Below, in pieces: positions 1 through 64,000 of a DNA stretch of 64,000 nucleotides (positions within the stretch are counted from its first letter, which is position 1; every line of letters starts with the position of its first letter). The position numbers and the translations under genes were made by a program. The notes under the pieces are model-generated. The model made no database searches and was not told the origin of the DNA. It saw nothing but the letters and a program-made list of their open reading frames with translations. This DNA comes from Lachnospiraceae bacterium JLR.KK002 (lineage in GTDB: Bacteria > Bacillota > Clostridia > Lachnospirales > Lachnospiraceae). The stretch covers positions 1,798,001 to 1,862,000 of the forward strand of contig JAYMNP010000001.1 of assembly GCA_036941025.1 (NCBI GenBank). The letters are read 5' to 3'.

Positions 1-104
1 AGAGCGATAACCAGCAGAAGAATTCCCGCCAGACCTCCGATTAAAAGCTGATTTTTCGGAATTCCCTTTAATTTTTCCGGAGAAAACCATTCCTTTTTTT
101 TCAT
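1..104 (-). CDS. spoIIIAG: Stage III sporulation protein AG, N-terminal fragment
   Basis: Only the first 34 or so codons lie in the window. The visible part is a short basic head (MKKKEW...) followed by a hydrophobic segment, as expected for SpoIIIAG, whose single membrane span precedes a ring-forming extracytoplasmic domain in the mother cell-forespore channel. The assignment rests mainly on its place as seventh gene of the spoIIIA operon. An ATG at 113 overlaps the spoIIIAF stop but abuts the Shine-Dalgarno; the ATG at 104 sits nine bases from AGGGAGG and is preferred. Confidence 0.85.
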   Translation of the reverse strand, partial: MKKKEWFSPEKLKGIPKNQLLIGGLAGILLLVIA

Positions 105-109
105 CCTTT

Positions 110-664
110 TCATCCTCCCTGCAGGGCAATTTCAATCTGCCCCTCTTCTAACTGATAAAACTCCATCAGTTCTCTCCGGAATTCCCGCACCTTTGCACTG
201 CCCTGACTTTCTGCTCCGGACATAAATTCTTCCGAAAAGAAATCATCTTCCTGATTATATTCCACCTCCAGAGCAATGGACTCCACCTGATATTCTCCGG
301 ACAGACGGACTTTTGTCTGCAGGGGATTCAGCTGTTTTCGGACCGCCATTCCGTTGACATCCAGGGCGATGGCCCGCTCATATTCCCGCATATAAACCTT
401 TTTCTGGCTCTGCTCCAGATGCTCCGTATCCATCTTCAGATTGTCCAGTTCCTGGAAGAATCCCGCCTGGCTGATTTTCCGAATAACCACTTCTTCTTTG
501 CCAAGAAGAGAAAGCACCGGATTCATCACCAGTATAACCAGCAGCATTCCGGTAAAAAAACGCACATATTTCCGGTAATTCTCTTTGGGAAGCAGATGAA
601 GTATAACCGTGATAAAAATATAAAAACATATGATATTCTTAATCCATCCATAAATACTGTCCAT
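110..664 (-). CDS. spoIIIAF: Stage III sporulation protein AF
   Basis: This 184-residue protein has two N-terminal hydrophobic segments (about residues 8-25 and 35-54) followed by a charged soluble domain, the usual SpoIIIAF layout. It is a component of the SpoIIIA-SpoIIQ channel (feeding tube) that the mother cell builds into the membrane around the forespore. It is the sixth gene of a seven-gene operon in canonical order and its stop overlaps the region of the spoIIIAG start, so the pair is probably translationally coupled. Confidence 0.93.
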   Translation of the reverse strand: MDSIYGWIKNIICFYIFITVILHLLPKENYRKYVRFFTGMLLVILVMNPVLSLLGKEEVVIRKISQAGFFQELDNLKMDTEHLEQSQKKVYMREYERAIALDVNGMAVRKQLNPLQTKVRLSGEYQVESIALEVEYNQEDDFFSEEFMSGAESQGSAKVREFRRELMEFYQLEEGQIEIALQGG

Positions 665-708
665 ATTATCATCCTTTCCGGCAGATGTATCAGCCCGAAC
701 AGATACTG

Positions 709-1986
709 CTAACAGCGGAATGTAGTGGCCGCTGTAACCATGGCCACAGCCACCAGAAACATCATGGTGGTGGTTACCACCACTTTGCCCAGCAGCCTGC
801 CGCTCTCTCCCGCACTGCTGATACAGCCTGTCATCCGCCGGTCAGATACCGGCTGCATGACAGCCGCCAGCAGCTTATACAGAAAGGTCATAACGCCTGT
901 TTTAATCAGAGGCCCGGCACAGAGCATAAGCAGTACCAGCACAGCCGCCAGTCCAATCCCGTTTTTGATAATAATTCCGGAACCTACCATGATTTCTGTC
1001 ACTGCACTGATGGAAGCCCCCAGCCCCGGCACCATACCCGCTGTTTTGGCAATCAGGTTGCTCTTAAAGGTGTCTATGACCGGAGTGAGCAGATTCTGTA
1101 CCACATTGATTCCAACCACAACGGTAAACAGCAGTTTCATCACCCATACAATACCGGATTTTAAAAGTTCCGTCATTCGGGAGAGAAATTCTTCCTCTGT
1201 AAGGTAGTTCATCAGCTCCAGCACCATATAAATCTGCACTGCCGGAAGTATCAGCATCCGCAGCAGCCATTCCATTCCGTAAATCAGCAGAAACGTCAGA
1301 TCATAAAATCCTGCTGCAGTAGTAATCTGACCGGAAAATGTCATACTCATGGTAAACGTGGGTATCATCACTTTCAGAAAAACCATCATTTCCTCAATAA
1401 CCTCGTCGGACACATCCCGGAGAATAAAAAAAGATTTCATCAGAAGGACAAACAGCAGCATATAAACCATGTAAAAACTCAGTTCTGTCACTGCGGGGTT
1501 TTCAAATACGTCTGCAAAATTACAGAGAATGGCAAATACGAAGCACAGCAGCATAATCTGAACCATTGTACTCCGAAAGGCCGCCACTTCCGCAAATACC
1601 GCCCGGAAAATTTCTTTCAGCAGCCATCCCTTTTCCAGTTCTTCCCCGGCAATCAGCTTCCGGACCAGTTCCTGGAAATCCAGATTCCTGGTGCTTTCCT
1701 GTCCTTTCAATACGGAATCTATTTCTGAAAAATCCAGTTCTGCAAGGTATGAGTCCAGTGCTTCTTCCAGTTCCTGTCCTTCTCCGGTCTCCATACCGTA
1801 ATATTCCTCCGCCGCCTCTGTGGTTTCCCTGTCACAGAACATCTCCGCCTTTTCTCCGGTTCCCGCCTCTGAAAATTCTTTCGGCTCCTCCCAGGTTTTT
1901 GCAGCGCACACCTCCCGGCATGGCAAAAAAATCCACCAGAAAAAACACAGCATACACAGCCATACTTTTTTACTCAATCCCATCAC
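709..1986 (-). CDS. spoIIIAE: Stage III sporulation protein AE
   Basis: This 425-residue polytopic membrane protein begins with a signal-like hydrophobic stretch (about residues 8-28). An acidic region rich in Glu follows (about 35-105), and then at least six hydrophobic segments to the end. SpoIIIAE is the large multispanning subunit of the SpoIIIA complex, needed for late forespore sigma-G activity. Its position between AD and AF and its length are typical. The ten-base gap to spoIIIAD indicates a single transcript. Confidence 0.95.
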   Translation of the reverse strand: MMGLSKKVWLCMLCFFWWIFLPCREVCAAKTWEEPKEFSEAGTGEKAEMFCDRETTEAAEEYYGMETGEGQELEEALDSYLAELDFSEIDSVLKGQESTRNLDFQELVRKLIAGEELEKGWLLKEIFRAVFAEVAAFRSTMVQIMLLCFVFAILCNFADVFENPAVTELSFYMVYMLLFVLLMKSFFILRDVSDEVIEEMMVFLKVMIPTFTMSMTFSGQITTAAGFYDLTFLLIYGMEWLLRMLILPAVQIYMVLELMNYLTEEEFLSRMTELLKSGIVWVMKLLFTVVVGINVVQNLLTPVIDTFKSNLIAKTAGMVPGLGASISAVTEIMVGSGIIIKNGIGLAAVLVLLMLCAGPLIKTGVMTFLYKLLAAVMQPVSDRRMTGCISSAGESGRLLGKVVVTTTMMFLVAVAMVTAATTFRC

Positions 1987-1996
1987 CCCAGCCTTT

Positions 1997-2398
1997 TCAA
2001 CTCAAAAACTCCCCTATGGTTTCCAGCAGTACCAGAAGTACCGGCATACTGATTACCAGTATGGACAGCTTCCCAAACATCTCTATCTGGCCTGCTACCG
2101 TCTGGTATCCGGCATCTTTGCACAGGCTGGAGGAAAACTCCGCCACATAGGTAATTCCTATCATTTTTATCAGGATTGCCAGATATCCCGTATCCAGTTT
2201 CACATAATCCTGCATCCGGTTAATTACAGCCAGCACCAGTTCCAGCTTGGACATAATAAAATAAAAAATACACAGGGATACTCCCAGGGTGGCAAACAGT
2301 TCATATTCTTTTTTCTGCTCTTTTAACATAATTCCCAGCAAGGTTCCCACAATGCCGAGAACTGCAATCTTCAAAATATCCATTTTCTGCTCCTGCAC
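1997..2398 (-). CDS. spoIIIAD: Stage III sporulation protein AD
   Basis: This 133-residue integral membrane protein carries four hydrophobic stretches, at about residues 8-24, 33-47, 67-87 and 107-130. SpoIIIAD is a small membrane subunit of the mother cell SpoIIIA channel. It lies between spoIIIAC and spoIIIAE in the canonical operon order. I see no deviation from the family in size or layout. Confidence 0.94.
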   Translation of the reverse strand: MQEQKMDILKIAVLGIVGTLLGIMLKEQKKEYELFATLGVSLCIFYFIMSKLELVLAVINRMQDYVKLDTGYLAILIKMIGITYVAEFSSSLCKDAGYQTVAGQIEMFGKLSILVISMPVLLVLLETIGEFLS

Positions 2399-2443
2399 CG
2401 GTTTTTTGCATTCCCGAATTACTGATACGTCCTCTTTCCTGCC

Positions 2444-2638
2444 TCACAGAGCAAACAGGTTTTTCATGGTTTCAAATAATTCATAGATATAAGGCACAAT
2501 CCAGAACAGTACAATCAATAATCCCGCCAGACTGGTCAGAAAGGCATGTTCTTCCCTGCCGCTGTGCTTTAATACCTGACTCAGCACAGTAACCAGTATT
2601 CCGACTGCTGCAATTTTAAAAATCAAACTTATACTCAT
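2444..2638 (-). CDS. spoIIIAC: Stage III sporulation protein AC
   Basis: This 64-residue protein has two hydrophobic segments (about 4-22 and 32-55) joined by a short polar loop. The length and hairpin topology match SpoIIIAC, the smallest membrane subunit of the SpoIIIA complex. Its start MSISLIFKIAAVG is preceded by a good ribosome site, and 16 bases separate it from spoIIIAB. Confidence 0.94.
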   Translation of the reverse strand: MSISLIFKIAAVGILVTVLSQVLKHSGREEHAFLTSLAGLLIVLFWIVPYIYELFETMKNLFAL

Positions 2639-2654
2639 AGCTTCCTCCGTACCG

Positions 2655-3170
2655 CTAAATCAGCAGAATTACCAGAAACAGGCCGCAGGACAGGCTTAGG
2701 ATTCTGGCCACCTTCTGCCTGTTCTCCAGTTCCGTTTGGGCTTTTCGGAGCAGACCTTCCGTCTGCTCCATATAAAGTTCCAGATTCTTTAACTGCATTC
2801 CGGTATCCAGATATCCAAAATTCTCCCCTGCCCGTTTGAAAAGCCCGAATTCTTCTCTGGTAAAATAAAAGTTTTCCGCTTCCTGGTCCACCAGCCTGCT
2901 CCAGAACTTTCCCATACCTTCCTCTGTCCCGTCCAGACCTTCCGCAGCTTTTTGCAAAAAGGAAGAAAAAGGCTCCTTTCCCTGGGACGCCACCTGCCGG
3001 AATGCTTCTTTTAACGGCGTCCTGGCATAGGAAATCTCTCCCTGCAACATCAGAAACATTTCCTTCATGCCCGCCAGCTGGTCCACATGCTCCCGAAGTT
3101 CTTCATTCACTTTCCAGCCATACAGAAGAGACGCTGCAATCACCAGAAGGCTCCCTGTCAGTTTTAACAT
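2655..3170 (-). CDS. spoIIIAB: Stage III sporulation protein AB
   Basis: This 171-residue protein has an N-terminal membrane segment (about 3-18), a helical and charged middle, and a C-terminal membrane segment (about 153-171). This matches SpoIIIAB, whose cytosolic helical part has been compared with type II secretion subunit GspF. Its start overlaps the end of spoIIIAA by seven bases, indicating translational coupling between the ATPase and its membrane partner. Confidence 0.94.
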   Translation of the reverse strand: MLKLTGSLLVIAASLLYGWKVNEELREHVDQLAGMKEMFLMLQGEISYARTPLKEAFRQVASQGKEPFSSFLQKAAEGLDGTEEGMGKFWSRLVDQEAENFYFTREEFGLFKRAGENFGYLDTGMQLKNLELYMEQTEGLLRKAQTELENRQKVARILSLSCGLFLVILLI

Positions 3171-4102
3171 AATTTCCGCAGCTTTCCGTCATACACGGAA
3201 AACCTTCTCTCCCCTTTCTGTCCCGGACTCAAAAATACAAAACGCTCAAAAAACTCCCGCTCCAGCCACTGGGATAAATACAGCTTTTCCCTCAATTCCT
3301 CTATTCTGCCCACATGCATGGTGCCCAGAATCCGGCAGCCGCAGTGAAGGGCCTCCTCCACTGCAAGATAATCCTCCCTGCTGCCCAGCTCATCCACTGC
3401 AAGAATCCGGGGAGACATGCTGCGCACCAGAAGCCGCATTCCTTCTGCTTTGGGACAGGCGTCCAGTACATCGGTGCGGCTTCCCAGATCATTCTGGGGT
3501 ATGCCCGAAAATCCGGCTGCCAACTCGCTGCGCTCGTCCACCACTCCCACTTTCTGTCCCGGAAGCCGGGGCGTCCCCTCTGACAACAAACGGATACAAT
3601 CCCGGAGCATGGTGGTTTTCCCGGCTCCCGGCGGTGAAAGTATCAGTGTATTGTAAATACTTCCCTCCTGTACCAGCCATGGGATTACATTTTCCGCGCA
3701 TCCTTTTTTCTGTCTTGCCACACGGACGTTCAGGCTGTATATATTGCGGATGGTAAGAATTTTCCCATGTTCACAGACTGCTTTTCCTGCCACACCAACC
3801 CGGTGTCCGCCCTGTATGGTAAAAAACCCGTTGCGGATTTCCTCTTCCAGTGCGTACATGGAATACTGGCTCATTCTGGACAGAGTTTCTTTCATATCCT
3901 GTTCGCTCCAGATATAACTGCCGCCGGAGCAGGTCTGAACAGTCTGCCCGTCCCTGCTCCAGTACCACTCTCCGCTCTGGTCCAGCACCATCACAGGTCT
4001 CCCGATACGCAGCCGGAATTCCTCCGGCTCTCTGCCTTCTTCAAAACTTCTCCGGCAGAGATTTTTCAGAATTGATGGAAATACACTGATAATTTCCTCC
4101 AT
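3164..4102 (-). CDS. spoIIIAA: Stage III sporulation protein AA, channel ATPase
   Basis: SpoIIIAA is the cytosolic ATPase of the mother cell-forespore channel, related to type II/IV secretion ATPases. In the 312 residues the Walker A motif SPPGAGKTT is at 156-164. An acidic VVDE motif is at 187-190 and a Walker B-like ILAVDE at 233-238. It is the first gene of the spoIIIA operon; an AGGAGG site lies seven bases before the ATG, and a sigma-E-like promoter lies just upstream. Confidence 0.96.
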   Translation of the reverse strand: MEEIISVFPSILKNLCRRSFEEGREPEEFRLRIGRPVMVLDQSGEWYWSRDGQTVQTCSGGSYIWSEQDMKETLSRMSQYSMYALEEEIRNGFFTIQGGHRVGVAGKAVCEHGKILTIRNIYSLNVRVARQKKGCAENVIPWLVQEGSIYNTLILSPPGAGKTTMLRDCIRLLSEGTPRLPGQKVGVVDERSELAAGFSGIPQNDLGSRTDVLDACPKAEGMRLLVRSMSPRILAVDELGSREDYLAVEEALHCGCRILGTMHVGRIEELREKLYLSQWLEREFFERFVFLSPGQKGERRFSVYDGKLRKLC

Positions 4103-4130
4103 AAGTTGTCCTCCTCGCTTCCTGATTTCA

Positions 4131-4160
4131 TATATATGTACAGGCCTGCGGGAATATGAC
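4131..4160 (-). promoter_or_regulatory. Sigma-E-type promoter of the spoIIIA operon
   Basis: Reading the minus strand, TCATATT (-35) is followed after 14 bases by CATATATA (-10). This fits the Bacillus sigma-E pattern (KMATATT, then CATACAHT) at normal spacing. The -10 lies about 30 bases before the spoIIIAA start codon. Mother-cell sigma-E control of spoIIIA is established in Bacillus; its use here is inferred from the motif. Confidence 0.7.
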
Positions 4161-4164
4161 TAAA

Positions 4165-4305
4165 AAAGCGGACTGGTCCGCAGAGGCTCCCTGAATCCCT
4201 CAATCCTGAGGAACCTGGAGGATTTGACGCGCCGGGCACGGTCGCCCCGGCGGCATAATACCCTTCGTGCGAGTACCCTCGCTTCGCTGAGGCAGACCCT
4301 GCTGC
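4165..4305. repeat. Modular intergenic repeat, copy 1 (module A plus degenerate B)
   Basis: This GC-rich block sits between the divergent spoIIIAA and sirtuin genes. It opens with AAAGCGGAC and TCCCTGAATCCCTCA, shared with copies near 52405 and 53358. It ends with GGCAGACCCTGCTGC, shared with the copy at 39388. Inside are short inverted repeats (GCGGACTGGTCCGC; GAGTACCCTCGCTTCG region). The rest of the 4103-4510 spacer holds the sigma-E promoter and AT-rich DNA, with no gene that I can support. Confidence 0.75.
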
Positions 4306-4510
4306 TTTTCTGTTTATACGCTGTCCCCCCATTTCTTCTCAATGGTTTCTTTCCGGTAACTATGGCATATATAAGTGCGTACTTTAACTTTTGTCTCTGC
4401 GATTGTATTATATTTCTGCAGGCGGGAAAAACAATCCGCAAAAATTAAAAATCAGGAGGAATAATTTCTGTCCTGTGAACAAAAAGGAAATCTTCCGGAG
4501 GTGATTTTTC

Positions 4511-5407
4511 ATGTATTTTAAGAACACAGCAGCAACAACCGCCGGCAACGGCAGGAAACATATGCCGGAAACCCGAAAGCTTACGGAATTCAGACGTAAA
4601 ATCCAACATGCAGACGCTATTCTGATTGGCGCCGGAGCCGGGCTGTCCACATCTGCAGGATTTACTTATTCGGGTAAACGGTTTGAGGATAATTTTTCTG
4701 ACTTTATAAAAGCATACGGTTTGAAGGACATGTATTCGGCAGGCTTTTATCCCTATGAAACGCCGGAAGAATACTGGGCATACTGGAGCCGCTATGTATA
4801 TATCAACCGTTATCAGAATCCTCCCGAATCTGTATATGATGACTTGTATCATCTGATAAAAGGCAAAGATTATTTTGTTCTGACAACGAATGTGGATCAC
4901 TGTTTCCAGAAAGCCGGTTTTGATAAGCAGAGGCTGTTTTATACTCAGGGGGACTACGGACTGTGGCAGTGTTCCGTACCCTGCCACAATAAAACATACG
5001 ACAATGAAACGGTGATTCAAAAAATGGTTACCCGCCAGCAGAATATGCGTGTTCCATCGGATTTGGTTCCTTTCTGCCCCATCTGCGGCGCACCCATGAC
5101 CATGAATCTGCGGGCGGACGGTACCTTTGTGGAGGACGAAGGCTGGCACAGGGCGGCAGCCCGGTATCAGGACTTTATACACAGCCGGAAAGAACAGAAT
5201 ATGTTATATCTGGAGCTTGGAGTTGGCGCAAACACGCCTGGAATTATCAAATATCCTTTCTGGCAGATGACATACCGCAATCCAGAATCTTCTTATGTAT
5301 GCATTAATCTGGAAGAATCCTGTGTTCCGGCAGAAATTGAACAGCAGTCCCTCTGTATTGCCCTTGACATCGGAGAAGCTCTGAAAGAGCCTGGGGCAGA
5401 TAACTGA
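4511..5407 (+). CDS. Class M (SirTM-like) sirtuin, probable protein ADP-ribosyltransferase
   Basis: This 298-residue Sir2-fold protein has GAGAGLSTSAG (40-50) at the NAD-binding loop and TTNVD (125-129) where deacetylases have TQNID. Four zinc-ligand cysteines are visible (154, 158, 189, 192), and GVGANTPGIIKYPFW follows at 237-251. At the catalytic-histidine position it has Gln146 (TQGDYG). That substitution and the NTPGIIKYPFW block are features I associate with SirTM, which ADP-ribosylates lipoylated GcvH-like carriers rather than deacetylating. SirTM genes usually sit beside a macrodomain hydrolase and GcvH-L; neither is here. The start follows GGAGGTGA at good spacing. Class is confident; the target is unknown. 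Confidence 0.85.
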   Translation: MYFKNTAATTAGNGRKHMPETRKLTEFRRKIQHADAILIGAGAGLSTSAGFTYSGKRFEDNFSDFIKAYGLKDMYSAGFYPYETPEEYWAYWSRYVYINRYQNPPESVYDDLYHLIKGKDYFVLTTNVDHCFQKAGFDKQRLFYTQGDYGLWQCSVPCHNKTYDNETVIQKMVTRQQNMRVPSDLVPFCPICGAPMTMNLRADGTFVEDEGWHRAAARYQDFIHSRKEQNMLYLELGVGANTPGIIKYPFWQMTYRNPESSYVCINLEESCVPAEIEQQSLCIALDIGEALKEPGADN

Positions 5408-5480
5408 AACCGACGCGCCAACGCGCCATTTGCGGTGCCCCGGAACATACGCAGTATGCTGAACGTACTGCGTTAAGCAC

Positions 5481-5526
5481 AAAAGACCCCTGTATCATCT
5501 GCTGCCAGATGATACAGGGGTCTTTT
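5481..5526. terminator. Bidirectional terminator between sirtuin gene and rpsU
   Basis: A perfect 21-bp inverted repeat (5481-5501 and 5506-5526) encloses a four-base loop. It has A-rich and T-rich flanks, so it can terminate both the plus-strand sirtuin transcript and the minus-strand rpsU transcript. Confidence 0.93.
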
Positions 5527-5531
5527 AACTT

Positions 5532-5708
5532 TTAATTATATTTACGCTTTCTTGCCGCTTCGGATTTCTTCTTGCGTCTTACGCTTGGCTTTTCGTAATG
5601 TTCTCTTTTACGAATTTCCTGCTGAATACCAGCTTTTGCACAGTTTCTTTTGAATCTGCGTAAAGCGCTATCCAAAGTCTCGTTTTCTTTAACGATCACA
5701 TTTGACAT
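5532..5708 (-). CDS. rpsU: 30S ribosomal protein S21
   Basis: This 58-residue, strongly basic protein begins [19 protein letters not shown] and ends in the Lys/Arg-rich [14 protein letters not shown] tail. It is S21, a small-subunit protein near the anti-Shine-Dalgarno region. A GGAGG-containing leader precedes the ATG, a strong promoter lies 80-105 bases upstream, and a perfect terminator follows directly after the stop. It therefore appears to be monocistronic. Confidence 0.97.
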
Positions 5709-5785
5709 AGTCTCACACCTAACCTCCCTCCAGTTGCGTATTGTGCATATTCAACTGTTTGGGTCATTTTATTGCACTGCTATTA

Positions 5786-5813
5786 ATTATAACAGATATT
5801 TTTAGTAAGTCAA
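5786..5813 (-). promoter_or_regulatory. Vegetative promoter of rpsU
   Basis: On the minus strand TTGACT (5813-5808) and TATAAT (5791-5786) are separated by 16 bases in AT-rich DNA, a near-consensus housekeeping promoter. A short hairpin (ACAGC/GCTGT, near 5835-5848) between it and the alaS stop may be a weak alaS terminator. Confidence 0.8.
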
Positions 5814-5849
5814 CTGTTTTATGGAAAATTTTCCATCACAGCAATGCTG

Positions 5850-8501
5850 TTACATCTGACCCTCCAGAACAGTTTTCACTTCTGCTATGGCATCAGGTAT
5901 TCCGGAAGGATTCTTTCCTCCTGCCTGAGCCATATTGGGACGTCCGCCGCCGCCACCGCCCACTTTTCCGGCAATGGCTTTAATCAGGTTGCCAGCGTGG
6001 GCGCCCTGCTTCATGGCGCCGTCCGTAGCCATGGCAATCAGGTTCACCTTACCGTCTTTTTCGGAAGCAAGGACTACCACCCCTTCTCCCAGTTTTTCTT
6101 TCAGCTGGTCGCCCAGGTCACGCAGTCCGTTCATATCCACGCCGGAAACGCTGGCGGCAAGGAGCTTCACGCCTTTTACTTCTGTAACCTGATTCATAAC
6201 GTCTCCCAGAGCATCCTGGGCCGCACGGCTCTTTAAGGATTCATTTTCGCTCTGCAGCGCCTTCATTTCCGCCATTAAATGCTCCAGCTTTTCCACCAGA
6301 CCTGCAGGATTGGTTTTCACTGTTCTGGCAGCCTCGTGAACGGTTCTTTCCAGTCTGTCATAGTATTCAAATACGGCTCTGGAAGTCAGCGCCTCGATGC
6401 GGCGCACTCCGGCTGCCACGCCGGACTCGGAAATAATCTTAAAGGCACTGATACTGCTGGTATTCTCCACATGGGTTCCGCCGCACAGCTCCACGGAAAA
6501 ATCTCCCATTTTAACCACCCGGACGGAATCACCGTATTTCTCGCCGAACAGTGCCATGGCGCCTGTCTTTTTGGCTTCCTCCAGACTCATTACCTCTGTC
6601 ACCACAGGCAGAGCGGATGCTATTTTTTCATTTACCATATTTTCTGTCCGGGCAATTTCCTCCGGCGTCATAGCGGCAAAATGGGAAAAATCAAACCGGA
6701 GCCTGTCCGCGTTCACATCGGAGCCATGCTGCTCCACATGGGTTCCCAGCACTTCCCTGAGCGCTTTCTGAAGCAAATGAGTGGCACTGTGGTTTCTGCC
6801 GGTCAGAGCACGTCTGTCTGCATCCACAGACAGTTCCACCGCATCTCCTGTCTTAAACATTCCGGCAGTTACCACACCCACATGGCCGATTCTGCCGCCC
6901 CGCAGATGGATGGTATCTTCCACACGGAATTCATTTTCTCCCGCCCGGATTACGCCCGTATCTCCATTCTGTCCGCCCATAGTGGCATAGAACGGAGTCT
7001 CTTTTACAATTATGGTTCCGCGGTCACCGTCTGACAGCGCTTCTGTCAGTTCTGTCTCCGTAGTCAGCACCGCAATCTTCGAAGTGTGTACCAGATGGTC
7101 ATATCCTGTAAATTCAGAGGTAACGGAAATATCTATCTCGTCGTATACCGTGGCGTCCGCACCCATATAGTTTGTCTCTTTCCGCGCACTTCTGGCCTTA
7201 TTGCGCTGTTCTTCCATGCAGGCCTGGAATCCTTCCTCATCAATGGAAAATCCTTTTTCTTCCAGAATTTCCTGGGTCAGATCCAGCGGGAATCCATAAG
7301 TGTCATACAGCTTAAACGCATGTTCGCCCGACAGCACACAGGTTCCTGCCGCCTTCATTTCTTCCTGCATTTCTGACAGGATACTTAAGCCCTGATCGAT
7401 GGTTTTGTCAAACTTTTCTTCTTCCTGAGTCAGAACCTTAAAGATAAATTCCTTCTTTTCTTCCAGTTCCGGATAACCGTCTTTGCTCTCATCAATCACG
7501 GTTGCACTTAAGGTAGCAAGGAACTTTCCGCCAATCCCAAGGAGCCTGCCATGACGGGCTGCCCGCCGGATTAAACGCCTCAGCACATAGCCGCGCCCTT
7601 CGTTAGAAGGCATGATTCCATCGGAAATCATAAAGGTGGCGGAACGCATATGGTCTGTAATCAGACGGATGGACACATCGTCCATGGCGTCTGTCCGGTA
7701 CGTTTTGCCGGATACCTCGCATACTTTATCCCGAATCGCCTTCATGGTATCAATATCAAACACGGAATTCACATCCTGCACCACCACCGCAAGACGTTCC
7801 AGTCCCATGCCTGTGTCAATATTTTTGGTGGCCAGTTCTTCGTAATTACCGTGTCCGTCCCCGTCAAACTGGGTAAATACATTATTCCACACTTCCATGA
7901 AGCGGTCGCACTCACAGCCCACCTTACAGTCCGGGCTGCCGCAGCCATAAGCCTCTCCCCTGTCGTAATAAATCTCGGAACAGGGTCCGCAGGGTCCTGC
8001 CCCGTGTTCCCAGAAATTATCGCATTTTCCATTTTCATCCCGATAAAAACGGGTAATCTTTTCTGCCGGAACTCCCACTTCTTTCGTCCAGATTTCAAAT
8101 GCCTCGTCATCTTCCCCGTAAATAGAAGGATACAGACGCTCCGGCTCCATGCCAATCGCTTCCGTCAGAAATTCCCAGCTCCAGGCAATGGCTTCGTGCT
8201 TGAAATAGTCCCCAAAGGAAAAATTTCCCAGCATCTCAAAAAAAGTAAGATGTCTTGCTGTTTTACCTACATTTTCAATATCTCCGGTCCTGATACATTT
8301 CTGACAGGTGGTCACCCGTTTCCGGGGCGGAATCTCCTGCCCTGTAAAATATGGCTTTAAGGGCGCCATTCCCGCATTGATCAGCAGCAGGCTGTTATCA
8401 TTGTGGGGCACCAGGGAAAAACTTTTCATTGCCAGATGTTCTTTGCTCTCAAAAAATTCCAGATACATCCTGCGCAGTTCATTTACTCCATACTTCTTCA
8501 C
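5850..8501 (-). CDS. alaS: Alanyl-tRNA synthetase
   Basis: AlaRS charges tRNA-Ala in the cytosol. The roughly 883 residues contain the class II catalytic core (NAGMAPLKPYF, FFEMLGNFSFGDYFK), a middle domain, the editing domain with its HSATHLLQKAL zinc motif and CGGTHV, and the Gly-rich C-terminal region (GKVGGGGGGRPNMAQAGG). The start was set at a GTG (8501) nine bases after GGAGG, giving the usual M-KKYGVNEL beginning. A TTG at 8507 is only three bases from the site. It probably shares a transcript with the upstream small membrane protein and rnhA; no T-box leader is visible. Confidence 0.96.
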   Translation of the reverse strand: MKKYGVNELRRMYLEFFESKEHLAMKSFSLVPHNDNSLLLINAGMAPLKPYFTGQEIPPRKRVTTCQKCIRTGDIENVGKTARHLTFFEMLGNFSFGDYFKHEAIAWSWEFLTEAIGMEPERLYPSIYGEDDEAFEIWTKEVGVPAEKITRFYRDENGKCDNFWEHGAGPCGPCSEIYYDRGEAYGCGSPDCKVGCECDRFMEVWNNVFTQFDGDGHGNYEELATKNIDTGMGLERLAVVVQDVNSVFDIDTMKAIRDKVCEVSGKTYRTDAMDDVSIRLITDHMRSATFMISDGIMPSNEGRGYVLRRLIRRAARHGRLLGIGGKFLATLSATVIDESKDGYPELEEKKEFIFKVLTQEEEKFDKTIDQGLSILSEMQEEMKAAGTCVLSGEHAFKLYDTYGFPLDLTQEILEEKGFSIDEEGFQACMEEQRNKARSARKETNYMGADATVYDEIDISVTSEFTGYDHLVHTSKIAVLTTETELTEALSDGDRGTIIVKETPFYATMGGQNGDTGVIRAGENEFRVEDTIHLRGGRIGHVGVVTAGMFKTGDAVELSVDADRRALTGRNHSATHLLQKALREVLGTHVEQHGSDVNADRLRFDFSHFAAMTPEEIARTENMVNEKIASALPVVTEVMSLEEAKKTGAMALFGEKYGDSVRVVKMGDFSVELCGGTHVENTSSISAFKIISESGVAAGVRRIEALTSRAVFEYYDRLERTVHEAARTVKTNPAGLVEKLEHLMAEMKALQSENESLKSRAAQDALGDVMNQVTEVKGVKLLAASVSGVDMNGLRDLGDQLKEKLGEGVVVLASEKDGKVNLIAMATDGAMKQGAHAGNLIKAIAGKVGGGGGGRPNMAQAGGKNPSGIPDAIAEVKTVLEGQM

Positions 8502-8520
8502 AACCAATTTCCTCCACTGT

Positions 8521-8670
8521 CTATTTCTCTTTCGCTGTCAGCTCTTCTGCCGCAGTCTTCGCATCTTTTCTGTCGCGCAGTTTTTTTCCAAAGAAAAGTC
8601 CGCATCCGGCTACTGCCGCCATCAGAATAAATTTTATTGCTGTCTGTATAAAACTGGCTAAAAATGCCAT
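8521..8670 (-). CDS. Small single-span membrane protein (49 aa), function unknown
   Basis: This short ORF has a hydrophobic stretch (about residues 3-28, FIQTAIKFILMAAVAGCGLFF is the core) and a highly charged tail ending AAEELTAKEK. Translation is supported by a perfect AGGAGG seven bases before the ATG at 8670. It sits 19 bases upstream of alaS and downstream of rnhA on the same strand, so it is likely co-transcribed. I do not recognise a functional family. Confidence 0.75.
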   Translation of the reverse strand: MAFLASFIQTAIKFILMAAVAGCGLFFGKKLRDRKDAKTAAEELTAKEK

Positions 8671-8744
8671 AGAAACACCTCCTGTCAAATCTGTCCTGCG
8701 CCTTTCGTCTTCAGGGCATATAATATCATATGAAACACAGTTTT

Positions 8745-9212
8745 TCAAGTATCCTCCAGTAAATGGTCTCCATCTGCAGCGGAAGTCGCCAGTTCATCAC
8801 AGCGTTCATTCATAACATGTCCGTCATGGCCCTTTACCCATATAAATTTTACTTTATGAGGCGCCATGGCCTGTAACAGCTCCTGCCAGAGATCTATGTT
8901 CTTTACCGGCTTCCCGTCAGATTTTTTCCAGCCCTTTTTCTGCCAGCTCCAAATCCAGTTCTGGTTAAAGGCGTCCACCACATATCTGGAATCTGAATAC
9001 AGCTCTACCTGACAGGGCCTTGTCAGCTCCTGCAGACTGCGGATTACCGCCATCAGTTCCATGCGGTTGTTGGTTGTTTTCCGGTATCCGGCTGAAATTT
9101 CCTTTTTATACAGTTTTCCTGAAGCATCCAGATAAGTCAGAACTGCCCCGTAACCTCCCGGCCCGTCGGGATTCCCCCTTGCAGCTCCGTCCGTATATAT
9201 TTTTACTTCCAT
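8745..9212 (-). CDS. rnhA: Ribonuclease HI
   Basis: RNase HI cuts the RNA strand of RNA-DNA hybrids. The 155 residues show the full active site: Asp8 (YTDGAARGNP), Glu52 (NNRMEL), Asp74 (YSDSRYV), His129 (VKGHDG) and Asp139 (ERCDELA). The basic-protrusion segment (WSWQKKGWKKSDG) that binds the hybrid is present. Length is typical of bacterial type 1 enzymes. It lies between the metal-dependent hydrolase gene and the small membrane protein gene on one strand. Confidence 0.96.
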   Translation of the reverse strand: MEVKIYTDGAARGNPDGPGGYGAVLTYLDASGKLYKKEISAGYRKTTNNRMELMAVIRSLQELTRPCQVELYSDSRYVVDAFNQNWIWSWQKKGWKKSDGKPVKNIDLWQELLQAMAPHKVKFIWVKGHDGHVMNERCDELATSAADGDHLLEDT

Positions 9213-9227
9213 ATGTTTCCTCCGATT

Positions 9228-9989
9228 TTATATTTCCTTCAGCAGGATTTCCTGATTCTCCCGTTCCACGCCCAGAATCTGTTCCCTGCTCTCCCGGTTC
9301 CGGGGGAGATTCACATATTCCTGCACCAGCTCATAATGTTTCCACATATGCATGGGCACAATGTATTCTGCCTGTACATGTTCTCTGAAATAATCAATCC
9401 CCAGATATCGGTCTTCTTCCTGTCTTGGGTCCATTACCACAAAAGCCAGATCAATCTTCCTGCCTGAAATCAGATTTATCTGCTCCTTATAGGTCTTTTC
9501 CTGATAATCATTGTCTTTCTCCGGTTCCCCTTCCCACCTCCACCAGTTCAGATCCCCTGCATGGTAAATGGTTTTTCCGGCAACCGTTACCAGAAATGCC
9601 ACGCCGCTGTCTGTGGACAGCAGTGTTTCTACCTTTATATCATCTGTCCTTTGCGTTTCCCCCGGTTTCACATATGTGATACTTTCTTTTATATTCTCCG
9701 CCACACCCAGCCGGCGCAGAAAGGCACTGCCCAGTTTTCTCTTTATTTCCCTGGCAAAAATATAGCGGATATTGGGATACTTTTCTTTCCATTTCAGTAC
9801 TTCCACATCGAAATGATCCCCATGCTCATGACTGGCAAACACATAAACGGGCGTGTCCGCGGGAAATTCCGGCATATTCCCATGATATACGCAGGAAGGG
9901 ATATAATCTCCTCTGTAATAATCAAAAACCAGTACCCGGCCCTCTGTTTCCACACAGAAAGCACTGTGATGAATATATGTAATTTTCAT
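9228..9989 (-). CDS. Metallo-beta-lactamase-fold hydrolase, substrate unknown
   Basis: This 253-residue cytosolic protein shows the MBL-fold metal motif (ASHEHGDHFD, near residue 55) and a second histidine region (TIYHAGDLNWW). It resembles the UlaG/UPF0173-like branch of the superfamily rather than true beta-lactamases and has no signal peptide. An ATG at 10001 exists, but the GGAGGA ribosome site overlaps it, so the ATG at 9989 (MKITYIHHS) is the real start. A plausible -10 (TATAAT, minus strand) is at 10033-10038. The substrate cannot be told from sequence. Confidence 0.85.
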   Translation of the reverse strand: MKITYIHHSAFCVETEGRVLVFDYYRGDYIPSCVYHGNMPEFPADTPVYVFASHEHGDHFDVEVLKWKEKYPNIRYIFAREIKRKLGSAFLRRLGVAENIKESITYVKPGETQRTDDIKVETLLSTDSGVAFLVTVAGKTIYHAGDLNWWRWEGEPEKDNDYQEKTYKEQINLISGRKIDLAFVVMDPRQEEDRYLGIDYFREHVQAEYIVPMHMWKHYELVQEYVNLPRNRESREQILGVERENQEILLKEI

Positions 9990-10082
9990 GTCTTCCTCCA
10001 TTCTGTTTCAGGTAATCTATAACCTGTTCCCTATTATACTGAACTTTCCGGAAAATGTATAGCAGAAAGTTGCCGTTCACAC

Positions 10083-10244
10083 GACACCGTGCATCACGCT
10101 GCACGGTGTCCGGCCAAAGAAGTAGTGGCTGCCGGACATCCGGCCCCTCACCAAAGGTGACTTTAAATGACCGGATGTCGTTACTGTTCACACCTGTAAG
10201 GTGTGAACAGTAACAGCAGAAACACAGATAAATCTGTGTTTCTG
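10083..10244. repeat. Four consecutive perfect hairpins in a divergent spacer
   Basis: Four perfect inverted repeats follow one another. H1, 10083-10110, has an 11-bp stem and 6-nt loop. H2, 10135-10179, has a 9-bp outer stem with an inner TCACC/GGTGA stem. H3, 10180-10214, has a 15-bp stem and 5-nt loop. H4, 10217-10244, has a 12-bp stem and 4-nt loop. They fill the spacer between the hydrolase gene (minus) and the coiled-coil gene (plus). None has a clear T-tract, so simple termination is not obvious. Confidence 0.9.
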
Positions 10245-10252
10245 ATTTCCCC

Positions 10253-10281
10253 TGGACTTTCTTTTTCCCATATGGTATACT
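10253..10281 (+). promoter_or_regulatory. Promoter of the heptad-repeat gene
   Basis: TGGACT (10253-10258), a 17-base spacer and TATACT (10276-10281) form a good housekeeping promoter right after the last hairpin. It is followed by a strong AAAGGAGGGG ribosome site just before the ATG at 10311. Confidence 0.65.
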
Positions 10282-10310
10282 ACAGGAAATACTAAGAAAG
10301 GAGGGGCCAT

Positions 10311-10796
10311 ATGACAAATACAGAATTGCTGCAGGCATTGTATGATGATATGCAGACGGTAAAAGGACATGTTTTTTCTCTGGATGAAAGAGTTTCTTCT
10401 CTGGATGAAAAAGTTTCTTCTCTGGATGAAAGAGTTTCTTCTCTGGATGAAAAAGTTTCTTCTCTGGATGAAAAAGTTTCTTCTCTGGATGAAAAAGTTT
10501 CTTCTCTGGATGAAAAAGTTTCTTCTCTGGATGAAAAAGTTTCTTCTCTGGATGAGAGAGTTTCTTCTCTGGAAACAGAAATTGCAAAAATACCTTCTCT
10601 GGAAAAGAAAATTTCTAAAATCAGTCTTATCCTTGAAAATGAAACAAACCGTAATATCAAAATCATTGCAGAAGCTCATCTCGATTTATCCAGAAAATTA
10701 AACGAATCCATAAAACTCAGCAACGATGTCAAAGCAGAACAGGAAATTCACAGTATTTACATCAATGCATTCAACAGACAGTTACAGGTATTCTGA
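10311..10796 (+). CDS. Heptad-repeat coiled-coil protein, function unknown
   Basis: The 161 residues have three parts: a short head (MTNTELLQALYDDMQ, 1-20), nine consecutive heptads of the form V-S-S-L-D-E-K/R (21-83) plus one variant (84-90), and a C-terminal helical segment (91-161, EAHLDLSRKLNESIK). Val at a and Leu at d in every heptad predict an uninterrupted coiled coil of about 70 residues. No signal peptide or membrane segment is seen. It has its own promoter and terminator. Similar short head-coil-tail proteins recur in Lachnospiraceae in my recollection, without a known role. Both strands stay open across the repeat, but only this frame has promoter, ribosome site and terminator. 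Confidence 0.85.
   Translation: MTNTELLQALYDDMQTVKGHVFSLDERVSSLDEKVSSLDERVSSLDEKVSSLDEKVSSLDEKVSSLDEKVSSLDEKVSSLDERVSSLETEIAKIPSLEKKISKISLILENETNRNIKIIAEAHLDLSRKLNESIKLSNDVKAEQEIHSIYINAFNRQLQVF
10371..10580 (+). repeat. 21-bp in-frame tandem repeat (coding VNTR)
   Basis: About nine direct copies of a 21-bp unit (core TTTCTTCTCTGGATGAAAA) plus one diverged copy lie end to end inside the coiled-coil gene. Differences are almost confined to the AAA/AGA codon. Such near-identity implies recent slippage or recombination, and each copy-number change keeps the frame and adds or removes one heptad. Confidence 0.95.
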
Positions 10797-10853
10797 TCAG
10801 ACAATACTGTCGCACAAATGCTTTTGTCCAAAGACAGACGGAGCATTTTCCGC

Positions 10854-10891
10854 AAAAAGGGACACTGGCCCTGCTGCCGTGTCCCTTTTTT
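10854..10891 (+). terminator. Rho-independent terminator after the coiled-coil gene
   Basis: AAAAAGGGACAC and GTGTCCCTTTTTT form a 12-bp stem with a 13-base loop and a T-run, 57 bases after the stop codon. Confidence 0.88.
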
Positions 10892-10943
10892 ATTTTACAG
10901 AAAATACCGTGTCACGCTAACGCCTGAAAATCTCTTCCTGCAG
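10892..10943. repeat. Modular intergenic repeat, copy 2 (partial module C)
   Basis: TTTTACAGAAAATACCGTG and TCACGCTAACG match one arm and the loop of module C (compare 19669-19720). The other arm is diverged. It lies between the coiled-coil gene terminator and the end of spoIVA. Confidence 0.6.
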
Positions 10944-10987
10944 AATAAAAAGACCATTTTCTCAAAAACAAATTTCTCTTATATATC

Positions 10988-12475
10988 TTATATAATAATA
11001 CAGACAAGTCCCCCATTGCTGTCATTGACAATTTTCTGCATGGTATCCTGCAGTTTCACCTGGCTTTCGTCGTCCATCATGGTAATCTTGCTGCGGATTC
11101 CGTCTTCCACCAGCTCTCCGATGGATTTCCCGAAAATATTGGTCTGCCAGATTCCTTCTTCCTGTTCTCTGGAAGTTTTGATATACCCAATCAGGTCCTG
11201 AGCCTGTTCCTCGCTTCCGATAATCGGAGCAATTTCCGTCTCCACATTGGCTTTAATCATGTGTATGGACGGAGACTGCGCTTTGATTTTCACCCCGAAT
11301 TTATTGCCGTGGCGAATCAGCACCGGTTCCTCGATTTCAATATCCGTAAGCTGGGGCGTTACCACGCCATACCCTTTCTGTTTCACCGCTTCCATGGCGC
11401 TTCCCACTTTATCATACTCTTTTTTCATGGCGGATAATTCCCGAATCATGGAAATCAGCTGATATTCGCCGGATATGGGAACCCCGGTAAGCTCGCTCAT
11501 ATTCTCATAATAATATTTCTGGTCAATATCAATTACAATCTGTACGCATCCTCTGGACAATTCCACCTTATCCAGCTTCATTCTCCGTACATATTCTCCT
11601 TCCGGTACCAGCTCCGTATTCCGTACATCTTTGGCATAAGTAAATTTCTTTAAAATCTGCATGGCATTCTGGATAACATTTTCTTTGATTTTATGGGTAT
11701 TATCCAGCATTTCCACCCACTTCGGCAGGAAAAAATCCACCCGTTCAATGGGAAATTCATAGAGAATCCCTTCCAGAATCCGAAAAATATCATCTTTTCT
11801 GAGCTGCTCGCAGTTCACCGGAAGAGTGGAAACACCATATTTTTCCGAAAGTTCTTCCGCCAGCTTCTGGCTCTCCGCTCCGTAAGGCTTCTGGGTGTTC
11901 AGCAGTAAGATGAACGGTTTTCCGATTTTTTTCAGACCTGCAACGGTTTTTTCTTCCGCAGGAATATAGCTTTCCCTTGGAAGTTCCGTAATGGAACCGT
12001 CCGTGGTAATTACAATCCCGATATTGGAATGCTCCCGGATTACTTTCTGAGTACCGATTTCCGCTGCCTGGGTAAAGGGAATCTCATAGTCAAACCAGGG
12101 AGTTTTTACCATACGTTCCGCGCCCTCTTCCATATGCCCGGTTGCCCCGTCTACCATAAATCCCACGCAGTCAATCAGTCTGACGCTCACTTCCAGATCC
12201 TCGTTCAGTTTGATTTTTGCAGCCTCTTTCGGCACAAATTTCGGCTCCGTAGTCATAATGGTTTTGCCCTGAGCCGACTGAGGCAGTTCGTCGGTAGCCC
12301 GCTCCCTGCTGTGCACATCTTCCATTTCCGGCAGCACCATCACATCCATAAATCGTTTGATAAAAGTGGATTTGCCTGTTCGCACCGGCCCCACCACCCC
12401 GATATAAATGTCTCCATTCGTCCTGGCACTGATGTCTTTGTAAATATTATATGTACCGGTATTAATATTTTCCAT
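10988..12475 (-). CDS. spoIVA: Stage IV sporulation protein A, spore coat base ATPase
   Basis: SpoIVA is the mother-cell ATPase that polymerises on the outer forespore membrane to form the base of the coat. The 495 residues begin with the conserved N-terminus and Walker A GPVRTGKST (29-37), continue through TTDGSITELPRE in the GTPase-like core, and end in the family's hydrophobic GGLVCIII tail. An AGGAGG site precedes the ATG. A CATATACT about 30 bases upstream could be a sigma-E -10, but its -35 is poor. The 91-base gap from the lipid kinase suggests its own promoter. Confidence 0.97.
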   Translation of the reverse strand: MENINTGTYNIYKDISARTNGDIYIGVVGPVRTGKSTFIKRFMDVMVLPEMEDVHSRERATDELPQSAQGKTIMTTEPKFVPKEAAKIKLNEDLEVSVRLIDCVGFMVDGATGHMEEGAERMVKTPWFDYEIPFTQAAEIGTQKVIREHSNIGIVITTDGSITELPRESYIPAEEKTVAGLKKIGKPFILLLNTQKPYGAESQKLAEELSEKYGVSTLPVNCEQLRKDDIFRILEGILYEFPIERVDFFLPKWVEMLDNTHKIKENVIQNAMQILKKFTYAKDVRNTELVPEGEYVRRMKLDKVELSRGCVQIVIDIDQKYYYENMSELTGVPISGEYQLISMIRELSAMKKEYDKVGSAMEAVKQKGYGVVTPQLTDIEIEEPVLIRHGNKFGVKIKAQSPSIHMIKANVETEIAPIIGSEEQAQDLIGYIKTSREQEEGIWQTNIFGKSIGELVEDGIRSKITMMDDESQVKLQDTMQKIVNDSNGGLVCIII

Positions 12476-12566
12476 AAAAAAACCTCCTGTTCTACTGTTA
12501 TCAGTATATGCAGAAGGTTTGCATGGAATGCTAAAATTTGTACAAAGATTAAGGTAAAATACCGGC

Positions 12567-13496
12567 TCATTTCATAACTTTCAGCGCACCCGGCAGGCAT
12601 TCATACCGCAGCCGCACCGGATCGCCCAGATCTTCTCCGTCCATATGGCCGGTCATGGGCTCCTGCAGCCACAGGGTACAGGATTCGCAGTCAGCCACCT
12701 CTATTCCCTGAAATCCCACATGTTTCCCTTTGAGCAGGGTAAACAGAAGAAACAGGGCCCGCAATTTTCCCACCCCGTAAATATAACAGACAGATAACCT
12801 GCCGTCCTGATCCGAAGCCTGCGGCGCCATGGGAAGACCGCCGCCTTCACATCTGTGATTCATCACAGCCATGCAAATCAGCCCCTGGATTCTCTTTTTC
12901 TCTCCCTGGTCAAACTGAAGGTTTGCCTGAACATCCGGCAGTTCTGCCAGTGTCAGTATGGTCTGAATAAAATAAGACAGCCTTCCCAGATGGAGCCTGT
13001 TTAAAAACACTTTCATTCCGGCGGCATTGACACGTCTGCAGACTTCCGCATCCATGCCAATCCCCGAACTGATGTTGAAATATGCACTTTTCTCCGGATT
13101 CCTGCCCCAGGATACCTTTCCGATATCCATTTCATACAGTTCCTGAGACTCCAGAATCCGTTTCAGGGCAGCCAGCGGGTCTTTTGGAAGACCCAGCCCT
13201 CTGCCCAGATCATTGCCGGAACCCGTGGGAATATAGCCAAATCGTATACCGGCAAAATCCCGGATTCCGTTCACCACTTCATTTGCCGTACCATCGCCGC
13301 CCACCACCACAAGAGAAATCACTTCTTCCTGATATTTCTCCGTCAGTTTTTCCGCCAGTTCTCCGGCGTGGCCTTTATATTTTGTGAGGAAGGCCCGGTA
13401 AGCCACCTTCCTCTCTTTCAGTTCTGCCTCCAGTCTCCTCCAGATTTTTCTGCCTTTCCCTGTTCTGGAAGCCACATTTACAATAAAATAATACAT
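12567..13496 (-). CDS. Diacylglycerol kinase-family lipid kinase (YegS/BmrU-like)
   Basis: The catalytic domain has the GGDGT phosphate-binding motif (66-70) followed by ANEVVNGI, and later GSGNDLGRGLGLP and GGGLPMAPQASDQDG, typical of the DAGK/YegS family that phosphorylates diacylglycerol, sphingoid or related lipids at the membrane. I chose ATG 13496 (MYYFIVNVAS), which starts the Rossmann-like strand as in homologues, although the ribosome site is weak. A longer frame from 13559 would overlap malQ. It trails the alpha-glucan operon on the same strand. The exact lipid is unknown. Confidence 0.85.
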   Translation of the reverse strand: MYYFIVNVASRTGKGRKIWRRLEAELKERKVAYRAFLTKYKGHAGELAEKLTEKYQEEVISLVVVGGDGTANEVVNGIRDFAGIRFGYIPTGSGNDLGRGLGLPKDPLAALKRILESQELYEMDIGKVSWGRNPEKSAYFNISSGIGMDAEVCRRVNAAGMKVFLNRLHLGRLSYFIQTILTLAELPDVQANLQFDQGEKKRIQGLICMAVMNHRCEGGGLPMAPQASDQDGRLSVCYIYGVGKLRALFLLFTLLKGKHVGFQGIEVADCESCTLWLQEPMTGHMDGEDLGDPVRLRYECLPGALKVMK

Positions 13497-13521
13497 ATCC
13501 TGTCTGCTTTCTCTGCTGACT

Positions 13522-15021
13522 TTACTCAGCAGCTCCGGCCTGCTTCGGCGCTCTGCCATACAGCTCCACCTGTTTGCAAATGCGCCTCACCAGTTTGCTG
13601 TCAACAGCTCCCGGTTTCATACGCCACATCCAGTTACAGCCCAGGGTGGAAGGGGTATTCATCCTTCCCTCACTTCCAATTCCCAGTAAATCCTGCATGG
13701 TCACTATGGCAGTATCGCTGACACTGGACCAGACGCCCCGCATTACCCCCCAGTGATACCCCTCGTCTTTATTCAGATTCAGGTAATCTTTTGCAAAGGC
13801 CACACAGGGTCTGGGCGCGGTCTTCATCCATCCCAGAATAGTATCATTATCATGGGTTCCTGCATAGACTACGGAATTGTTATTGTAATTATGGGGCAGA
13901 TAGTCTCCGTCCTCTCTGCTGTCAAAAGCAAACTGAATCAGCTTCATGCCCGGATAGCCGGATTCCTCCAGCATTTCATGAACCGCCTCTGTCAGGAATC
14001 CCAGATCCTCTGCAATAATATCCAGTCTGCCCAGTTCCTTTTCAATGGAACGGAACAGTTTAATACCAGGGCCTTTCCTCCACTCTCCGTTTTTGGCTGT
14101 TTTATCTCCGAAAGGAATGGCATAATAAGACTCAAAGCCCCGAAAATGGTCAATACGCACCACGTCAAAGAGTTTTGACATTTTATCCAGCCGCTTCTTC
14201 CACCAGCGGTAATCGTCCTGTTCCATCACATCCCAGCGAAACAGCGGATTACCCCACAACTGACCGTCATCCGAAAATGCATCCGGCGGACATCCCGCCA
14301 CATCAATGGGCACCAGATTCTCGTTCAGGTAAAACTGAGAGGGATTTGCCCACACATCCGCACTGTCCATGGCCACGTAAATGGGCACATCTCCGATAAT
14401 CCGGATTCCCCTTTCATTGGCATATGCTTTCAGGCTGTTCCACTGTTTGTAAAAAAGATACTGCAGCACTTTCCAGAACTCTGTCGCTTCTTCCAGTTCT
14501 TCGCCGGCTTTCTGCAGCGCTTCTTCCCGGCGCAGCCGCAGGTCTTCCTCCCATTCACTCCAGGCTGTTCCCTCATGGGCGTCTTTCAGCGCCATAAACA
14601 GGGCATAATCATTAAGCCAGTCTGCCTGTTCCTGACAGAATCCTTCATAATCCTCCGGTATATTTTTCCGGAACCGGTCAAAAGCCTTATGTAATAACGC
14701 ATAACGGTTTACATAGAGAATTCCGTAATCTACCCTGGTAATATCCCTTCCCCACTCATAAGACTGGCATTCCTTTCGGGTGAGGAGTTTTTCTTTACAG
14801 AGCTTTTCCAGATCTATAAAATAAGGATTACCGGCAAAACTGGAAAAAGACTGATAGGGAGAATCTCCGTAACTGGTAGGGCAGATGGGCAGCACCTGCC
14901 AGTAACTCTGCTCTGCCTTCACCAGAAAGTCCACAAATTTTTCCGCCTCTTTTCCCAGTGTTCCAATCCCGTAGGGAGAGGGCAGAGATGAAATATGCAT
15001 TAAAACTCCACTACTACGCAT
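13522..15021 (-). CDS. malQ: 4-alpha-glucanotransferase (amylomaltase)
   Basis: MalQ (GH77) disproportionates maltodextrins in the cytosol, releasing glucose and longer chains for phosphorylase. The roughly 499 residues begin with the family opening RSSGVLMHISSLPSPYGIG. The nucleophile region VVRIDHFRGFESY, the acid/base region IIAEDLGFL and the substrate loop AGTHDNDT are all present. ATG 15021 lies eight bases from AGGAGG and is preferred to the adjacent GTG 15024. It follows the LacI regulator and a sugar ABC operon, which fits maltodextrin use. Confidence 0.96.
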   Translation of the reverse strand: MRSSGVLMHISSLPSPYGIGTLGKEAEKFVDFLVKAEQSYWQVLPICPTSYGDSPYQSFSSFAGNPYFIDLEKLCKEKLLTRKECQSYEWGRDITRVDYGILYVNRYALLHKAFDRFRKNIPEDYEGFCQEQADWLNDYALFMALKDAHEGTAWSEWEEDLRLRREEALQKAGEELEEATEFWKVLQYLFYKQWNSLKAYANERGIRIIGDVPIYVAMDSADVWANPSQFYLNENLVPIDVAGCPPDAFSDDGQLWGNPLFRWDVMEQDDYRWWKKRLDKMSKLFDVVRIDHFRGFESYYAIPFGDKTAKNGEWRKGPGIKLFRSIEKELGRLDIIAEDLGFLTEAVHEMLEESGYPGMKLIQFAFDSREDGDYLPHNYNNNSVVYAGTHDNDTILGWMKTAPRPCVAFAKDYLNLNKDEGYHWGVMRGVWSSVSDTAIVTMQDLLGIGSEGRMNTPSTLGCNWMWRMKPGAVDSKLVRRICKQVELYGRAPKQAGAAE

Positions 15022-15039
15022 CACGCGTACCTCCTGTTA

Positions 15040-16098
15040 TCAAATCTGTTTACTGCCATCCGGTCTGCCTGTCTCAGTTTCCCCGGATGAATCTATCGTT
15101 TTTACACTTTCTCCCTGTACCAGATGAAACGGAATGATCTCATGGACAGGCACAGGTTCCATGTCTATATTCTGTAATAATATTTCCACACTCCTTACCG
15201 CCAGAACCTGATACTGCTGCTGAATGGTGGTAAGTTTGGGATTATAATACTCCGCCATGGTAATTCCGTCAAATCCCATGACAGAAATATCTTCCGGCAC
15301 GCGCCGGCCGCTGTCAATAATGGCACGAATTGCCCCAATGGCCGTCACATCACTCATGGCAAATACAGCAGTGATGTCTTCTGCCTTCTTCAGAAGGCGT
15401 TTCATGGCCCCGTAAGCACTCTCATACGAGAAACTTGATTTCTCATAATACTTCTGTTCCTCAAAGGAAATCTGATGTTTCTGAAAACTTCTGACACACC
15501 CGGAATATCTCTGCTTGCTGGTATGGGACAGAGAAAAATCGCCCCCCAGTATTCCGATTCTTTTATGCCCCTGCCCGATGAGATGATCTATGGCATATTC
15601 CCCTGCCGCTTCATCATCTGTGGACACACTGGATAAATTATCAAATCCCAGATCCGCCCCCTGATTGGTAACCAGGACACATGGAACATTTATTTTCTGA
15701 AATGACTGCTCAAAGAATCTGGGATTGCCTCCCAGAAACAACATACCCCGCGGCTTGTGTTCCCGGCAGACAATCGCAGCCTCTTCCACTTCGTTATCAT
15801 TTTCATCAATATAATTGATGCTCACCGTATATCTGGTGGCCTCCACTCTTTTCTGTATGGCCTCCACAATACTGGCAAAAAGCATGTTGGAAGTACCTTT
15901 TACCAGCACTGCAATGGCCTTGCTGCTGTTTTGTTTCAGATGTCTGGCATTGTTATTGGGCACAAAATGACGCGCTGCCACGATTTCCGTAATTCTTTTT
16001 TTAGCTTCCGGACTCACATCCCTGCGGTTGTTCAGCACTCTGGACACGGTACTTACCGAATATCCGGATTCTCTTGCAATATCTTTTATGGTCAACAT
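15040..16098 (-). CDS. LacI-family regulator of the alpha-glucan operon (MalR-like)
   Basis: This 352-residue repressor has an N-terminal helix-turn-helix (TIKDIARESGYSVSTVSRVL) and a periplasmic-binding-like sugar sensor domain. Lying between the transporter genes and malQ, it likely responds to maltose or a maltodextrin. A longer GTG start at 16110 overlaps the AAGGTGG ribosome site; ATG 16098 is eight bases from it. Three GTTACCGG repeats downstream of the operon promoter (19351-19382) are candidate binding sites, though LacI operators are normally palindromic. Confidence 0.9.
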   Translation of the reverse strand: MLTIKDIARESGYSVSTVSRVLNNRRDVSPEAKKRITEIVAARHFVPNNNARHLKQNSSKAIAVLVKGTSNMLFASIVEAIQKRVEATRYTVSINYIDENDNEVEEAAIVCREHKPRGMLFLGGNPRFFEQSFQKINVPCVLVTNQGADLGFDNLSSVSTDDEAAGEYAIDHLIGQGHKRIGILGGDFSLSHTSKQRYSGCVRSFQKHQISFEEQKYYEKSSFSYESAYGAMKRLLKKAEDITAVFAMSDVTAIGAIRAIIDSGRRVPEDISVMGFDGITMAEYYNPKLTTIQQQYQVLAVRSVEILLQNIDMEPVPVHEIIPFHLVQGESVKTIDSSGETETGRPDGSKQI

Positions 16099-16122
16099 AT
16101 CATTTCCCACCTTATCTTAAAT

Positions 16123-16962
16123 CTAGCCTTTTACCGCACCTGCCACAACACCCTCGATAATGTGTTTCTGACATGCCATGTAAAATACGATAATCGGGAT
16201 AATCGCCAGCACCAGCATTGCCATCATGGCGCCCATATCCACAGAACCATATCCACCCTTCAGGTACTGAATGGCAATGGGAATGGTCTTCCAGCGTTTG
16301 ATGTCCAGTACCAGATACGGGAGCAGATAGTCATTCCAGATCCACATTGCCTGAAGAATTGCCACGGTGATACAGGTGGGTTTTAAAATCGGAAATACAA
16401 TCTGGAAAAATGTCTGAACGGGGGTACAGCCGTCAATCATGGCTGCTTCCTCAATTTCCAGCGGAATACTACGTACAAATCCGCAGAACATAAACACCGC
16501 CAGACCGGCTCCAAATCCCAGATATACTAATATAATACCAACCGGGCTGGATAAATGCAACATATTTGCTAATTTTGATAACGTAAACATTACCATCTGG
16601 AACGGTACAATCATGGAAAACAGACATAAATAGTACATTCCGGAAGAAAATTTAGATTTTACCCTGGATATGTACCATGCGCACATGGAAGTACATAAAA
16701 TAATAACCGCTACGGAAAATACGGTGATAAACAGGGAATTTTTAAATGCGTCAAAGAAATGGATTTTCTCCATACCATTGACATAATTATCCCATTTTAC
16801 AAACATTTTGTCTGTGGGAATCGCAAAGGGCTTCCGGCTGATATATACTTTCTTTTTAAAAGAGTTAATCAGCACCAGCACAATCGGAAATACCCATGCA
16901 ACAGAAAGTAAACTGAAAAATATGGTATAAATCCATCCGTGTTTTGCTTTTCTTACACCCAT
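16123..16962 (-). CDS. Sugar ABC transporter permease, MalG type
   Basis: This 279-residue inner-membrane permease of the CUT1 sugar transporter family has six predicted spans. The EAA loop EEAAMIDG (171-178) that docks on the ATPase is present. Its ATG overlaps the preceding permease stop (TAATG), so translation is coupled. No ATPase gene is in the operon, which is usual where a shared MsmK-type ATPase serves several CUT1 systems. Substrate is inferred from neighbouring malQ. Confidence 0.93.
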   Translation of the reverse strand: MGVRKAKHGWIYTIFFSLLSVAWVFPIVLVLINSFKKKVYISRKPFAIPTDKMFVKWDNYVNGMEKIHFFDAFKNSLFITVFSVAVIILCTSMCAWYISRVKSKFSSGMYYLCLFSMIVPFQMVMFTLSKLANMLHLSSPVGIILVYLGFGAGLAVFMFCGFVRSIPLEIEEAAMIDGCTPVQTFFQIVFPILKPTCITVAILQAMWIWNDYLLPYLVLDIKRWKTIPIAIQYLKGGYGSVDMGAMMAMLVLAIIPIIVFYMACQKHIIEGVVAGAVKG

Positions 16963-17804
16963 TACTGCTGCACCTCCTTACGTCTTGTAAGATAGTTCTG
17001 TCCAACGGCAATCAATGCTACCAGAATAAAGAATATTACTGCTTTTGCCTGGCCCACGCCTTCAAATCCTGACCGGCCGTAGAAGGTGTTGAAAATATTC
17101 AGCGCCAGCAGTTCTGACATATTGGAAGGTTCTCCGTTGGTCAGCGCCAGGTTCTGGTCAAAGAGCTTAAATCCGTTGGTCAGTGTTAAAAAGGTACAGA
17201 TGGTAATGGAAGGCATTACCATTGGAATGGTTACGTTCTTTAAAATCTGAGCATTGGTGGCACCGTCAATTTTTGCTGCTTCAATCAGTTCTCCCGGAAT
17301 ATTCTGGATACCGGAAATATAGATAATCATCATATAACCAATCTGCTGCCAGCACATCAGAATAACCAGACCCCAGAATCCATAGGCTGAATTATAAGTC
17401 AGGGTTTTCTGGAAATGTGCCAGAATACCGTTTAACAATAACTGCCAGATATATCCAAGAACGATACCGCCAATCAGGTTCGGCATGAAAAATACGGTTC
17501 GGAAAATATTTGTTCCCTTAATTCCCTTTGTTAAAAGCATCGCAATTGCAAATGCCAGTACGTTAATCAATAACACGGACACAATTGTAAATGCGGCAGT
17601 GTACCAGAGTGCGTGCCCAAATGTTTTGTCTGTAAATATTTTAAAATAATTACTGATACCTACAAATTTTGCATCGGTAACTGTCGTAAACTTACAAAAT
17701 GATAAATAGATACCCATAAGAAAAGGAACTATGAATCCAATTGTAAATGCTACCAGAGTCGGCAGTGCAAAAACAGGAAAATATTTTTTAAGTGATTTTT
17801 GCAT
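16962..17804 (-). CDS. Sugar ABC transporter permease, MalF type
   Basis: The first permease of the CUT1 pair has 280 residues, six predicted membrane segments and the EAA loop IEAAKIDGA (174-182). It lacks the long N-terminal extension of enterobacterial MalF, as is normal in Firmicutes. It lies between the solute-binding lipoprotein and the second permease and overlaps the latter by one base. Confidence 0.93.
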   Translation of the reverse strand: MQKSLKKYFPVFALPTLVAFTIGFIVPFLMGIYLSFCKFTTVTDAKFVGISNYFKIFTDKTFGHALWYTAAFTIVSVLLINVLAFAIAMLLTKGIKGTNIFRTVFFMPNLIGGIVLGYIWQLLLNGILAHFQKTLTYNSAYGFWGLVILMCWQQIGYMMIIYISGIQNIPGELIEAAKIDGATNAQILKNVTIPMVMPSITICTFLTLTNGFKLFDQNLALTNGEPSNMSELLALNIFNTFYGRSGFEGVGQAKAVIFFILVALIAVGQNYLTRRKEVQQ

Positions 17805-17829
17805 AAATTACCTCCCATGTTCTGAAAAT

Positions 17830-17851
17830 GGGGGTGGCGCCTACCACCCCC
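17830..17851. other. Intercistronic hairpin after the solute-binding protein gene
   Basis: GGGGGTGG and CCACCCCC form a perfect 8-bp GC stem with a six-base loop in the 82-base gap between the binding protein and the first permease, without a T-tract. Such hairpins often protect the upstream message so that the binding protein is made in excess of the permeases. Confidence 0.7.
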
Positions 17852-17886
17852 GTATTTCTTTTTCTGATATGTTTTGCAGTGAAATC

Positions 17887-19296
17887 TTATTCGCTTACTG
17901 CCTGGACTTCTGCTGCCCATCCGTCAACAAACGCTGTCTTTACTGCATCCCATTCGCCGGTGCCCTGTGCATACTCAAGTAATGCGCTTCCTACACCGTT
18001 TTTCCAGTTTTCAGAAGGCATTGTGGTAAAGCACCATGCAACGGTTGCGTGTCCTGCGTCGATATCTTCCTGAGAAGCTGCTACCAGCGGATTTGCCGGC
18101 TGATATTCATCGGTAAAGGTGGAGAACGGAGTTACGAATCCCATTTCATCGCGGAAGGAAGTACGTCCTTCATCAGATGTGATAACCCATTCTACAAATG
18201 CCAGTGTTGCGTCGATGTCTTCCTGAGAAGCGTTTTTATTTACACACCAGTAGTTCTCAGAACCGGTGCAGAGCCCCTGATTTTCTTCTCCCTCTACGCC
18301 GATGTAGATTGGAAGCATACCAAGGTCTTCGTCTGCTACTTCGTTGTCTTTGATATCGTTGTAAGCCCATGTACCATTCTGATAGAATACTGCTTCACCC
18401 ATTGCAAATTCTGCTGCTGCATCTTCACCGGTCATGCTGGATAACATGGTAGGCTCTACGGTAGAGTCTGTGATGTACAGATCCCACATATTTTTGTAGT
18501 TGTCAAGATAGGTTCCTTTGATTGCGTCGGTAGTTTCAATACCGTCTGCCTGATATTCATAATAAATCGGAAGGTTGGCCAGATGAGTCTTGAATCTCCA
18601 GTCAGAGGAGGAATCCATACCTGCGGAAGTAAATGCACCGTTGATTCCCAAATCGTCTTTCTTTGCCTGCATATCATCTGCTACTTCTTTTAATTTTGCA
18701 AAACTGTTGATTTCGGAAGCGTCTTTGATTTTTGCTCCGTCCAGTGCGCAGTAATCAGCCAGCAGCTTCTTGTTGTAAATCAGTCCGTATGTTTCAATAA
18801 CATATGCAATACCCTGTACTTCGCCGGAATCAGCAATCAGTGCGAAATCATCGCTCTTTAAGTTCTTGTACAGTGCGCTTTCTTTTAAGTCATAGCAGTA
18901 ATCTGCCCAGGAAGCAAGTCCTACCGGTCCGTTTACCTGGAACAGTGTGGGTGCTTCTTCTTTTGCCATCTCAGATTTCAGTGTGGACTCATATGTTCCG
19001 GAAGTTGCTGTCTCTACCGTTACAGGAACACCTGTCTGCTCGGTATAAGTCTCTGCCAGAGCTTTCCACTGATCTGCCTGTTCCGGCTTGAAGTTCAGAT
19101 AATACACAGCGCCGTCCCCGCTGGCTGCCTGGCTGTCATCCTTGCTTTCTTCCTGACTGTCGTCTGTACTCTCTTCTGTGGTGCTTCCGCTGTTGTCAGC
19201 AGCATCGTTTTTGTTTCCGTTGTTGCTTCCGCAGCCGGCTGCCATAGTTGCTGCCATAGCTGCCACCAGCATCAATGATACTAATTTCTTTTTCAT
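17887..19296 (-). CDS. Sugar ABC transporter solute-binding lipoprotein (probable maltodextrin)
   Basis: This 469-residue extracellular family-1 solute-binding protein has a lipoprotein signal ending AAGC, with Cys22 as lipid anchor. An acidic, Ser/Gln-rich linker follows to about residue 65, then the bilobal sugar-binding domain. It is the first gene of the operon with its own strong promoter. The neighbouring malQ makes maltose or maltodextrin the best guess. The 19297-19776 spacer upstream holds its promoter, candidate operators and repeat copy 3. Confidence 0.92.
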   Translation of the reverse strand: MKKKLVSLMLVAAMAATMAAGCGSNNGNKNDAADNSGSTTEESTDDSQEESKDDSQAASGDGAVYYLNFKPEQADQWKALAETYTEQTGVPVTVETATSGTYESTLKSEMAKEEAPTLFQVNGPVGLASWADYCYDLKESALYKNLKSDDFALIADSGEVQGIAYVIETYGLIYNKKLLADYCALDGAKIKDASEINSFAKLKEVADDMQAKKDDLGINGAFTSAGMDSSSDWRFKTHLANLPIYYEYQADGIETTDAIKGTYLDNYKNMWDLYITDSTVEPTMLSSMTGEDAAAEFAMGEAVFYQNGTWAYNDIKDNEVADEDLGMLPIYIGVEGEENQGLCTGSENYWCVNKNASQEDIDATLAFVEWVITSDEGRTSFRDEMGFVTPFSTFTDEYQPANPLVAASQEDIDAGHATVAWCFTTMPSENWKNGVGSALLEYAQGTGEWDAVKTAFVDGWAAEVQAVSE

Positions 19297-19350
19297 TTTA
19301 CATCCTCCTGTTGATTTGTGTTTTTTCTGAAAACCTTACTGAAATCTTTG

Positions 19351-19390
19351 CCGGTAACCTTTCCGGTAACTTTCCCGGTAACGTTTTCAT
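19351..19390 (-). promoter_or_regulatory. Candidate operators: three 12-bp-spaced repeats and a cre-like box
   Basis: CCGGTAAC occurs at 19351-19358, 19363-19370 and 19375-19382, exactly 12 bp apart, just downstream of the expected transcription start of the sugar operon. The third overlaps a CcpA cre-like sequence (19376-19390, two mismatches to TGNAARCGNWWWCAW). Binding at these sites would block elongation. Identity of the binding proteins (the local LacI regulator, CcpA) is inferred. Confidence 0.5.
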
Positions 19391-19401
19391 CTGATATGGC
19401 A

Positions 19402-19430
19402 AGTATAACTCCATTCTCAAAAAAATGCAA
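19402..19430 (-). promoter_or_regulatory. Promoter of the alpha-glucan uptake operon
   Basis: On the minus strand TTGCAT (19430-19425), a 17-base spacer and TATACT (19407-19402) form a good housekeeping promoter about 105 bases before the binding-protein start codon. Confidence 0.72.
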
Positions 19431-19540
19431 TATCATTTTTCACTTTTGTTGTTACTTTGTAGATTATACACAGTTTTGCATGTTGGTTTTTGTAGGATTT
19501 TAACAACAGAAAATCAAAGATTTGAAAAAATGAGGTACAG

Positions 19541-19732
19541 AGCGCACTTTCATGCTTTAGCGTGACATGGTATTTTCTGAAAAAAGAATGCGTTCAGCGC
19601 ATTCTCCGCGCGCGAGCGGATTGCGCAGCAATAAACTTCCTCTCCGCGAGCTGCGCATAATTGTTTTGTCTTACAGGAAATACTTTCATGCTTCAGTGTG
19701 ACATGGTATTTCCTGTAAGATAAAAAAGAACT
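19541..19732. repeat. Modular intergenic repeat, copy 3 (half C, B, full C)
   Basis: This is the most complete B/C example. Half of module C lies at 19541-19580. Module B follows, with the GAATGCG...CGCATTC hairpin and then CCGCGCGCGAGCGGATTG, CGCAGCAATAAACTT and CTCCGCGAGCTGCGCA. A full module C is at 19669-19720, whose 15-bp arms TCTTACAGGAAATAC and GTATTTCCTGTAAGA are exact inverses. It lies between a membrane-protein gene end and the sugar operon promoter. Confidence 0.85.
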
Positions 19733-19776
19733 GGCCTGCCGCAGCATTACCAGCTCTCTTTTTCGCGAATATTTTA

Positions 19777-20091
19777 TCAGTAGTAAACCACTCCGTACTG
19801 TGCATAAAAGTTCATACAGTATTCCAGAATCCCCATACCTGCTGCAAAGCAGGCCAGAAGAAACACCAGGAAAATGGCCCCTTTATCGTATCTGAGTATT
19901 TCTTCCTGCCCCTCTCCTTTCTTCATATTGGAGGCGAGCAGTTCTCCGCCCAGTGCAATGAGTATCAGAGGCCACAGCTTCATGATAATTTCCAGAGACA
20001 GGGGCGGATAAAACATATGCACCATAAACAAAATTCCAAAAAGTATCATCAGGATTCCACATGTAATGCTTCCAACTCTTCTGGTTCTCAT
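19777..20091 (-). CDS. Small membrane protein of the ECF sigma operon
   Basis: This 104-residue protein has three hydrophobic segments (about 8-26, 32-51, 70-90) and a short polar loop. The first half resembles LiaF/DUF5668-type membrane segments seen in envelope-stress loci; that likeness is weak. It is the last gene of a four-gene operon, overlapping the previous gene by four bases. Function unknown. Confidence 0.8.
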   Translation of the reverse strand: MRTRRVGSITCGILMILFGILFMVHMFYPPLSLEIIMKLWPLILIALGGELLASNMKKGEGQEEILRYDKGAIFLVFLLACFAAGMGILEYCMNFYAQYGVVYY

Positions 20092-20624
20092 TTCATCAGC
20101 TCCTCCTGCTTCCCGTCTTTTTCCTCCAGTTCTCTTTTCTTACCCCGAATCAGGTAAAGTCCGCCCAGTATCAGCAATATGCTTACGCATACTCTGGGAA
20201 CGCTGTCCATAATATTCCAGTAAATTTCACCTGGAATCAGCCACCGCAGATAATCCATCATATAGTCCCACAGCATGGCCGCTCCAATGATAATCAGCAC
20301 TGCAGCCAGAATATTGTTCCGTTTTCTGTCCCATTTTTCCAGCGGAAGCATCCGCTCCAGATGAAACAGATAATCGTCTTCCAGTGCATAAAATTCTTCA
20401 TCTGACATTCCCCGGATATTGTGCACATTAAAAAAGCTGTAGCACCACAGAATCGGCAGTATGAAAAGTACCGGCCCAATGCTTAAAAATGCCGCCAGGA
20501 AAATCAGTATCCAGAACACTGCCATAATACTGGCCCCCTGTTTCATAAATCCCATGTACATTTCACCCGCCCCTGGTATCAGGGAAAAGCAAAAGGCTAA
20601 AAATCCGTTTTTCTTCTTTGTCAT
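20088..20624 (-). CDS. TM2-like membrane protein of the ECF sigma operon
   Basis: The 178 residues start with a TM2-domain-like segment (LIPGAGEMYMGFMKQGASI) and two to three spans. A soluble Glu/Arg-rich middle follows (about 75-105), then two more spans and a charged tail. It overlaps the anti-sigma gene by four bases and the next gene by four, so the set is made together. It may act in the envelope response run by the sigma factor; the role is unknown. Confidence 0.82.
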   Translation of the reverse strand: MTKKKNGFLAFCFSLIPGAGEMYMGFMKQGASIMAVFWILIFLAAFLSIGPVLFILPILWCYSFFNVHNIRGMSDEEFYALEDDYLFHLERMLPLEKWDRKRNNILAAVLIIIGAAMLWDYMMDYLRWLIPGEIYWNIMDSVPRVCVSILLILGGLYLIRGKKRELEEKDGKQEELMK

Positions 20625-21283
20625 CTTGTTACCTCCTGATTTCTTTCATTTTCAGAACCATCCATTTCTATACGGAATAATCCGCTGCTGATATCATTTA
20701 GCAGCCCGGTGATTTCTTTACTGTGGCGCCTCAGTTTGCCCACAACGCCTTCTTCTCTCTCCCGGCTCTCCTGTGTCTGTTCCGTCCGGTGATTTTCCAA
20801 TACATTCGGCTCCAAATTCTGTACATTGGCCGTTATCGTCAGCAGAAAGATAGAAGCGGCCACCGCCAGCCCCACTTTCAGACTGTAAATCATAAGCTGT
20901 ACCTGTCTGGAAGTCTCTTTCAGCTTTACAGACGCCTGCACGTCAAGCTGCCGGGTTCTGTTTAAAATCTCTTCTTTTAAATACCGGGGCGGCTCTTCCT
21001 GCATACTCTGTGCAAATTTCCTGCATTCTTCCGGCTTCCCGTCTGAAATCAGCTCCGAATCCTCATATTCCGGGAACCCTTCTTCCATCCAGCTTCCAAA
21101 CCGCTCCGCACAGAAGGTACAGGCACCGATATGGGTGAAAAAATCTGTTTCTTCCGGCTCTTTCAGTTTTCCCTCCTGCCAGTCGCAGAACAGGTCCCTG
21201 GAAATATGCACTGTTGCAGGTGTATGCGATGTCCGTTCCGTCCCTTCGGTATAAGTTCCTTCTTCCGTATGGTTTCTCGTCAT
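20621..21283 (-). CDS. Anti-sigma factor with zinc-finger-like N-terminus
   Basis: The 220 residues carry an anti-sigma zinc motif (His51, Cys55 and Cys58 in HIGACTFC) in a cytosolic N-terminus. One membrane span follows at about 131-153, then a short extracytoplasmic tail. This is the arrangement of ZAS-type anti-sigma proteins that hold an ECF sigma at the membrane. It overlaps the sigma gene by four bases, the usual pairing. Assignment rests on context and motif. Confidence 0.85.
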   Translation of the reverse strand: MTRNHTEEGTYTEGTERTSHTPATVHISRDLFCDWQEGKLKEPEETDFFTHIGACTFCAERFGSWMEEGFPEYEDSELISDGKPEECRKFAQSMQEEPPRYLKEEILNRTRQLDVQASVKLKETSRQVQLMIYSLKVGLAVAASIFLLTITANVQNLEPNVLENHRTEQTQESREREEGVVGKLRRHSKEITGLLNDISSGLFRIEMDGSENERNQEVTR

Positions 21284-21816
21284 CCGGCAGCCCTCCCTTC
21301 CATTATTTTGCGAATCATGGCTTTTGCCCGGTAAATCTGCGTCTGGACCGTTTTGATTCCTTTCTCTGACTCTTCCGCAATTTCCCTGGCTGTTTTCTCC
21401 CGGTAAAAATGTTCCGTGGCAATTTCCTTATAGGGACTTTTCAGGCTCTGACAGACAGTGTAAACATATTCTTTTGATTCCCGCCTTAAATAAGCCTCCT
21501 CCGGACTTTCCCCGTCGTCTTTCAGTTCTTCAAAATACGTATCTTCTTTCGGCTCGCTGCGCCTTTTTGCGCTTTTTAAAAAATCAAGCCCTTTGTTGGT
21601 TGCAATCTTGCATATCCAGGCCTTTTCATAATCTTTCTGAAAGGTGGCAAGATTTTTATAAACAGATAAAAAAGTTTCCTGTGTCAGATCTTCCGCGTCA
21701 AACTGGTTGCCCGTCATCTTAAAGCAGATGGAATACACCAGTCTTTCGTATGTATCCAGCAGGTAACCAAAATATTCTTCTTTACCGATTCTATCCGCCT
21801 CCTTTCGTTTCTTCAC
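21280..21816 (-). CDS. ECF-type RNA polymerase sigma factor
   Basis: The 178 residues hold sigma region 2 (about 25-85, with DAEDLTQETFLSVYKNL) and region 4 (about 115-175, with a TAREIAEESEKGIKTVQTQ helix-turn-helix). It heads an operon with its anti-sigma and two membrane proteins, so it probably answers an envelope signal. The annotated start is a GTG at 21816 with a poor ribosome site. A perfect AAAGGAGG lies inside the reading frame, but no ATG, GTG or TTG follows it at proper spacing, so the true start is uncertain by about ten codons. Confidence 0.93.
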   Translation of the reverse strand: MKKRKEADRIGKEEYFGYLLDTYERLVYSICFKMTGNQFDAEDLTQETFLSVYKNLATFQKDYEKAWICKIATNKGLDFLKSAKRRSEPKEDTYFEELKDDGESPEEAYLRRESKEYVYTVCQSLKSPYKEIATEHFYREKTAREIAEESEKGIKTVQTQIYRAKAMIRKIMEGRAAG

Positions 21817-21898
21817 TACCTGTCATTTATCTATAACGAAGGCGCCGGGTATATGACTTCAATATTTTTAAATACTTTTAAATATTTTTAAACAAAAA

Positions 21899-22020
21899 AA
21901 AGAATGCACATAACGCATTCTCTGTGCGCCAGCGGATTGCGGAGCAATACATTTCATCTCCGCGAGCTGCGCATATTTTTTCTTCTGCAGGAACGGACTT
22001 TCATGCTTTCGCATGACAGG
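21899..22020. repeat. Modular intergenic repeat, copy 4 (B plus half C)
   Basis: The GAATGCAC...CGCATTC hairpin, AGCGGATTGCGGAGCAATA and CTCCGCGAGCTGCGCA match module B. GGACTTTCATGCTTTCGCATGACAGG matches the loop region of module C. It lies between the start of the ECF sigma gene and the end of sdaAA. Confidence 0.8.
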
Positions 22021-22029
22021 TCTTTGCTG

Positions 22030-22923
22030 TTACTGCCTGTTTCTGTCTCTTTCCGGCTTCACCAGTTCTTCCATCACTTTCAGTCCCGTGGGCGTGGCCG
22101 CAAGGCCCCCTTCTCCTGTTTCTTTCAGGGAACAGGGCAGAGCCATCCCTATGGTGCGCATGGCGTCGATTACTTCGTCCGGCGGTATCCGGCTGGTAAT
22201 CCCGGCCATGGCCATATCCGCGCTGGTAACAGCGTTTACGGCTCCAATCACATTCCGCTTCACGCAGGGCACTTCCACCAGCCCTGCCACCGGGTCGCAG
22301 ACCAGGCCAAGGAGATTTTTCAGCGCTATAGCGGCGGCATGGATAATTTCCTGTTCCCCGCCGCCCATCAGGTACGCAAGGCCTCCGGCGGCCATGGCGC
22401 TGGCGCTTCCGATTTCTGCCTGGCAGCCTCCCGTGGCTCCTGCAATAAACGCCCGCTCCGCAATGACGGTTCCAATGCCTGCGGCAGTGAACATGGCCTC
22501 CGTCATCTTTTCACCGGATACGCCAAAACAGTCCTGATACGTGAGAAAAACTGCCGGCATCACCCCGCAGGAGCCTGCGGTGGGCGCCGCCACAATCCGC
22601 TTCATACAGGCGTTAGATTCTCCCATTTTCAGTGCCCGTATCATGACCTGGCTCATAAAGCTGCCGGAAATGGTATTCCCGGCCTTTAAGGCTTCCTCCA
22701 GTTTCTGCCCGTCCGTTCCCACCAGGCCGCTGGCAGATTTCAGTGTTCCGTCGTAAGATTCATCCGCCCTGCCCATGGTATCATACATATGCCGCATGGC
22801 AGAGAAAGTTTCTTCCTCTGATACCATGCGTTCTGACATATCATCTTCCATCACAATACGGAAAAAGGGCTTTTTCTGTTCTGCGGCGGCAGTTATAATT
22901 TCATTCAGCGAGTGAAAACTCAT
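22030..22923 (-). CDS. sdaAA: L-serine dehydratase, alpha subunit
   Basis: With SdaAB it forms the oxygen-sensitive [4Fe-4S] L-serine dehydratase that turns serine into pyruvate and ammonia. The 297 residues contain family motifs AAPTAGSCGVMPA, GATGGCQAEIGSA and CDPVAGLVEVPCVKRN, with cysteines able to hold the cluster. I prefer ATG 22923 (MSFHSLNEI) to a GTG at 22932. It is the second gene after sdaAB, with two hairpins in the 106-base gap. Confidence 0.95.
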   Translation of the reverse strand: MSFHSLNEIITAAAEQKKPFFRIVMEDDMSERMVSEEETFSAMRHMYDTMGRADESYDGTLKSASGLVGTDGQKLEEALKAGNTISGSFMSQVMIRALKMGESNACMKRIVAAPTAGSCGVMPAVFLTYQDCFGVSGEKMTEAMFTAAGIGTVIAERAFIAGATGGCQAEIGSASAMAAGGLAYLMGGGEQEIIHAAAIALKNLLGLVCDPVAGLVEVPCVKRNVIGAVNAVTSADMAMAGITSRIPPDEVIDAMRTIGMALPCSLKETGEGGLAATPTGLKVMEELVKPERDRNRQ

Positions 22924-22937
22924 GATTTGCACCAGGT

Positions 22938-23038
22938 CTCAGGCGAAAATACCTGCATTTTCGTCTGAGGCGCAAACGCAAAGGGTGAAAGATGTGTGTT
23001 TGCATTTTACCCTTTCTTCTGTTTTTCTTTCACCCTTT
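22938..23038. other. Two hairpins between sdaAB and sdaAA
   Basis: CTCAGGCGAAAAT (22938-22950) pairs with ATTTTCGTCTGAG (22957-22969) apart from one wobble. AAAGGGTGAAAGA (22980-22992) pairs perfectly with TCTTTCACCCTTT (23026-23038), whose right arm reaches into the sdaAB stop. They could slow transcription or stabilise the upstream message between two subunits of one enzyme. Confidence 0.7.
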
Positions 23039-23728
23039 TTCTTCTTTTTCTTCCTGTTCTTCCTTTTCTTCTTCCAGGCTCAGATAGGTAACCTTGTGGA
23101 TTCCCTCTAATTTTTCCAGCCACTTTATGGATTCCCTGGGAACTTCCTTATCACATTCCAGCACCAGCACCGCATTTCCGCCCCGCTTGTCCCGGTATAG
23201 CTGCATGGTTGCAATATTGACGGATTTATGGGCCAGCATGGAAGTAACTTCCGCCACATGTCCCGGCTCATCCTGATTCCGTACAATCAGCGTGGGATAG
23301 TCTCCGCAGAAGTTAGCTTCCACTCCGTCAATCTCACAGACTTTAATCCTTCCGCCGCCCAGGGATGAAGCCACGACTTCCAGATACCGTCCTTTTGTTC
23401 CGGTCAGCTTCATCAAAACGGAATTGGGATGGGCGTCCCGCAGTTCAATTCCCCGGAAGGAATATGCAAGCCCCATTCTGTCCGCCCAGGCGAAACTGTC
23501 CGGTATTCGTTCGTCGTCCGTACTCATTTTCAATAATCCTGCTATCAGTGCACGGTCCGTTCCATGGCCTTTCCCCGTCGCAAGGAAAGAACCGTGCAGG
23601 CAGATTTCCGCTTTTGCCACCGGCTCGTTCAGCAGCCGCCGGCCAATATGGCCGATGCGCACCGCTCCCGCTGTGTGGGAACTGGACGGCCCTACCATCA
23701 CAGGCCCCACAATATCAAATAAATTCAT
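23030..23728 (-). CDS. sdaAB: L-serine dehydratase, beta subunit
   Basis: The 232 residues contain the beta domain (GPVMVGPSSSHTAGAVRIGHIGR near the start, HGSFLATGKGHGTDRA) and a C-terminal ACT domain (about 148-220) that probably senses serine. The last ten residues are a Glu/Lys run (EEEKEEQEEKEEKG), a low-complexity tail unlike the compact end usual for the family. It heads the sda pair. Confidence 0.95.
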   Translation of the reverse strand: MNLFDIVGPVMVGPSSSHTAGAVRIGHIGRRLLNEPVAKAEICLHGSFLATGKGHGTDRALIAGLLKMSTDDERIPDSFAWADRMGLAYSFRGIELRDAHPNSVLMKLTGTKGRYLEVVASSLGGGRIKVCEIDGVEANFCGDYPTLIVRNQDEPGHVAEVTSMLAHKSVNIATMQLYRDKRGGNAVLVLECDKEVPRESIKWLEKLEGIHKVTYLSLEEEKEEQEEKEEKG

Positions 23729-23768
23729 AATTTCTCCTGTTCCCGCTCCCGCAGCCTGCAGCAGAATA

Positions 23769-24935
23769 CTATTTTCCTGTCAGTTCCTCTGCAAGGGCTT
23801 CCATTTCCGGAATGTCAGCCTCTTTCATCACCGACTTAATGGAAACCACTTTGTCACAGATGGTAATGTCTTTCATCTGCTCCAGAACAGCTCTCATGGT
23901 TCTGGCTGCCACCGGAGCCCAGGTTCCGTTCTCAATCAGAGCAACGGTGCGCTTCTGGAAATTCTTGCTCTTTAAATGGTGCAGGAAGTCTTCCATGCAG
24001 GGGAATACCCCTCCGTCATAGCTGGCTGCCGCAAGCACCATTTTGTCATAACGAAACGCATCTTCAATTGCCTCCGCCATGTCGTCTCTGGACAAATCGG
24101 TAATGGCCACTTTTTTCGCTCCTTTTGATTCCAGGATTTCTTTCATCTTAATGGCCGCCTTTTTGGTGTTTCCGTGAATGGAGGCATAAGCCACCAGAAT
24201 TCCTTCATCTTCCGGCTGATAACTGCTCCAGATATTGTATTTTTCAATATAATAAGCCAGGTTTTCTTTTAATATCGGGCCGTGCAGAGGGCAGATCATG
24301 GCGATATCCAAAGCTGCTGCCTTTTTCAGCAGAGCCTGTACCTGCGCACCGTATTTCCCCACAATATTGAAATAATATCTTCTGGCTTCACAGGCCCAGT
24401 CTTCTTCCGTATCCAGCGCGCCGAATTTTCCGAATCCGTCTGCGGAGAACAGAATTTTCTCTGATTTCTCATAGGAAACCATCACTTCCGGCCAGTGTAC
24501 CATGGGGGCCATCACGAAAGTCAGTTCATGGGTACCCAGATTCAGAGTATCTCCTTCTTTTACCACCAGGGAACGGTCAGATAAATCCATTTCAAAGAAC
24601 TGCTGAATCATCGGAAAGGTTTTGGCATTGCCCACTACCTTCATGTCCGGATATTTCTCTGCAAGAATCTTCACATTGGCCGCGTGATCCGGCTCCATAT
24701 GGGAAACCACCAGATAATCCACGGTCCTTCCTGCCAGAGCTTTTTCCAGATTTTCCAGCCACTCGTCTTTCCTTCTGGCGTCCACGGTATCCATAACCGC
24801 GGTTTTTTCATCCAGAATTACATAGGAATTGTAGGATACTCCGTTTGGAATCACATACTGGCTTTCAAATAAATCAAGATCTTTGTCGTCTGCGCCAATA
24901 TATATGATATTGTCTGTAATTGTTACATCCTTCAT
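23769..24935 (-). CDS. fprA: Flavodiiron protein (FprA-type O2/NO reductase)
   Basis: The 388 residues combine a beta-lactamase-like diiron domain with the H-x-E-x-D-H motif (His79, Glu81, Asp83, His84) and a C-terminal flavodoxin domain (about 250-388, AYASIHGNTKKAA binding FMN phosphate). Such cytosolic enzymes reduce O2 to water, or NO, protecting anaerobes. It is downstream of nfnBA on the same strand, separated by a terminator-like hairpin; a supply of reducing power from that system is plausible. Confidence 0.95.
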   Translation of the reverse strand: MKDVTITDNIIYIGADDKDLDLFESQYVIPNGVSYNSYVILDEKTAVMDTVDARRKDEWLENLEKALAGRTVDYLVVSHMEPDHAANVKILAEKYPDMKVVGNAKTFPMIQQFFEMDLSDRSLVVKEGDTLNLGTHELTFVMAPMVHWPEVMVSYEKSEKILFSADGFGKFGALDTEEDWACEARRYYFNIVGKYGAQVQALLKKAAALDIAMICPLHGPILKENLAYYIEKYNIWSSYQPEDEGILVAYASIHGNTKKAAIKMKEILESKGAKKVAITDLSRDDMAEAIEDAFRYDKMVLAAASYDGGVFPCMEDFLHHLKSKNFQKRTVALIENGTWAPVAARTMRAVLEQMKDITICDKVVSIKSVMKEADIPEMEALAEELTGK

Positions 24936-24996
24936 ACTTATTATTTTCCTCCTGAATTTTTGTATAAAAACTCTTCTGCGAGTTCTGACAGGAAAC

Positions 24997-25023
24997 AGGG
25001 ACTGCCAGAACCTGGCAATCCCT
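24997..25023 (-). terminator. Terminator-like hairpin after nfnB
   Basis: AGGGACTGCCAG and CTGGCAATCCCT form an 11-bp stem with one mismatch and a three-base loop, 18 bases after the nfnB stop. The following minus-strand bases are only moderately T-rich (GTTTCC). Confidence 0.6.
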
Positions 25024-25040
25024 ATTCCGGCTATTCTATT

Positions 25041-26426
25041 TTACTTACCGGAGAGATATTCGTCAATACCTTTTGCGGCAGCTTTTCCTGCGCCCATAGC
25101 AAGAATTACCGTTGCGGCTCCCGTTACCGCGTCGCCGCCTGCAAATACGCCGGGCTTGCTGGTTGCCCCGTTTTCTTCTTCTGCCACAATACATTTCCAG
25201 CGGTTCACATCCAGCCCTTTGGTGGTGGAGGAAATCAACGGATTGGGAGAAGTTCCCAGAGACATAATCACCGTATCCAGCTCCAGTTCAAATTCTGAAT
25301 CCGGAACCTCCACCGGTCTTCTTCTGCCGGATTCGTCAGGCTCGCCCAGCTCCATACGAACACAGGTCATACCCCTGACCCAGCCGTTGTCGTCTACCAG
25401 AATTTCTTTCGGGTTGGTCAGCAGGTTAAAAATAATGCCTTCCTCTTTCGCATGATGCACTTCTTCCACACGGGCCGGAAGCTCCGCTTCGCTTCTGCGG
25501 TATACCACATATACTTCCGCACCCAGCCGGAGAGCCGTTCTGGCTGCGTCCATGGCCACGTTGCCGCCGCCTACTACCGCAACCTTCTTCCCTTTCATAA
25601 TAGGGGTATCATATTCTTCCTTAAACGCCTTCATCAGATTATTTCTGGTGAGGAATTCATTGGCGGAAAAGACGCCGTTGGCCTGCTCGCCGGGGATTCC
25701 CATAAATTTGGGCAGCCCTGCGCCGGAACCGATAAACACCGCTTCAAAGCCTTCTTCTTCCATCAGCTCATCAATGGTGCCCGCTTTTCCGATTACCACA
25801 TTTGTCTCAATTTTTACACCCAGGGATTTTACATTTTCAATTTCCTTTGCCACCACATCATTTTTGGGCAGACGGAATTCCGGAATTCCGTAAATCAGCA
25901 CGCCGCCCGGCTCATGGAGGGCCTCAAATATGGTTACGTCATAGCCCATTTTTGCCAGGTCCCCGGCACAGGTCAGTCCCGCCGGACCGGAGCCGATCAC
26001 TGCCACTTTATGGTCTTTTTTCTCTGTTGCAGGCTGAGGTTTGATGTTATTCTCCCTTGCCCAGTCTGCGGTAAACCGCTCCAGCTTTCCGATGGAAACC
26101 GGCTCTCCCTTTACGCCCCGGACACATTTTCCTTCACACTGGCTTTCCTGCGGACAGACACGTCCGCACACTGCCGGAAGGGCGCTGGATTTACTGATGG
26201 TCTGATAAGCCTCCTCGAATCTGCCTTCTTTAATCTGGCCCACAAATCCAGGAATATCAATGGCTACCGGACAGCCTTTGACACACTGGGCATTTTTACA
26301 GTTCAGACATCTCTCTGCCTCTTCCATGGCTTCTTCTTTATTATATCCAAGGCACACTTCCTCAAAATTTGTGGCACGTACCTGTGGTTCCTGCTCTCTT
26401 ACCGGAACTTTCTTCCATACATCCAT
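25041..26426 (-). CDS. nfnB: NADH-dependent ferredoxin:NADP+ oxidoreductase, subunit B
   Basis: This 461-residue protein is homologous to the glutamate synthase small subunit. Two N-terminal [4Fe-4S] ligand sets are visible (Cys40, 43, 48, 52 and Cys87, 91, 97, 101). The FAD site is GSGPAG (145-150) and a second nucleotide site is VVGGGNVAMDAA (284-295). Directly after nfnA, it forms the electron-bifurcating NfnAB complex coupling ferredoxin, NADH and NADP in the cytosol. Alone it would be called gltD; the pairing decides the name. Confidence 0.92.
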   Translation of the reverse strand: MDVWKKVPVREQEPQVRATNFEEVCLGYNKEEAMEEAERCLNCKNAQCVKGCPVAIDIPGFVGQIKEGRFEEAYQTISKSSALPAVCGRVCPQESQCEGKCVRGVKGEPVSIGKLERFTADWARENNIKPQPATEKKDHKVAVIGSGPAGLTCAGDLAKMGYDVTIFEALHEPGGVLIYGIPEFRLPKNDVVAKEIENVKSLGVKIETNVVIGKAGTIDELMEEEGFEAVFIGSGAGLPKFMGIPGEQANGVFSANEFLTRNNLMKAFKEEYDTPIMKGKKVAVVGGGNVAMDAARTALRLGAEVYVVYRRSEAELPARVEEVHHAKEEGIIFNLLTNPKEILVDDNGWVRGMTCVRMELGEPDESGRRRPVEVPDSEFELELDTVIMSLGTSPNPLISSTTKGLDVNRWKCIVAEEENGATSKPGVFAGGDAVTGAATVILAMGAGKAAAKGIDEYLSGK

Positions 26427-27313
26427 TATCTGTCACCTCCGCAATGTCCGCATCCGCCGTGGTGGGTATCTCCCTCCGTGAGCTTCAGCATGCTTCTTCC
26501 TTCTTCTGTCTTATACATCTGCTGGCGTTTCATGGCCTGGTCAAAATCCACCAGATGGCCGTCAAATTCCGGACCGTCCACACAGGCAAATTTCACCTGG
26601 TCTCCCACCGTTACGCGGCAGGCGCCGCACATGCCCGTTCCGTCCACCATAATGGGATTCAGGGAAACAATGGTGGGTATCTCCAGCTTTTTCGTCAGGA
26701 GGCAGACAAATTTCATCATAATCATAGGGCCGATTGCGATACACAAATCGTATGTATTTCCATTCTGAACCAGCTCTTCTAACTGATTGGTGCCCATTCC
26801 GTGGAATCCATAGCTTCCGTCATCGGTGGTCACATGGAGATTTCCCGCCACTGCTCTCATTTCCTCTTCCAGAATCAGCAGGTCTTTTGTCTTGGAGCCC
26901 ATGATGACATCACAGCTTACGCCCTGTTCATGAAGCCATTTTACCTGAGGATACACCGGGGCAGTTCCCACGCCTCCGGCAATAAATACAATTTTTTTCT
27001 GTTTCAGTTCTTCCACAGGAGTTTCCGTCAGTTCGGAGGCACATCCCAGCGGCCCCACAAAATCCTGAAATACGTCTCCTTCTTCCAGCGTTTCCATCCG
27101 CTGTGTGGATGCTCCCACAATCTGGAAAACAATGGTAACGGTTCCTGCTTCCTGGTCATAATCACAGATAGTAAGAGGGATTCGCTCGCCTTCTTCATCC
27201 ATTTTCACAATTACAAACTGTCCCGGCAGACAGGATCTGGCCACACGGGGCGCCTTAACATCCATAAGAAAAATCTTATCTGCCAGCTTTCTCTTCTTTA
27301 CGATTGGGTACAT
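26426..27313 (-). CDS. nfnA: NADH-dependent ferredoxin:NADP+ oxidoreductase, subunit A
   Basis: The 295 residues form a ferredoxin-NADP reductase-like subunit with FAD domain (RIPLTICDYD), NAD(H) domain (FIAGGVGTAPV, 110-120) and a [2Fe-2S] site at the C-terminus: Cys229, 232 and 244, with Asp224 in the place of a fourth ligand. An Asp plus three Cys set is described for Thermotoga NfnA. The stop overlaps nfnB by one base. The tail ends in GGCGHCGGDR, two extra cysteines of unknown use. Confidence 0.92.
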   Translation of the reverse strand: MYPIVKKRKLADKIFLMDVKAPRVARSCLPGQFVIVKMDEEGERIPLTICDYDQEAGTVTIVFQIVGASTQRMETLEEGDVFQDFVGPLGCASELTETPVEELKQKKIVFIAGGVGTAPVYPQVKWLHEQGVSCDVIMGSKTKDLLILEEEMRAVAGNLHVTTDDGSYGFHGMGTNQLEELVQNGNTYDLCIAIGPMIMMKFVCLLTKKLEIPTIVSLNPIMVDGTGMCGACRVTVGDQVKFACVDGPEFDGHLVDFDQAMKRQQMYKTEEGRSMLKLTEGDTHHGGCGHCGGDR

Positions 27314-27353
27314 ACTTAAACCTCCGCCTGTTTCCTCTTCTACGTGTTATAAA

Positions 27354-27377
27354 GGCAGCGAATCAGGTTTCGCTGCC
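27354..27377 (-). terminator. Hairpin ending the cobalamin-controlled operon
   Basis: GGCAGCGAA and TTCGCTGCC form a perfect 9-bp stem with a six-base loop between the end of the NEAT-like membrane gene and nfnA. The T-tract is short, so termination strength is uncertain. Confidence 0.6.
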
Positions 27378-27416
27378 CGCTATCAGTTTTTATTCTAATA
27401 TACTTCCTGAGAAATT

Positions 27417-27950
27417 TCAATTACTTTGTGAAATCTTCTTTTTCACAACATAGTTCAGCACACCGCCGATTACAATAATTGCAAAAGCCACACACAGCAC
27501 TCTTTTTGCTGCCTCCTGAGGCAGCTCGCTCCTGCTCCCTATAGAATCCCGGTAAAAGAAAAGCTGGTAATGAATTTCTAAAGGATTCCCCATGGCAGTG
27601 GTATCTGCAATAACGTCCATTTCTTCATCCCAGCAAAGAACCGGTATCTCAAAAACAGAATTCATACCCTCTTCGCTCTGATTATAATAAGTAATCCCGT
27701 CTGCAATCATATAATCATAATTGGGACTGCTCCACTGGATACGGGCAACGGGTGTTCCGTTTTCCACGGTGAGCAGGGTTGGAGACGTAACAGAGGCTTT
27801 TCCGCTGCCGCCGCTTATATCCAGGGACACGCTGTATTCCCCGTCCTTCGGGGCAAATCCGCATAAAAAAAACAGAGCAAGAGCAAGCACAGCCCAAACC
27901 ATGCTCCTTCTGCCATATTTCTTACCTCTCATAAATACTTTTTCAGACAT
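27417..27950 (-). CDS. Membrane-anchored NEAT-like domain protein
   Basis: The 177 residues have an N-terminal signal-like segment (16-33), one beta-rich domain (36-133) and a C-terminal membrane span (151-168) with a Lys-rich stop. The domain is clearly paralogous to residues 199-296 of the lipoprotein at 33495-34406 (shared WSSPxYDYMI, VFExPV, DTxAM). Its strand pattern resembles NEAT domains that bind haem in Gram-positive walls. It is the last gene of the cobalamin-riboswitch operon, so a corrinoid, cobalt or porphyrin ligand is possible. The fold call is inference. Confidence 0.7.
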   Translation of the reverse strand: MSEKVFMRGKKYGRRSMVWAVLALALFFLCGFAPKDGEYSVSLDISGGSGKASVTSPTLLTVENGTPVARIQWSSPNYDYMIADGITYYNQSEEGMNSVFEIPVLCWDEEMDVIADTTAMGNPLEIHYQLFFYRDSIGSRSELPQEAAKRVLCVAFAIIVIGGVLNYVVKKKISQSN

Positions 27951-27970
27951 AGTTTCCTTTCACACTCCCG

Positions 27971-28702
27971 CTAAAGATTCTGTTTCCGATAAACAAACCA
28001 TAATCCGGCTGCTGTTAAAACAGACAGATACACAAGCAGTATCAGAATCCCCAGCGGATCCCAGCTTTCGCTGTAAGCAATGTGGCGCACCAGACCGCTG
28101 GTTTCTGACAATGGCAGAACGCCTATCACGTTCCGAATTCCCTTCGGCATATTTTCTGTTGAAATAAACGTATTACACAAAAAAGCCATGGGCATAATCA
28201 GATAATTGGAAAATCTCGGCACATCCGCATGATTTCTTGCCAGAAAGGAAACCACCACGCCCAGAGCTGAAAAGACCGCACCGTTTAAAAACAATATCAA
28301 AAATGAAAATCCGTTAAAAATCAAACCGGTATGTATTGGCCATACCAGCAGTAAAATGATACCGCCTGCATAAAGTCCCCGGACAGAGCCTGCAATAATC
28401 TGCCCTGCCATAAACTGCCACAAAGGCGTCGGAGAAATCATAACCTGGTCAAAGGCTTTTTCATAGAGCCTCTGAACATTCAGGTTCTGGGCAATGGCAT
28501 TGAAGCTGCCATTCATGGTGGTCAGCGACACAACCCCTGGTATCAGATAGTGAAGATATGGCTTTCCGTGGGACATGGTCTGGATTCCCAGGCCAAAAAC
28601 CAGAAGATACATAAGAGGCGCAATCATGGCTGCCAACGTGATTTTGTAAAAATCTCTGCGGAATTCCACCCACTTTTCCCATAAAATTGTAATTATTCCC
28701 AT
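27971..28702 (-). CDS. ABC-2 type transporter permease
   Basis: This 243-residue membrane protein has six predicted spans and the ABC-2 layout seen in drug and polyketide exporters (DrrB/NodJ-like). Its gene starts three bases after the partner ATPase and 20 bases before the NEAT-like gene. Export or flipping of a compound linked to the operon's corrin role is likely, but the substrate is unknown. Confidence 0.87.
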   Translation of the reverse strand: MGIITILWEKWVEFRRDFYKITLAAMIAPLMYLLVFGLGIQTMSHGKPYLHYLIPGVVSLTTMNGSFNAIAQNLNVQRLYEKAFDQVMISPTPLWQFMAGQIIAGSVRGLYAGGIILLLVWPIHTGLIFNGFSFLILFLNGAVFSALGVVVSFLARNHADVPRFSNYLIMPMAFLCNTFISTENMPKGIRNVIGVLPLSETSGLVRHIAYSESWDPLGILILLVYLSVLTAAGLWFVYRKQNL

Positions 28703-28705
28703 TTT

Positions 28706-29545
28706 TCACCTGACCCCTTCTCTTTTTGCCCGTTCCACAAATACATCTTCTAATGTGGTATCCCGCAACTGAACACTGCCATCTGTCCGGGCAGCAAATT
28801 CCAGCGCTTTTTCCTTTGTATGGAAATAATGGCTTACTCCTTTGTCTCCGGCAGTTTCATCCACGGCAAACTGTCCCAACCCACAGATAAAATGTCCAGG
28901 CGTGTCGATTTCTTCTATCTTCCCATGGCTCATCATAGCCACTCTGGCACACAGCTTTTCCGCTTCTTCCATATAATGTGTGGTCAGCAGGATGGTCAGA
29001 TTTCTTCCATTTAACTGCTTTAACAGGTTCCACATCTGTCTCCGGGACACAACATCCATCCCGGCCGTCGGCTCATCCAGCAGCAATATCTCAGGGTCCG
29101 TCAGAAGAGCCCTGCACACCATCAGCTTCCGCTTCATCCCGCCGGACAGCTTGCGGACCGTCTTTTTCCGGTCACGGGTCAGCCCGCAGAATTCCAACAG
29201 TTCTTCGCTCTTTCTGCGGATTTCCTTTTTCGGCATATAATAAAGCCGCCCCTGATATTCCATAATCTCATCCATGTTCATGTCCTGGCGCATGGAATAT
29301 TCCTGTGTAATGACGCTGATCTTCCGTTTCAAATCAGTTCTCTTTCGCGTGAGCAGCTCCCCGTCTATAAAAATTTCCCCCTGCGTGGGCAGAAGGAGTG
29401 TGGACAGCATACCAATCGTGGTGGTTTTTCCGGCTCCGTTTAAACCAAGCAGCCCGAAAAATTCTCCTGTTTCAATGATCATGCTGACAGAATCTACTGC
29501 GGTAAACTGATCAAACTTTTTAGTCAGATTTTTTAATACAATCAT
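28706..29545 (-). CDS. ABC-2 type transporter ATPase
   Basis: The 279 residues carry Walker A GLNGAGKTT (34-42), signature LSGGMKRKL and Walker B ILLLDEP, with a C-terminal extension typical of DrrA-like export ATPases. It overlaps the methyltransferase gene by four bases and adjoins its permease. Its presence in a cobalamin-controlled operon that also contains a complete importer is unusual. Confidence 0.88.
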   Translation of the reverse strand: MIVLKNLTKKFDQFTAVDSVSMIIETGEFFGLLGLNGAGKTTTIGMLSTLLLPTQGEIFIDGELLTRKRTDLKRKISVITQEYSMRQDMNMDEIMEYQGRLYYMPKKEIRRKSEELLEFCGLTRDRKKTVRKLSGGMKRKLMVCRALLTDPEILLLDEPTAGMDVVSRRQMWNLLKQLNGRNLTILLTTHYMEEAEKLCARVAMMSHGKIEEIDTPGHFICGLGQFAVDETAGDKGVSHYFHTKEKALEFAARTDGSVQLRDTTLEDVFVERAKREGVR

Positions 29546-30234
29546 ATCTGCTCCGTTTCCTTTGAAATAATCAGGGAATAGTATCCTGCCGTGTCCGGTA
29601 TATCATCCACATGAAAATAAACCTGCTCTTTTTCTGTCCCGCAGTTTTCAATCATAACCGCGTCCCGTCCGCTCTTCTTTAAAATCTCCTTTACCTGACT
29701 CATTTTACTGCCTGATTTCATCAGGACACAGGTTCCCGAATCAGGTAGCCTTTCCGACAGATTGTGGACAGCCGGAAAAATATGGATCTGTTCATTCCAT
29801 ATGGCCAGCGGCATGTTCATCCTGGCTGCCACCGCACAAAAAGAGGGAACTCCGCTGACCAGCCTGGTCTGAAATCCGTCTTCTTCCACAATCTGCTGAA
29901 TATAGGTAAACGTAGAATAGACAGCAGAGTCCCCCAGCGTAAGGAATACCACATTCTGTCCCTGTTTCAGATATGTCTCCACACGGTCTGCGCCTGCTCT
30001 GTGACATTTCTTCTGTTCTTCCTTATCGTGAGTCATGGGCATATACACAGGAATCAGCCCTTTCTCCGCAAGCTCCGGAACTGCCGCCGAGGCAATCTGA
30101 TATGCCACCGTTTCCTTTGGATTTTTCCCCGGCAGGGCTATCACATTGTTTTCTTTAATCAGTTTCACCGCCTTTAACGTCATAAGTTCCGGATCTCCGG
30201 GCCCTACCCCAACTCCGTATAATATTCCATTCAT
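29542..30234 (-). CDS. cbiL: Cobalt-factor II (precorrin-2) C20-methyltransferase
   Basis: The 230-residue SAM-dependent methylase has the N-terminal GVGVGPGDPELMTLKA loop, a TLGDSAVYSTF motif and GVPSFCAVAARM, which together mark the CobI/CbiL branch of the precorrin methylases. It adds the C20 methyl group, the step that follows cobalt insertion in the anaerobic route, so it pairs logically with the chelatase at 34422. No other cbi genes are in the window. CobI-type activity on metal-free precorrin-2 is the alternative. Confidence 0.92.
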   Translation of the reverse strand: MNGILYGVGVGPGDPELMTLKAVKLIKENNVIALPGKNPKETVAYQIASAAVPELAEKGLIPVYMPMTHDKEEQKKCHRAGADRVETYLKQGQNVVFLTLGDSAVYSTFTYIQQIVEEDGFQTRLVSGVPSFCAVAARMNMPLAIWNEQIHIFPAVHNLSERLPDSGTCVLMKSGSKMSQVKEILKKSGRDAVMIENCGTEKEQVYFHVDDIPDTAGYYSLIISKETEQI

Positions 30235-30283
30235 ATTGCCGTACCTCTTTTCCAGTATTTTTTCATCCCTTCTTCCATTTATT

Positions 30284-31075
30284 TCAGGGCCCTGCGCTTA
30301 TCTGTCTGATATATGCGGAAAGTTTTTCATTTCCCAGGAAGCTCCCCTTTTTCAAATCAAAAAGCCTTTCAATAAAATCTGATTCAAAAATCTCTTCCGG
30401 CGTACCATACCGTTCCACGTATCCTCCCTTCAGACAGAGTATTTTATCAGAGACAATCTTTGCAAGATCCAGTTCATGCAGAGACATAATCACCGTAAGC
30501 CCTTTTTTTTCTCTCAGTTCCTGCAATATGGATAAAAAATCCAGCTTATATCTGATATCCAGAAAAGATGTGGGCTCGTCCAGTATCACCAGCTCCGGTT
30601 CCTGGCAGATGGCTCTTGCAAGCATCACACGCTGTTTCTGCCCGTCGCTGATTTTATCAAATTCCTGTTCACAGATATCCGTAATATGGGTCAGTTCCAT
30701 CACTTCATCCACAATCCGTTCATCCTCCTGCGACAGAACGCCAAACCATCCGGTATAGGGATATCTGCCCGTTGCCACCACATCCCGGCAGTTTTTCATC
30801 TCTGCTCTCACCTTCTGGGTGAGCACCACCGACATTTTTTTTGCCAGTTCTCCCCCTTTCAGTTCTTCTGACTTATCACCGCCAAGATATATTGCTCCTG
30901 CAATCAGAGGCAGCTGCCCCACAATACTTTTTAATACTGTGGATTTACCGGCTCCGTTCGGTCCAATCAGGCTTAAAATTTCTCCTTTCGGCAACGCGAT
31001 TTCCACCTCTTTAATCAGCGGTTTTCCGTCATACCCCACACACATCTTCTTTGTGGAAAAATAATAATCTTTCAT
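30284..31075 (-). CDS. Iron-complex/cobalamin-type ABC transporter ATPase
   Basis: The 263 residues hold Walker A GPNGAGKST and Walker B LVILDEPTSFLD. The signature is a variant (ISDGQKQ rather than LSGGQ). This is the FecE/BtuD/FhuC group. The start at ATG 31075 follows AAAGGA; upstream frame extension would overlap the permease. With the permease and binding protein it makes a complete importer under the cobalamin riboswitch, consistent with a corrinoid, cobalt-tetrapyrrole or haem/siderophore cargo. Confidence 0.92.
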   Translation of the reverse strand: MKDYYFSTKKMCVGYDGKPLIKEVEIALPKGEILSLIGPNGAGKSTVLKSIVGQLPLIAGAIYLGGDKSEELKGGELAKKMSVVLTQKVRAEMKNCRDVVATGRYPYTGWFGVLSQEDERIVDEVMELTHITDICEQEFDKISDGQKQRVMLARAICQEPELVILDEPTSFLDIRYKLDFLSILQELREKKGLTVIMSLHELDLAKIVSDKILCLKGGYVERYGTPEEIFESDFIERLFDLKKGSFLGNEKLSAYIRQISAGP

Positions 31076-31089
31076 GGTTTTTCCTTTAC

Positions 31090-32160
31090 TTATACATGGT
31101 TTTCTTTTCGTCTTTTTATCATAATCCAGAGAACCACCGGCGCGCCGAAAATGGCGGTTACGGTGCTGATACTCAGTTCCGTAGGAGCCAGCAGCGTTTT
31201 GGCAAGCAAGTCGCATAACAGGCAGAACACGCTTCCGCCCAGAAAACAGGCAGGTATCATAAAGATGGGTTCCGCCGTATTCAAAAGTTTCTTAACCAGA
31301 TGAGGCGCGGCAATTCCCACAAAGGAAATCGGCCCTGCAAAAGCTACGATACATGCCGATAAAATACTTGAAAAAATCACAATGCATATCCGGAGAAGAC
31401 GGATATTCACTCCAACATTCCTGGCATAGGCATCCCCCAGCTGATAGGCGGCAAGGGGCTTGGACATAAGGAAAACAGCAAATACAGTGATAGAAACCAC
31501 TGCCGCCATCACTTCCACGCTGCTCCATGTCATGCCGGAAAAACTGCCTCTGGACCAGTTGTGCAAATTTACAATATCCGCATCTTCCGCAAAAGTCACC
31601 ACCAGCTCCGTAATAGCAGAACATATGTACCCAATCATAACGCCGCTGACCACCAGCATTGACATATTGTTAATTTTGCGGGACATCAGCAGGACAAATC
31701 CCATGGACAACATGGCTCCGGCAAATGCGGCAGAAATCATGGCAAGGGACGACACCCGGACGCCGCTTCCCATGAGAAAAACCATGACAAGAGCCACCAT
31801 CATTTTTGCACCGGAAGAAATGCCCAGCACAAAAGGCCCCGCAATGGGATTATTAAAAAATGTCTGTAACAGATATCCCGCAAGAGAAAGAGCTCCTCCA
31901 AGAATCAGAACCGCCATTGCCCTTGGTAGCCGGATATCCCATAAAATTCTGGTCACTGTCTCACTGCTTTTCTGTCCGGCAAGCTCCGACAATGTAATCC
32001 TGACGCTCCCAATGCAGATATTCAGAATAAAAAAAAGCAATGCCCCAATTCCCAGAAGAAGAAAAACCATCATATATCTGTACGTTCTGTTTCTTTTACC
32101 ATGATTCCGTTTTCCAAGTATACAGGAATTCCCGGAATGTTTTTCAGATTTGCCAGTCAC
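31090..32160 (-). CDS. FecCD-family ABC transporter permease
   Basis: The 356 residues have a basic head, about nine to ten membrane spans and FecCD motifs (LRLPRAMAVL-like DIRLPRAMAVLILGGALSLA; PISFVGIAAPHLVKKL near the C-terminus). The family includes BtuC and FhuB/G. GTG at 32160 is the start, eight to nine bases from AGGAG. A single permease gene suggests a homodimer as in BtuC2D2. Cargo is inferred from operon context. Confidence 0.93.
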   Translation of the reverse strand: MTGKSEKHSGNSCILGKRNHGKRNRTYRYMMVFLLLGIGALLFFILNICIGSVRITLSELAGQKSSETVTRILWDIRLPRAMAVLILGGALSLAGYLLQTFFNNPIAGPFVLGISSGAKMMVALVMVFLMGSGVRVSSLAMISAAFAGAMLSMGFVLLMSRKINNMSMLVVSGVMIGYICSAITELVVTFAEDADIVNLHNWSRGSFSGMTWSSVEVMAAVVSITVFAVFLMSKPLAAYQLGDAYARNVGVNIRLLRICIVIFSSILSACIVAFAGPISFVGIAAPHLVKKLLNTAEPIFMIPACFLGGSVFCLLCDLLAKTLLAPTELSISTVTAIFGAPVVLWIMIKRRKENHV

Positions 32161-32205
32161 AATACCAATCTCCTGATTCTTTTCTGTTTCTGCAGAAAAA
32201 TTTGC

Positions 32206-32267
32206 ATTTTCTCATGCTAACGAATTTTCTCATGCTAATGAATTTTCTCATGCTAATGAATTTTCCC
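32206..32267 (-). repeat. 18-bp tandem repeat at the end of the binding-protein gene
   Basis: Three head-to-tail copies of an 18-bp unit (ATTTTCTCATGCTAAYGA on the plus strand, starting 32206, 32224 and 32242) and a partial fourth cover the last codons and stop of the binding-protein gene and the spacer. The repeat duplicates the stop codon and appears to be local slippage. Confidence 0.85.
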
Positions 32268-33482
32268 ATCCGGCAGACGAAAAAGATAATGCATATCCTC
32301 TTTTTCCCCCTGAATCATTTTATGGATATCTTCCAGCAAATAGCCAACCGAAAGGGACTGCTGATACATATCATTGGTGGTGCACCAGACATTTCCTTTT
32401 TTTACCGCTTTAAAATCTGCCAGAACCTCACACTTATCCAGGAGTTCTTCCACACTGGACACGCCGCCGTCTATGGAACTGTTATAGATCAGGAAATCAG
32501 CGTCTTTCGCACCGACATAAAATTCCTCTACCTGCATGTTCAGGGTGGAACGCCTGTTTTCCGGATCTCCCAGGTCATCAAAAATATACTTTCCTCCTGC
32601 CAGTTCAATCATTTTCGGCACATAATCCGAAGACTGGCGTACCTGTACCATTCCATTGGAAGTGATAAAAAAGAAGGCCACGGTTCGGTCCGTTTTTTCG
32701 GCCGCGCTTACTTTTTCAAGAATCACCTGCTGCTCCGCGAATATCCGTTCTGCTTCTTCCTCTTTTCCCAACAGGGCACCGTAAAACTTCACCCATTCCA
32801 CTCTGCCAAGGGGGTGGGGCTCATAACTGGAATAATCCGTCACTGAAGGAATATGAAACTCTTCCAGCTTCTCCGTCACTTCCGGGGCATGGGAAATCAT
32901 CATGTTTTCTATGGCAAGGGTACAGTGCTCCGACACAAGCAGCTCATAATCCGGCCTGTTATATTTGCCTGCATAGAGAATATCGCCCTGTTCCATTGCC
33001 TTTCGAGCCTCTTCAATATACCAGCCCTCTTCTTTCTGGCCGGAAAACCGGATTGCATCCAGCCCGTCCAGCTCACGGAACATATCCATCACGGAGGACG
33101 CCACCAGATAAATATCTTTTACAGGGTGCTTCAATATCACCGGCTCCTGATTCCCGGTCTGCATACCGTCAACTATGATATCCGTATTCTCCGGTACTTC
33201 TCTGCCTTCCGGTACTATCAGAAACCGGGCACCGTCCATGGTCGTGGTCAGCAGAGTATATCCGTCCTCGTAATAATCCACGGTAAAATTTTCAGCATAA
33301 TCCAGTTCCATACTGCCTTCATGTACCAGCACCGGTCCGGTTTCCCCCGCTTCCGACTCTGATTTTTCTTCCGCCCTTTCGGCAGGTTCCGGTTTGGAAG
33401 CAGAGGAAGGACCGCCACAACCTGACAGCCACAGCAGTCCTGCAAAGAGCAGTAATATTAATTTCTTTCTTCCTCTCATCAT
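32253..33482 (-). CDS. BtuF/FecB-like solute-binding lipoprotein
   Basis: The 409 residues start with a lipoprotein signal ending LSGC (Cys22). An acidic linker follows, and then a two-lobed helical-backbone binding domain of the kind serving FecCD permeases (HPVKDIYLVASSVMDMF; LSVGYLLEDIHKMI). It stands between the NEAT-like lipoprotein and the permease. The domain is longer and more diverged than classical BtuF, so its cargo could be a cobalt-tetrapyrrole or haem-like molecule. A second ATG three bases on has better ribosome-site spacing. Confidence 0.88.
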   Translation of the reverse strand: MMRGRKKLILLLFAGLLWLSGCGGPSSASKPEPAERAEEKSESEAGETGPVLVHEGSMELDYAENFTVDYYEDGYTLLTTTMDGARFLIVPEGREVPENTDIIVDGMQTGNQEPVILKHPVKDIYLVASSVMDMFRELDGLDAIRFSGQKEEGWYIEEARKAMEQGDILYAGKYNRPDYELLVSEHCTLAIENMMISHAPEVTEKLEEFHIPSVTDYSSYEPHPLGRVEWVKFYGALLGKEEEAERIFAEQQVILEKVSAAEKTDRTVAFFFITSNGMVQVRQSSDYVPKMIELAGGKYIFDDLGDPENRRSTLNMQVEEFYVGAKDADFLIYNSSIDGGVSSVEELLDKCEVLADFKAVKKGNVWCTTNDMYQQSLSVGYLLEDIHKMIQGEKEDMHYLFRLPDGKIH

Positions 33483-33494
33483 ATCTCCATACAG

Positions 33495-34406
33495 TTATCC
33501 TTTTTTCACTGTTTCTGAATGAAATGTCAGCGTGTATTCTATTTCATGGGGCTTACTCATTGCCACCGTATCTCCAATAACTTCCATTGGTATATCAAAT
33601 CCGGAAACGGGAAATTCAAACACAGATCCGCCTTCCGTACTGACCGGAAAATACTTTTCTCCTTCCACAATCATATAATCGTAGTCCGGACTGCTCCACT
33701 GTACGGTTGCCAGCGCTTTTCCATCTGTTACTGTAAGTGCTGCAGGCGATAAAATCTCCGTTCTTCCGCTTCCGCCTTCCAGAGTAACTTCCACACTGTA
33801 GGTACCGTCTTCAAAATCTTCCGCTCTTCTGGCCTGCGTGCCATTTTCCTGCGCCTTCCCATCTTTTCCCTCCGTGTTATTTTCCAGGGGAACCGGATTT
33901 GAAACACTGACTTTGTGGTCATACCATTTCCCCTTTGTTCCAATCAGCGCCAGGTCAAATTCCTTTTCCAACGCCGGAACAGGCACATCAAAGCCATACA
34001 CCTTCTCCGTCATGCCATCGCTGTATGTGACCATATCTTCTGTGGGAATAAGCAGTTCTGCTCCTTCTTTCCCGGCGTCATCGGCAGTTCCCGGATAAAG
34101 ATTTACGATATTTTTGGAGGCAAGGGAGATATGTATGGTCATTTTCCCATTCTCTACGGTCAGGGTTCCTCTGTCGTCACAGGCCTCGCTTACGTGAAAC
34201 ATACCGCTGTCTGTTTTAAACTCCGCAAGATATGTCCCGTCCGCCAGTTCTTCCGCATCTGATTCAGCCGGAACTTCTGAAGATGTTTCCGGTACCTGTT
34301 CTGACACGGTTTCCGAATGATTTTCTTTCACACGTTCCGTATCTCCGCAGCCGCCAGCCAATGCGGACAGAAGAAACAGAACCATGATTCCCACATATTT
34401 CTTCAT
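33495..34406 (-). CDS. Two-domain NEAT-like surface lipoprotein
   Basis: The 303 residues have a lipobox with Cys20, an acidic linker to about 55 and then two beta-rich domains. Domain 1 (56-170) contains SLASKNIVNLYPG and IGTKGKWYDHKV; domain 2 (199-296) contains WSSPDYDYMI and AMSKPHEIEYTLTF. Domain 2 is paralogous to the membrane protein at 27417. The DG-Y start, S-P turn and closing EYTLTF strand suggest a NEAT-like ligand-binding fold. It sits between the chelatase and the binding protein, as expected for a relay that receives and passes on a ligand. Fold and role are inference. Confidence 0.75.
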   Translation of the reverse strand: MKKYVGIMVLFLLSALAGGCGDTERVKENHSETVSEQVPETSSEVPAESDAEELADGTYLAEFKTDSGMFHVSEACDDRGTLTVENGKMTIHISLASKNIVNLYPGTADDAGKEGAELLIPTEDMVTYSDGMTEKVYGFDVPVPALEKEFDLALIGTKGKWYDHKVSVSNPVPLENNTEGKDGKAQENGTQARRAEDFEDGTYSVEVTLEGGSGRTEILSPAALTVTDGKALATVQWSSPDYDYMIVEGEKYFPVSTEGGSVFEFPVSGFDIPMEVIGDTVAMSKPHEIEYTLTFHSETVKKG

Positions 34407-34421
34407 CTTAATCCCTCAATC

Positions 34422-35705
34422 TCACTGTTCATTCATTGCAACTGTCGTATGCTCCACATAAAGTTTCTGAACGGCTTCAATGGAGCCAAGACCTGTAATC
34501 TGTGTCTCCACACTGTCGAAATCACCGGACGCCCTGAACATACTGACCCAGGAATCCTCATCTTCTCCTGCCATATCATTGTTGGCATGATCGCCTGCCA
34601 CAACCATCAGGGGACGGAGAATAACTTTTTTGTACCCCGCCTGCTTTACTGCCTCAATCACTGCCTCACAGGAGGTATCTTCCGGTTCCCCTTCTACGGT
34701 TCCGATAAATACATTCTCATATCCAAGAGCTCCCATCTGGGACTGCATCTGGCTGTAAGACACCTTTGCCGTATGAGAAGTGCCATGGCCCAAAAATACG
34801 AAAGCCGCACCGTCTTCTTTTGCCGCTTCCAGGCTGTCGTATCCGCCATCCTGCACTGCCGCTTCCGTAAGGGCTTTTGCAACGGCCTCTTTATCTTCAT
34901 TGATTACAGAAGCATCTTCTCCGACTTCACCAAGCAAAGGCTCTGCCACTTTTACCGTTTCGAATTTCTCCCGATATGCTTCCACGGATTCCATCATCTC
35001 ATCATATTCTGCCCCGTGCATCAGATGGGTAGGCTGTATTACAAGATTCTTTACTCCGTTCGCCACCGCACGTTCCAACGCCTGTTCCATATTGTCAATA
35101 TGATCTCCGTCACGGGCCTGTACATGGTTAATAATAATCTGTGCGGTAAAAGCCCTTCTTACGGACCAGTCGGGATTTGCTTCCTGCAGTGCGTCTTCAA
35201 TGCTTTTGATGTCATCCACGCGGCTGCTGTTAAAGGAGGTTCCGAAGCTGACTGCCAGAATTTCATTTTCACCAATGTCATCCTGATTTCTCGTATCATC
35301 TGCAGAGGCATCTCCAGTATCTCTGCCAAAATAATCGGGATCTGCATTTTCACCTTCCACCAGTTCTTTCTGTTCATCTGTCAGGGCATCCCAGGCAGCT
35401 TTTGCCTGAGTACACTGTTCGTCCGTATTTCCAGTCCTCTCCTGCACATAAATTGCATCAATCAGGGCGGCAGCCTCATCGGCAGCAGCCTGATCCGTGT
35501 TTGCCTCCTCTTTTCCTTCTTCCGGCTCTTTTTTATTGGCTTCTGTCTGCTCCGTATCTGCCTTTTTCTCTTCCGGCGTTTTATTGTCTGCTTCTGTCTG
35601 ATTCGTATTTTCGGCAGTCTCCGAAGTTTCCTTTGAACAGCCTGCCAAAGCCAGGGAACAGGTCATCACACCCGCCAGTAAGGCAACCAAAAATTTCTTT
35701 TTCAT
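34422..35705 (-). CDS. cbiK: Surface lipoprotein sirohydrochlorin cobaltochelatase (CbiK type)
   Basis: CbiK inserts Co2+ into sirohydrochlorin. The catalytic domain (about 148-427) keeps both metal-binding histidines, His307 (LGHGTS) and His373 (AGDHANND), and the QPTHLMHGAEYD motif. Unlike cytosolic CbiK (about 265 residues), it has a lipoprotein signal (LALAGC, Cys23), a Glu/Lys/Thr-rich linker (25-72) and a small helical domain (73-120, AWDALTDEQKELV). So it should act outside the cell; exported CbiK forms are known in Desulfovibrio. It is the first gene after the cobalamin riboswitch leader, with an AAAGGAG site before the ATG. Confidence 0.93.
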   Translation of the reverse strand: MKKKFLVALLAGVMTCSLALAGCSKETSETAENTNQTEADNKTPEEKKADTEQTEANKKEPEEGKEEANTDQAAADEAAALIDAIYVQERTGNTDEQCTQAKAAWDALTDEQKELVEGENADPDYFGRDTGDASADDTRNQDDIGENEILAVSFGTSFNSSRVDDIKSIEDALQEANPDWSVRRAFTAQIIINHVQARDGDHIDNMEQALERAVANGVKNLVIQPTHLMHGAEYDEMMESVEAYREKFETVKVAEPLLGEVGEDASVINEDKEAVAKALTEAAVQDGGYDSLEAAKEDGAAFVFLGHGTSHTAKVSYSQMQSQMGALGYENVFIGTVEGEPEDTSCEAVIEAVKQAGYKKVILRPLMVVAGDHANNDMAGEDEDSWVSMFRASGDFDSVETQITGLGSIEAVQKLYVEHTTVAMNEQ

Positions 35706-35814
35706 TTTTCTCTCCTTTTCCTGTTGTTACCAAAATGGTAGTATCTATGCAGAATATCCTTTCCGATATTCTGTGCCGCTTTGCGGCAGCATCTTTTGCA
35801 AAAGCGCTTTACAA

Positions 35815-36048
35815 AACAAAATGGGCAATTCCGCTTCAGCTCCTCTGGCCCCTCATTCTTGAGAGGGTGCACACTTTGACGCGCGCGAGCGGATTGCGCA
35901 GCAACAGATTTCCTCTCCGCGAGCTGCGCATCTCGCCCGGAGGGCTTTATCTTATAGGAAACCTATATACTTTACCACTTCACAGTAACACGATATTTCC
36001 TGTAAAATAAAAAATGTGCAGCCCGCATTTCTCACACGCGAGTTGCAC
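35815..36048. repeat. Modular intergenic repeat, copy 5 (A, B, C) inside the cbiK leader
   Basis: AATTCCGCTTCAGCTCCTC and CCCCTCATTCTTGAGAGGG recall module A. GCGCGCGAGCGGATTGCGC and CTCCGCGAGCTGCGCATC match module B. CTTATAGGAAAC...GATATTTCCTGTAA matches module C, and a further TGTGCAGCCCGC...GCGAGTTGCACA hairpin follows. It lies between the riboswitch terminator and cbiK, so it is transcribed as part of the leader. Confidence 0.75.
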
Positions 36049-36093
36049 ATCACATTTTCACATTACAGAATCTCCTTAAAAAATTTCTGTAAT

Positions 36094-36125
36094 AAAAAAC
36101 TTTACCATAAAAAACTACGGTAAAG
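36094..36125 (-). terminator. Riboswitch expression-platform terminator
   Basis: On the minus strand CTTTACC (36125-36119) and GGTAAAG (36106-36100) form a stem, partly extended, followed directly by TTTTTT. It lies about 100 bases after the aptamer and fits cobalamin-dependent premature termination. Confidence 0.8.
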
Positions 36126-36224
36126 GATTCATACATTTTATCACAGATCTGCAGACATTTCTCTGCAAACCCAAGCGTACAACCAGTCACTCGTGGCTTG
36201 AAATAATATATTTCTGTACAACAT

Positions 36225-36360
36225 CCAGGCAGGTTTCCCGACTTAACAATCATCACATCAGCCACCTTCCCAGTTTCCCAGTGGTATATCGGCTTCTGCT
36301 CCCTTATTACGGTGACGAGTTCGCATGGGATTCACACCCATTTTCCCTTTTCACCAAAAT
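36225..36360 (-). ncRNA. Cobalamin riboswitch aptamer
   Basis: The minus strand shows the aptamer landmarks in order: GGTGAAAAGGGAA, TGGGTGTGAATCCCATGCG, the GAAGCCGA and ATACCACTGGG segment, GGGAAGGTGGCTGATG, and the B12 box AAGTCGGGAAACCTGCC. Repression by adenosylcobalamin or a related corrinoid would shut off the cbiK-to-NEAT operon. Upstream promoter and downstream terminator are both visible. Confidence 0.95.
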
Positions 36361-36416
36361 AATATATGTTTTACATATTATTTTGACACCTGTATGCAAT
36401 TTATTTAATTTTCTAC

Positions 36417-36444
36417 AGTATACCACACATTTCTGAAATGTCAA
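36417..36444 (-). promoter_or_regulatory. Promoter of the cobalamin-riboswitch operon
   Basis: On the minus strand TTGACA (36444-36439), a 16-base spacer and TATACT (36422-36417) precede the aptamer by about 60 bases. A perfect AT-rich hairpin (AATAATAT...ATATTATT) lies between them at about 36358-36383. Confidence 0.75.
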
Positions 36445-36499
36445 TACCTGCCAGATTTTCTTTTTCCTGGGGTCAGCACACCCGAAGAACAGAAAAATC

Positions 36500-36527
36500 G
36501 GAAGCCGTGAAAAAATTTACGGCTTCC
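36500..36527 (-). terminator. Terminator of fbp
   Basis: GGAAGCCGT and ACGGCTTCC form a 9-bp stem around an A/T-rich loop, followed on the minus strand by a T-rich tract, 11 bases after the fbp stop. Confidence 0.8.
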
Positions 36528-36537
36528 GGCATATGAT

Positions 36538-38493
36538 TTACTGCCGCTCCACAATGGTCCCTTCCCGATATGCACACAGCAGTTTTTCCAGTTCTATGAT
36601 ATTTTCTTTGATTTCCTTGCCCACATCGGTGTCGGCTACGGTTCTTCGCAGATTCACATGCTGTACCAGCATCATATGGGAATGAATGTCGCTTCCGTTC
36701 TGCACTGCTTTTTCCACTGATTCAAAAGGCTCGTGGGCGGCAAGCAGCAGACCGTAGGAATTGTAAATCAGGGTATAGCCTGCAATTCCCGTTTTGGGCT
36801 GATAGGCCTTGGAAAAACCTCCGTCAATAATCAGCAGCTTTCCATTGCATTTCACCGGAGATTCTCCCCGCTTTGTCTCCACCGGCACATGGCCGTTGAT
36901 AATATGGGAGTCCTCGTCTTCCAGTCCGAATTCATGCAGAATTTTACTGACAATTTCCTCCTGCTCCAGCAGACGGTAATAGGGATTTTTAGGCTCTTTA
37001 TGGGTCTTTTTGTCTGCAATAAAATACCGTTCAAAGGTGGTCATTTTGGATTTTCCAAATACCGGGGAATTGGCGTTCTGCCAGATGAACCACAGAATGT
37101 CCAGCCCTTTCTGCTTCTCTGTTTTGTCTATGGAATAATATCCTTTCCTGGCATAGTGTTCCAGCACGTCATATAAAGCCTTACCGCTGTATTCTCCATC
37201 GTAAATGCGCACTTTCTTAAAGGTTCCGTCCTCATTGAAAGGAACGCAGCCATGATACAGAAGGTTTCCATTGTATACTTTATACAGGCTTCCCTTGGTA
37301 AACAGAAACCGGATGTGCTTCTGAAGTTTTTCACAGTTGATAAAAGCAGTCACCAGACGGTCCACCACATCTGCTTCCTCCGGAGACAGCTCATAGGGAT
37401 TTTTCATATCTATGGTGGGGAAGCAGGTATCTTTCAGCGGATAGGTTTTTCCCTCTACCTCTACGGTTCCCTTCTCCAGATCCATTTTGTCCAGCAGCAG
37501 CCGGTGGTCCATCTGAAATTCCGGATGTTTTTTCATAAGCTGGCCTTCCAGTTTGAACTGGATTATGGCTATGGCCTTGTGCATTTTTTCATCTAACTGC
37601 ACATCTTTCACATCGTATTCGTCTTCCCGGTAATCCAGGTGGAAAACGTCACAGGGGTCTTTTGCATACTTGTCCAGCGCAAACCTTACCAGCGGAATCA
37701 GATTGATCCCATACCCGTCCTCTAACGTATTCAGGTTTCCGTATTTTGCTGAAATGCGGATGACGTTTGCAATGCAGGCAGGATTTCCTGCAGCCGCCCC
37801 CATCCACAGCACATCATGATTCCCCCACTGAATGTCCACGGAATGATGTTCCATCAGGGTGTCCATAATCAGATTGGGATAGGGGCCTCTGTCATAAATA
37901 TCTCCCACCACATGCAGGTGATCCACAATCAGCCGCCGGATTAAATTGCAGAACGCAACTACCAGCTCCGAGGCTCTTCCGGTGCGGATAACGGAATTGA
38001 TGATTTCGTTGTAATATGCTTCCTGGTCTGTCACATCCGGCCGCCCGGTGAGCAGTTCCTCGATTACATAGGCAAAATCCTTTGGCAGAGCCTTGCGTAC
38101 TTTGGAACGGGTGTATTTGGAGGAAGCGCCCTTGCAGATGCGGATCAGGCGGTACAAAGTCACCTTATACCAGTCCTCCAGATTTTCCTCCTGTTTTAAC
38201 ACCTGCTTTAATTTTAATTCCGGATAATAAATCAGAATGGCAATGCTTTTTTTCTCTGCCACAGAAAGGCTGTTGCCGAATTCTTCTTCAATTTTCCGTT
38301 TGATTGCTCCGGAACCATTTTTCATTACATGCTGGAACTGGTCGTATTCCCCGTGAATGTCCGTAATAAAATGCTCTGTCCCTTTGGGCAGGCTGAGAAT
38401 CGCCTGCAGATTCACGATTTCCGTGGCTGCTGCCGGAATCGTAGGATATTGTTTTGCCAGCCCTTTTAAATACCTGATTTCTCCTGTTTCCAT
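36538..38493 (-). CDS. fbp: Fructose-1,6-bisphosphatase, class III
   Basis: This 651-residue cytosolic gluconeogenic enzyme is of the Firmicute class III type, built on a metallophosphoesterase core: DIHGEY (45-50), GDIYDRG (197-203), GNHD (224-227) and later NGHVPVE histidines. It converts fructose-1,6-bisphosphate to fructose-6-phosphate. Length and motifs are complete. It appears monocistronic, with a terminator directly after the stop. Confidence 0.97.
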   Translation of the reverse strand: METGEIRYLKGLAKQYPTIPAAATEIVNLQAILSLPKGTEHFITDIHGEYDQFQHVMKNGSGAIKRKIEEEFGNSLSVAEKKSIAILIYYPELKLKQVLKQEENLEDWYKVTLYRLIRICKGASSKYTRSKVRKALPKDFAYVIEELLTGRPDVTDQEAYYNEIINSVIRTGRASELVVAFCNLIRRLIVDHLHVVGDIYDRGPYPNLIMDTLMEHHSVDIQWGNHDVLWMGAAAGNPACIANVIRISAKYGNLNTLEDGYGINLIPLVRFALDKYAKDPCDVFHLDYREDEYDVKDVQLDEKMHKAIAIIQFKLEGQLMKKHPEFQMDHRLLLDKMDLEKGTVEVEGKTYPLKDTCFPTIDMKNPYELSPEEADVVDRLVTAFINCEKLQKHIRFLFTKGSLYKVYNGNLLYHGCVPFNEDGTFKKVRIYDGEYSGKALYDVLEHYARKGYYSIDKTEKQKGLDILWFIWQNANSPVFGKSKMTTFERYFIADKKTHKEPKNPYYRLLEQEEIVSKILHEFGLEDEDSHIINGHVPVETKRGESPVKCNGKLLIIDGGFSKAYQPKTGIAGYTLIYNSYGLLLAAHEPFESVEKAVQNGSDIHSHMMLVQHVNLRRTVADTDVGKEIKENIIELEKLLCAYREGTIVERQ

Positions 38494-38599
38494 TTACTGT
38501 TCTCCCTGTTTTCTCACTTTATCTGTTCTCTGTCCCTGCTGTCTGGCACAGTTTCCAAAGAACTGTCTTACCGCCCGCCTGTGCCTGACATAGGGTAAA

Positions 38600-39361
38600 T
38601 TATCCTGCTTCAATCACATCTTTCATGTCATAATTTCCTGCCGGTTTTCCTGCCAGAAACTTTGCCGCTTCCACTGCGCCTTTTCCAAAAATTCCTTTGG
38701 AATAAGCAGTGTGGCGGATTTCTATGACCTCGTCCAGTCCGGCAAAAATCACTTCATGTTCCCCCACAATACTGCCGCCCCGGACTGCCTGAATGCCGAT
38801 TTCATTTTTTTCCCGCTTCTTTCTTTCCTGTGTACGGTCATATTTATACTGATACGCATTTTCCAGTGCTTCGTTGATGGAATCTGCCAGTGCCAGCGCT
38901 GTTCCGCTGGGCGCGTCCACTTTCTGATTATGGTGCTTTTCCACAATTTCCATATCAAAACCTGCCGGCGCCAGTATCCTGGCTGCCTTTTGCAGCAGCT
39001 CCATCAGGACATTTACCCCCAGAGACATGTTGGCAGACTTCAGTACGGCAGTTTTCCTGCCTGCCTCTTCCACTTTCCTGTTCTGTTCCTCGCTTAACCC
39101 TGTGGTACATAAAACCACCGGAAGCTGATGCTGCACACAATACTTAAGCAGGCTGTCCACTGCAGAAGCTGCCGCAAAGTCCACCACCACATCGGCCTCC
39201 ACTTTGCAGTCTTCAATCCTCTGAAACACCGGATAGGAATTTTCAATTCCATCATACGGGTCAATACCTGCCACAATCTGAATATCGCTGTCCTCCTGGC
39301 AGATGGAAGAAATTACCTGTCCCATCCTGCCATTACAGCCATGCATAATCATTTTTACCAT
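38600..39361 (-). CDS. dapB: 4-hydroxy-tetrahydrodipicolinate reductase
   Basis: DapB reduces the DapA product with NAD(P)H on the way to diaminopimelate, dipicolinate and lysine. The 253 residues have the nucleotide loop GCNGRMGQ (8-15), the catalytic EKHHNQKVDAPSGTA segment and a C-terminal FGKGAVEAAKFLAGK. It follows dapA on the same strand with repeat copy 6 in the 157-base gap, so it probably shares control by the lysine riboswitch. Confidence 0.96.
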   Translation of the reverse strand: MVKMIMHGCNGRMGQVISSICQEDSDIQIVAGIDPYDGIENSYPVFQRIEDCKVEADVVVDFAAASAVDSLLKYCVQHQLPVVLCTTGLSEEQNRKVEEAGRKTAVLKSANMSLGVNVLMELLQKAARILAPAGFDMEIVEKHHNQKVDAPSGTALALADSINEALENAYQYKYDRTQERKKREKNEIGIQAVRGGSIVGEHEVIFAGLDEVIEIRHTAYSKGIFGKGAVEAAKFLAGKPAGNYDMKDVIEAG

Positions 39362-39387
39362 TTCTGTTTTCCTCCTGTGTATATAAA

Positions 39388-39474
39388 AAAGAATGCGCTA
39401 TGCGCATTCTCCGCGCGCGAGCGGATTGCGCAGCAATAAACATCAACCCCGCGAGCCGGGGCAGACCCTTTGCT
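39388..39474. repeat. Modular intergenic repeat, copy 6 (module B)
   Basis: GAATGCGCTATGCGCATTC forms a hairpin, followed by the module B core CCGCGCGCGAGCGGATTG, CGCAGCAATAAAC and a GCGAGCCGGGGCAGACCC end shared with copy 1. It lies between dapA and dapB. Confidence 0.85.
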
Positions 39475-39518
39475 GCATAAAACTGAGCTGCCCTGCAAAC
39501 GGACAGCTCTTAAAAATG

Positions 39519-40409
39519 TCAGGCCAGCGGAATGCCAAATTCTTTCATAGCCTTTGATAATTTTTTCACATTCTCAGGCTCCATCTCGCTTAAAGGTGCC
39601 CGCAGAGAACCTGTATTCCATCCCATCAGATTCATTGCTGCTTTTACCGGAATTGGATTCACCTCACAGAACAGGGCATCCACCAGGGGAAGAGCTTTTA
39701 TCTGCATTTCCAGTGCCTCCTTGTGGTTTCCGTTCAGATAATTCATTACCATATCATGGGTGAATTTGGGGGCAATATTGGAGAGAACGGAAATTACCCC
39801 GATTCCACCGCAGGCAAGCAGAGGAATTACCTGCCCATCCTCACCGGAATAGACGTCAAAATCTCCCTGTGTCTGCTCCATCAGTTTCAGTGTATAGGAA
39901 ATATCTCCTACGGCGTCTTTCATTCCCACAATATGCTCCACTTCCCGGTTCAGGAAAGCCGCTGTTTCCGCTTCAATCCTGCAGCCTGTTCTGCCCGGAA
40001 TATTGTACATGATAATGGGAATATCCACATATTTTGCCACCCGGATATAATGTTCAATCAACCCTTTCTGGGTGGCTTTGTTATAGTAGGGGGTTACCAC
40101 CAGCAGTCCGTCCGCACCCACAAGCTGAGCCTGGTAGGAAAGTTCCACGGCTGTCCGGGTACAGTTCGAACCGGTTCCCGCAATCACCGGAATCCGTTTA
40201 TCCACAATGGCAACTGCAGCCCGTATTACTTCCAGATGTTCCTCCACGGTCAGGGTGGATGCCTCTCCGGTGGTTCCTGTAATAATAATACTGTCTGTTT
40301 CATTCTGAATCTGGTCTTCCAGAATTTCCGCCAGTTTATCGTAATCCACTTCCAGATTTTCCTTCATTGGTGTAACAAGCGCTACGCCTGCGCCTTTAAA
40401 AAGTGCCAT
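39519..40409 (-). CDS. dapA: 4-hydroxy-tetrahydrodipicolinate synthase
   Basis: The 296-residue (beta/alpha)8 aldolase condenses pyruvate with aspartate semialdehyde. Motifs seen are TGTTGEASTL for pyruvate binding, the tyrosine region VVTPYYNKAT, YNIPGRTG and the Schiff-base lysine in HIVGMKDAVGD. It is the first gene after a lysine riboswitch, and dapB follows. The product also feeds dipicolinate for spores. Confidence 0.97.
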   Translation of the reverse strand: MALFKGAGVALVTPMKENLEVDYDKLAEILEDQIQNETDSIIITGTTGEASTLTVEEHLEVIRAAVAIVDKRIPVIAGTGSNCTRTAVELSYQAQLVGADGLLVVTPYYNKATQKGLIEHYIRVAKYVDIPIIMYNIPGRTGCRIEAETAAFLNREVEHIVGMKDAVGDISYTLKLMEQTQGDFDVYSGEDGQVIPLLACGGIGVISVLSNIAPKFTHDMVMNYLNGNHKEALEMQIKALPLVDALFCEVNPIPVKAAMNLMGWNTGSLRAPLSEMEPENVKKLSKAMKEFGIPLA

Positions 40410-40482
40410 ATACTTTCCTCCTTAAATTGATGAAAAACTTCGTCTGCGGGATTCCCCCACTGAGTGGGATAATTGTTTTTTG

Positions 40483-40536
40483 CCTTACAGAAAATACTTT
40501 CACACGTTAGCGGAAAAGGTATTTCCTGTAAGATAA
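40483..40536. repeat. Modular intergenic repeat, copy 7 (module C) inside the dapA leader
   Basis: CTTACAGAAAATACTTTCACACG and GGTATTTCCTGTAAGATAA are the two arms of module C around a GTTAGCGG loop. It lies directly downstream of the lysine riboswitch terminator and about 75 bases before dapA. Confidence 0.82.
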
Positions 40537-40539
40537 AGA

Positions 40540-40562
40540 AAGCCGACTGGACAAGTCGGCTT
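40540..40562 (-). terminator. Lysine riboswitch terminator
   Basis: AAGCCGACT and AGTCGGCTT form a perfect 9-bp stem with a five-base loop, followed on the minus strand by TTCTTTATC. It lies just after the lysine aptamer and is the likely lysine-induced terminator. Confidence 0.8.
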
Positions 40563-40594
40563 AAAGATTCTGACATTTGCAAAAAACCCTGTTC

Positions 40595-40772
40595 TCTGCT
40601 TATAATCCATGATAGCACTCCATCCACTGATGACAGTCATATAATTATTCACTATATGCCCAAGAATCTCTCTTCAGGAAAAGAACTTCTTTCGGCGTTC
40701 TTCCCTTTCAGTTATCATCCTCTGTGCCTGTCACATCCGATAAGCTACTCATGAATCACGCAACCTCTATCT
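40595..40772 (-). ncRNA. Lysine riboswitch aptamer (L box)
   Basis: Minus-strand landmarks in order are AGAGGTTGCG, GAGTAGC, CTGAAAGGGAAGAACGCCGAAAG, a CTTGGGCATATAGTGAAT segment and ACTGTCATC...GGAGTGCTATC, which match the conserved L-box core. It lies between its own promoter and a terminator upstream of dapA, so lysine should repress dapA and probably dapB. Confidence 0.93.
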
Positions 40773-40794
40773 ATTCATATGTTCTGCTAACGCT

Positions 40795-40823
40795 AATATA
40801 GCATTTTCCAGTCATAATGTCAA
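40795..40823 (-). promoter_or_regulatory. Promoter of the lysine-riboswitch dapAB transcript
   Basis: On the minus strand TTGACA (40823-40818), a 17-base spacer and TATATT (40800-40795) form a near-consensus promoter about 25 bases before the L box. It directly adjoins the 3' end of the adenosyltransferase gene. Confidence 0.8.
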
Positions 40824-40834
40824 CAGCGATGTCA

Positions 40835-41320
40835 TCAATCTGCATGGATTTCATAAATTTTTTCCGCATATTTACGCAGCGCGTCGTTCATATGTTTTCC
40901 GGTAAACAGAATCTCCGTATCCTCCGAACTTGCGTTCATCAGATTATCCAGCTCTTCTGCGGAAATCATTCCGTTGTCCAGAAGTTCCAGAAAACTGTCC
41001 AGTATCAGCAGATTACATTCTCCTGTAACCAGAACTTTTCTGGCAAAATTAAACCCGTTGCGTATATTCATGCTCTCTTCCTGCTGCTCCTCACTGGAAA
41101 GCTCCGAAAAATCTTTCTCAAATCTTGCAAAGGAGAAAAACTTTACTTCCGGTTCCAGCCGGCTCAGCAGCTGTTCTGTCTCTTTTTCTTTTTTTCCTTT
41201 CATAAACTGAATGATGATGGAATTTCTCCCCTGGCCTGCAGACTGTATGGCATATCCAAGGGCCGCTGCCGTTTTACCTTTCCCATTACCGCAATAAACA
41301 GTAACTTTTTTCTTACACAT
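40835..41320 (-). CDS. cobO: Cob(I)yrinic acid a,c-diamide adenosyltransferase
   Basis: The CobA/CobO/BtuR-type enzyme attaches the adenosyl group to cobalt(I) corrinoids. The 161 residues begin MCKKKVTVYC with P-loop GNGKGKTAA (11-19) and keep NLLILDSFLELLDNG in the nucleotide region. It is shorter than CobA of Salmonella (about 196) at the N-terminus. ATG 41320 follows AAAGGA; a longer frame to 41413 has no ribosome site. It lies 5 kb from the cobalamin-controlled locus but under separate control. No riboswitch is seen here. Confidence 0.88.
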   Translation of the reverse strand: MCKKKVTVYCGNGKGKTAAALGYAIQSAGQGRNSIIIQFMKGKKEKETEQLLSRLEPEVKFFSFARFEKDFSELSSEEQQEESMNIRNGFNFARKVLVTGECNLLILDSFLELLDNGMISAEELDNLMNASSEDTEILFTGKHMNDALRKYAEKIYEIHAD

Positions 41321-41497
41321 GTCATTTTCCTTTCTTACAATGCAAATCGTAACGGTGCAAAGCAGTTGCTCCAAATCTTTTCTTAAAATAACACAAACCA
41401 CTGGAAAATGCAAATTTTTGTCAAATCTATGTCTGTTAATAACGTCTTTTCGTTATGTATAAACTGTTTTTTATTTTATATTTTTATCTTTTTTCAA

Positions 41498-42124
41498 TTA
41501 TTCTATATATTCCACTTTACTTACAGATACTTCATAGGCAACTCTGTGTTCCACTTCCGTCTCTGAAAGTTTCTTCACATATTCCCTGCTCTGAATCCTT
41601 CCGTATACCTGCACATGACCACCCACTTCAAATCCGGAGGCGTATCTGGCATTTCTTCCCCAGCAGATACATGGGATATAATCGGATTTCCCATAAGAGC
41701 GGTTCACTGCTATGAGTAAATCTGCAATCTCTCTTCCGAGAGGTGTTTTCCGGTAAATGGGATCTTTACAGATATATCCATCCAGAAAAATCTGATTGCT
41801 TTTCTCCCCCTCAGGAATCTCATCTACAAATTCCAGTTCTCTTACAAATACGGACAGTACCAGACGATTCTTTTTCTCCTCGTGTCTGTTGTAGGAGCGG
41901 AACTGTCCATCCACCCGGATGTACTGCCCTATGTAACTGCTCTGTGTGTCAATCAGGCGTTCGGAAATCATCATCGGGATAATGTCTGCAAAATTACTCA
42001 GCCTGTTTACCGATACTTCTACCATATAAAAGCCTTCCCCAAACACCTCGTGGCTATACTGGAAATCTGAAACGATTTCACCTGTGATTGTAACCTGATT
42101 GTTTTCAAATATTTTATCTGCCAT
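41498..42124 (-). CDS. Tandem OB-fold single-stranded DNA-binding-like protein
   Basis: The 208 residues hold two SSB-like OB folds. Fold one is about 5-105 (NQVTITGEIVSDFQYS, YMVEVSVNRLS, VDGQFRSYN). Fold two is about 112-205 (NQIFLDGYICKDPIYRKTPLG, IPCICWGRNA, VQVYGRIQSREY). Bacterial SSB normally has one OB fold and an acidic C-terminal tip; here there is no tip. It may be an accessory single-strand binding protein. The start is ATG 42124 after AAAGGGG. The role is inferred only from fold. Confidence 0.78.
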   Translation of the reverse strand: MADKIFENNQVTITGEIVSDFQYSHEVFGEGFYMVEVSVNRLSNFADIIPMMISERLIDTQSSYIGQYIRVDGQFRSYNRHEEKKNRLVLSVFVRELEFVDEIPEGEKSNQIFLDGYICKDPIYRKTPLGREIADLLIAVNRSYGKSDYIPCICWGRNARYASGFEVGGHVQVYGRIQSREYVKKLSETEVEHRVAYEVSVSKVEYIE

Positions 42125-42318
42125 GAGTATTAGTCCCCTTTCGTATATCGACGGCACATCGATGAAGTATAAATTTTTCTAAAAGAATACCATTGGCTTT
42201 CTGAAAATATTCGCACTTCTTGTCGACAGGATTTACTCTTTACGAAAACAGCAATTCCAGGTATAATATCAGATGTAAGACTGACAGATATACTATATTT
42301 CGAAAAGAGGTAACGACT

Positions 42319-42840
42319 ATGGCTCAAAATCCAATTGTAACTTTTGAAATGGAAGACGGCGGCATTATGAAAGCGGAACTTTTTCCGCAGACTGCCCCCA
42401 ACACTGTAAATAACTTTATCAGCCTTATTCAGAAGGGCTATTATGACGGTCTCTGCTTCCACCGTGTAATCAGAGGATTTATGATTCAGGGCGGATGTCC
42501 GGAAGGCACCGGAACCGGCGGCCCCGGCTACAGTATCCGGGGAGAATTTTCCCAGAACGGCTTTGACAATGATTTAAAACACAATGCCGGAGTCCTTTCC
42601 ATGGCACGTACCATGGCTCCTGATTCGGCAGGTTCCCAGTTCTTCATCATGCACCAGAACTCTCCCCATCTGGACGGAGCCTATGCCGCATTCGGACAGA
42701 TCACAGAAGGGATGGAAGTTGTCAACGGGATTGCGGAAACCGCAACAGATTATTCCGACCGGCCCATGGAACCCCAGGTGCTGAAAAAAGTTACAGTTGA
42801 AACCTTTGGAGAAACCTATCCGGAACCGGAAACCTGTTAA
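42319..42840 (+). CDS. Cyclophilin-type peptidyl-prolyl cis-trans isomerase
   Basis: This 173-residue cytosolic cyclophilin shows FHRVIRGFMIQGG with the catalytic Arg and Phe, GSQFFIMHQNSPHLDG and FGQITEGMEVV. It catalyses proline isomerisation in protein folding. The start is ATG 42319 after AAGAGG; there is no signal peptide. It is the only plus-strand gene between dapA and fabH and converges on the ParA-like gene. Confidence 0.95.
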   Translation: MAQNPIVTFEMEDGGIMKAELFPQTAPNTVNNFISLIQKGYYDGLCFHRVIRGFMIQGGCPEGTGTGGPGYSIRGEFSQNGFDNDLKHNAGVLSMARTMAPDSAGSQFFIMHQNSPHLDGAYAAFGQITEGMEVVNGIAETATDYSDRPMEPQVLKKVTVETFGETYPEPETC

Positions 42841-42855
42841 AAAGTCTGTTTTCAT

Positions 42856-42894
42856 CTGTTACGGATTTTCTCTCATACAGGAAATCCGTAACAG
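42856..42894. terminator. Hairpin between convergent cyclophilin and ParA-like genes
   Basis: CTGTTACGGATTT (42856-42868) and AAATCCGTAACAG (42882-42894) form a perfect 13-bp stem 15 bases after the cyclophilin stop and 15 bases after the opposing gene's stop. T-tracts are weak, but the placement suits a shared terminator. Confidence 0.62.
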
Positions 42895-42909
42895 GAACGG
42901 AAACTGTAC

Positions 42910-43815
42910 TTACTGAATCACTCCCGCCAGTTTTAAAATCAGTCTGGCCGTTCTCGCCAGTTCCTGCTCAAAAAACACGCTTTTCCCCCTGATATTCTTC
43001 CCAAGGTATTTCTGAACCTCTGCTCCGGCCCTGCCGGTTCTTCCGGCCGCCTGCAGCCAGGGATGATAGGGCACAGCTCCCAGCATATCTTCATCCACCC
43101 GGTAAATCCGCTCCAGGTTCTTCCTTGTATACAGGCTGTTCTCAAAGTAATTGCCTATCAGAAAAAAGGTTTTCCCCCGGAATTTGGGCGGATTCCTGTA
43201 ATATTCCCCGATTAATTCCGATTCCTGATTCATGTTCAGCACACAGACGTCAGCTTCTGACAGAAGATTCCGGGCAACGTCATCTTTCCTGCTGCCGCAG
43301 TCCACAAACATAACATCAAAACAATGCTCCACTGCATCCAGCACTCTTTTCAGCCCTGTAAAAAGAGGGTCTTCCTGCCACCATTCCCGTTCCTTTCTCC
43401 GGCTTCCGGGCAGACAGTACAGGCTTCCTGCCAGAATCTGGCGCATATTGCCCCGGATGACCGGTGCAGTCAGTTCTTCCGGCATCATGCTCAGCAGACA
43501 GTCCAGACCTCCTGCCAGAAAATACTCCTGCTGTTCGGCTGCCAGCAGGCAGTCTTCTTTCTGACTGCCTGTAAGAAAACTGCTGTCCGCAGACAGCCCC
43601 TGAGGTCTCCGGCCGCCGGCAGATCCATTTGCCTGCTCCAGCTGCGTCCGACTCCGTTCCCCTCGCAGGAAATCCTGCTCCAGCTCTTCCCCGCTGTAAC
43701 CGCCGGGAACTACTGCAACACACAGAGGATACTTTAACGCGCAGGCACAGGCCACCAGCCCCGTATGCCAGGCGGTTGCTGTCTGTTCCTCTTCACTCCA
43801 AAACGCTATTTTCAT
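42910..43815 (-). CDS. ParA/MinD-like protein without a canonical P-loop
   Basis: The 301 residues read like a MinD/TadZ-type SIMIBI protein: FDVMFVDCGSRKD (Walker B-like), SEADVCVLNMNQ, and GNYFENSLYT followed by LGAVPYHPWLQ near the C-terminus. The N-terminal Walker A, normally KGGVGKTT, is replaced by SEEEQTATAWHTG, so nucleotide binding is doubtful. TadZ pilus proteins are sometimes similarly degenerate, but no tad/flp genes are nearby. It may be a localisation scaffold; function unknown. Confidence 0.7.
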   Translation of the reverse strand: MKIAFWSEEEQTATAWHTGLVACACALKYPLCVAVVPGGYSGEELEQDFLRGERSRTQLEQANGSAGGRRPQGLSADSSFLTGSQKEDCLLAAEQQEYFLAGGLDCLLSMMPEELTAPVIRGNMRQILAGSLYCLPGSRRKEREWWQEDPLFTGLKRVLDAVEHCFDVMFVDCGSRKDDVARNLLSEADVCVLNMNQESELIGEYYRNPPKFRGKTFFLIGNYFENSLYTRKNLERIYRVDEDMLGAVPYHPWLQAAGRTGRAGAEVQKYLGKNIRGKSVFFEQELARTARLILKLAGVIQ

Positions 43816-44027
43816 TTTTCTCTCCTTGTTTTACAGAAGGGGAGCATTCTCGCGTCAGGTATCTGAAATAAATCCGGAAACGAATCATGTTTTACAATTT
43901 ATATCTGGAAATTCCGTACAGAGATTTCGGTACGTTGAACAAAAGATATGTTTATCATACAGAAATCTTCCGGAATTGTAAATATGATTTTGCCGATTTT
44001 ATAAAAAGTTTAGAATAATCTGTTTCA

Positions 44028-44789
44028 CTATTCCATATTGACTACCAGCGTATCATATCCGTCCTGCCGAAGCCGGTTCTGAAGAGCCCTGGCATCATCC
44101 AGACTGTCTTCTCTTCCGGCAACCACCGCATAATACGGCCCTTCCCGCCGTACGGTGGCCAGATATCCCTGGCTTTCCAGCTGTTCTCTCATATATTCCG
44201 CATTGGATTCATAACGGTACAGGCCCACCTGCACTCCGTATTTTCCGGAAGATCCGGTCAGGGGGATTGCCTGTTCCACCCCTGTCACAATGGCGTCCAC
44301 CATTTCATCAAAACGCTGGTCAAACATCTGGTTATCTCCATCGTGGTTGATAAACCCAAGTTCCATCAGCACAGCCGGCATCTGTGTTCTTCTGAGCACC
44401 ACCAGACCAGGGCGCTCCACCACTCCCAAATCCTTAAATCCAAATTTAACAAGCTGATCATTGATGGTCCTTCCCAGTCTTTCCGCCTCCGTACCTGTCT
44501 CATATACCAGCGCCTGTGTCCCGTTGTAAGTATTTGGCGTGGCTCCGGAATTCCGGTGGAAAGAAATAAAATAATCCGCTCCGGAACGGTTGGCAATCTG
44601 AGCCTTTTCAAAAGGCGAGTCGTAACGGTCTGTGGTTCTTGTATACAGCACATTGTACCCGGCGTTTTCCAGTTTTTCTCCCACTGCAAGAGCTACCCGC
44701 AGAGTATCGTCTTTTTCTCTCCTTCCATTATAGGAAGCCCCGTTATCATAGCCCCCGTGCCCGGCGTCCAGAATTATTGTAACTGCCAT
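44028..44789 (-). CDS. N-acetylmuramoyl-L-alanine amidase with SPOR domain (CwlC-like)
   Basis: An amidase_3 domain (1-178) cuts the bond between muramic acid and the stem peptide; zinc ligands are visible at His11 (DAGHGG), Glu25 and His79 region (YFISFHRNSG), with catalytic LMELGFINH. A C-terminal SPOR domain (about 184-253) binds denuded glycan. There is no signal peptide, as in Bacillus CwlC, a mother-cell autolysin. The start is ATG 44789 after AAGGAG. A sigma-K-like promoter upstream supports a role in mother-cell lysis. Confidence 0.9.
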   Translation of the reverse strand: MAVTIILDAGHGGYDNGASYNGRREKDDTLRVALAVGEKLENAGYNVLYTRTTDRYDSPFEKAQIANRSGADYFISFHRNSGATPNTYNGTQALVYETGTEAERLGRTINDQLVKFGFKDLGVVERPGLVVLRRTQMPAVLMELGFINHDGDNQMFDQRFDEMVDAIVTGVEQAIPLTGSSGKYGVQVGLYRYESNAEYMREQLESQGYLATVRREGPYYAVVAGREDSLDDARALQNRLRQDGYDTLVVNME

Positions 44790-44837
44790 GATTTCTCCTT
44801 TCTGTGCCTGTTTACGGCACAAACAGGTATTTTCCTC

Positions 44838-44864
44838 TATAGTATGCAGATACAGGCAAAATGT
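44838..44864 (-). promoter_or_regulatory. Sigma-K-like promoter of the amidase gene
   Basis: On the minus strand AC (44864-44863), a 16-base spacer and CATACTATA (44846-44838) match the late mother-cell sigma-K pattern (AC, 16-17, CATANNNTA). It lies about 50 bases before the amidase start codon. The motif is short, so it is suggestive rather than certain. Confidence 0.55.
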
Positions 44865-44903
44865 GTCTGGAAACAGACGTTTCTGATTGTCCCGGAATCA
44901 AAG

Positions 44904-44940
44904 AGAGGCTTCCGGCACAATAAATGTACCGGGAGCCTCT
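44904..44940. terminator. Terminator after the acyltransferase-like gene
   Basis: AGAGGCTTCCGG (44904-44915) and CCGGGAGCCTCT (44929-44940) form a 12-bp stem with one wobble pair, 36 bases after the stop of the upstream minus-strand gene. Confidence 0.75.
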
Positions 44941-44976
44941 GTCTGCAAAACGCCAGGTTCCTCATGAACGAGAGAT

Positions 44977-46104
44977 TCAGGGCGTTGAAGCGGATTTCTT
45001 CTCTCTGAGCGCATTATATCCTCTTACCAGAAATTCTGTCACAATCATTGACAGCAGCGCAAGAAGCCAGCATTCATAACTTTTAAAGCTCTCATACCCG
45101 TTCATTCCAAGAGCAATAAAAAATACAATTATATGCAGCGCATAATATTTGGAAATATGTTTGCTGTAATACAGAATCTGCCTGGCAACAGGGTTCCCTG
45201 ATCTGCCCGTTTCCCTATCCTTACTGCCGATTCTTTCCATAAAGAAAAAGATTATGGCAAGCAGAATAATATGCGCCATGCCTGCCGCCACATGCCAGGG
45301 GTCCGGCTGTGTATATGCGTCGCCCAGCACCCTCCGCATTTCTGATATGTCCGAACCATATTTCCCAAATACCTGTACCCACCATGCGATGACGAGCAGG
45401 ACACAGGGAATGGCCAGCAATCGGTAAAACCGCGCTTTATCTTTCACATGACGCAGAATTTTGCCGAAAGCAACGCCGAACAGCGCATAGGACAGAAAAT
45501 AAAGGGGCGTAAAAGAAACGAAATCTGCTTCTCCAATCAGGAGTTTTATCACATACCCAAATACCGGCACATTCACAGGCGTTCCATAAAGAAAGGGAGC
45601 TGCCATGCTGACTGCCGCACCGATGATTATATACCAGACAGCTTTCATCTTCAGTTTCTGAAACAGTGCCAGTACAAAATATATGATTCCGGTAATAAAA
45701 AAGATATTGGTATACTGAATGTACAGTTCCGCCAGAAACCGGACATTCTCTCTCCCGGTTTCCGACAGAGTTTTGTATACGAAAGGATAAGGGAGCAGCA
45801 GCGCAGCCACATACAAAATGTTGTTCAGATACTGATAAATCACCATGCGTATACCGTTTTTTACAAATGCCGCCGGTGCTGTCTCCCTGCTGTAAACAGT
45901 CCCGACTCCCAAAACGAAGATAAAAACAGCCGCACCGGACATTGTCGCAAACATATAGATTCCCTGAGTTATGAAATCCTCCTCGGACAACGTCGCCTGA
46001 AAGGCATGAATCAGGTATATAAGCACCATAAAAATCCCTTTCAGATAATCAAACTCCCTCTGCCGCCCGGTATTTATTTCTTCCTGTGAAAAAATTCTGT
46101 TCAT
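44977..46104 (-). CDS. Polytopic acyltransferase-like membrane protein
   Basis: The 375 residues have about ten hydrophobic spans. The opening REFDYLKGIFMVLIYLIHAFQ resembles the first helix and His of the acyltransferase-3/DUF1624-like superfamily that modifies sugars or envelope polymers. The last helices and a basic tail (NALREKKSASTP) face the cytosol. The start is ATG 46104 after AGGAAGG. It stands alone between terminators and fabH; substrate unknown. Confidence 0.72.
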   Translation of the reverse strand: MNRIFSQEEINTGRQREFDYLKGIFMVLIYLIHAFQATLSEEDFITQGIYMFATMSGAAVFIFVLGVGTVYSRETAPAAFVKNGIRMVIYQYLNNILYVAALLLPYPFVYKTLSETGRENVRFLAELYIQYTNIFFITGIIYFVLALFQKLKMKAVWYIIIGAAVSMAAPFLYGTPVNVPVFGYVIKLLIGEADFVSFTPLYFLSYALFGVAFGKILRHVKDKARFYRLLAIPCVLLVIAWWVQVFGKYGSDISEMRRVLGDAYTQPDPWHVAAGMAHIILLAIIFFFMERIGSKDRETGRSGNPVARQILYYSKHISKYYALHIIVFFIALGMNGYESFKSYECWLLALLSMIVTEFLVRGYNALREKKSASTP

Positions 46105-46333
46105 CTTTTTCGCCCTTCCTGATGGGGAAAACCGCATATGCCGTATCCCTTACTCTCGTTTTTGCTGTCTTCCGGTCTTCTTTTACCGATATCCTGCTTT
46201 TCATAAAAATTTATATTTTGCAGTCAGATTATTATAGCAAATAAAAATTTCGATTTGAGCCGCATGGTATGATTCGCAGTTTTTACAGTATCATTTACAG
46301 GAAATCAAAACGGCATTTTATTGCGTTTTCCCA

Positions 46334-46362
46334 TTGACAAATCTCCCTCTGACGTTTATAGT
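46334..46362 (+). promoter_or_regulatory. Promoter of fabH
   Basis: TTGACA (46334-46339), a 17-base spacer and TATAGT (46357-46362) form a near-consensus promoter about 50 bases before the fabH start. The rest of the 46105-46410 spacer is AT-rich and holds no gene that I can support. Confidence 0.85.
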
Positions 46363-46375
46363 GATTGTATATTAT

Positions 46376-46388
46376 TTTGATTATCAAA
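46376..46388 (+). promoter_or_regulatory. FabT-type operator upstream of fabH
   Basis: TTTGATTATCAAA is a perfect palindrome around TTA, matching the operator recognised by FabT (MarR family) in streptococcal fatty acid loci. It lies just downstream of the predicted transcription start, where a bound repressor would block elongation. No fabT gene is in the window. Confidence 0.72.
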
Positions 46389-46410
46389 CTATATAGATAA
46401 GGAAACAATT

Positions 46411-47379
46411 ATGAGAGCAAAAATTATCGGAACCGGAAGCTGCCTTCCGGAGAAAATTATAACAAATGAGAATCTTTCCGCCATAATGGACACCAGCGAC
46501 CAGTGGATTCAGAGCCGGACCGGTATCCGGGAGCGTCATCTGGTATCTTCAGAAACTGAAACCACCATTTCCCTTGCCGTTCAGGCAGGCAGGGAGGCTC
46601 TGGAAGACGCAGATATTCTTCCGCAGGAGCTGGATTTAATTATAGTGGCCACGGTTTCTTCCGATTATATCACTCCGGCCGCCGCATGTCTGGTACAGAA
46701 AGAACTGGGAGCCTGCCACGCCGCTGCTTTTGACATAAATGCCGCCTGTTCCGGTTTTCTGTATGCCCTGAACACGGTGGATGCTTATATTCAGGCAGGT
46801 ATTTACCGCACTGCCCTGATTATCGGCGTGGAAACATTGTCCAAACTTCTGGACTGGTCTGACCGCTCCACCTGCGTTCTCTTCGGAGACGGCGCCGGTG
46901 CGGCAGTGGTAAAAGCCGCGGAAAACGGAATGATTGCTTCTCTGCAGGGCTCCGACGGCAGGGGAAGCCATGTGCTGGTATGCAAAAACCGCACCAGCAA
47001 CAACCCCTGGATTTCCACTGACAAGTCCCTGGATTATCTGTATATGGACGGTCAGGAAGTCTTTAAATTTGCTGTAAAAAAAGAAACGGAATGTATTCAG
47101 GCACTTCTGGCCCAGGCCGGTATGGCCCTTTCCGAGGTGACGTATTTCCTGCTTCATCAGGCCAATTACCGGATTATCGCCTCCATTGCCCGGAAATTAA
47201 AACTTCCTCCGGAAAAATTCCCCGCGAATGTAGCGCACTGCGGAAATACTTCTGCCGCCAGTATCCCCATCCTGCTGGACGAAGTGCACAAAGCAGGAAA
47301 ACTGTCTCCCGGAGATATTCTTCTCCTGTCAGGATTCGGAGCGGGACTCACCTGGGGAGCCGCACTGCTGAAATGGTAA
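46411..47379 (+). CDS. fabH: 3-oxoacyl-[acyl-carrier-protein] synthase III
   Basis: FabH starts fatty acid synthesis by condensing an acyl-CoA with malonyl-ACP. The 322 residues keep the catalytic triad Cys113 (NAACSGF), His249 (LLHQANYRI) and Asn279 (HCGNTSAAS), and the closing GFGAGLTWGAALLKW. It appears monocistronic, with its own promoter, FabT-type site and a strong downstream hairpin, rather than heading a fab cluster as in many Firmicutes. Confidence 0.96.
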   Translation: MRAKIIGTGSCLPEKIITNENLSAIMDTSDQWIQSRTGIRERHLVSSETETTISLAVQAGREALEDADILPQELDLIIVATVSSDYITPAAACLVQKELGACHAAAFDINAACSGFLYALNTVDAYIQAGIYRTALIIGVETLSKLLDWSDRSTCVLFGDGAGAAVVKAAENGMIASLQGSDGRGSHVLVCKNRTSNNPWISTDKSLDYLYMDGQEVFKFAVKKETECIQALLAQAGMALSEVTYFLLHQANYRIIASIARKLKLPPEKFPANVAHCGNTSAASIPILLDEVHKAGKLSPGDILLLSGFGAGLTWGAALLKW

Positions 47380-47444
47380 AAAGGCTGTTGCAGGATGAAA
47401 TTATCGAAATGGTACGCATTACTGTAATTTTTCCGGCTGCATGA

Positions 47445-47494
47445 AATATAGCAGAAGATATGGAATTTCAAAATTCCATATCTTCTGCTATATT
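47445..47494. terminator. Perfect 24-bp palindrome copying the end of the permease gene
   Basis: Bases 47445-47468 are the exact inverse complement of 47471-47494, with a two-base loop. The right arm is the coding end of the minus-strand permease (codons for NIAEDMEF). The left arm is its inverted copy on the fabH side. It can act as a terminator for either convergent gene. Confidence 0.85.
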
Positions 47495-49375
47495 CTGAAA
47501 TTCCCGTTCTGTCATAATATGCTCATTCCCATCCAGTATCCCAAGCTCCCGCAGCAGGTTTATGGTTTTCTCACAGCCTCTGGTCAAAGGCACTGTGATG
47601 TACTCCGGGTATTTTCCGGTGTAAAAACTTTCTCCCATTTCCTGAAAGGTTCTGGTTCCTTTGGGCAGTCTGTAACTGAATGCGAGGAAATCCGCATAAT
47701 TTTCCGTATCCCGCTTCTTATATTCCCAGGGATAAATCCGATAATTGCCGGACAGGATATCCTCTTTCAGAGCCTGATACATTCTTTCCTCTTCTTCCTC
47801 CGACAACTCATGGCTCCGATATTCTCCTTTTCCGTTAATATGATGGAAACTGCTCTCTCCGGTCAGTTTCAGCTGTTCCGGTGCGGCAGAAAAATAGTAT
47901 TCCAGATATTTCCGGGGATTGTATTCCAGGGCAAACAGTTTTCCCATGGCTCCCTCTGAATCTTCCACATAACAGTCCTCCAGGGGCAGATCATAGGAAC
48001 GGGTCAGGCTTCTGCCGTTTTTCAGCCGATACGTCAGACTCCATTTCATTGCAGAACGTTTCTCTCTGTCCCGGCAATTTTCCTGAAAATACTGCTCAAA
48101 TTCCTTCCTGGATTGGATGACACACTGATGAACCTCCAGACACCTGCGGATTTCCTCCGGTTTTTCCAGATACATCCGGTAACTTCCTTCCAGATAAATA
48201 CCTGAAATTTCCTCTTCTTCCGGCACCTTCTGTTCCAGCTTTAACACATCCTTTTCCACACACACCAGAAACAATACCAGAACCGCCAGAAACAGACCGC
48301 ATTCTTTCAGACGTTTTCCGGTAAACACCAGAAATTTTTTGCGGATTATCATCTCACAGAGAAAAAATCCTCCGGCCGCCGTCACGCTGCCGAACAGCAG
48401 TACAAACCGGAACAGATTTCCAAACCTGTCTGGAAACAGCATTCCCCACACCATGTACGTACAGAATCCTCCGGCCGCAATTCCGCCGCACCAGCGGAAC
48501 ACCGGTTTCAGCCAGGAAATGGCAACCACATCCGATGCCGCCTCCAGATTCCGGCTCCTGTATATTGCCAGAGCCGCTCCTGTCAGCAGACATGCCAGAA
48601 GTCCGTACCAGAACAGACAGTCCGTGCCCTGAATCTCCGGTATGGCAAATTCCTGATTGTTCTCCCGTACGGCAAGCTGTATATTTTTCTGCAGAAAAGA
48701 TATGGGCGACAGCCAGTCCCCCCAGGATTCTCCTGTCTCCCGGTTCATGCCGTACACCAGCATTCCCATGGTGGCGCTGACAATGCTGACCACTCCTTTA
48801 TACAGATAATTCAGGGCCACGTAACAGATTGCCCCAACAGCAGCCTGTCCCGTAAGCATGGCCGCAAACACAGCCAGACTGTAGGCCAGAAAGGCTTCTC
48901 CCGCTGCCAGTCCCAGCCATCGAAGCAGATATTCCAGATGGGTAATCCCATGTCCAAACCACACGAATACAGTTACCACAAATGCCAGGAACTGAGGAAT
49001 CAGCAAAAACAGCAGCCCGGAAATATAATTTGTCAGAAAAAGGGCTTCCCGCCGCACCGGCAGCGCGTGTATCATATTGGCGCTCCTGGACTGGTACAGG
49101 TAGGAAAATACCGCGATTCCGCTGACAGCCCCAAATAAAAATACCGGCCAGGGGGAAATGGCGGGAGAAAGGCTTTCCACCGCATACCGCAGCTTTTCCG
49201 CCTCCTGCCTGGCCTGTTCCAGTGCCCCCGCTTCCGTATACGCATGTATCTGCAGCCAGGTATAGCCCGGAAGTATCCACAGACATACCAGAAGCCAGGA
49301 AAACCATATCGGCCAGTAACTCCTGACATTTTTACGGAATATGGTACTGTTAAAGCAGAATTTCCTGAATCCCAT
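47468..49375 (-). CDS. ABC-2 type permease with large extracytoplasmic insert
   Basis: The 635 residues have about eight predicted spans. The N-terminal six (to about 290) resemble ABC-2 permeases; a C-terminal soluble region of roughly 260 residues follows a span near 350-365. Its gene overlaps the ATPase gene by 26 bases, so the pair is coupled. I take ATG 49375 (MGFRKFCFNS), preceded by GGGAGGGG, over the frame's upstream ATG. Similar long permeases pair with YtrB-like ATPases; the substrate is unknown. Confidence 0.85.
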   Translation of the reverse strand: MGFRKFCFNSTIFRKNVRSYWPIWFSWLLVCLWILPGYTWLQIHAYTEAGALEQARQEAEKLRYAVESLSPAISPWPVFLFGAVSGIAVFSYLYQSRSANMIHALPVRREALFLTNYISGLLFLLIPQFLAFVVTVFVWFGHGITHLEYLLRWLGLAAGEAFLAYSLAVFAAMLTGQAAVGAICYVALNYLYKGVVSIVSATMGMLVYGMNRETGESWGDWLSPISFLQKNIQLAVRENNQEFAIPEIQGTDCLFWYGLLACLLTGAALAIYRSRNLEAASDVVAISWLKPVFRWCGGIAAGGFCTYMVWGMLFPDRFGNLFRFVLLFGSVTAAGGFFLCEMIIRKKFLVFTGKRLKECGLFLAVLVLFLVCVEKDVLKLEQKVPEEEEISGIYLEGSYRMYLEKPEEIRRCLEVHQCVIQSRKEFEQYFQENCRDREKRSAMKWSLTYRLKNGRSLTRSYDLPLEDCYVEDSEGAMGKLFALEYNPRKYLEYYFSAAPEQLKLTGESSFHHINGKGEYRSHELSEEEEERMYQALKEDILSGNYRIYPWEYKKRDTENYADFLAFSYRLPKGTRTFQEMGESFYTGKYPEYITVPLTRGCEKTINLLRELGILDGNEHIMTEREFQNIAEDMEF

Positions 49376-50258
49376 AATCTGCCCCTCCCATCTCATAAAT
49401 GAAAATTTCCTCCAGAGTCAGAGGCAGCACATCTACAAACAGCGGATGCAGCTTTTCCAGCTCTCCTCTGGCTTTTTCGGAATCCCCCTTTACAATCATG
49501 GTATACACCCGCCCAAGATTGGACATATGAAGCACCTGAAAGGTTTCCGGCAATATGGGCATTCCCTGTTCAAATGCTGTCTGAACTTTTGACACGCATC
49601 CCTGCAGTTCCTGCAGAGAGCGTTCCATCCGGATTCTGCCCTGATGCATGATTCCCACATAATCACATACTTCTTCCAGCTCCCGCAGATTGTGGGAGGA
49701 CACCAGTACCGTCATGCCCCGTTTCTTTTTTTCAGCCAGAAGCAGATTCCAGATTTGCCTGCGCATGACAGGATCCAGACCGTCCACCGGCTCGTCCAGA
49801 ATCAGAATCCCGGGACTGCTGCAAAGCCCAAGCCAGAAAGACACCTGCTTTTGCATACCCTTTGACAGCTTCCGGATTCTGCGCTTTACATCAATATTCC
49901 GAAACACTTCCTGCAGCTTTTCAAAGAGTTTTTCGTCAAAACCGGGATAAATCCCTTTGTAAAACCCTTTCATTTCCAGTGTGTCTGCCTGCTGGAAATA
50001 AAACAGGTCATCCGAAATCAAAATCATATCCTTTTTCACATCCGGCTGTTCATATACGGGCTTTCCCTCCACCAGAACACTTCCCTCGTCCTGCCGGTAA
50101 ATGCCCATAATATGCCGCAACAGCGTGGTTTTTCCGGCGCCGTTCGGCCCCACCAGCCCATAGATGCTCCCGCCCGGCACATGCATGTCCACACCGTCCA
50201 GGGCACAGAATTCTCCAAAGTTTTTCCTCAGGTTTTCTACTCTAATCATGTCTGTCAT
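49350..50258 (-). CDS. ABC transporter ATPase (YtrB/CcmA-like)
   Basis: The 302 residues carry Walker A GPNGAGKTT (37-45), signature LSKGMQKQV in place of LSGGQ, and Walker B GILILDEPVDGLD. A C-terminal domain of about 80 residues follows, typical of YtrB-type ATPases. It overlaps yaaA by 17 bases and the permease by 26. No GntR regulator, common beside ytr genes, is adjacent. Confidence 0.9.
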   Translation of the reverse strand: MTDMIRVENLRKNFGEFCALDGVDMHVPGGSIYGLVGPNGAGKTTLLRHIMGIYRQDEGSVLVEGKPVYEQPDVKKDMILISDDLFYFQQADTLEMKGFYKGIYPGFDEKLFEKLQEVFRNIDVKRRIRKLSKGMQKQVSFWLGLCSSPGILILDEPVDGLDPVMRRQIWNLLLAEKKKRGMTVLVSSHNLRELEEVCDYVGIMHQGRIRMERSLQELQGCVSKVQTAFEQGMPILPETFQVLHMSNLGRVYTMIVKGDSEKARGELEKLHPLFVDVLPLTLEEIFIYEMGGADYGIQEILL

Positions 50259-51009
50259 CCTTTTTCTCCTTCAGAAATACATATGTATTTTTATCGGAAA
50301 ATTCTTCTGTATACCGATAGCCCAGGCCCTGAAATTCTTTGATTCCCTCCCGGTGCTCCACACGGTTTCCGGCCAGGAAACGCACCATCTCCCCGCGGGC
50401 CATCTTCACCTGCGTTCCCTGTTCCACCACTTTTCCGTCTTTTAATTCTCCGAACCGGCAGGTCAGAAACAAATCCTGTGACGTCAGATATTCACACAGG
50501 CAGCGGCTGTATTCCCTGGAAGCCAGGTTCAGCACAAAATCTGTTTCCCGGTAAACCTCCTGGCAGATATCCCGGCCCCAGTAATCATACAGATTCCGGT
50601 ACCGGCCCATCTGAATCCTGGCCTGCATTTCCAGCCGGTAGGGCACAACTCCGTCAAAGGGCCTTAAGACCCCGTAAAAGCCTGACAGAATGCGGAGATG
50701 ATTTTTAACGTATTCCAGGGACTGGTCTTCAAATACCGCCGGAGCCATATACTGATACTGGATGCCTTCATAGGCCAGCAGAGCAGGCGTCAGGTCCCTC
50801 TCCAGCTCCATTCCGGCAAACCGTTCAAAATTCAGCTTCGCAATCCTGTCATTGCATTTCCACAGAGTTTTCGCTTCCTGGTACGTGAGGCTCTGCACGT
50901 AAGTTTTCAGCTTTTCTGTTTTCTTAAGAAACACCGGCAGCCCGTCGTATGCCAGCGTGTCCCTGTCCTGCTTCATTTTCTTTGCGGGGGAGATGATAAT
51001 TTTCATCAT
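50242..51009 (-). CDS. yaaA: Peroxide-stress/iron-homeostasis protein YaaA
   Basis: The 255 residues belong to the YaaA (DUF328) family. The start MMKIIISPAKKM, LSGFYGVLRPFDGVVPYRLEM in the middle and NTYVFLKEKK near the end are recognisable. E. coli YaaA lowers free intracellular iron during H2O2 stress and binds DNA; the same role in an anaerobe is inferred. It is tightly packed between hflX and the ABC pair. Confidence 0.94.
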   Translation of the reverse strand: MMKIIISPAKKMKQDRDTLAYDGLPVFLKKTEKLKTYVQSLTYQEAKTLWKCNDRIAKLNFERFAGMELERDLTPALLAYEGIQYQYMAPAVFEDQSLEYVKNHLRILSGFYGVLRPFDGVVPYRLEMQARIQMGRYRNLYDYWGRDICQEVYRETDFVLNLASREYSRCLCEYLTSQDLFLTCRFGELKDGKVVEQGTQVKMARGEMVRFLAGNRVEHREGIKEFQGLGYRYTEEFSDKNTYVFLKEKKDDRHD

Positions 51010-52295
51010 GACATCTCTCCGGTCTGTTTATCCGAAACCAGCATATGTTTCTCCAGATTTTGATACAGCTCCGCAGGAACAAATGCTTTTACATAAATGC
51101 CCTGTTCCTGATATGCTTCCTCCAGCAGTTCGCCGTATTTGCGGATAACGGGAATATGACCTCCCTGGTCATAGGGAAACACGCCTTCCAGAAGACGTTT
51201 GTCCTCCCGCAGAATTTCCTCCAGAGCTTCTTTCAGTTCTTCCAGTCCCTGACCGGACCTGGCAGAAATTTTCAGGGATTTGTCCGCCTGAAAATCCTTC
51301 TGCCCCTCCTGCTCTTCCACTTTATCCTGTTTGTTAAAGAGGGTTATGGTTTTCTTTCCCGATACGCCCAGATTCCGCAGTGTCTCATATACAATCTCCA
51401 TCTGCTTTTCCCTCTGAGGACTGGAAGCGTCCACCACATGCAGAATAATGTCCGCATACCTGGCTTCTTCCAGGGTACTCCGGAATGCTTCTATCAGATG
51501 ATGGGGCAGTTTCCGGATAAATCCTACCGTATCGGTGAGCAGGATTTCCTGTCCGCTGTCCAGCTTCAGATTTCTGGTGGTGGGGTCCAGCGTGGCAAAC
51601 AGCTTATCTTCTTCCAGCACCGATGCATGGGTGAGATGATTCAGCAGGGTGGATTTCCCTGCATTGGTATATCCCACAATGGCCGCCACTTTTGTCTGGT
51701 TGTGTTCCCGCTGCCCTCTGGTAATCTCCCGATGCTTCTGCACCTGTACCAGTTCCCGGTTTAACTGGGCAATCCTGCTTTTAATCAGCCTCCGGTCCAT
51801 TTCCAGCTTTTTCTCACCTGGCCCTCTGGTACCGATGCCGCCGCCCAGCCGGGACAGGCTGATTCCAAGGCCTGTCAGGCGGCTCATCCGATACTTTAAC
51901 TGAGCCAGCTCCACCTGTATTTTTCCTTCGCTGGTGGAAGCTCTGGCCGCAAAAATATCCAGAATCACCAGCGTCCGGTCCATCACTTTGCATTCCAGCA
52001 CATCTTCCATATTCCGAAGCTGGGCCGGGGACAGCTCGTCGTCGCAGACAATTCCGTCCGCCTCCAGTTCCTGTATCATCTGCTGCAGCTCCTGCAGCTT
52101 TCCTTTTCCCACATAGGTACCAGGATGTATGGATTCCCGGTTCTGTACGGTGACTCCCACCACCTGCCCGCCGGCTGTTTCCACCAGTTCCGCCAGTTCC
52201 GTCAGGGAATCTTCCGTATCGTCATCTTCCTGCAGACTCACTCCCACAAGAATCAGTTTTTCTGTTATTTCTTCTATTTTAAATGGTTCCGGCAT
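51006..52295 (-). CDS. hflX: GTPase HflX
   Basis: The 429-residue ribosome-associated GTPase splits stalled or hibernating 70S ribosomes under stress. An N-terminal HflX domain with YVGKGKLQEL and a Gly-rich SRLGGGIGTRGPGEKKLE linker precedes the G domain (G1 GYTNAGKST, G3 DTVGFI, G4 NKQD). ATG 52295 follows AAAGGAGG; a frame reaching 52349 lacks a site. It overlaps yaaA by four bases. Confidence 0.96.
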   Translation of the reverse strand: MPEPFKIEEITEKLILVGVSLQEDDDTEDSLTELAELVETAGGQVVGVTVQNRESIHPGTYVGKGKLQELQQMIQELEADGIVCDDELSPAQLRNMEDVLECKVMDRTLVILDIFAARASTSEGKIQVELAQLKYRMSRLTGLGISLSRLGGGIGTRGPGEKKLEMDRRLIKSRIAQLNRELVQVQKHREITRGQREHNQTKVAAIVGYTNAGKSTLLNHLTHASVLEEDKLFATLDPTTRNLKLDSGQEILLTDTVGFIRKLPHHLIEAFRSTLEEARYADIILHVVDASSPQREKQMEIVYETLRNLGVSGKKTITLFNKQDKVEEQEGQKDFQADKSLKISARSGQGLEELKEALEEILREDKRLLEGVFPYDQGGHIPVIRKYGELLEEAYQEQGIYVKAFVPAELYQNLEKHMLVSDKQTGEMS

Positions 52296-52404
52296 AATAT
52301 TCCTCCTTTGCTCGGCAATGTGTTTCCCGCAGAATCCTGCAGAATACAAATGAAGGGTTGGGTTGCATAAAAGTATAACAATATTCCGGCCCTATGTAAA
52401 GAAC

Positions 52405-52522
52405 AAAGCGGACAGGTCCGCTTCAACTCCCTGAATCCCTCATCATGAGGGACCTGGACGGTTTGCTGCGCAGGCGCATTCTTCGCGCGCGAGAGGATTT
52501 CGCAGCAATAAATTTCATCTAA
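52405..52522. repeat. Modular intergenic repeat, copy 8 (A plus B)
   Basis: AAAGCGGACAGGTCCGCTTC, TCCCTGAATCCCTCATCATGAGGG and CCTGGACGGTTTGCTGCG form module A with two clear hairpins. TTCGCGCGCGAGAGGATTTCG and CAGCAATAAATTTC continue as module B. It lies between hflX and the DUF134 gene promoter. Confidence 0.85.
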
Positions 52523-52543
52523 AAAGTTTCCGGCGACTAATTA

Positions 52544-52572
52544 TTGACATATGTTAATAACTTCTGTATACT
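52544..52572 (+). promoter_or_regulatory. Promoter of the DUF134/NifX-like gene
   Basis: TTGACA (52544-52549), a 17-base spacer and TATACT (52567-52572) form a near-consensus promoter 35 bases before the ATG. Confidence 0.85.
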
Positions 52573-52606
52573 GTTCTTATCAGACAGAACTCAGGAGGAA
52601 ATCATT

Positions 52607-53347
52607 ATGGCACGTCCCAGCAAACCAAGGCGTGTATGCCGTATGCCGGCCTGCACCTGTTTTTACGCGGGAAATCCCCCGCATTCTGCAGACTGCCGGG
52701 GACTGCAGCTCAGTATTGAAGAATATGAGGTAATCCGCCTGCTGGATTATCAGGGGCTCACCCAGCAGGAAGCTGCCGCACAGATGAATACCGGACGCAC
52801 TACCATACAGGCCCTGTACACACAGGCACGCCGGAAGCTGGCCCGTTTCCTGGTGGAAGGATTTCCCCTTACCATCTCAGGCGGCAGTTATCAGCTCTGT
52901 CCCGGCCAAAACTGCCTGAAAAACTGTCAGAACAGAAAAAAAGGAGAATCTATTATGAAAATTGCAGTTACTTACGAAAATGGACAGGTATTCCAGCATT
53001 TTGGACACACCAGCCAGTTTAAAGTGTATGAAGTGGAAAACGGAACGATTGTTTCTTCCGAAATTGTGGACACCAACGGACAGGGCCACGGCGCTCTGGC
53101 AGGCTTTTTATTCGGCGGCGGCGTGGATGTACTGATTTGCGGCGGAATTGGCGGCGGCGCAAGAAATGCCCTGGCAGAAGCCGGAATTGAACTTTATCCC
53201 GGAGCTACCGGAGACGCTGACGCTCAGGTAGAATCTTTCTTAAAGGGACAGCTCGTCTATGACCCCGACACCGTATGCAGCCATCACTCCCACGAAGACG
53301 GTCATGACTGCGGAAATCACGGCTGCGGTTCGGAAAGCTGCCACTAA
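52607..53347 (+). CDS. DUF134 helix-turn-helix and NifX/NifB-like cofactor-binding fusion
   Basis: Residues 1-115 are a DUF134 domain with Cys-rich head (RRVCRMPACTCF) and a helix-turn-helix (51-80, LTQQEAAAQMNTGRTTIQAL). Residues 117-225 are a dinitrogenase iron-molybdenum-cofactor-like domain (MKIAVTYENGQVFQHFGHT, GGIGGGARNAL). The tail (226-246) is His/Cys-rich (HHSHEDGHDCGNHGCG) and probably binds metal. An internal AAGGAG eight bases before Met117 could start the second domain alone. Metal sensing with DNA binding is inferred. Confidence 0.88.
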   Translation: MARPSKPRRVCRMPACTCFYAGNPPHSADCRGLQLSIEEYEVIRLLDYQGLTQQEAAAQMNTGRTTIQALYTQARRKLARFLVEGFPLTISGGSYQLCPGQNCLKNCQNRKKGESIMKIAVTYENGQVFQHFGHTSQFKVYEVENGTIVSSEIVDTNGQGHGALAGFLFGGGVDVLICGGIGGGARNALAEAGIELYPGATGDADAQVESFLKGQLVYDPDTVCSHHSHEDGHDCGNHGCGSESCH

Positions 53348-53357
53348 ATTCAGGACC

Positions 53358-53540
53358 GAAGCGGACAGGTCCGCATCAGCTCCCTGAATCCCTCATGAAT
53401 GAGGGATCTGGACGGTTTGCTGCGCCGAGTGCAGTCGCTTTAGCGACTAATACCTGTTGCACGAGTGCGCATATTACTTTTCTCTTATAGGAAGACACTT
53501 TCACACTTTAGCGTGACAAGTTCTTTCCTATAAGAAAACA
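53358..53540. repeat. Modular intergenic repeat, copy 9 (A, degenerate B, C)
   Basis: GAAGCGGACAGGTCCGCATC and TCCCTCATGAATGAGGGA mark module A. A short B-like AGTCGCTTTAGCGACT hairpin follows. TCTTATAGGAAGACACTTTC and AGTTCTTTCCTATAAGAAAA are the arms of module C. It fills most of the spacer between the DUF134 gene and galT. Confidence 0.85.
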
Positions 53541-53542
53541 AA

Positions 53543-53567
53543 GGCAGGAGCCTGATTCGCTCCTGCC
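53543..53567 (-). terminator. Terminator of galKT
   Basis: GGCAGGAGC and GCTCCTGCC form a perfect 9-bp stem with a seven-base loop, followed on the minus strand by TTTGTTTTC. It lies 78 bases after the galT stop. Confidence 0.82.
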
Positions 53568-53645
53568 CAAAACCGTATTACAGTTAAAACCATTGTCATC
53601 CCCACAGGCACATAGCCCGCATATTGTAAATGTCTCACTCCCCTG

Positions 53646-55148
53646 TTACCTGTTCAGGCTTTCCACAAACCGGTCAAAGGCTTTCTGACCTTCTTCGTTT
53701 CTCTTATAGACCCCTGCATGTTCCAGCACCTGGCTGAACACCAGGGCAATCTCCTTCTGCAGTATATCCATCACATTGTCCTCTGTGATTTCTCCGTATG
53801 CGGGAAGGAATTCTTCCACCCAGTCTGCATGTTTTGCAAGGATTTCGTCTGCACGGATATCCTTTTTCTCTACAATGGCCTCTGCCAGCCGCTCCATTTC
53901 GTCTTTCAGACGTGCCGGAAGCACCGCCAGGCCCATTACCTCAATCAGGCCAATATTTTCTTTCTTGATATGGTGCAGTTCTGCATGAGGATGGTATACG
54001 CCCAGAGGATGTTCTTCTGTGGTGATGTTATTGCGCAGCACCAGATCCAGTTCGTATAAATCTCCCCGTTTTCTTGCAATAGGCGTAATCGTGTTATGGG
54101 GTTCCCCGTCTGTCTCTGCAAAAATAAATGCGTCTTCATCCGTATATCCTCTCCAGGATGTCAGAATCTTATCTGCCAGTCCAATCAGGCGCTCCGTATC
54201 TTCTCCGGCAATCCGGATCACGGACATGGGCCATTTTACAATGCCGGCCTTTACATCCTCAAAGCCTTTTACTGTAAATTCCCGTTCGACCGGAGCTTTG
54301 GCCATGGCAAATTCATAGCTCCCTCCCTGGAAATGGTCATGGCTTAAAATAGAGCCTCCCACAATGGGCAGATCTGCATTGGAGCCCACGATGTAGTGGG
54401 GGAACTGTTTTACAAAATCAAACAGTTTGCAGAAAGTCCCATGTTCAATTTTCATGGGTATATGCTGAGAATTAAATACGATACAGTGCTCGTTATAATA
54501 TACATAGGGAGAATACTGGAATCCCCAGCGGCTGTCCTGAATGGTCACAGGAATAATCCGGTGATTCTGCCTTGCAGGATGGTTGATGCGTCCCGCATAC
54601 CCCTCATTTTCCACGCACAGCAGACATTTGGGATATCCGCTCTGTTTCGCATTTTTCGCCGCTGCAATGGCCTTCGGGTCCTTCTCCGGTTTGGAAAGGT
54701 TGATGGTGATATCCAGTTCTCCGTAAGGAGTCTGCGCTTTCCATTTTACATCTTTTGCAATCCGGTAACGGCGAATATAGTCGCTGTCCTGGCTTAACTG
54801 ATAGTAGAAATCAGTGGCTGCCCTGGCACCGTCCCGGTAATAAATATCCCAGAACCTCCCAATCACTTCACTGGGCCGGGGCATCAGTTTTGCCATCAGC
54901 TTCGTGTCAAACAAATCCCGGTATACCACACCGTTTTCTTCCAGCACCCCATGCTCATACGCATAGTCCAGAAGTTCTTTTAATACCGGCTCCAGTTCCA
55001 CATTCCGATAAATTTCCTGCGGTTCCTCATATTCTTCTATTTTAAGGGTTTCCAGAAGCTGATTGGTGGTATAAATAATGTCTTCTTCCCCAATCAGTCC
55101 CCGCTCCAGTCCATAACAAACCAGTTTTTTAATTGCTTCATTTATCAT
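53646..55148 (-). CDS. galT: UDP-glucose-hexose-1-phosphate uridylyltransferase (class II)
   Basis: This 500-residue enzyme is the Firmicute-type GalT2, unrelated in layout to the 350-residue E. coli form. It exchanges UMP between UDP-glucose and galactose-1-phosphate. Recognisable segments include PYVYYNEHCIVFNSQHIPM, VGSNADLPIVGGSILSHDHFQGG and GVYHPHAELHHIKKENIGLIEVMGLA. It follows galK by 43 bases on one transcript of the Leloir pathway; galE is not in the window. Confidence 0.96.
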   Translation of the reverse strand: MINEAIKKLVCYGLERGLIGEEDIIYTTNQLLETLKIEEYEEPQEIYRNVELEPVLKELLDYAYEHGVLEENGVVYRDLFDTKLMAKLMPRPSEVIGRFWDIYYRDGARAATDFYYQLSQDSDYIRRYRIAKDVKWKAQTPYGELDITINLSKPEKDPKAIAAAKNAKQSGYPKCLLCVENEGYAGRINHPARQNHRIIPVTIQDSRWGFQYSPYVYYNEHCIVFNSQHIPMKIEHGTFCKLFDFVKQFPHYIVGSNADLPIVGGSILSHDHFQGGSYEFAMAKAPVEREFTVKGFEDVKAGIVKWPMSVIRIAGEDTERLIGLADKILTSWRGYTDEDAFIFAETDGEPHNTITPIARKRGDLYELDLVLRNNITTEEHPLGVYHPHAELHHIKKENIGLIEVMGLAVLPARLKDEMERLAEAIVEKKDIRADEILAKHADWVEEFLPAYGEITEDNVMDILQKEIALVFSQVLEHAGVYKRNEEGQKAFDRFVESLNR

Positions 55149-55191
55149 AAGAATTCCCTCCTTATTTCAGACAATACTCACAGATTCCTGT

Positions 55192-56475
55192 TCAGTCCAG
55201 AACTTTTATTCCGCCGAAAGGCCTTACCTTCAGCACATGGCAGGAACCTTCTCCGTACAGTCCATCCAGTGTTTTCCGGTATTCTTCCACAAAATCATCT
55301 GCCACAAATGCCTGAATGGTTCCGGCAAATCCGCCTCCATGCACCCGGCTGATTCCATGGCCGGAAAGAATACTGTCACTGACTGCAAGGCCCATGGAAA
55401 CACTCTGGTTCTGCACATCTTTATTGGTATAGATATTCTGAAGATATTTGAAGGAAGAATTCCCGGAATCCTGCACCGTATCCAGAAATCCCTGAAAATC
55501 CCCTTTTTTCAGTGCGGAAACTTCCTTTTCCACCCGCTTGTCTTCTTCGAAGAAATGAAGGGCCCGCAGTACGGGACGGTCGCCACATGTTCTGCGGATT
55601 TCCGGAATTTTTTTATAAAATTCTTCCGCTTTCACTTCCCTCAGAAACCCTTTTCCGAAAAAGTCAGCCACCAGCTTCATTTCCTGGGGAATCAGCGCAT
55701 ACTCGTCCGTCAGGTCCGCATGGGAACCTTTGGTATCCGTAATACAGAGACTGTGGTTGTAAGCGCTGAAATCCACTTCCACCTTTTCCACAACAGGATG
55801 TTCCGGATCTGCAAAATCAATATGTATCAGCCCGCCCACGGAACATGCCATCTGGTCCATGAGGCCGCAGGGCTTTCCGAAATATACATTTTCCGCATAC
55901 TGTGCCACCTGCGCAATTTCCACCGGACTGATGGACATTTCGTTATACAGGCCGGAAATGATGGTTCCCACCAGAACTTCAAAGGCTGCGGAACTTGACA
56001 TGCCTGCACCGTTTAACACGTCGCTGGTCACATATGCCTGAAATCCTCCGGTTTTATGGCCGTTTTTCTGAAGACCGTACACCATACCCCGAATCAGCCC
56101 TGCGGAAGTTCCTTCCTCCCCATTGTTTTTTTCCAGGCTGGAAAGGTCCACGGTAATCATGGGATACCCGTCAGACAGGAGTTTGATCACAGGCTCCTGA
56201 GATTTGCTTACCACTGCAATGGCGTCAAGATTGATGGAAGCCGCCAGCACTTCTCCATGCTGATGGTCCGTATGGTTGCCTCCCACTTCACTTCGCCCCG
56301 GTGCGCTGAACAGTTCCACCGGCCCTGCTCCGTACAGTTCTTCATACTTGTGAATTGCATCCTGATAACGCCGGTTCTGACAGTCCAGTACCCCTGTGTC
56401 CACATATATCTCCTGCAGACGTTCCTGATGCTGCTTTGCTGCAAATTCTTCCAGTAATACTTTTGTTTCTTTCAT
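55192..56475 (-). CDS. galK: Galactokinase
   Basis: This GHMP-family kinase phosphorylates galactose at C1. The 427 residues show GRSEVGGNHTDHQHG (substrate loop), NGAGMSSSAAFEVLVG (ATP loop) and GISRVHGGGFAGTIQAF near the end. It is longer than E. coli GalK (382) at the N-terminus, as usual for the clostridial form. It is the first gene of galKT behind a promoter with LacI-type operators and a leader hairpin. Confidence 0.95.
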   Translation of the reverse strand: MKETKVLLEEFAAKQHQERLQEIYVDTGVLDCQNRRYQDAIHKYEELYGAGPVELFSAPGRSEVGGNHTDHQHGEVLAASINLDAIAVVSKSQEPVIKLLSDGYPMITVDLSSLEKNNGEEGTSAGLIRGMVYGLQKNGHKTGGFQAYVTSDVLNGAGMSSSAAFEVLVGTIISGLYNEMSISPVEIAQVAQYAENVYFGKPCGLMDQMACSVGGLIHIDFADPEHPVVEKVEVDFSAYNHSLCITDTKGSHADLTDEYALIPQEMKLVADFFGKGFLREVKAEEFYKKIPEIRRTCGDRPVLRALHFFEEDKRVEKEVSALKKGDFQGFLDTVQDSGNSSFKYLQNIYTNKDVQNQSVSMGLAVSDSILSGHGISRVHGGGFAGTIQAFVADDFVEEYRKTLDGLYGEGSCHVLKVRPFGGIKVLD

Positions 56476-56520
56476 GATAATGCCCCGCCTTTACTTATTT
56501 TTAAATCTGCCTCTCCGGAA

Positions 56521-56553
56521 CCGGTGTTCTGAGGATATACTTCGGAACACCGG
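56521..56553 (-). other. Leader hairpin of galK
   Basis: CCGGTGTTC (56521-56529) and GAACACCGG (56545-56553) form a perfect 9-bp stem with a 15-base loop within the untranslated leader. There is no T-tract, so a role in message stability is more likely than termination. Confidence 0.6.
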
Positions 56554-56593
56554 AACCCTGCTTTATTTGTATGCATGTTATGATTATATATGC

Positions 56594-57798
<1,205 letters not shown>

Positions 57799-57799
<1 letters not shown>

Positions 57800-57842
57800 A
57801 CAGGAGGCTGCCGCACTGATTTCAGTACGGCAGCCTCCTGTT
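57799..57842. terminator. Bidirectional terminator between galR and the TPR gene
   Basis: AACAGGAGGCTGCCG and CGGCAGCCTCCTGTT flank an inner ACTGA/TCAGT stem with one mismatch. The hairpin begins at the last base of the galR stop codon and ends two bases from the opposing TPR gene stop. Confidence 0.85.
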
Positions 57843-57843
57843 C

Positions 57844-58830
57844 TTACCGGGTCTGCAGAAACACATATTCTCTCTGAGCCTGTTCATCTTCCGGATAATC
57901 CTTCAGATAGGCCAACATTTTTTCTCTGGCTCCCTCAAAATCCAGCATCTGTTCACAGGCAATGACTTCATTGCGCCGAATCTGCTGCTCGTTGGGAGGA
58001 TTTTCCACCGACAATGCCTGCTGGTAAAAATCCAGCGCCTGGCTGTAATTACCTGCCTCCATCTGGGCGTCTCCCAGGGATACAAGGGTTGACACATCGG
58101 AATTATTTTTGGAAATATAGCTTTCATACAGGGCGTCGGCCTGACTGGAATTGCCCTCTGCGTCATATACCTGGGCCATATAAAGCAATGCTTTCACATC
58201 CTCCTGATTGATGGCCTGGTCCAGCTCCTTTTTCGCCTGCTCATAATCGCCCTGCAGCAGATAAATATGGCCCCGTTCCCGGTAATCCGCAGCTTTTTCC
58301 GGCTTCTGTTTCAATGCTTCTTTCAGCACTTCCTCCGCTTCTGCCGTACAGCCTGCATTCCGGAGATTCTCCCAGGCAGACACATAGATTTCATAACCGC
58401 CGCTGTTCTCAAAAGCGTTCCGGTAATCTTTCATGGCCTTTTCCTGGTCCCCTTCTTTCAGATAAATGCAGCCCCGCAGATAACTGGCTTTGGCGTCCTT
58501 TTTATTATAATCAATCAGGGCCTTGCAGGTGGTCAGAGCCCCTTCGATGTCTCCGGCCCGGTACTGGGCTGTGGCCTTATAATAGCAGATATCAATTTCC
58601 ATATCTCCTACCACTGCCTGAGACTGGTCCAGAGCCTTCTGAAAGGCCTCCACCGCTTCCTCATAACTTCCTTCGCTCAGTTTATTAATGCCAAGCTGCC
58701 GGTATGCCTGCTGGTTTTCCAATGCTTCTTTGTCCTGGCAGCCTGCCAGGACCGTGCTTCCCAGCAGGGCAAAAGCCAGCAGCAGAGCGGTTTTTCTTTT
58801 TATTCTGTGGGACATTCTTCCTGATTTCAT
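57844..58830 (-). CDS. TPR-repeat lipoprotein
   Basis: The 328 residues start with a lipoprotein signal (LLGSTVLAGC, Cys31). About eight tetratricopeptide repeats fill the rest of the protein (for example GSYEEAVEAFQKAL, GDYEQAKKELDQAI, GNYSQALDFYQQAL). It is a surface-anchored protein-protein interaction scaffold of unknown partner. It is followed by an EamA transporter and glgP on the same strand, with no evident functional link. Confidence 0.88.
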   Translation of the reverse strand: MKSGRMSHRIKRKTALLLAFALLGSTVLAGCQDKEALENQQAYRQLGINKLSEGSYEEAVEAFQKALDQSQAVVGDMEIDICYYKATAQYRAGDIEGALTTCKALIDYNKKDAKASYLRGCIYLKEGDQEKAMKDYRNAFENSGGYEIYVSAWENLRNAGCTAEAEEVLKEALKQKPEKAADYRERGHIYLLQGDYEQAKKELDQAINQEDVKALLYMAQVYDAEGNSSQADALYESYISKNNSDVSTLVSLGDAQMEAGNYSQALDFYQQALSVENPPNEQQIRRNEVIACEQMLDFEGAREKMLAYLKDYPEDEQAQREYVFLQTR

Positions 58831-58875
58831 TTTACCCTCTCTTTCCGGCTGCTTCCTGTTGATTCTGTCCTCCGT

Positions 58876-59904
58876 TCACTTTTGTACAGACTCCGGTTCC
58901 CGGTCTTTCTTTCGTGATACGGAATTTCCGGGAATCTGCGCCAGAATAATGGCTGCAAACATCAGCACGCACCCGGTTGTTTCCTGCCAGGTCATATGCT
59001 GTCCCAGCAGTATCAGGCCTGCCAGTACGGAAACCACGGATTCCAGACTGAGTATCAGGGCCGCCACCGTGGGATTCATGCCCTTCTGCCCCACAATCTG
59101 AAGGGTATAGGCCACTCCGCAGGACAGTACCCCCGCGTACAGAACGGGCTGCCAGGCTGCCAGAATATCTGCCAGACGTGGCTCTTCTGTCAGAAACATC
59201 CCGATTCCCGACAGCAACCCGCAGACCCAAAACTGAATACAGGACATTTTTACTCCATCCACCCGTTCCGTAAAATAATCAATCACCAGAATATGCACTG
59301 AAAACAGAAGCGCTCCGATAAATACCAGAAAATCTCCTTTTCCAATGGGAATGCCTGTAATTAACCGTTCCTGTACCTTCTGTCCGGCGGAACCTGACAT
59401 ACACAGAAAATACAGTCCTGTCAGCGCCAGAACTACACCGGCCCACAGCGTCCATCCGCACTTCTTATGGAAAAACAGCCCCAGAATGGGAACCAGCACA
59501 ATATAAAAGGCAGTGATAAATCCTGCCTTCCCCACTGTGGTGTAGGCAATTCCCACCTGCTGGAAATTAGTGGCCAGACACAGCAGAATGCCGCAGAGGA
59601 TTCCTCCTGCTGCCAGTTTCCTGCTGTCAGAAATTTTTTCTGTAATGCCCGACTGTACCTTACTTTCCAATGGCTGTCCCGACCGGCACGGTTCTCTGTT
59701 TTCAGACTTTCTGCCCCGGCTGCCGTATTTTTCCAGAAACCAGATACAGGGAATCAGTACCGCGCCGCCCAGGAGGGACCGGACGCAGTTAAAGGTCAGC
59801 GGCCCCACGTAATCCATTCCCACGCTCTGAGCCACAAAAGCCACGCCCCAGATACAGGCAGTCAGAAACAGCAGCAGGGAATGTTTTATCTGTAATTTAT
59901 TCAT
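58876..59904 (-). CDS. EamA/DMT-family transporter
   Basis: The 342 residues have ten predicted spans in two EamA halves (about 7-175 and 190-320), separated after the second span by a polar loop (about 62-95) longer than usual. The motif WGVAFVAQSVGMDYVGP and SLESVVSVLAGLILLGQ mark the drug/metabolite transporter superfamily. It probably exports amino acids or metabolites; the substrate cannot be told. Six bases separate it from glgP. Confidence 0.9.
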   Translation of the reverse strand: MNKLQIKHSLLLFLTACIWGVAFVAQSVGMDYVGPLTFNCVRSLLGGAVLIPCIWFLEKYGSRGRKSENREPCRSGQPLESKVQSGITEKISDSRKLAAGGILCGILLCLATNFQQVGIAYTTVGKAGFITAFYIVLVPILGLFFHKKCGWTLWAGVVLALTGLYFLCMSGSAGQKVQERLITGIPIGKGDFLVFIGALLFSVHILVIDYFTERVDGVKMSCIQFWVCGLLSGIGMFLTEEPRLADILAAWQPVLYAGVLSCGVAYTLQIVGQKGMNPTVAALILSLESVVSVLAGLILLGQHMTWQETTGCVLMFAAIILAQIPGNSVSRKKDREPESVQK

Positions 59905-59910
59905 AGGTTC

Positions 59911-62376
59911 TTATTTCGGCAGTTCCACTTTTACTTTGTCCAGATGCCAGATATCATCCACATATTCCTGAATGGTACGGTCAGAAGTAAACTTGCCGGA
60001 ATGAGCCGTATTCAGCATGGCCATTCTGGCCCATCTCTTCTCGTCCCGGTATGCCTGCTCCACCTCTTCCTGTGCTTTTACATAGGAGCGGAAATCTTTC
60101 AGAATGAAATAGGTATCCGCATACTGGGTATCCAGGGTATTCAGCAGAGAATTGTACAGGGGACGGAACAGTTCCGTATCATTATGGGAATACATTCCGT
60201 TAATCAGCTGCATCAGTACCTGGCGGATATCCTGGTCGCTGTTGAATATCTGCATGGGGGCATAATCCCGTTTCTGCTCATGTTCAATGACCTCCTGAGA
60301 GCTCATTCCGAAAATAAAGGCATTTTCTTCGCCCACTTCTTCTACAATTTCCACGTTTGCACCATCCATGGTTCCCAGTGTAACGGCACCGTTCAGCATA
60401 AATTTCATGTTTCCGGTTCCGGAGGCTTCCTTGCTGGCGGTGGAAATCTGCTCCGACACATCTGCCGCTGCAAAAATCCATTCTGCGGTAGATACCTTGT
60501 AGTCTTCAATAAATACCACTTTGAGCTTTCCGTTGATGGAAGCGTCATTGTTGATGATTTCTGCCACGCTGTTAATGAGTTTGATGGTCAGCTTGGCAAT
60601 ACGGTAGCCTGCCGCTGCCTTTGCCCCGAAAATAAAAGTTCTGGGATAGAAATCCATTTCCGGATGTTCTTTGATTTTATTGTACAGGTACATCACATGC
60701 AGAATATTCAGAAGCTGGCGTTTGTACTCATGGAGACGTTTTACCTGTACGTCAAAAATGGAACGCGGGTCCACATTGATTCCGTTGTGCTCACGGATAT
60801 AAGCTGCCAGACGCAGTTTATTCTGGTACTTGATGTTCATAAATTCCTGCTGTGCCTTTTCGTCGTCAGCGTAAACTGCCAGTCTGGACAGGTGGGGCAG
60901 ATTGGTTACCCAGTCGTTTCCGATATACTTGTTGACCCACTCGGCCAGCAGCGGATTGCCATGATACAGGAATCTTCTCTGGGTAATTCCGTTGGTCTTA
61001 TTGTTAAATTTCTCCGGAAACATCTGATAGAACTCATGCAGCTCCTGGTTTTTCAGGATTTCCGTATGCAGTCTTGCCACACCGTTGACGGAACAGCCTG
61101 CTGCAATGGCAAGATGAGCCATTTTTACCTGGCCATCGTAAATAATCGCCATCTTCTGAACTTTATAACGGTCTCCCGGGAATTTCTTCTCAATATCCAG
61201 GATAAACCGGCGGTTGATTTCCTCAATAATCTGATAAATTCTGGGCAGCAGTCTGGAGAAAATCTCAATGGGCCATTTTTCCAGTGCTTCGGACATAATG
61301 GTATGGTTGGTATATGCGCAGGTTCTGGTGGTAATTGCCCATGCTTCCTCCCATTCCATATTTTCCTCGTCCAGAAGAATCCGCATCAGTTCTGCCACTG
61401 CCACGGTCGGGTGGGTATCATTTAACTGAATTGCCACTTTTTCCGGCAGTTTGTGCAAATCCGTATGATATTTTTTATAGCGGGCCACTGCACGCTGTAC
61501 GCTGGCAGATACAAAGAAATACTGCTGCTTTAAGCGCAGTTCTTTTCCCTGAATATGATTGTCATTGGGATAGAGCACTTCCACCAGATTCCGGGCAAGA
61601 TTTTCCTGCTCCACTGCCTTTTTATAATCGCCCTTGTCAAATGCGTCCAGCTCAAAATACTTTTCCGGCTCCGCATCCCATGCAATCAGCACATTGACCA
61701 TATTGTTGTTGTAACCTACCACCGGCATATCGTAGGGAACCGCACGGACAGACTGGTATCCTTCATGGATAAATCTGGTTTTACCGTTGGCGTCTCCTTC
61801 TGAGCGCACATAGCCTCCGAATTTTACCTGGAAGGTATGCTCCGGCCGGCGCATTTCAAAGGGATAACCGTCTTTCAGCCAGTTATCCGGCTCTTCCATC
61901 TGAAATCCGTCTTTAATTTTCTGGCGGAACAGTCCATAGCGATAGCGAATTCCGCATCCGTATGCTCCATAGCCCAGAGTTGCAAGAGATTCCATGAAAC
62001 ATGCTGCAAGCCTTCCCAGACCACCGTTTCCCAATGCCGGATCCGGCTCCTGGTCTTCGATCACATTCAGATCAAATCCGATTTCTTCCAGTGCTTCTTT
62101 TACTTCCTTGTATGCAGTCAGGTTAATCAGGTTATTTCCCAGAGCCCGGCCCATCAGAAATTCCATGGACATGTAATATAAAATCTTCGGGTCTTCCTTT
62201 TCAAAGGTTTTCTGGGTTGCCAGCCACTGGTCGATAATCACTTCCTTCACTGCCTGAGATACGGCCTGGTATACCTCCTGCTGTGAAGCCTCCTCCAGCG
62301 TCTTGCGGTAAAGATTCTTTACGTTGTCCTTAATCTCCTGAATAAACTTTTCCTTTTCAAACATCTTGTTCTGCAT
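59911..62376 (-). CDS. glgP: Glycogen/maltodextrin phosphorylase
   Basis: This 821-residue GT35 enzyme releases glucose-1-phosphate from alpha-1,4-glucans. The active-site region is intact: GNGGLGRLAACFMESLATLG, NDTHPTVAVAELMR, and the pyridoxal-phosphate lysine segment KEASGTGNMKFMLNG. The start is ATG 62376 after AAGGAG; a longer frame to 62463 runs into the ileS end without a site. It complements malQ at 13522 in alpha-glucan breakdown. Confidence 0.96.
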   Translation of the reverse strand: MQNKMFEKEKFIQEIKDNVKNLYRKTLEEASQQEVYQAVSQAVKEVIIDQWLATQKTFEKEDPKILYYMSMEFLMGRALGNNLINLTAYKEVKEALEEIGFDLNVIEDQEPDPALGNGGLGRLAACFMESLATLGYGAYGCGIRYRYGLFRQKIKDGFQMEEPDNWLKDGYPFEMRRPEHTFQVKFGGYVRSEGDANGKTRFIHEGYQSVRAVPYDMPVVGYNNNMVNVLIAWDAEPEKYFELDAFDKGDYKKAVEQENLARNLVEVLYPNDNHIQGKELRLKQQYFFVSASVQRAVARYKKYHTDLHKLPEKVAIQLNDTHPTVAVAELMRILLDEENMEWEEAWAITTRTCAYTNHTIMSEALEKWPIEIFSRLLPRIYQIIEEINRRFILDIEKKFPGDRYKVQKMAIIYDGQVKMAHLAIAAGCSVNGVARLHTEILKNQELHEFYQMFPEKFNNKTNGITQRRFLYHGNPLLAEWVNKYIGNDWVTNLPHLSRLAVYADDEKAQQEFMNIKYQNKLRLAAYIREHNGINVDPRSIFDVQVKRLHEYKRQLLNILHVMYLYNKIKEHPEMDFYPRTFIFGAKAAAGYRIAKLTIKLINSVAEIINNDASINGKLKVVFIEDYKVSTAEWIFAAADVSEQISTASKEASGTGNMKFMLNGAVTLGTMDGANVEIVEEVGEENAFIFGMSSQEVIEHEQKRDYAPMQIFNSDQDIRQVLMQLINGMYSHNDTELFRPLYNSLLNTLDTQYADTYFILKDFRSYVKAQEEVEQAYRDEKRWARMAMLNTAHSGKFTSDRTIQEYVDDIWHLDKVKVELPK

Positions 62377-62414
62377 TGCTATCTCCTTCCTCTCTGGTGC
62401 CTCCGTCTTAAAAG

Positions 62415-64000
62415 TCACACCTTTTCCACTCCAAGTACCACAGATTCTCCGTTGATATCCCATGTTTCCGAATGGCCTTTTATCTCAGACCCGGTAATAT
62501 CCACAGCCAGCACCTCGGACTGAATCTGTCCGCCGAACTCTCTGAAAATTTTATCTATGGTTTCTTCTGCCTGGTAGAAAACGTGAATCTTATCCATTAC
62601 CTCAAACCCTGCCTTTTTGCGCATGGTCTGAATCTTACTGATCAGTTCTCGGACAAAGCCCTCTGCTATCAGCTCCGGCGTCAGGCTGGTGTCCAGTACA
62701 ACAGTCACCTCATTGTCTCCTTCTGTCACATAGCCTTCCTGCTGAGTCATAGTAATAAGAAGGTCCTCCTCACATAATACAACGTCTGCATTTACGCTGT
62801 CAAGGGTAATACTTCCTTTGGATTTCAGTTCCGCCATGGCCTGATTGCCGTTTAATTCCCCCAGAGCCTGCTGAATCTGCTTTAAAAATTTCCCGTACTT
62901 TGGTCCTACGGTGCGAAGCTGAGGCTTGAACGTATAATCTGTGAAGCTGCTCACATCCTCCGTAAAGGCCACTTTTTTGATGTTCAGCTCATCTTTTATA
63001 ATATCCGTAAACAGCTCCGGAAGTTCCTCCGGCGCTTTGACAAACATGGTGCCGATGGGCTGGCGGTTTTTGATGTTTGCAGTATTCCTGCAGGCCCTTC
63101 CCATCACCACAATCTTTAATACTGCTTCCATGTTTTTTTCCAGGCCTTCATCCATCAGGCTCCTGTCAGCCTCCGGGAAATCGCAGAGATGCACGCTTTC
63201 CGGCGCGGAACTGTCAATACTGCACACCAGATTCCGGTAGATATCCTCTGACATAAAGGGAATCATGGGCGCCGCTGCCCTGCTGACTGTTACCAGCGCC
63301 GTATACAGCGTCATGTAAGCGTTGATTTTATCCTGCTCCATGCCTTTTGCCCAGAACCGCTCCCGGCTTCTGCGCACATACCAGTTGCTCATATCGTCCA
63401 CAAATTCCTGCAGTGCCCGTGCGGCTTCCGGAATCCGGTAATTACCAAGATGGCCGTCCACCTGTTCCACCATGGTATTCAGTCTGGAAAGAAGCCATTT
63501 ATCCATCACAGATAATTTACCATATTCCAGCCCATATTTTGTGGCGTCAAAATCATCAATATTGGCATACAGTACGAAGAACGCGTAGGTATTCCACAGA
63601 GTTCCCATAAATTTGCTCTGTCCTTCCTGCACCACTTTTCCATGGAACCGGTTAGGCAGCCAGGGTGCGGAGTTGATATAGAAATACCAGCGGATAGCAT
63701 CTGCACCGTAAGTTTCCAGCGCCTCGAAGGGGTCAACGGCGTTTCCTTTGGATTTGCTCATTTTCTGACCGTTTTCATCCTGTACATGGCCCAGAACAAT
63801 TACATTTTCATAAGGGGCTTTGTTAAACAGCAGAGTAGACTCTGCCAGCAGGGAATAAAACCATCCCCTGGTCTGGTCCACTGCTTCGGAAATAAAATCT
63901 GCCGGGAACTGCTGTTCAAATACTTCCTTATTTTCAAATGGATAATGATGCTGGGCAAAGGGCATGGCTCCGGAGTCAAACCAGCAGTCAATCACTTCCG
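62415..64000 (-). CDS. ileS: Isoleucyl-tRNA synthetase, 3' part
   Basis: About 528 C-terminal residues are visible; the gene runs off the window end. It includes DCWFDSGAMPFAQHHYPFEN, the KMSKSKGN ATP loop, the anticodon-binding domain and a long C-terminal domain ending SEIKGHSETWDINGESVVLGVEKV. No C-terminal zinc ribbon is present. That end and DCWFDSGAMP suit type 2 (eukaryote-like) IleRS, a form often less sensitive to mupirocin. The class I HIGH motif lies outside the window. Confidence 0.95.
   Translation of the reverse strand, partial: EVIDCWFDSGAMPFAQHHYPFENKEVFEQQFPADFISEAVDQTRGWFYSLLAESTLLFNKAPYENVIVLGHVQDENGQKMSKSKGNAVDPFEALETYGADAIRWYFYINSAPWLPNRFHGKVVQEGQSKFMGTLWNTYAFFVLYANIDDFDATKYGLEYGKLSVMDKWLLSRLNTMVEQVDGHLGNYRIPEAARALQEFVDDMSNWYVRRSRERFWAKGMEQDKINAYMTLYTALVTVSRAAAPMIPFMSEDIYRNLVCSIDSSAPESVHLCDFPEADRSLMDEGLEKNMEAVLKIVVMGRACRNTANIKNRQPIGTMFVKAPEELPELFTDIIKDELNIKKVAFTEDVSSFTDYTFKPQLRTVGPKYGKFLKQIQQALGELNGNQAMAELKSKGSITLDSVNADVVLCEEDLLITMTQQEGYVTEGDNEVTVVLDTSLTPELIAEGFVRELISKIQTMRKKAGFEVMDKIHVFYQAEETIDKIFREFGGQIQSEVLAVDITGSEIKGHSETWDINGESVVLGVEKV

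Follow-up and report, generated by a model that had tools for sequence, protein, structure and literature searches.

The operon and its cobalamin riboswitch

The window, i.e. the whole stretch of 64,000 nucleotides analysed here, comes from Lachnospiraceae bacterium JLR.KK002 (contig JAYMNP010000001.1, positions 1,798,001 to 1,862,000). A sequence-only reading had described a cobalamin riboswitch followed by nine packed genes on the minus strand, and our re-examination confirmed this layout:

36417..36444, minus strand: promoter-like TTGACA-16-TATACT with extended -10 (consensus scan, 11/12 matches; sequence likeness alone)
36211..36408, minus strand: cobalamin riboswitch aptamer (RF00174, 94.2 bits, E 3.8e-22)
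36100..36125, minus strand: terminator-like hairpin (11-bp stem) and T run, likely the expression platform
34422..35705, minus strand: secreted CbiK cobaltochelatase lipoprotein
33495..34406, minus strand: two-domain NEAT lipoprotein, putative tetrapyrrole relay
32253..33482, minus strand: substrate-binding lipoprotein of the FecB/BtuF type (Peripla_BP_2, 94 bits)
31090..32160, minus strand: FecCD-type permease (PF01032, 258 bits)
30284..31075, minus strand: importer ATPase (ABC_tran, 98 bits; the start at 31075 is our reading of a frame open from 31216)
29542..30234, minus strand: CbiL (TIGR01467, 196.4 bits, cut-off 163.25)
28706..29545, minus strand: ABC-2 exporter ATPase (ABC_tran, 108 bits)
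27971..28702, minus strand: ABC-2 exporter permease (ABC2_membrane, 72 bits)
27417..27950, minus strand: membrane-anchored single NEAT-like protein

The riboswitch passes the Rfam gathering score of 31.5, and the hairpin is kept in the minimum-free-energy fold, aptamer and hairpin jointly having a z of -4.18. Besides the window, a cobalamin riboswitch precedes secreted CbiK in 26 of the 29 loci of the close class that were scanned. The scan also took in two loci of a more distant class, L116, which has a riboswitch, and L107, which lies at a contig start and has none. The genome of the window also encodes a full cytosolic corrin pathway, and the CbiL of the operon is a second copy, the other one being in the corrin cluster.

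The secreted CbiK

The product of the first gene has both the Pfam family and the fold of class II sirohydrochlorin cobaltochelatases. Its score against the NCBIfam equivalog SiroCoChCbiK is 183.7 bits, below the required 400, and we thus filed it as a divergent secreted class rather than as an equivalog. The accessible portion of one study assigns catalytic roles in CbiK to His145 and His207 (Salmonella numbering; PMC7689651). The equivalents of both residues are intact in the secreted protein, which is predicted to insert cobalt, and an alignment matched to 1qgo showed H307 and H373 to be invariant across 24 secreted CbiK sequences. In a quick tree the secreted forms make up one clade with one reversal. 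According to the same portion of that study, the cobalt supply of CbiK is set by intracellular metal availability and not by affinity (PMC7689651); other metals could thus win outside the cell.

Secreted and cytosolic forms were told apart with a lipobox rule and, for a few sequences, by eye; L107, L112 and L113 were judged to be lipoproteins, and L088 and L201 to be secreted through Sec but to lack the Cys. Similarity placed L200 of genome G063, a contig-edge fragment, among the secreted forms. Three CbiK matches that were weak or partial (G010:C69, G024:C48 and G053:C44) were left out. CbiX was considered as a hidden cytosolic chelatase and rejected, as all 43 matches of the CbiX model at E 1e-4 lay inside CbiK matches; no stand-alone CbiX was found at this threshold in the genome search.

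NEAT proteins and importer

The NEAT lipoprotein stays under the Pfam NEAT gathering score (25.0 against 32.8). It has the NEAT fold, with haem hemophores as its closest folds, and its solved NEAT matches are mostly haem binders. The haem-ligating NEAT motif is YxxxY; near the C-terminus of the lipoprotein, H287 and Y291 are invariant. The membrane NEAT-like protein has no NEAT match in Pfam and shares 50% identity with domain 2 of the lipoprotein. For NEAT2, no credible PDB relative was found by sequence. The family profile of the binding lipoprotein has Lmo2184 as its sole match in the PDB (E 2.9e-6). The FecCD permease has BtuC as top NCBIfam match with 218 bits, under the equivalog cut-off of 334.

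A conserved core cassette

In other genomes, the synteny of secreted CbiK, NEAT protein and importer recurs, as do gene fusions among them, which supports the core idea of the sequence-only reading. The recurring core comprises secreted CbiK, a NEAT protein, the binding lipoprotein, the FecCD permease and the ATPase. It is common in Lachnospiraceae and also found in Oscillospiraceae relatives, and sequence records bearing the names Faecalibacterium, Gemmiger, Eubacterium and Blautia carry it as well. Where 5.5 kb or more of sequence follows CbiK, the four other components are all encoded downstream of it at 28 of the 37 genome loci and at 56 of the 68 named loci. These two sets overlap by four shared contigs (L134=L077, L141=L079, L157=L090 and L171=L088), and L077 and L134 were scored without the ATPase although it is present there. 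The downstream set is incomplete at the other loci (9/37 and 12/68), several of which have CbiK and NEAT alone. The nine genes of the operon are not conserved as a unit, CbiL and the exporter being rarer.

Based on our own family models, CbiK is fused to NEAT in 14/46 and 23/80 loci; in two such frames submitted to Pfam, CbiK was detected and NEAT was not. NEAT proteins fused to the binding protein also occur, and the ATPase is fused to CbiD in three clusters, one of which Pfam confirms. Many gene names used for relatives (CbiC, CbiG, CbiP, CobD, CobS, CobT, HemA and others) are our readings or come from similarity to genes of the window's genome, compared without family models.

Co-occurrence with corrin synthesis and missing tetrapyrrole genes

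In a sample of 150 genomes of the family, secreted CbiK was found in 47, of which 46 have CbiD, versus 41 of the 103 others (p 6e-13). Of the 63 CbiD-less genomes, a single one, G063, was counted with secreted CbiK, on the basis of its contig-edge fragment. We then compared two CbiD-positive groups, 31 genomes whose classified CbiK is only secreted (including G010 and G053, where a weak second CbiK copy is possible) and 49 with any cytosolic CbiK. HemC is present in 9/31 versus 46/49 (p 1e-9), CobA in 11/31 versus 47/49 (p 4e-9) and the cobalt importer CbiM in 0/31 versus 29/49 (p 6e-9). HemB, HemC and CobA are all missing from 20 of the secreted-only genomes, as against 2 of the 49. Without these enzymes sirohydrochlorin cannot be made by known routes, and 12 of the 20 genomes are at least 95% complete. 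On the gene tree of secreted CbiK, used as a proxy, a phylogeny-corrected test of co-loss yielded only two supported independent pairs.

Two cytosolic-only genomes (62 and 149) likewise have no HemB, HemC and CobA, and five CbiD-positive genomes without HemB and HemC (40, 52, 94, 127 and 142) gave no CbiK match. In genome 8, also without HemB and HemC, the same importer adjoins a cytosolic CbiK-CbiL fusion. Of the 20 genomes devoid of HemB, HemC and CobA, 11 yielded no CbiL match at E 1e-30, and the corrin-operon stretches retrieved from those 11 gave only cross-hits of the CbiF/CbiH/CbiJET type, of at most 42 bits.

Proposed function and alternatives

Based on gene content and synteny, the operon probably mediates the B12-repressed acquisition of a cobalt-tetrapyrrole, with cobalt inserted outside the cell and the ring imported for corrin synthesis. 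CbiK anchored at the surface would insert Co2+ into a tetrapyrrole at the level of sirohydrochlorin. The fold and the fusions suggest that the NEAT proteins hold the metallated ring and pass it on, and family and synteny point to the binding lipoprotein, permease and ATPase as its importer. Cytosolic corrin enzymes would then convert the ring to a cobamide. The tetrapyrrole would be salvaged, on the assumption that the gut supplies sirohydrochlorin. In many relatives, the cassette is predicted from gene content to be the sole entry to the corrin pathway; in the window's genome it would supplement the full cytosolic pathway and bring a dedicated CbiL.

The sequence-only reading had proposed surface chelation, NEAT relay, import and feeding of corrin synthesis, a scheme that comparative genomics partly supports. 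The link to corrin synthesis is backed by the B12 riboswitches, the presence of CbiD and the missing tetrapyrrole and CbiM genes of the secreted-only genomes. That CbiL commits the product cannot be a general step, since 11 of the 20 salvage genomes gave no CbiL match.

Other functions were considered. The cassette might be an ordinary BtuFCD corrinoid importer with surface binders like BtuG or BtuH, CbiK having given up catalysis to serve as a binding protein. The riboswitch and the BtuC-like permease fit this view, and surface B12-binding lipoproteins are known in Bacteroides from partly available sources. We nevertheless regard it as unlikely: a scavenger would be expected also in genomes without corrin synthesis, of which just the one in 63 was counted with secreted CbiK, the catalytic residues of CbiK are invariant, the permease does not reach the BtuC cut-off and the missing hem genes are left unexplained.

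Alternatively, surface CbiK might work in reverse and de-chelate haem, which the NEAT proteins would bind, the importer taking up iron or haem, a function proposed for the Iht system of P. gingivalis. The proximity of the NEAT fold to haem hemophores, the Lmo2184 match and the name 'haem-binding protein' carried by FetB, a CbiK relative of related fold, are in line with this function, as is the idea, in the available part of one account, that IhtB strips iron from haem (PMC10913741). However, cobalamin riboswitches, the CbiD link, the ATPase fused to CbiD and the absence of CbiM are unexpected for an iron system, which makes it improbable. Given riboswitch presence and co-occurrence, both the haem-iron and plain-B12 explanations rank below cobalt-tetrapyrrole acquisition.

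Finally, mere cobalt scavenging, in which surface CbiK and NEAT would bind Co2+ or a cobalt complex and the tetrapyrrole would be incidental, agrees with the cassette possibly replacing CbiM, absent from 31/31 secreted-only genomes, but is very improbable, as it explains neither the absence of HemB, HemC and CobA from 20 of these genomes nor NEAT domains whose solved matches are mostly haem binders.

Comparison with known systems

Desulfovibrio vulgaris has a periplasmic CbiK; we know of no linkage of it to NEAT proteins or an importer. Isd-type NEAT relays are iron-haem systems, whereas the type found in the window has B12 riboswitches and a chelatase partner. The cassette further differs from Isd by its lipoprotein anchors and by a conserved HxxxY, which may stand in the place of YxxxY. 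Among the matches listed in the openly licensed literature, as far as their text was available, no description of the cassette system was found.

The closest known system is Iht (IhtA-E) of Porphyromonas gingivalis, whose IhtB we take to be FetB. Like Iht, the operon combines a CbiK-like lipoprotein with a binding protein, a permease and an ATPase. Unlike the nine genes of the operon, Iht, from a Gram-negative bacterium, includes a TonB-dependent receptor, IhtA. The available part of the Iht account names no NEAT relay, CbiL or exporter, all three present in the operon, and calls the system 'hardly characterized' while considering it a haem/iron system (PMC10913741). Our analysis offers a new reading of Iht.

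In the available excerpt, Shelton et al. reported genomes, primarily of Firmicutes, with corrin synthesis and no early tetrapyrrole genes, like the cassette genomes (PMC6461909). That excerpt describes tests of 5-aminolevulinic acid salvage only and names no uptake system, for which the cassette is a candidate. Similarly, the rumen OTU Bt-995 has most corrin genes and transporters annotated as BtuFCD, without early tetrapyrrole genes, and another OTU has a cobaltochelatase credited with 'transporting sirohydrochlorin' (PMC12654859, available in part). That paper interprets the Bt-995 transporters as importing cobalamin and takes the OTU to salvage cobinamide; the secreted chelatase and NEAT relay of the cassette go unmentioned in the accessible text.

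The cassette could explain how bacteria with only the later half of the pathway produce B12. It is a concrete candidate, across many genera, for the joint supply of ring and cobalt to some salvagers, and would relocate outside the cell a chelation regarded as a cytosolic step. What salvagers import and who feeds them thus become questions about testable genes, and a shared B12 precursor would enter models of gut cross-feeding.

The ABC-2 exporter

The sequence-only reading had assigned no role to the ABC-2 exporter. Its distribution was assessed near cassettes, where it is a rarer add-on to the core. The nearest NCBIfam model of its ATPase is DrrA, with 246 bits under a cut-off of 312. Of the 9 loci that have the exporter, 4 carry HemC or CobA genes close to it, against 0 of the 115 loci that lack it; this count takes the four shared contigs twice. 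In the window itself, neither adjoins the exporter.

This proximity permits a more tentative view, which we consider possible but doubtful. Sirohydrochlorin might be a secreted cobaltophore, made in the cell, exported by the ABC-2 system, loaded by CbiK, relayed by NEAT proteins, re-imported by FecBCD and locked in by CbiL. The exporter of the window may release self-made sirohydrochlorin. Staphylopine and pseudopaline are likewise made, exported, loaded with metal outside and re-imported, according to the part available of PMC5719457; the cycle would be the same, although those metallophores are not tetrapyrroles. We found no paper using the term 'cobaltophore' in the openly licensed literature. 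If true, relatives without tetrapyrrole synthesis would be cheaters or salvagers living on sirohydrochlorin released by producers.

The cobaltophore view is supported by the exporter clusters L136, L140, L184 and L097, which harbour CobA/HemD and usually HemC, with relatives of the membrane NEAT-like protein adjoining the exporter and hem genes. A gene for an NAD-binding dehydrogenase-like protein is present in one of them.

Conservation of the secreted CbiK cassette

In a family sample of 150 genomes, that of the window included, the CbiK and NEAT queries gave matches in 84 and 53 genomes, respectively. As read from the N-termini, CbiK is secreted in 47 genomes and cytosolic in 53, with both forms in 16. 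A quick tree placed the secreted forms in a single clade with one reversal to the cytosolic form, in genome 62. Synteny was scored where the downstream sequence extended for 5.5 kb or more. Genes for a NEAT protein, a substrate-binding lipoprotein (SBP), a FecCD permease and an ATPase all follow CbiK in 28/37 genome loci and in 56/68 named loci, the latter among the best 80 of a longer list. The core of the linkage that the sequence-only reading described in JLR.KK002 is conserved beyond this strain; CbiL and the exporter are rarer. The source records of the named loci include Petralouisia muris, Faecalibacterium longum, Gemmiger formicilis, Eubacterium ramulus, Pseudobutyrivibrio and Blautia, among others. 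Some loci devoid of the complete set harbour CbiK and NEAT genes only. CbiD is encoded downstream, inside the fetched stretch, in 12/40 genome loci and in 8/80 named loci (best 80; stretches of at most 10 kb).

In-frame fusions also link the parts of the cassette to one another. Using our own family models, we identified CbiK-NEAT fusions in 14/46 loci and 23/80 named loci, and NEAT-SBP fusions in many loci; in two CbiK-NEAT frames, Pfam named the CbiK half and not the NEAT half. The importer ATPase is fused to CbiD in three loci (L101, L150 and L164), as confirmed by Pfam for L150 of F. longum.

Co-occurrence with corrin synthesis

We searched the 150 genomes for CbiD, HemB, CbiX, HemC, CobA, CbiL and CbiM. 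Secreted CbiK accompanies corrin synthesis: CbiD is present in 46/47 genomes with secreted CbiK versus 41/103 without, with co-occurrence p values that take genera as independent because the supported pairs in gene-tree-corrected tests were too sparse to carry weight.

Genes found in the 87 CbiD-containing genomes, by kind of CbiK
Secreted only (n=31): HemB 5, HemC 9, CobA 11, CbiM 0, CbiL 17
Both kinds (n=15): HemB 12, HemC 15, CobA 15, CbiM 5, CbiL 14
Cytosolic only (n=34): HemB 21, HemC 31, CobA 32, CbiM 24, CbiL 34
No CbiK (n=7): HemB 2, HemC 1, CobA 1, CbiM 1, CbiL 3

HemB, HemC and CobA are all absent from 20 of the 31 secreted-only genomes, 12 of them at least 95% complete, and the corrin genes are retained. 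We know of no route to sirohydrochlorin in such genomes. Their sole classified chelatase is extracellular, and no CbiM importer was found in them; CbiM is close to cytosolic CbiK in 17/53 loci.

Several observations complicate this picture. For 11 of these 20 genomes the search detected no CbiL, and the stretches of corrin operon read from them showed none either. CbiD and other corrin genes occur with no detectable CbiL, HemB, HemC or CobA in genomes 4, 43, 66, 72, 75, 79, 92, 100, 129, 131 and 135. CbiL-less genomes either encode a C20-methyltransferase that has diverged, or take up a later intermediate or a ring that already carries the C20 methyl group. The cytosolic-only genomes 62 and 149 likewise have no HemB, HemC or CobA, and in five CbiD-containing genomes devoid of all three there was no CbiK match whatever. 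Lastly, cobalt use by Salmonella CbiK is set by intracellular metal availability, not affinity (PMC7689651), and the specificity of an extracellular CbiK therefore requires explanation.

Variant loci

Other gene arrangements were found (L, fetched stretch; G, genome):
L250:2995-4524 (G008), operon direction, cytosolic CbiK-CbiL fusion
L208:2074-3804 (G081), HemC and cytosolic CbiK in one open frame
L275:3834-6266 and L276:5887-8273, binding lipoprotein, then dehydrogenase-CobA (CysG-like) protein (names by reading)

In G008, devoid of HemB and HemC but with CobA retained, the fusion is followed by an SBP-FecCD-ATPase importer as in the cassette and by genes read as CbiC and CbiD; the chelatase is relocated to the cytosol and the importer retained. 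G081 also has an exporter cluster. The L275 and L276 genomes (74 and 122) have neither HemB nor HemC, and this gene pair might serve uroporphyrinogen salvage.

Open frames of ~900 to 1800 residues with at least one NEAT-family match were also seen distant from the CbiK gene (examples: G102:C1:2650938-2652272, G118:C7:46444-48690, G081:C2:13120-13416, others).

The ABC-2 exporter

The cassette seldom includes the ABC-2 pair: the permease occurs in 9/124 loci, a count in which four contigs appear twice. A HemC or CobA gene accompanies the cassette within the fetched stretch in 4/9 loci with the permease versus 0/115 without, and CbiL in 6/9 versus 4/115. The order in L140 is HemC, CobA/HemD, CbiL, ABC-2 permease, cytosolic CbiK, membrane NEAT, secreted CbiK, NEAT, SBP, FecCD, ATPase; L136, L184 and L097 are variants of it. 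Two of these exporter/hem/CbiK clusters contain a BioY-family gene (PF02632):
L136:6852-7469
L097:10294-11010

These arrangements suggest that the exporter moves a tetrapyrrole made by the cell itself, hence a cobaltophore reading in which sirohydrochlorin is exported, loaded with Co2+ by surface CbiK and re-imported. No hem gene was found in the fetched stretches of the exporter loci L115, L117, L160, L183 and L204, or in the window, for which this reading is an extrapolation.

The genome of the window has a second, complete route besides the operon. A cluster elsewhere encodes CbiD and a second CbiL, with neighbours read as CbiF, CbiG, CbiH and a CbiJ/E/T fusion. There is an additional CbiK with no signal peptide, and a second cobalamin riboswitch precedes CbiM, close to CbiQ- and CbiO-like genes (names by reading). 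HemB is present, and a HemC-CobA-HemD fusion adjoins a HemA-like gene. The CbiK and CbiL of the operon are therefore extra copies.

Known systems

No description of the cassette was found among the matches listed for openly licensed papers. Among described systems, Iht of Porphyromonas gingivalis comes closest. It comprises a lipoprotein resembling CbiK, a binding protein, a permease and an ATPase; it is regarded as a haem/iron system and has hardly been characterized (PMC10913741). Periplasmic CbiK is known in D. vulgaris (PMC4063343). As far as the accessible sections go, early B12 precursor salvagers have been catalogued with no accompanying uptake system (PMC6461909), and a rumen study with similar gene content interpreted BtuFCD as cobalamin uptake (PMC12654859).

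Riboswitches

A cobalamin riboswitch precedes CbiK in 26/29 close-class loci (L018-L046); none was found in L028, L034 or L045, of which L045 lies where its contig ends. Two other minus-strand features of the window are:
35706-36099, minus strand, leader from riboswitch terminator to CbiK start, ~390 bases with GC-rich segments
40605-40777, minus strand, lysine riboswitch (117 bits)

The leader had no Rfam match at gathering scores. The lysine riboswitch lies upstream of genes read as dapA (39519-40409) and dapB (38600-39361).
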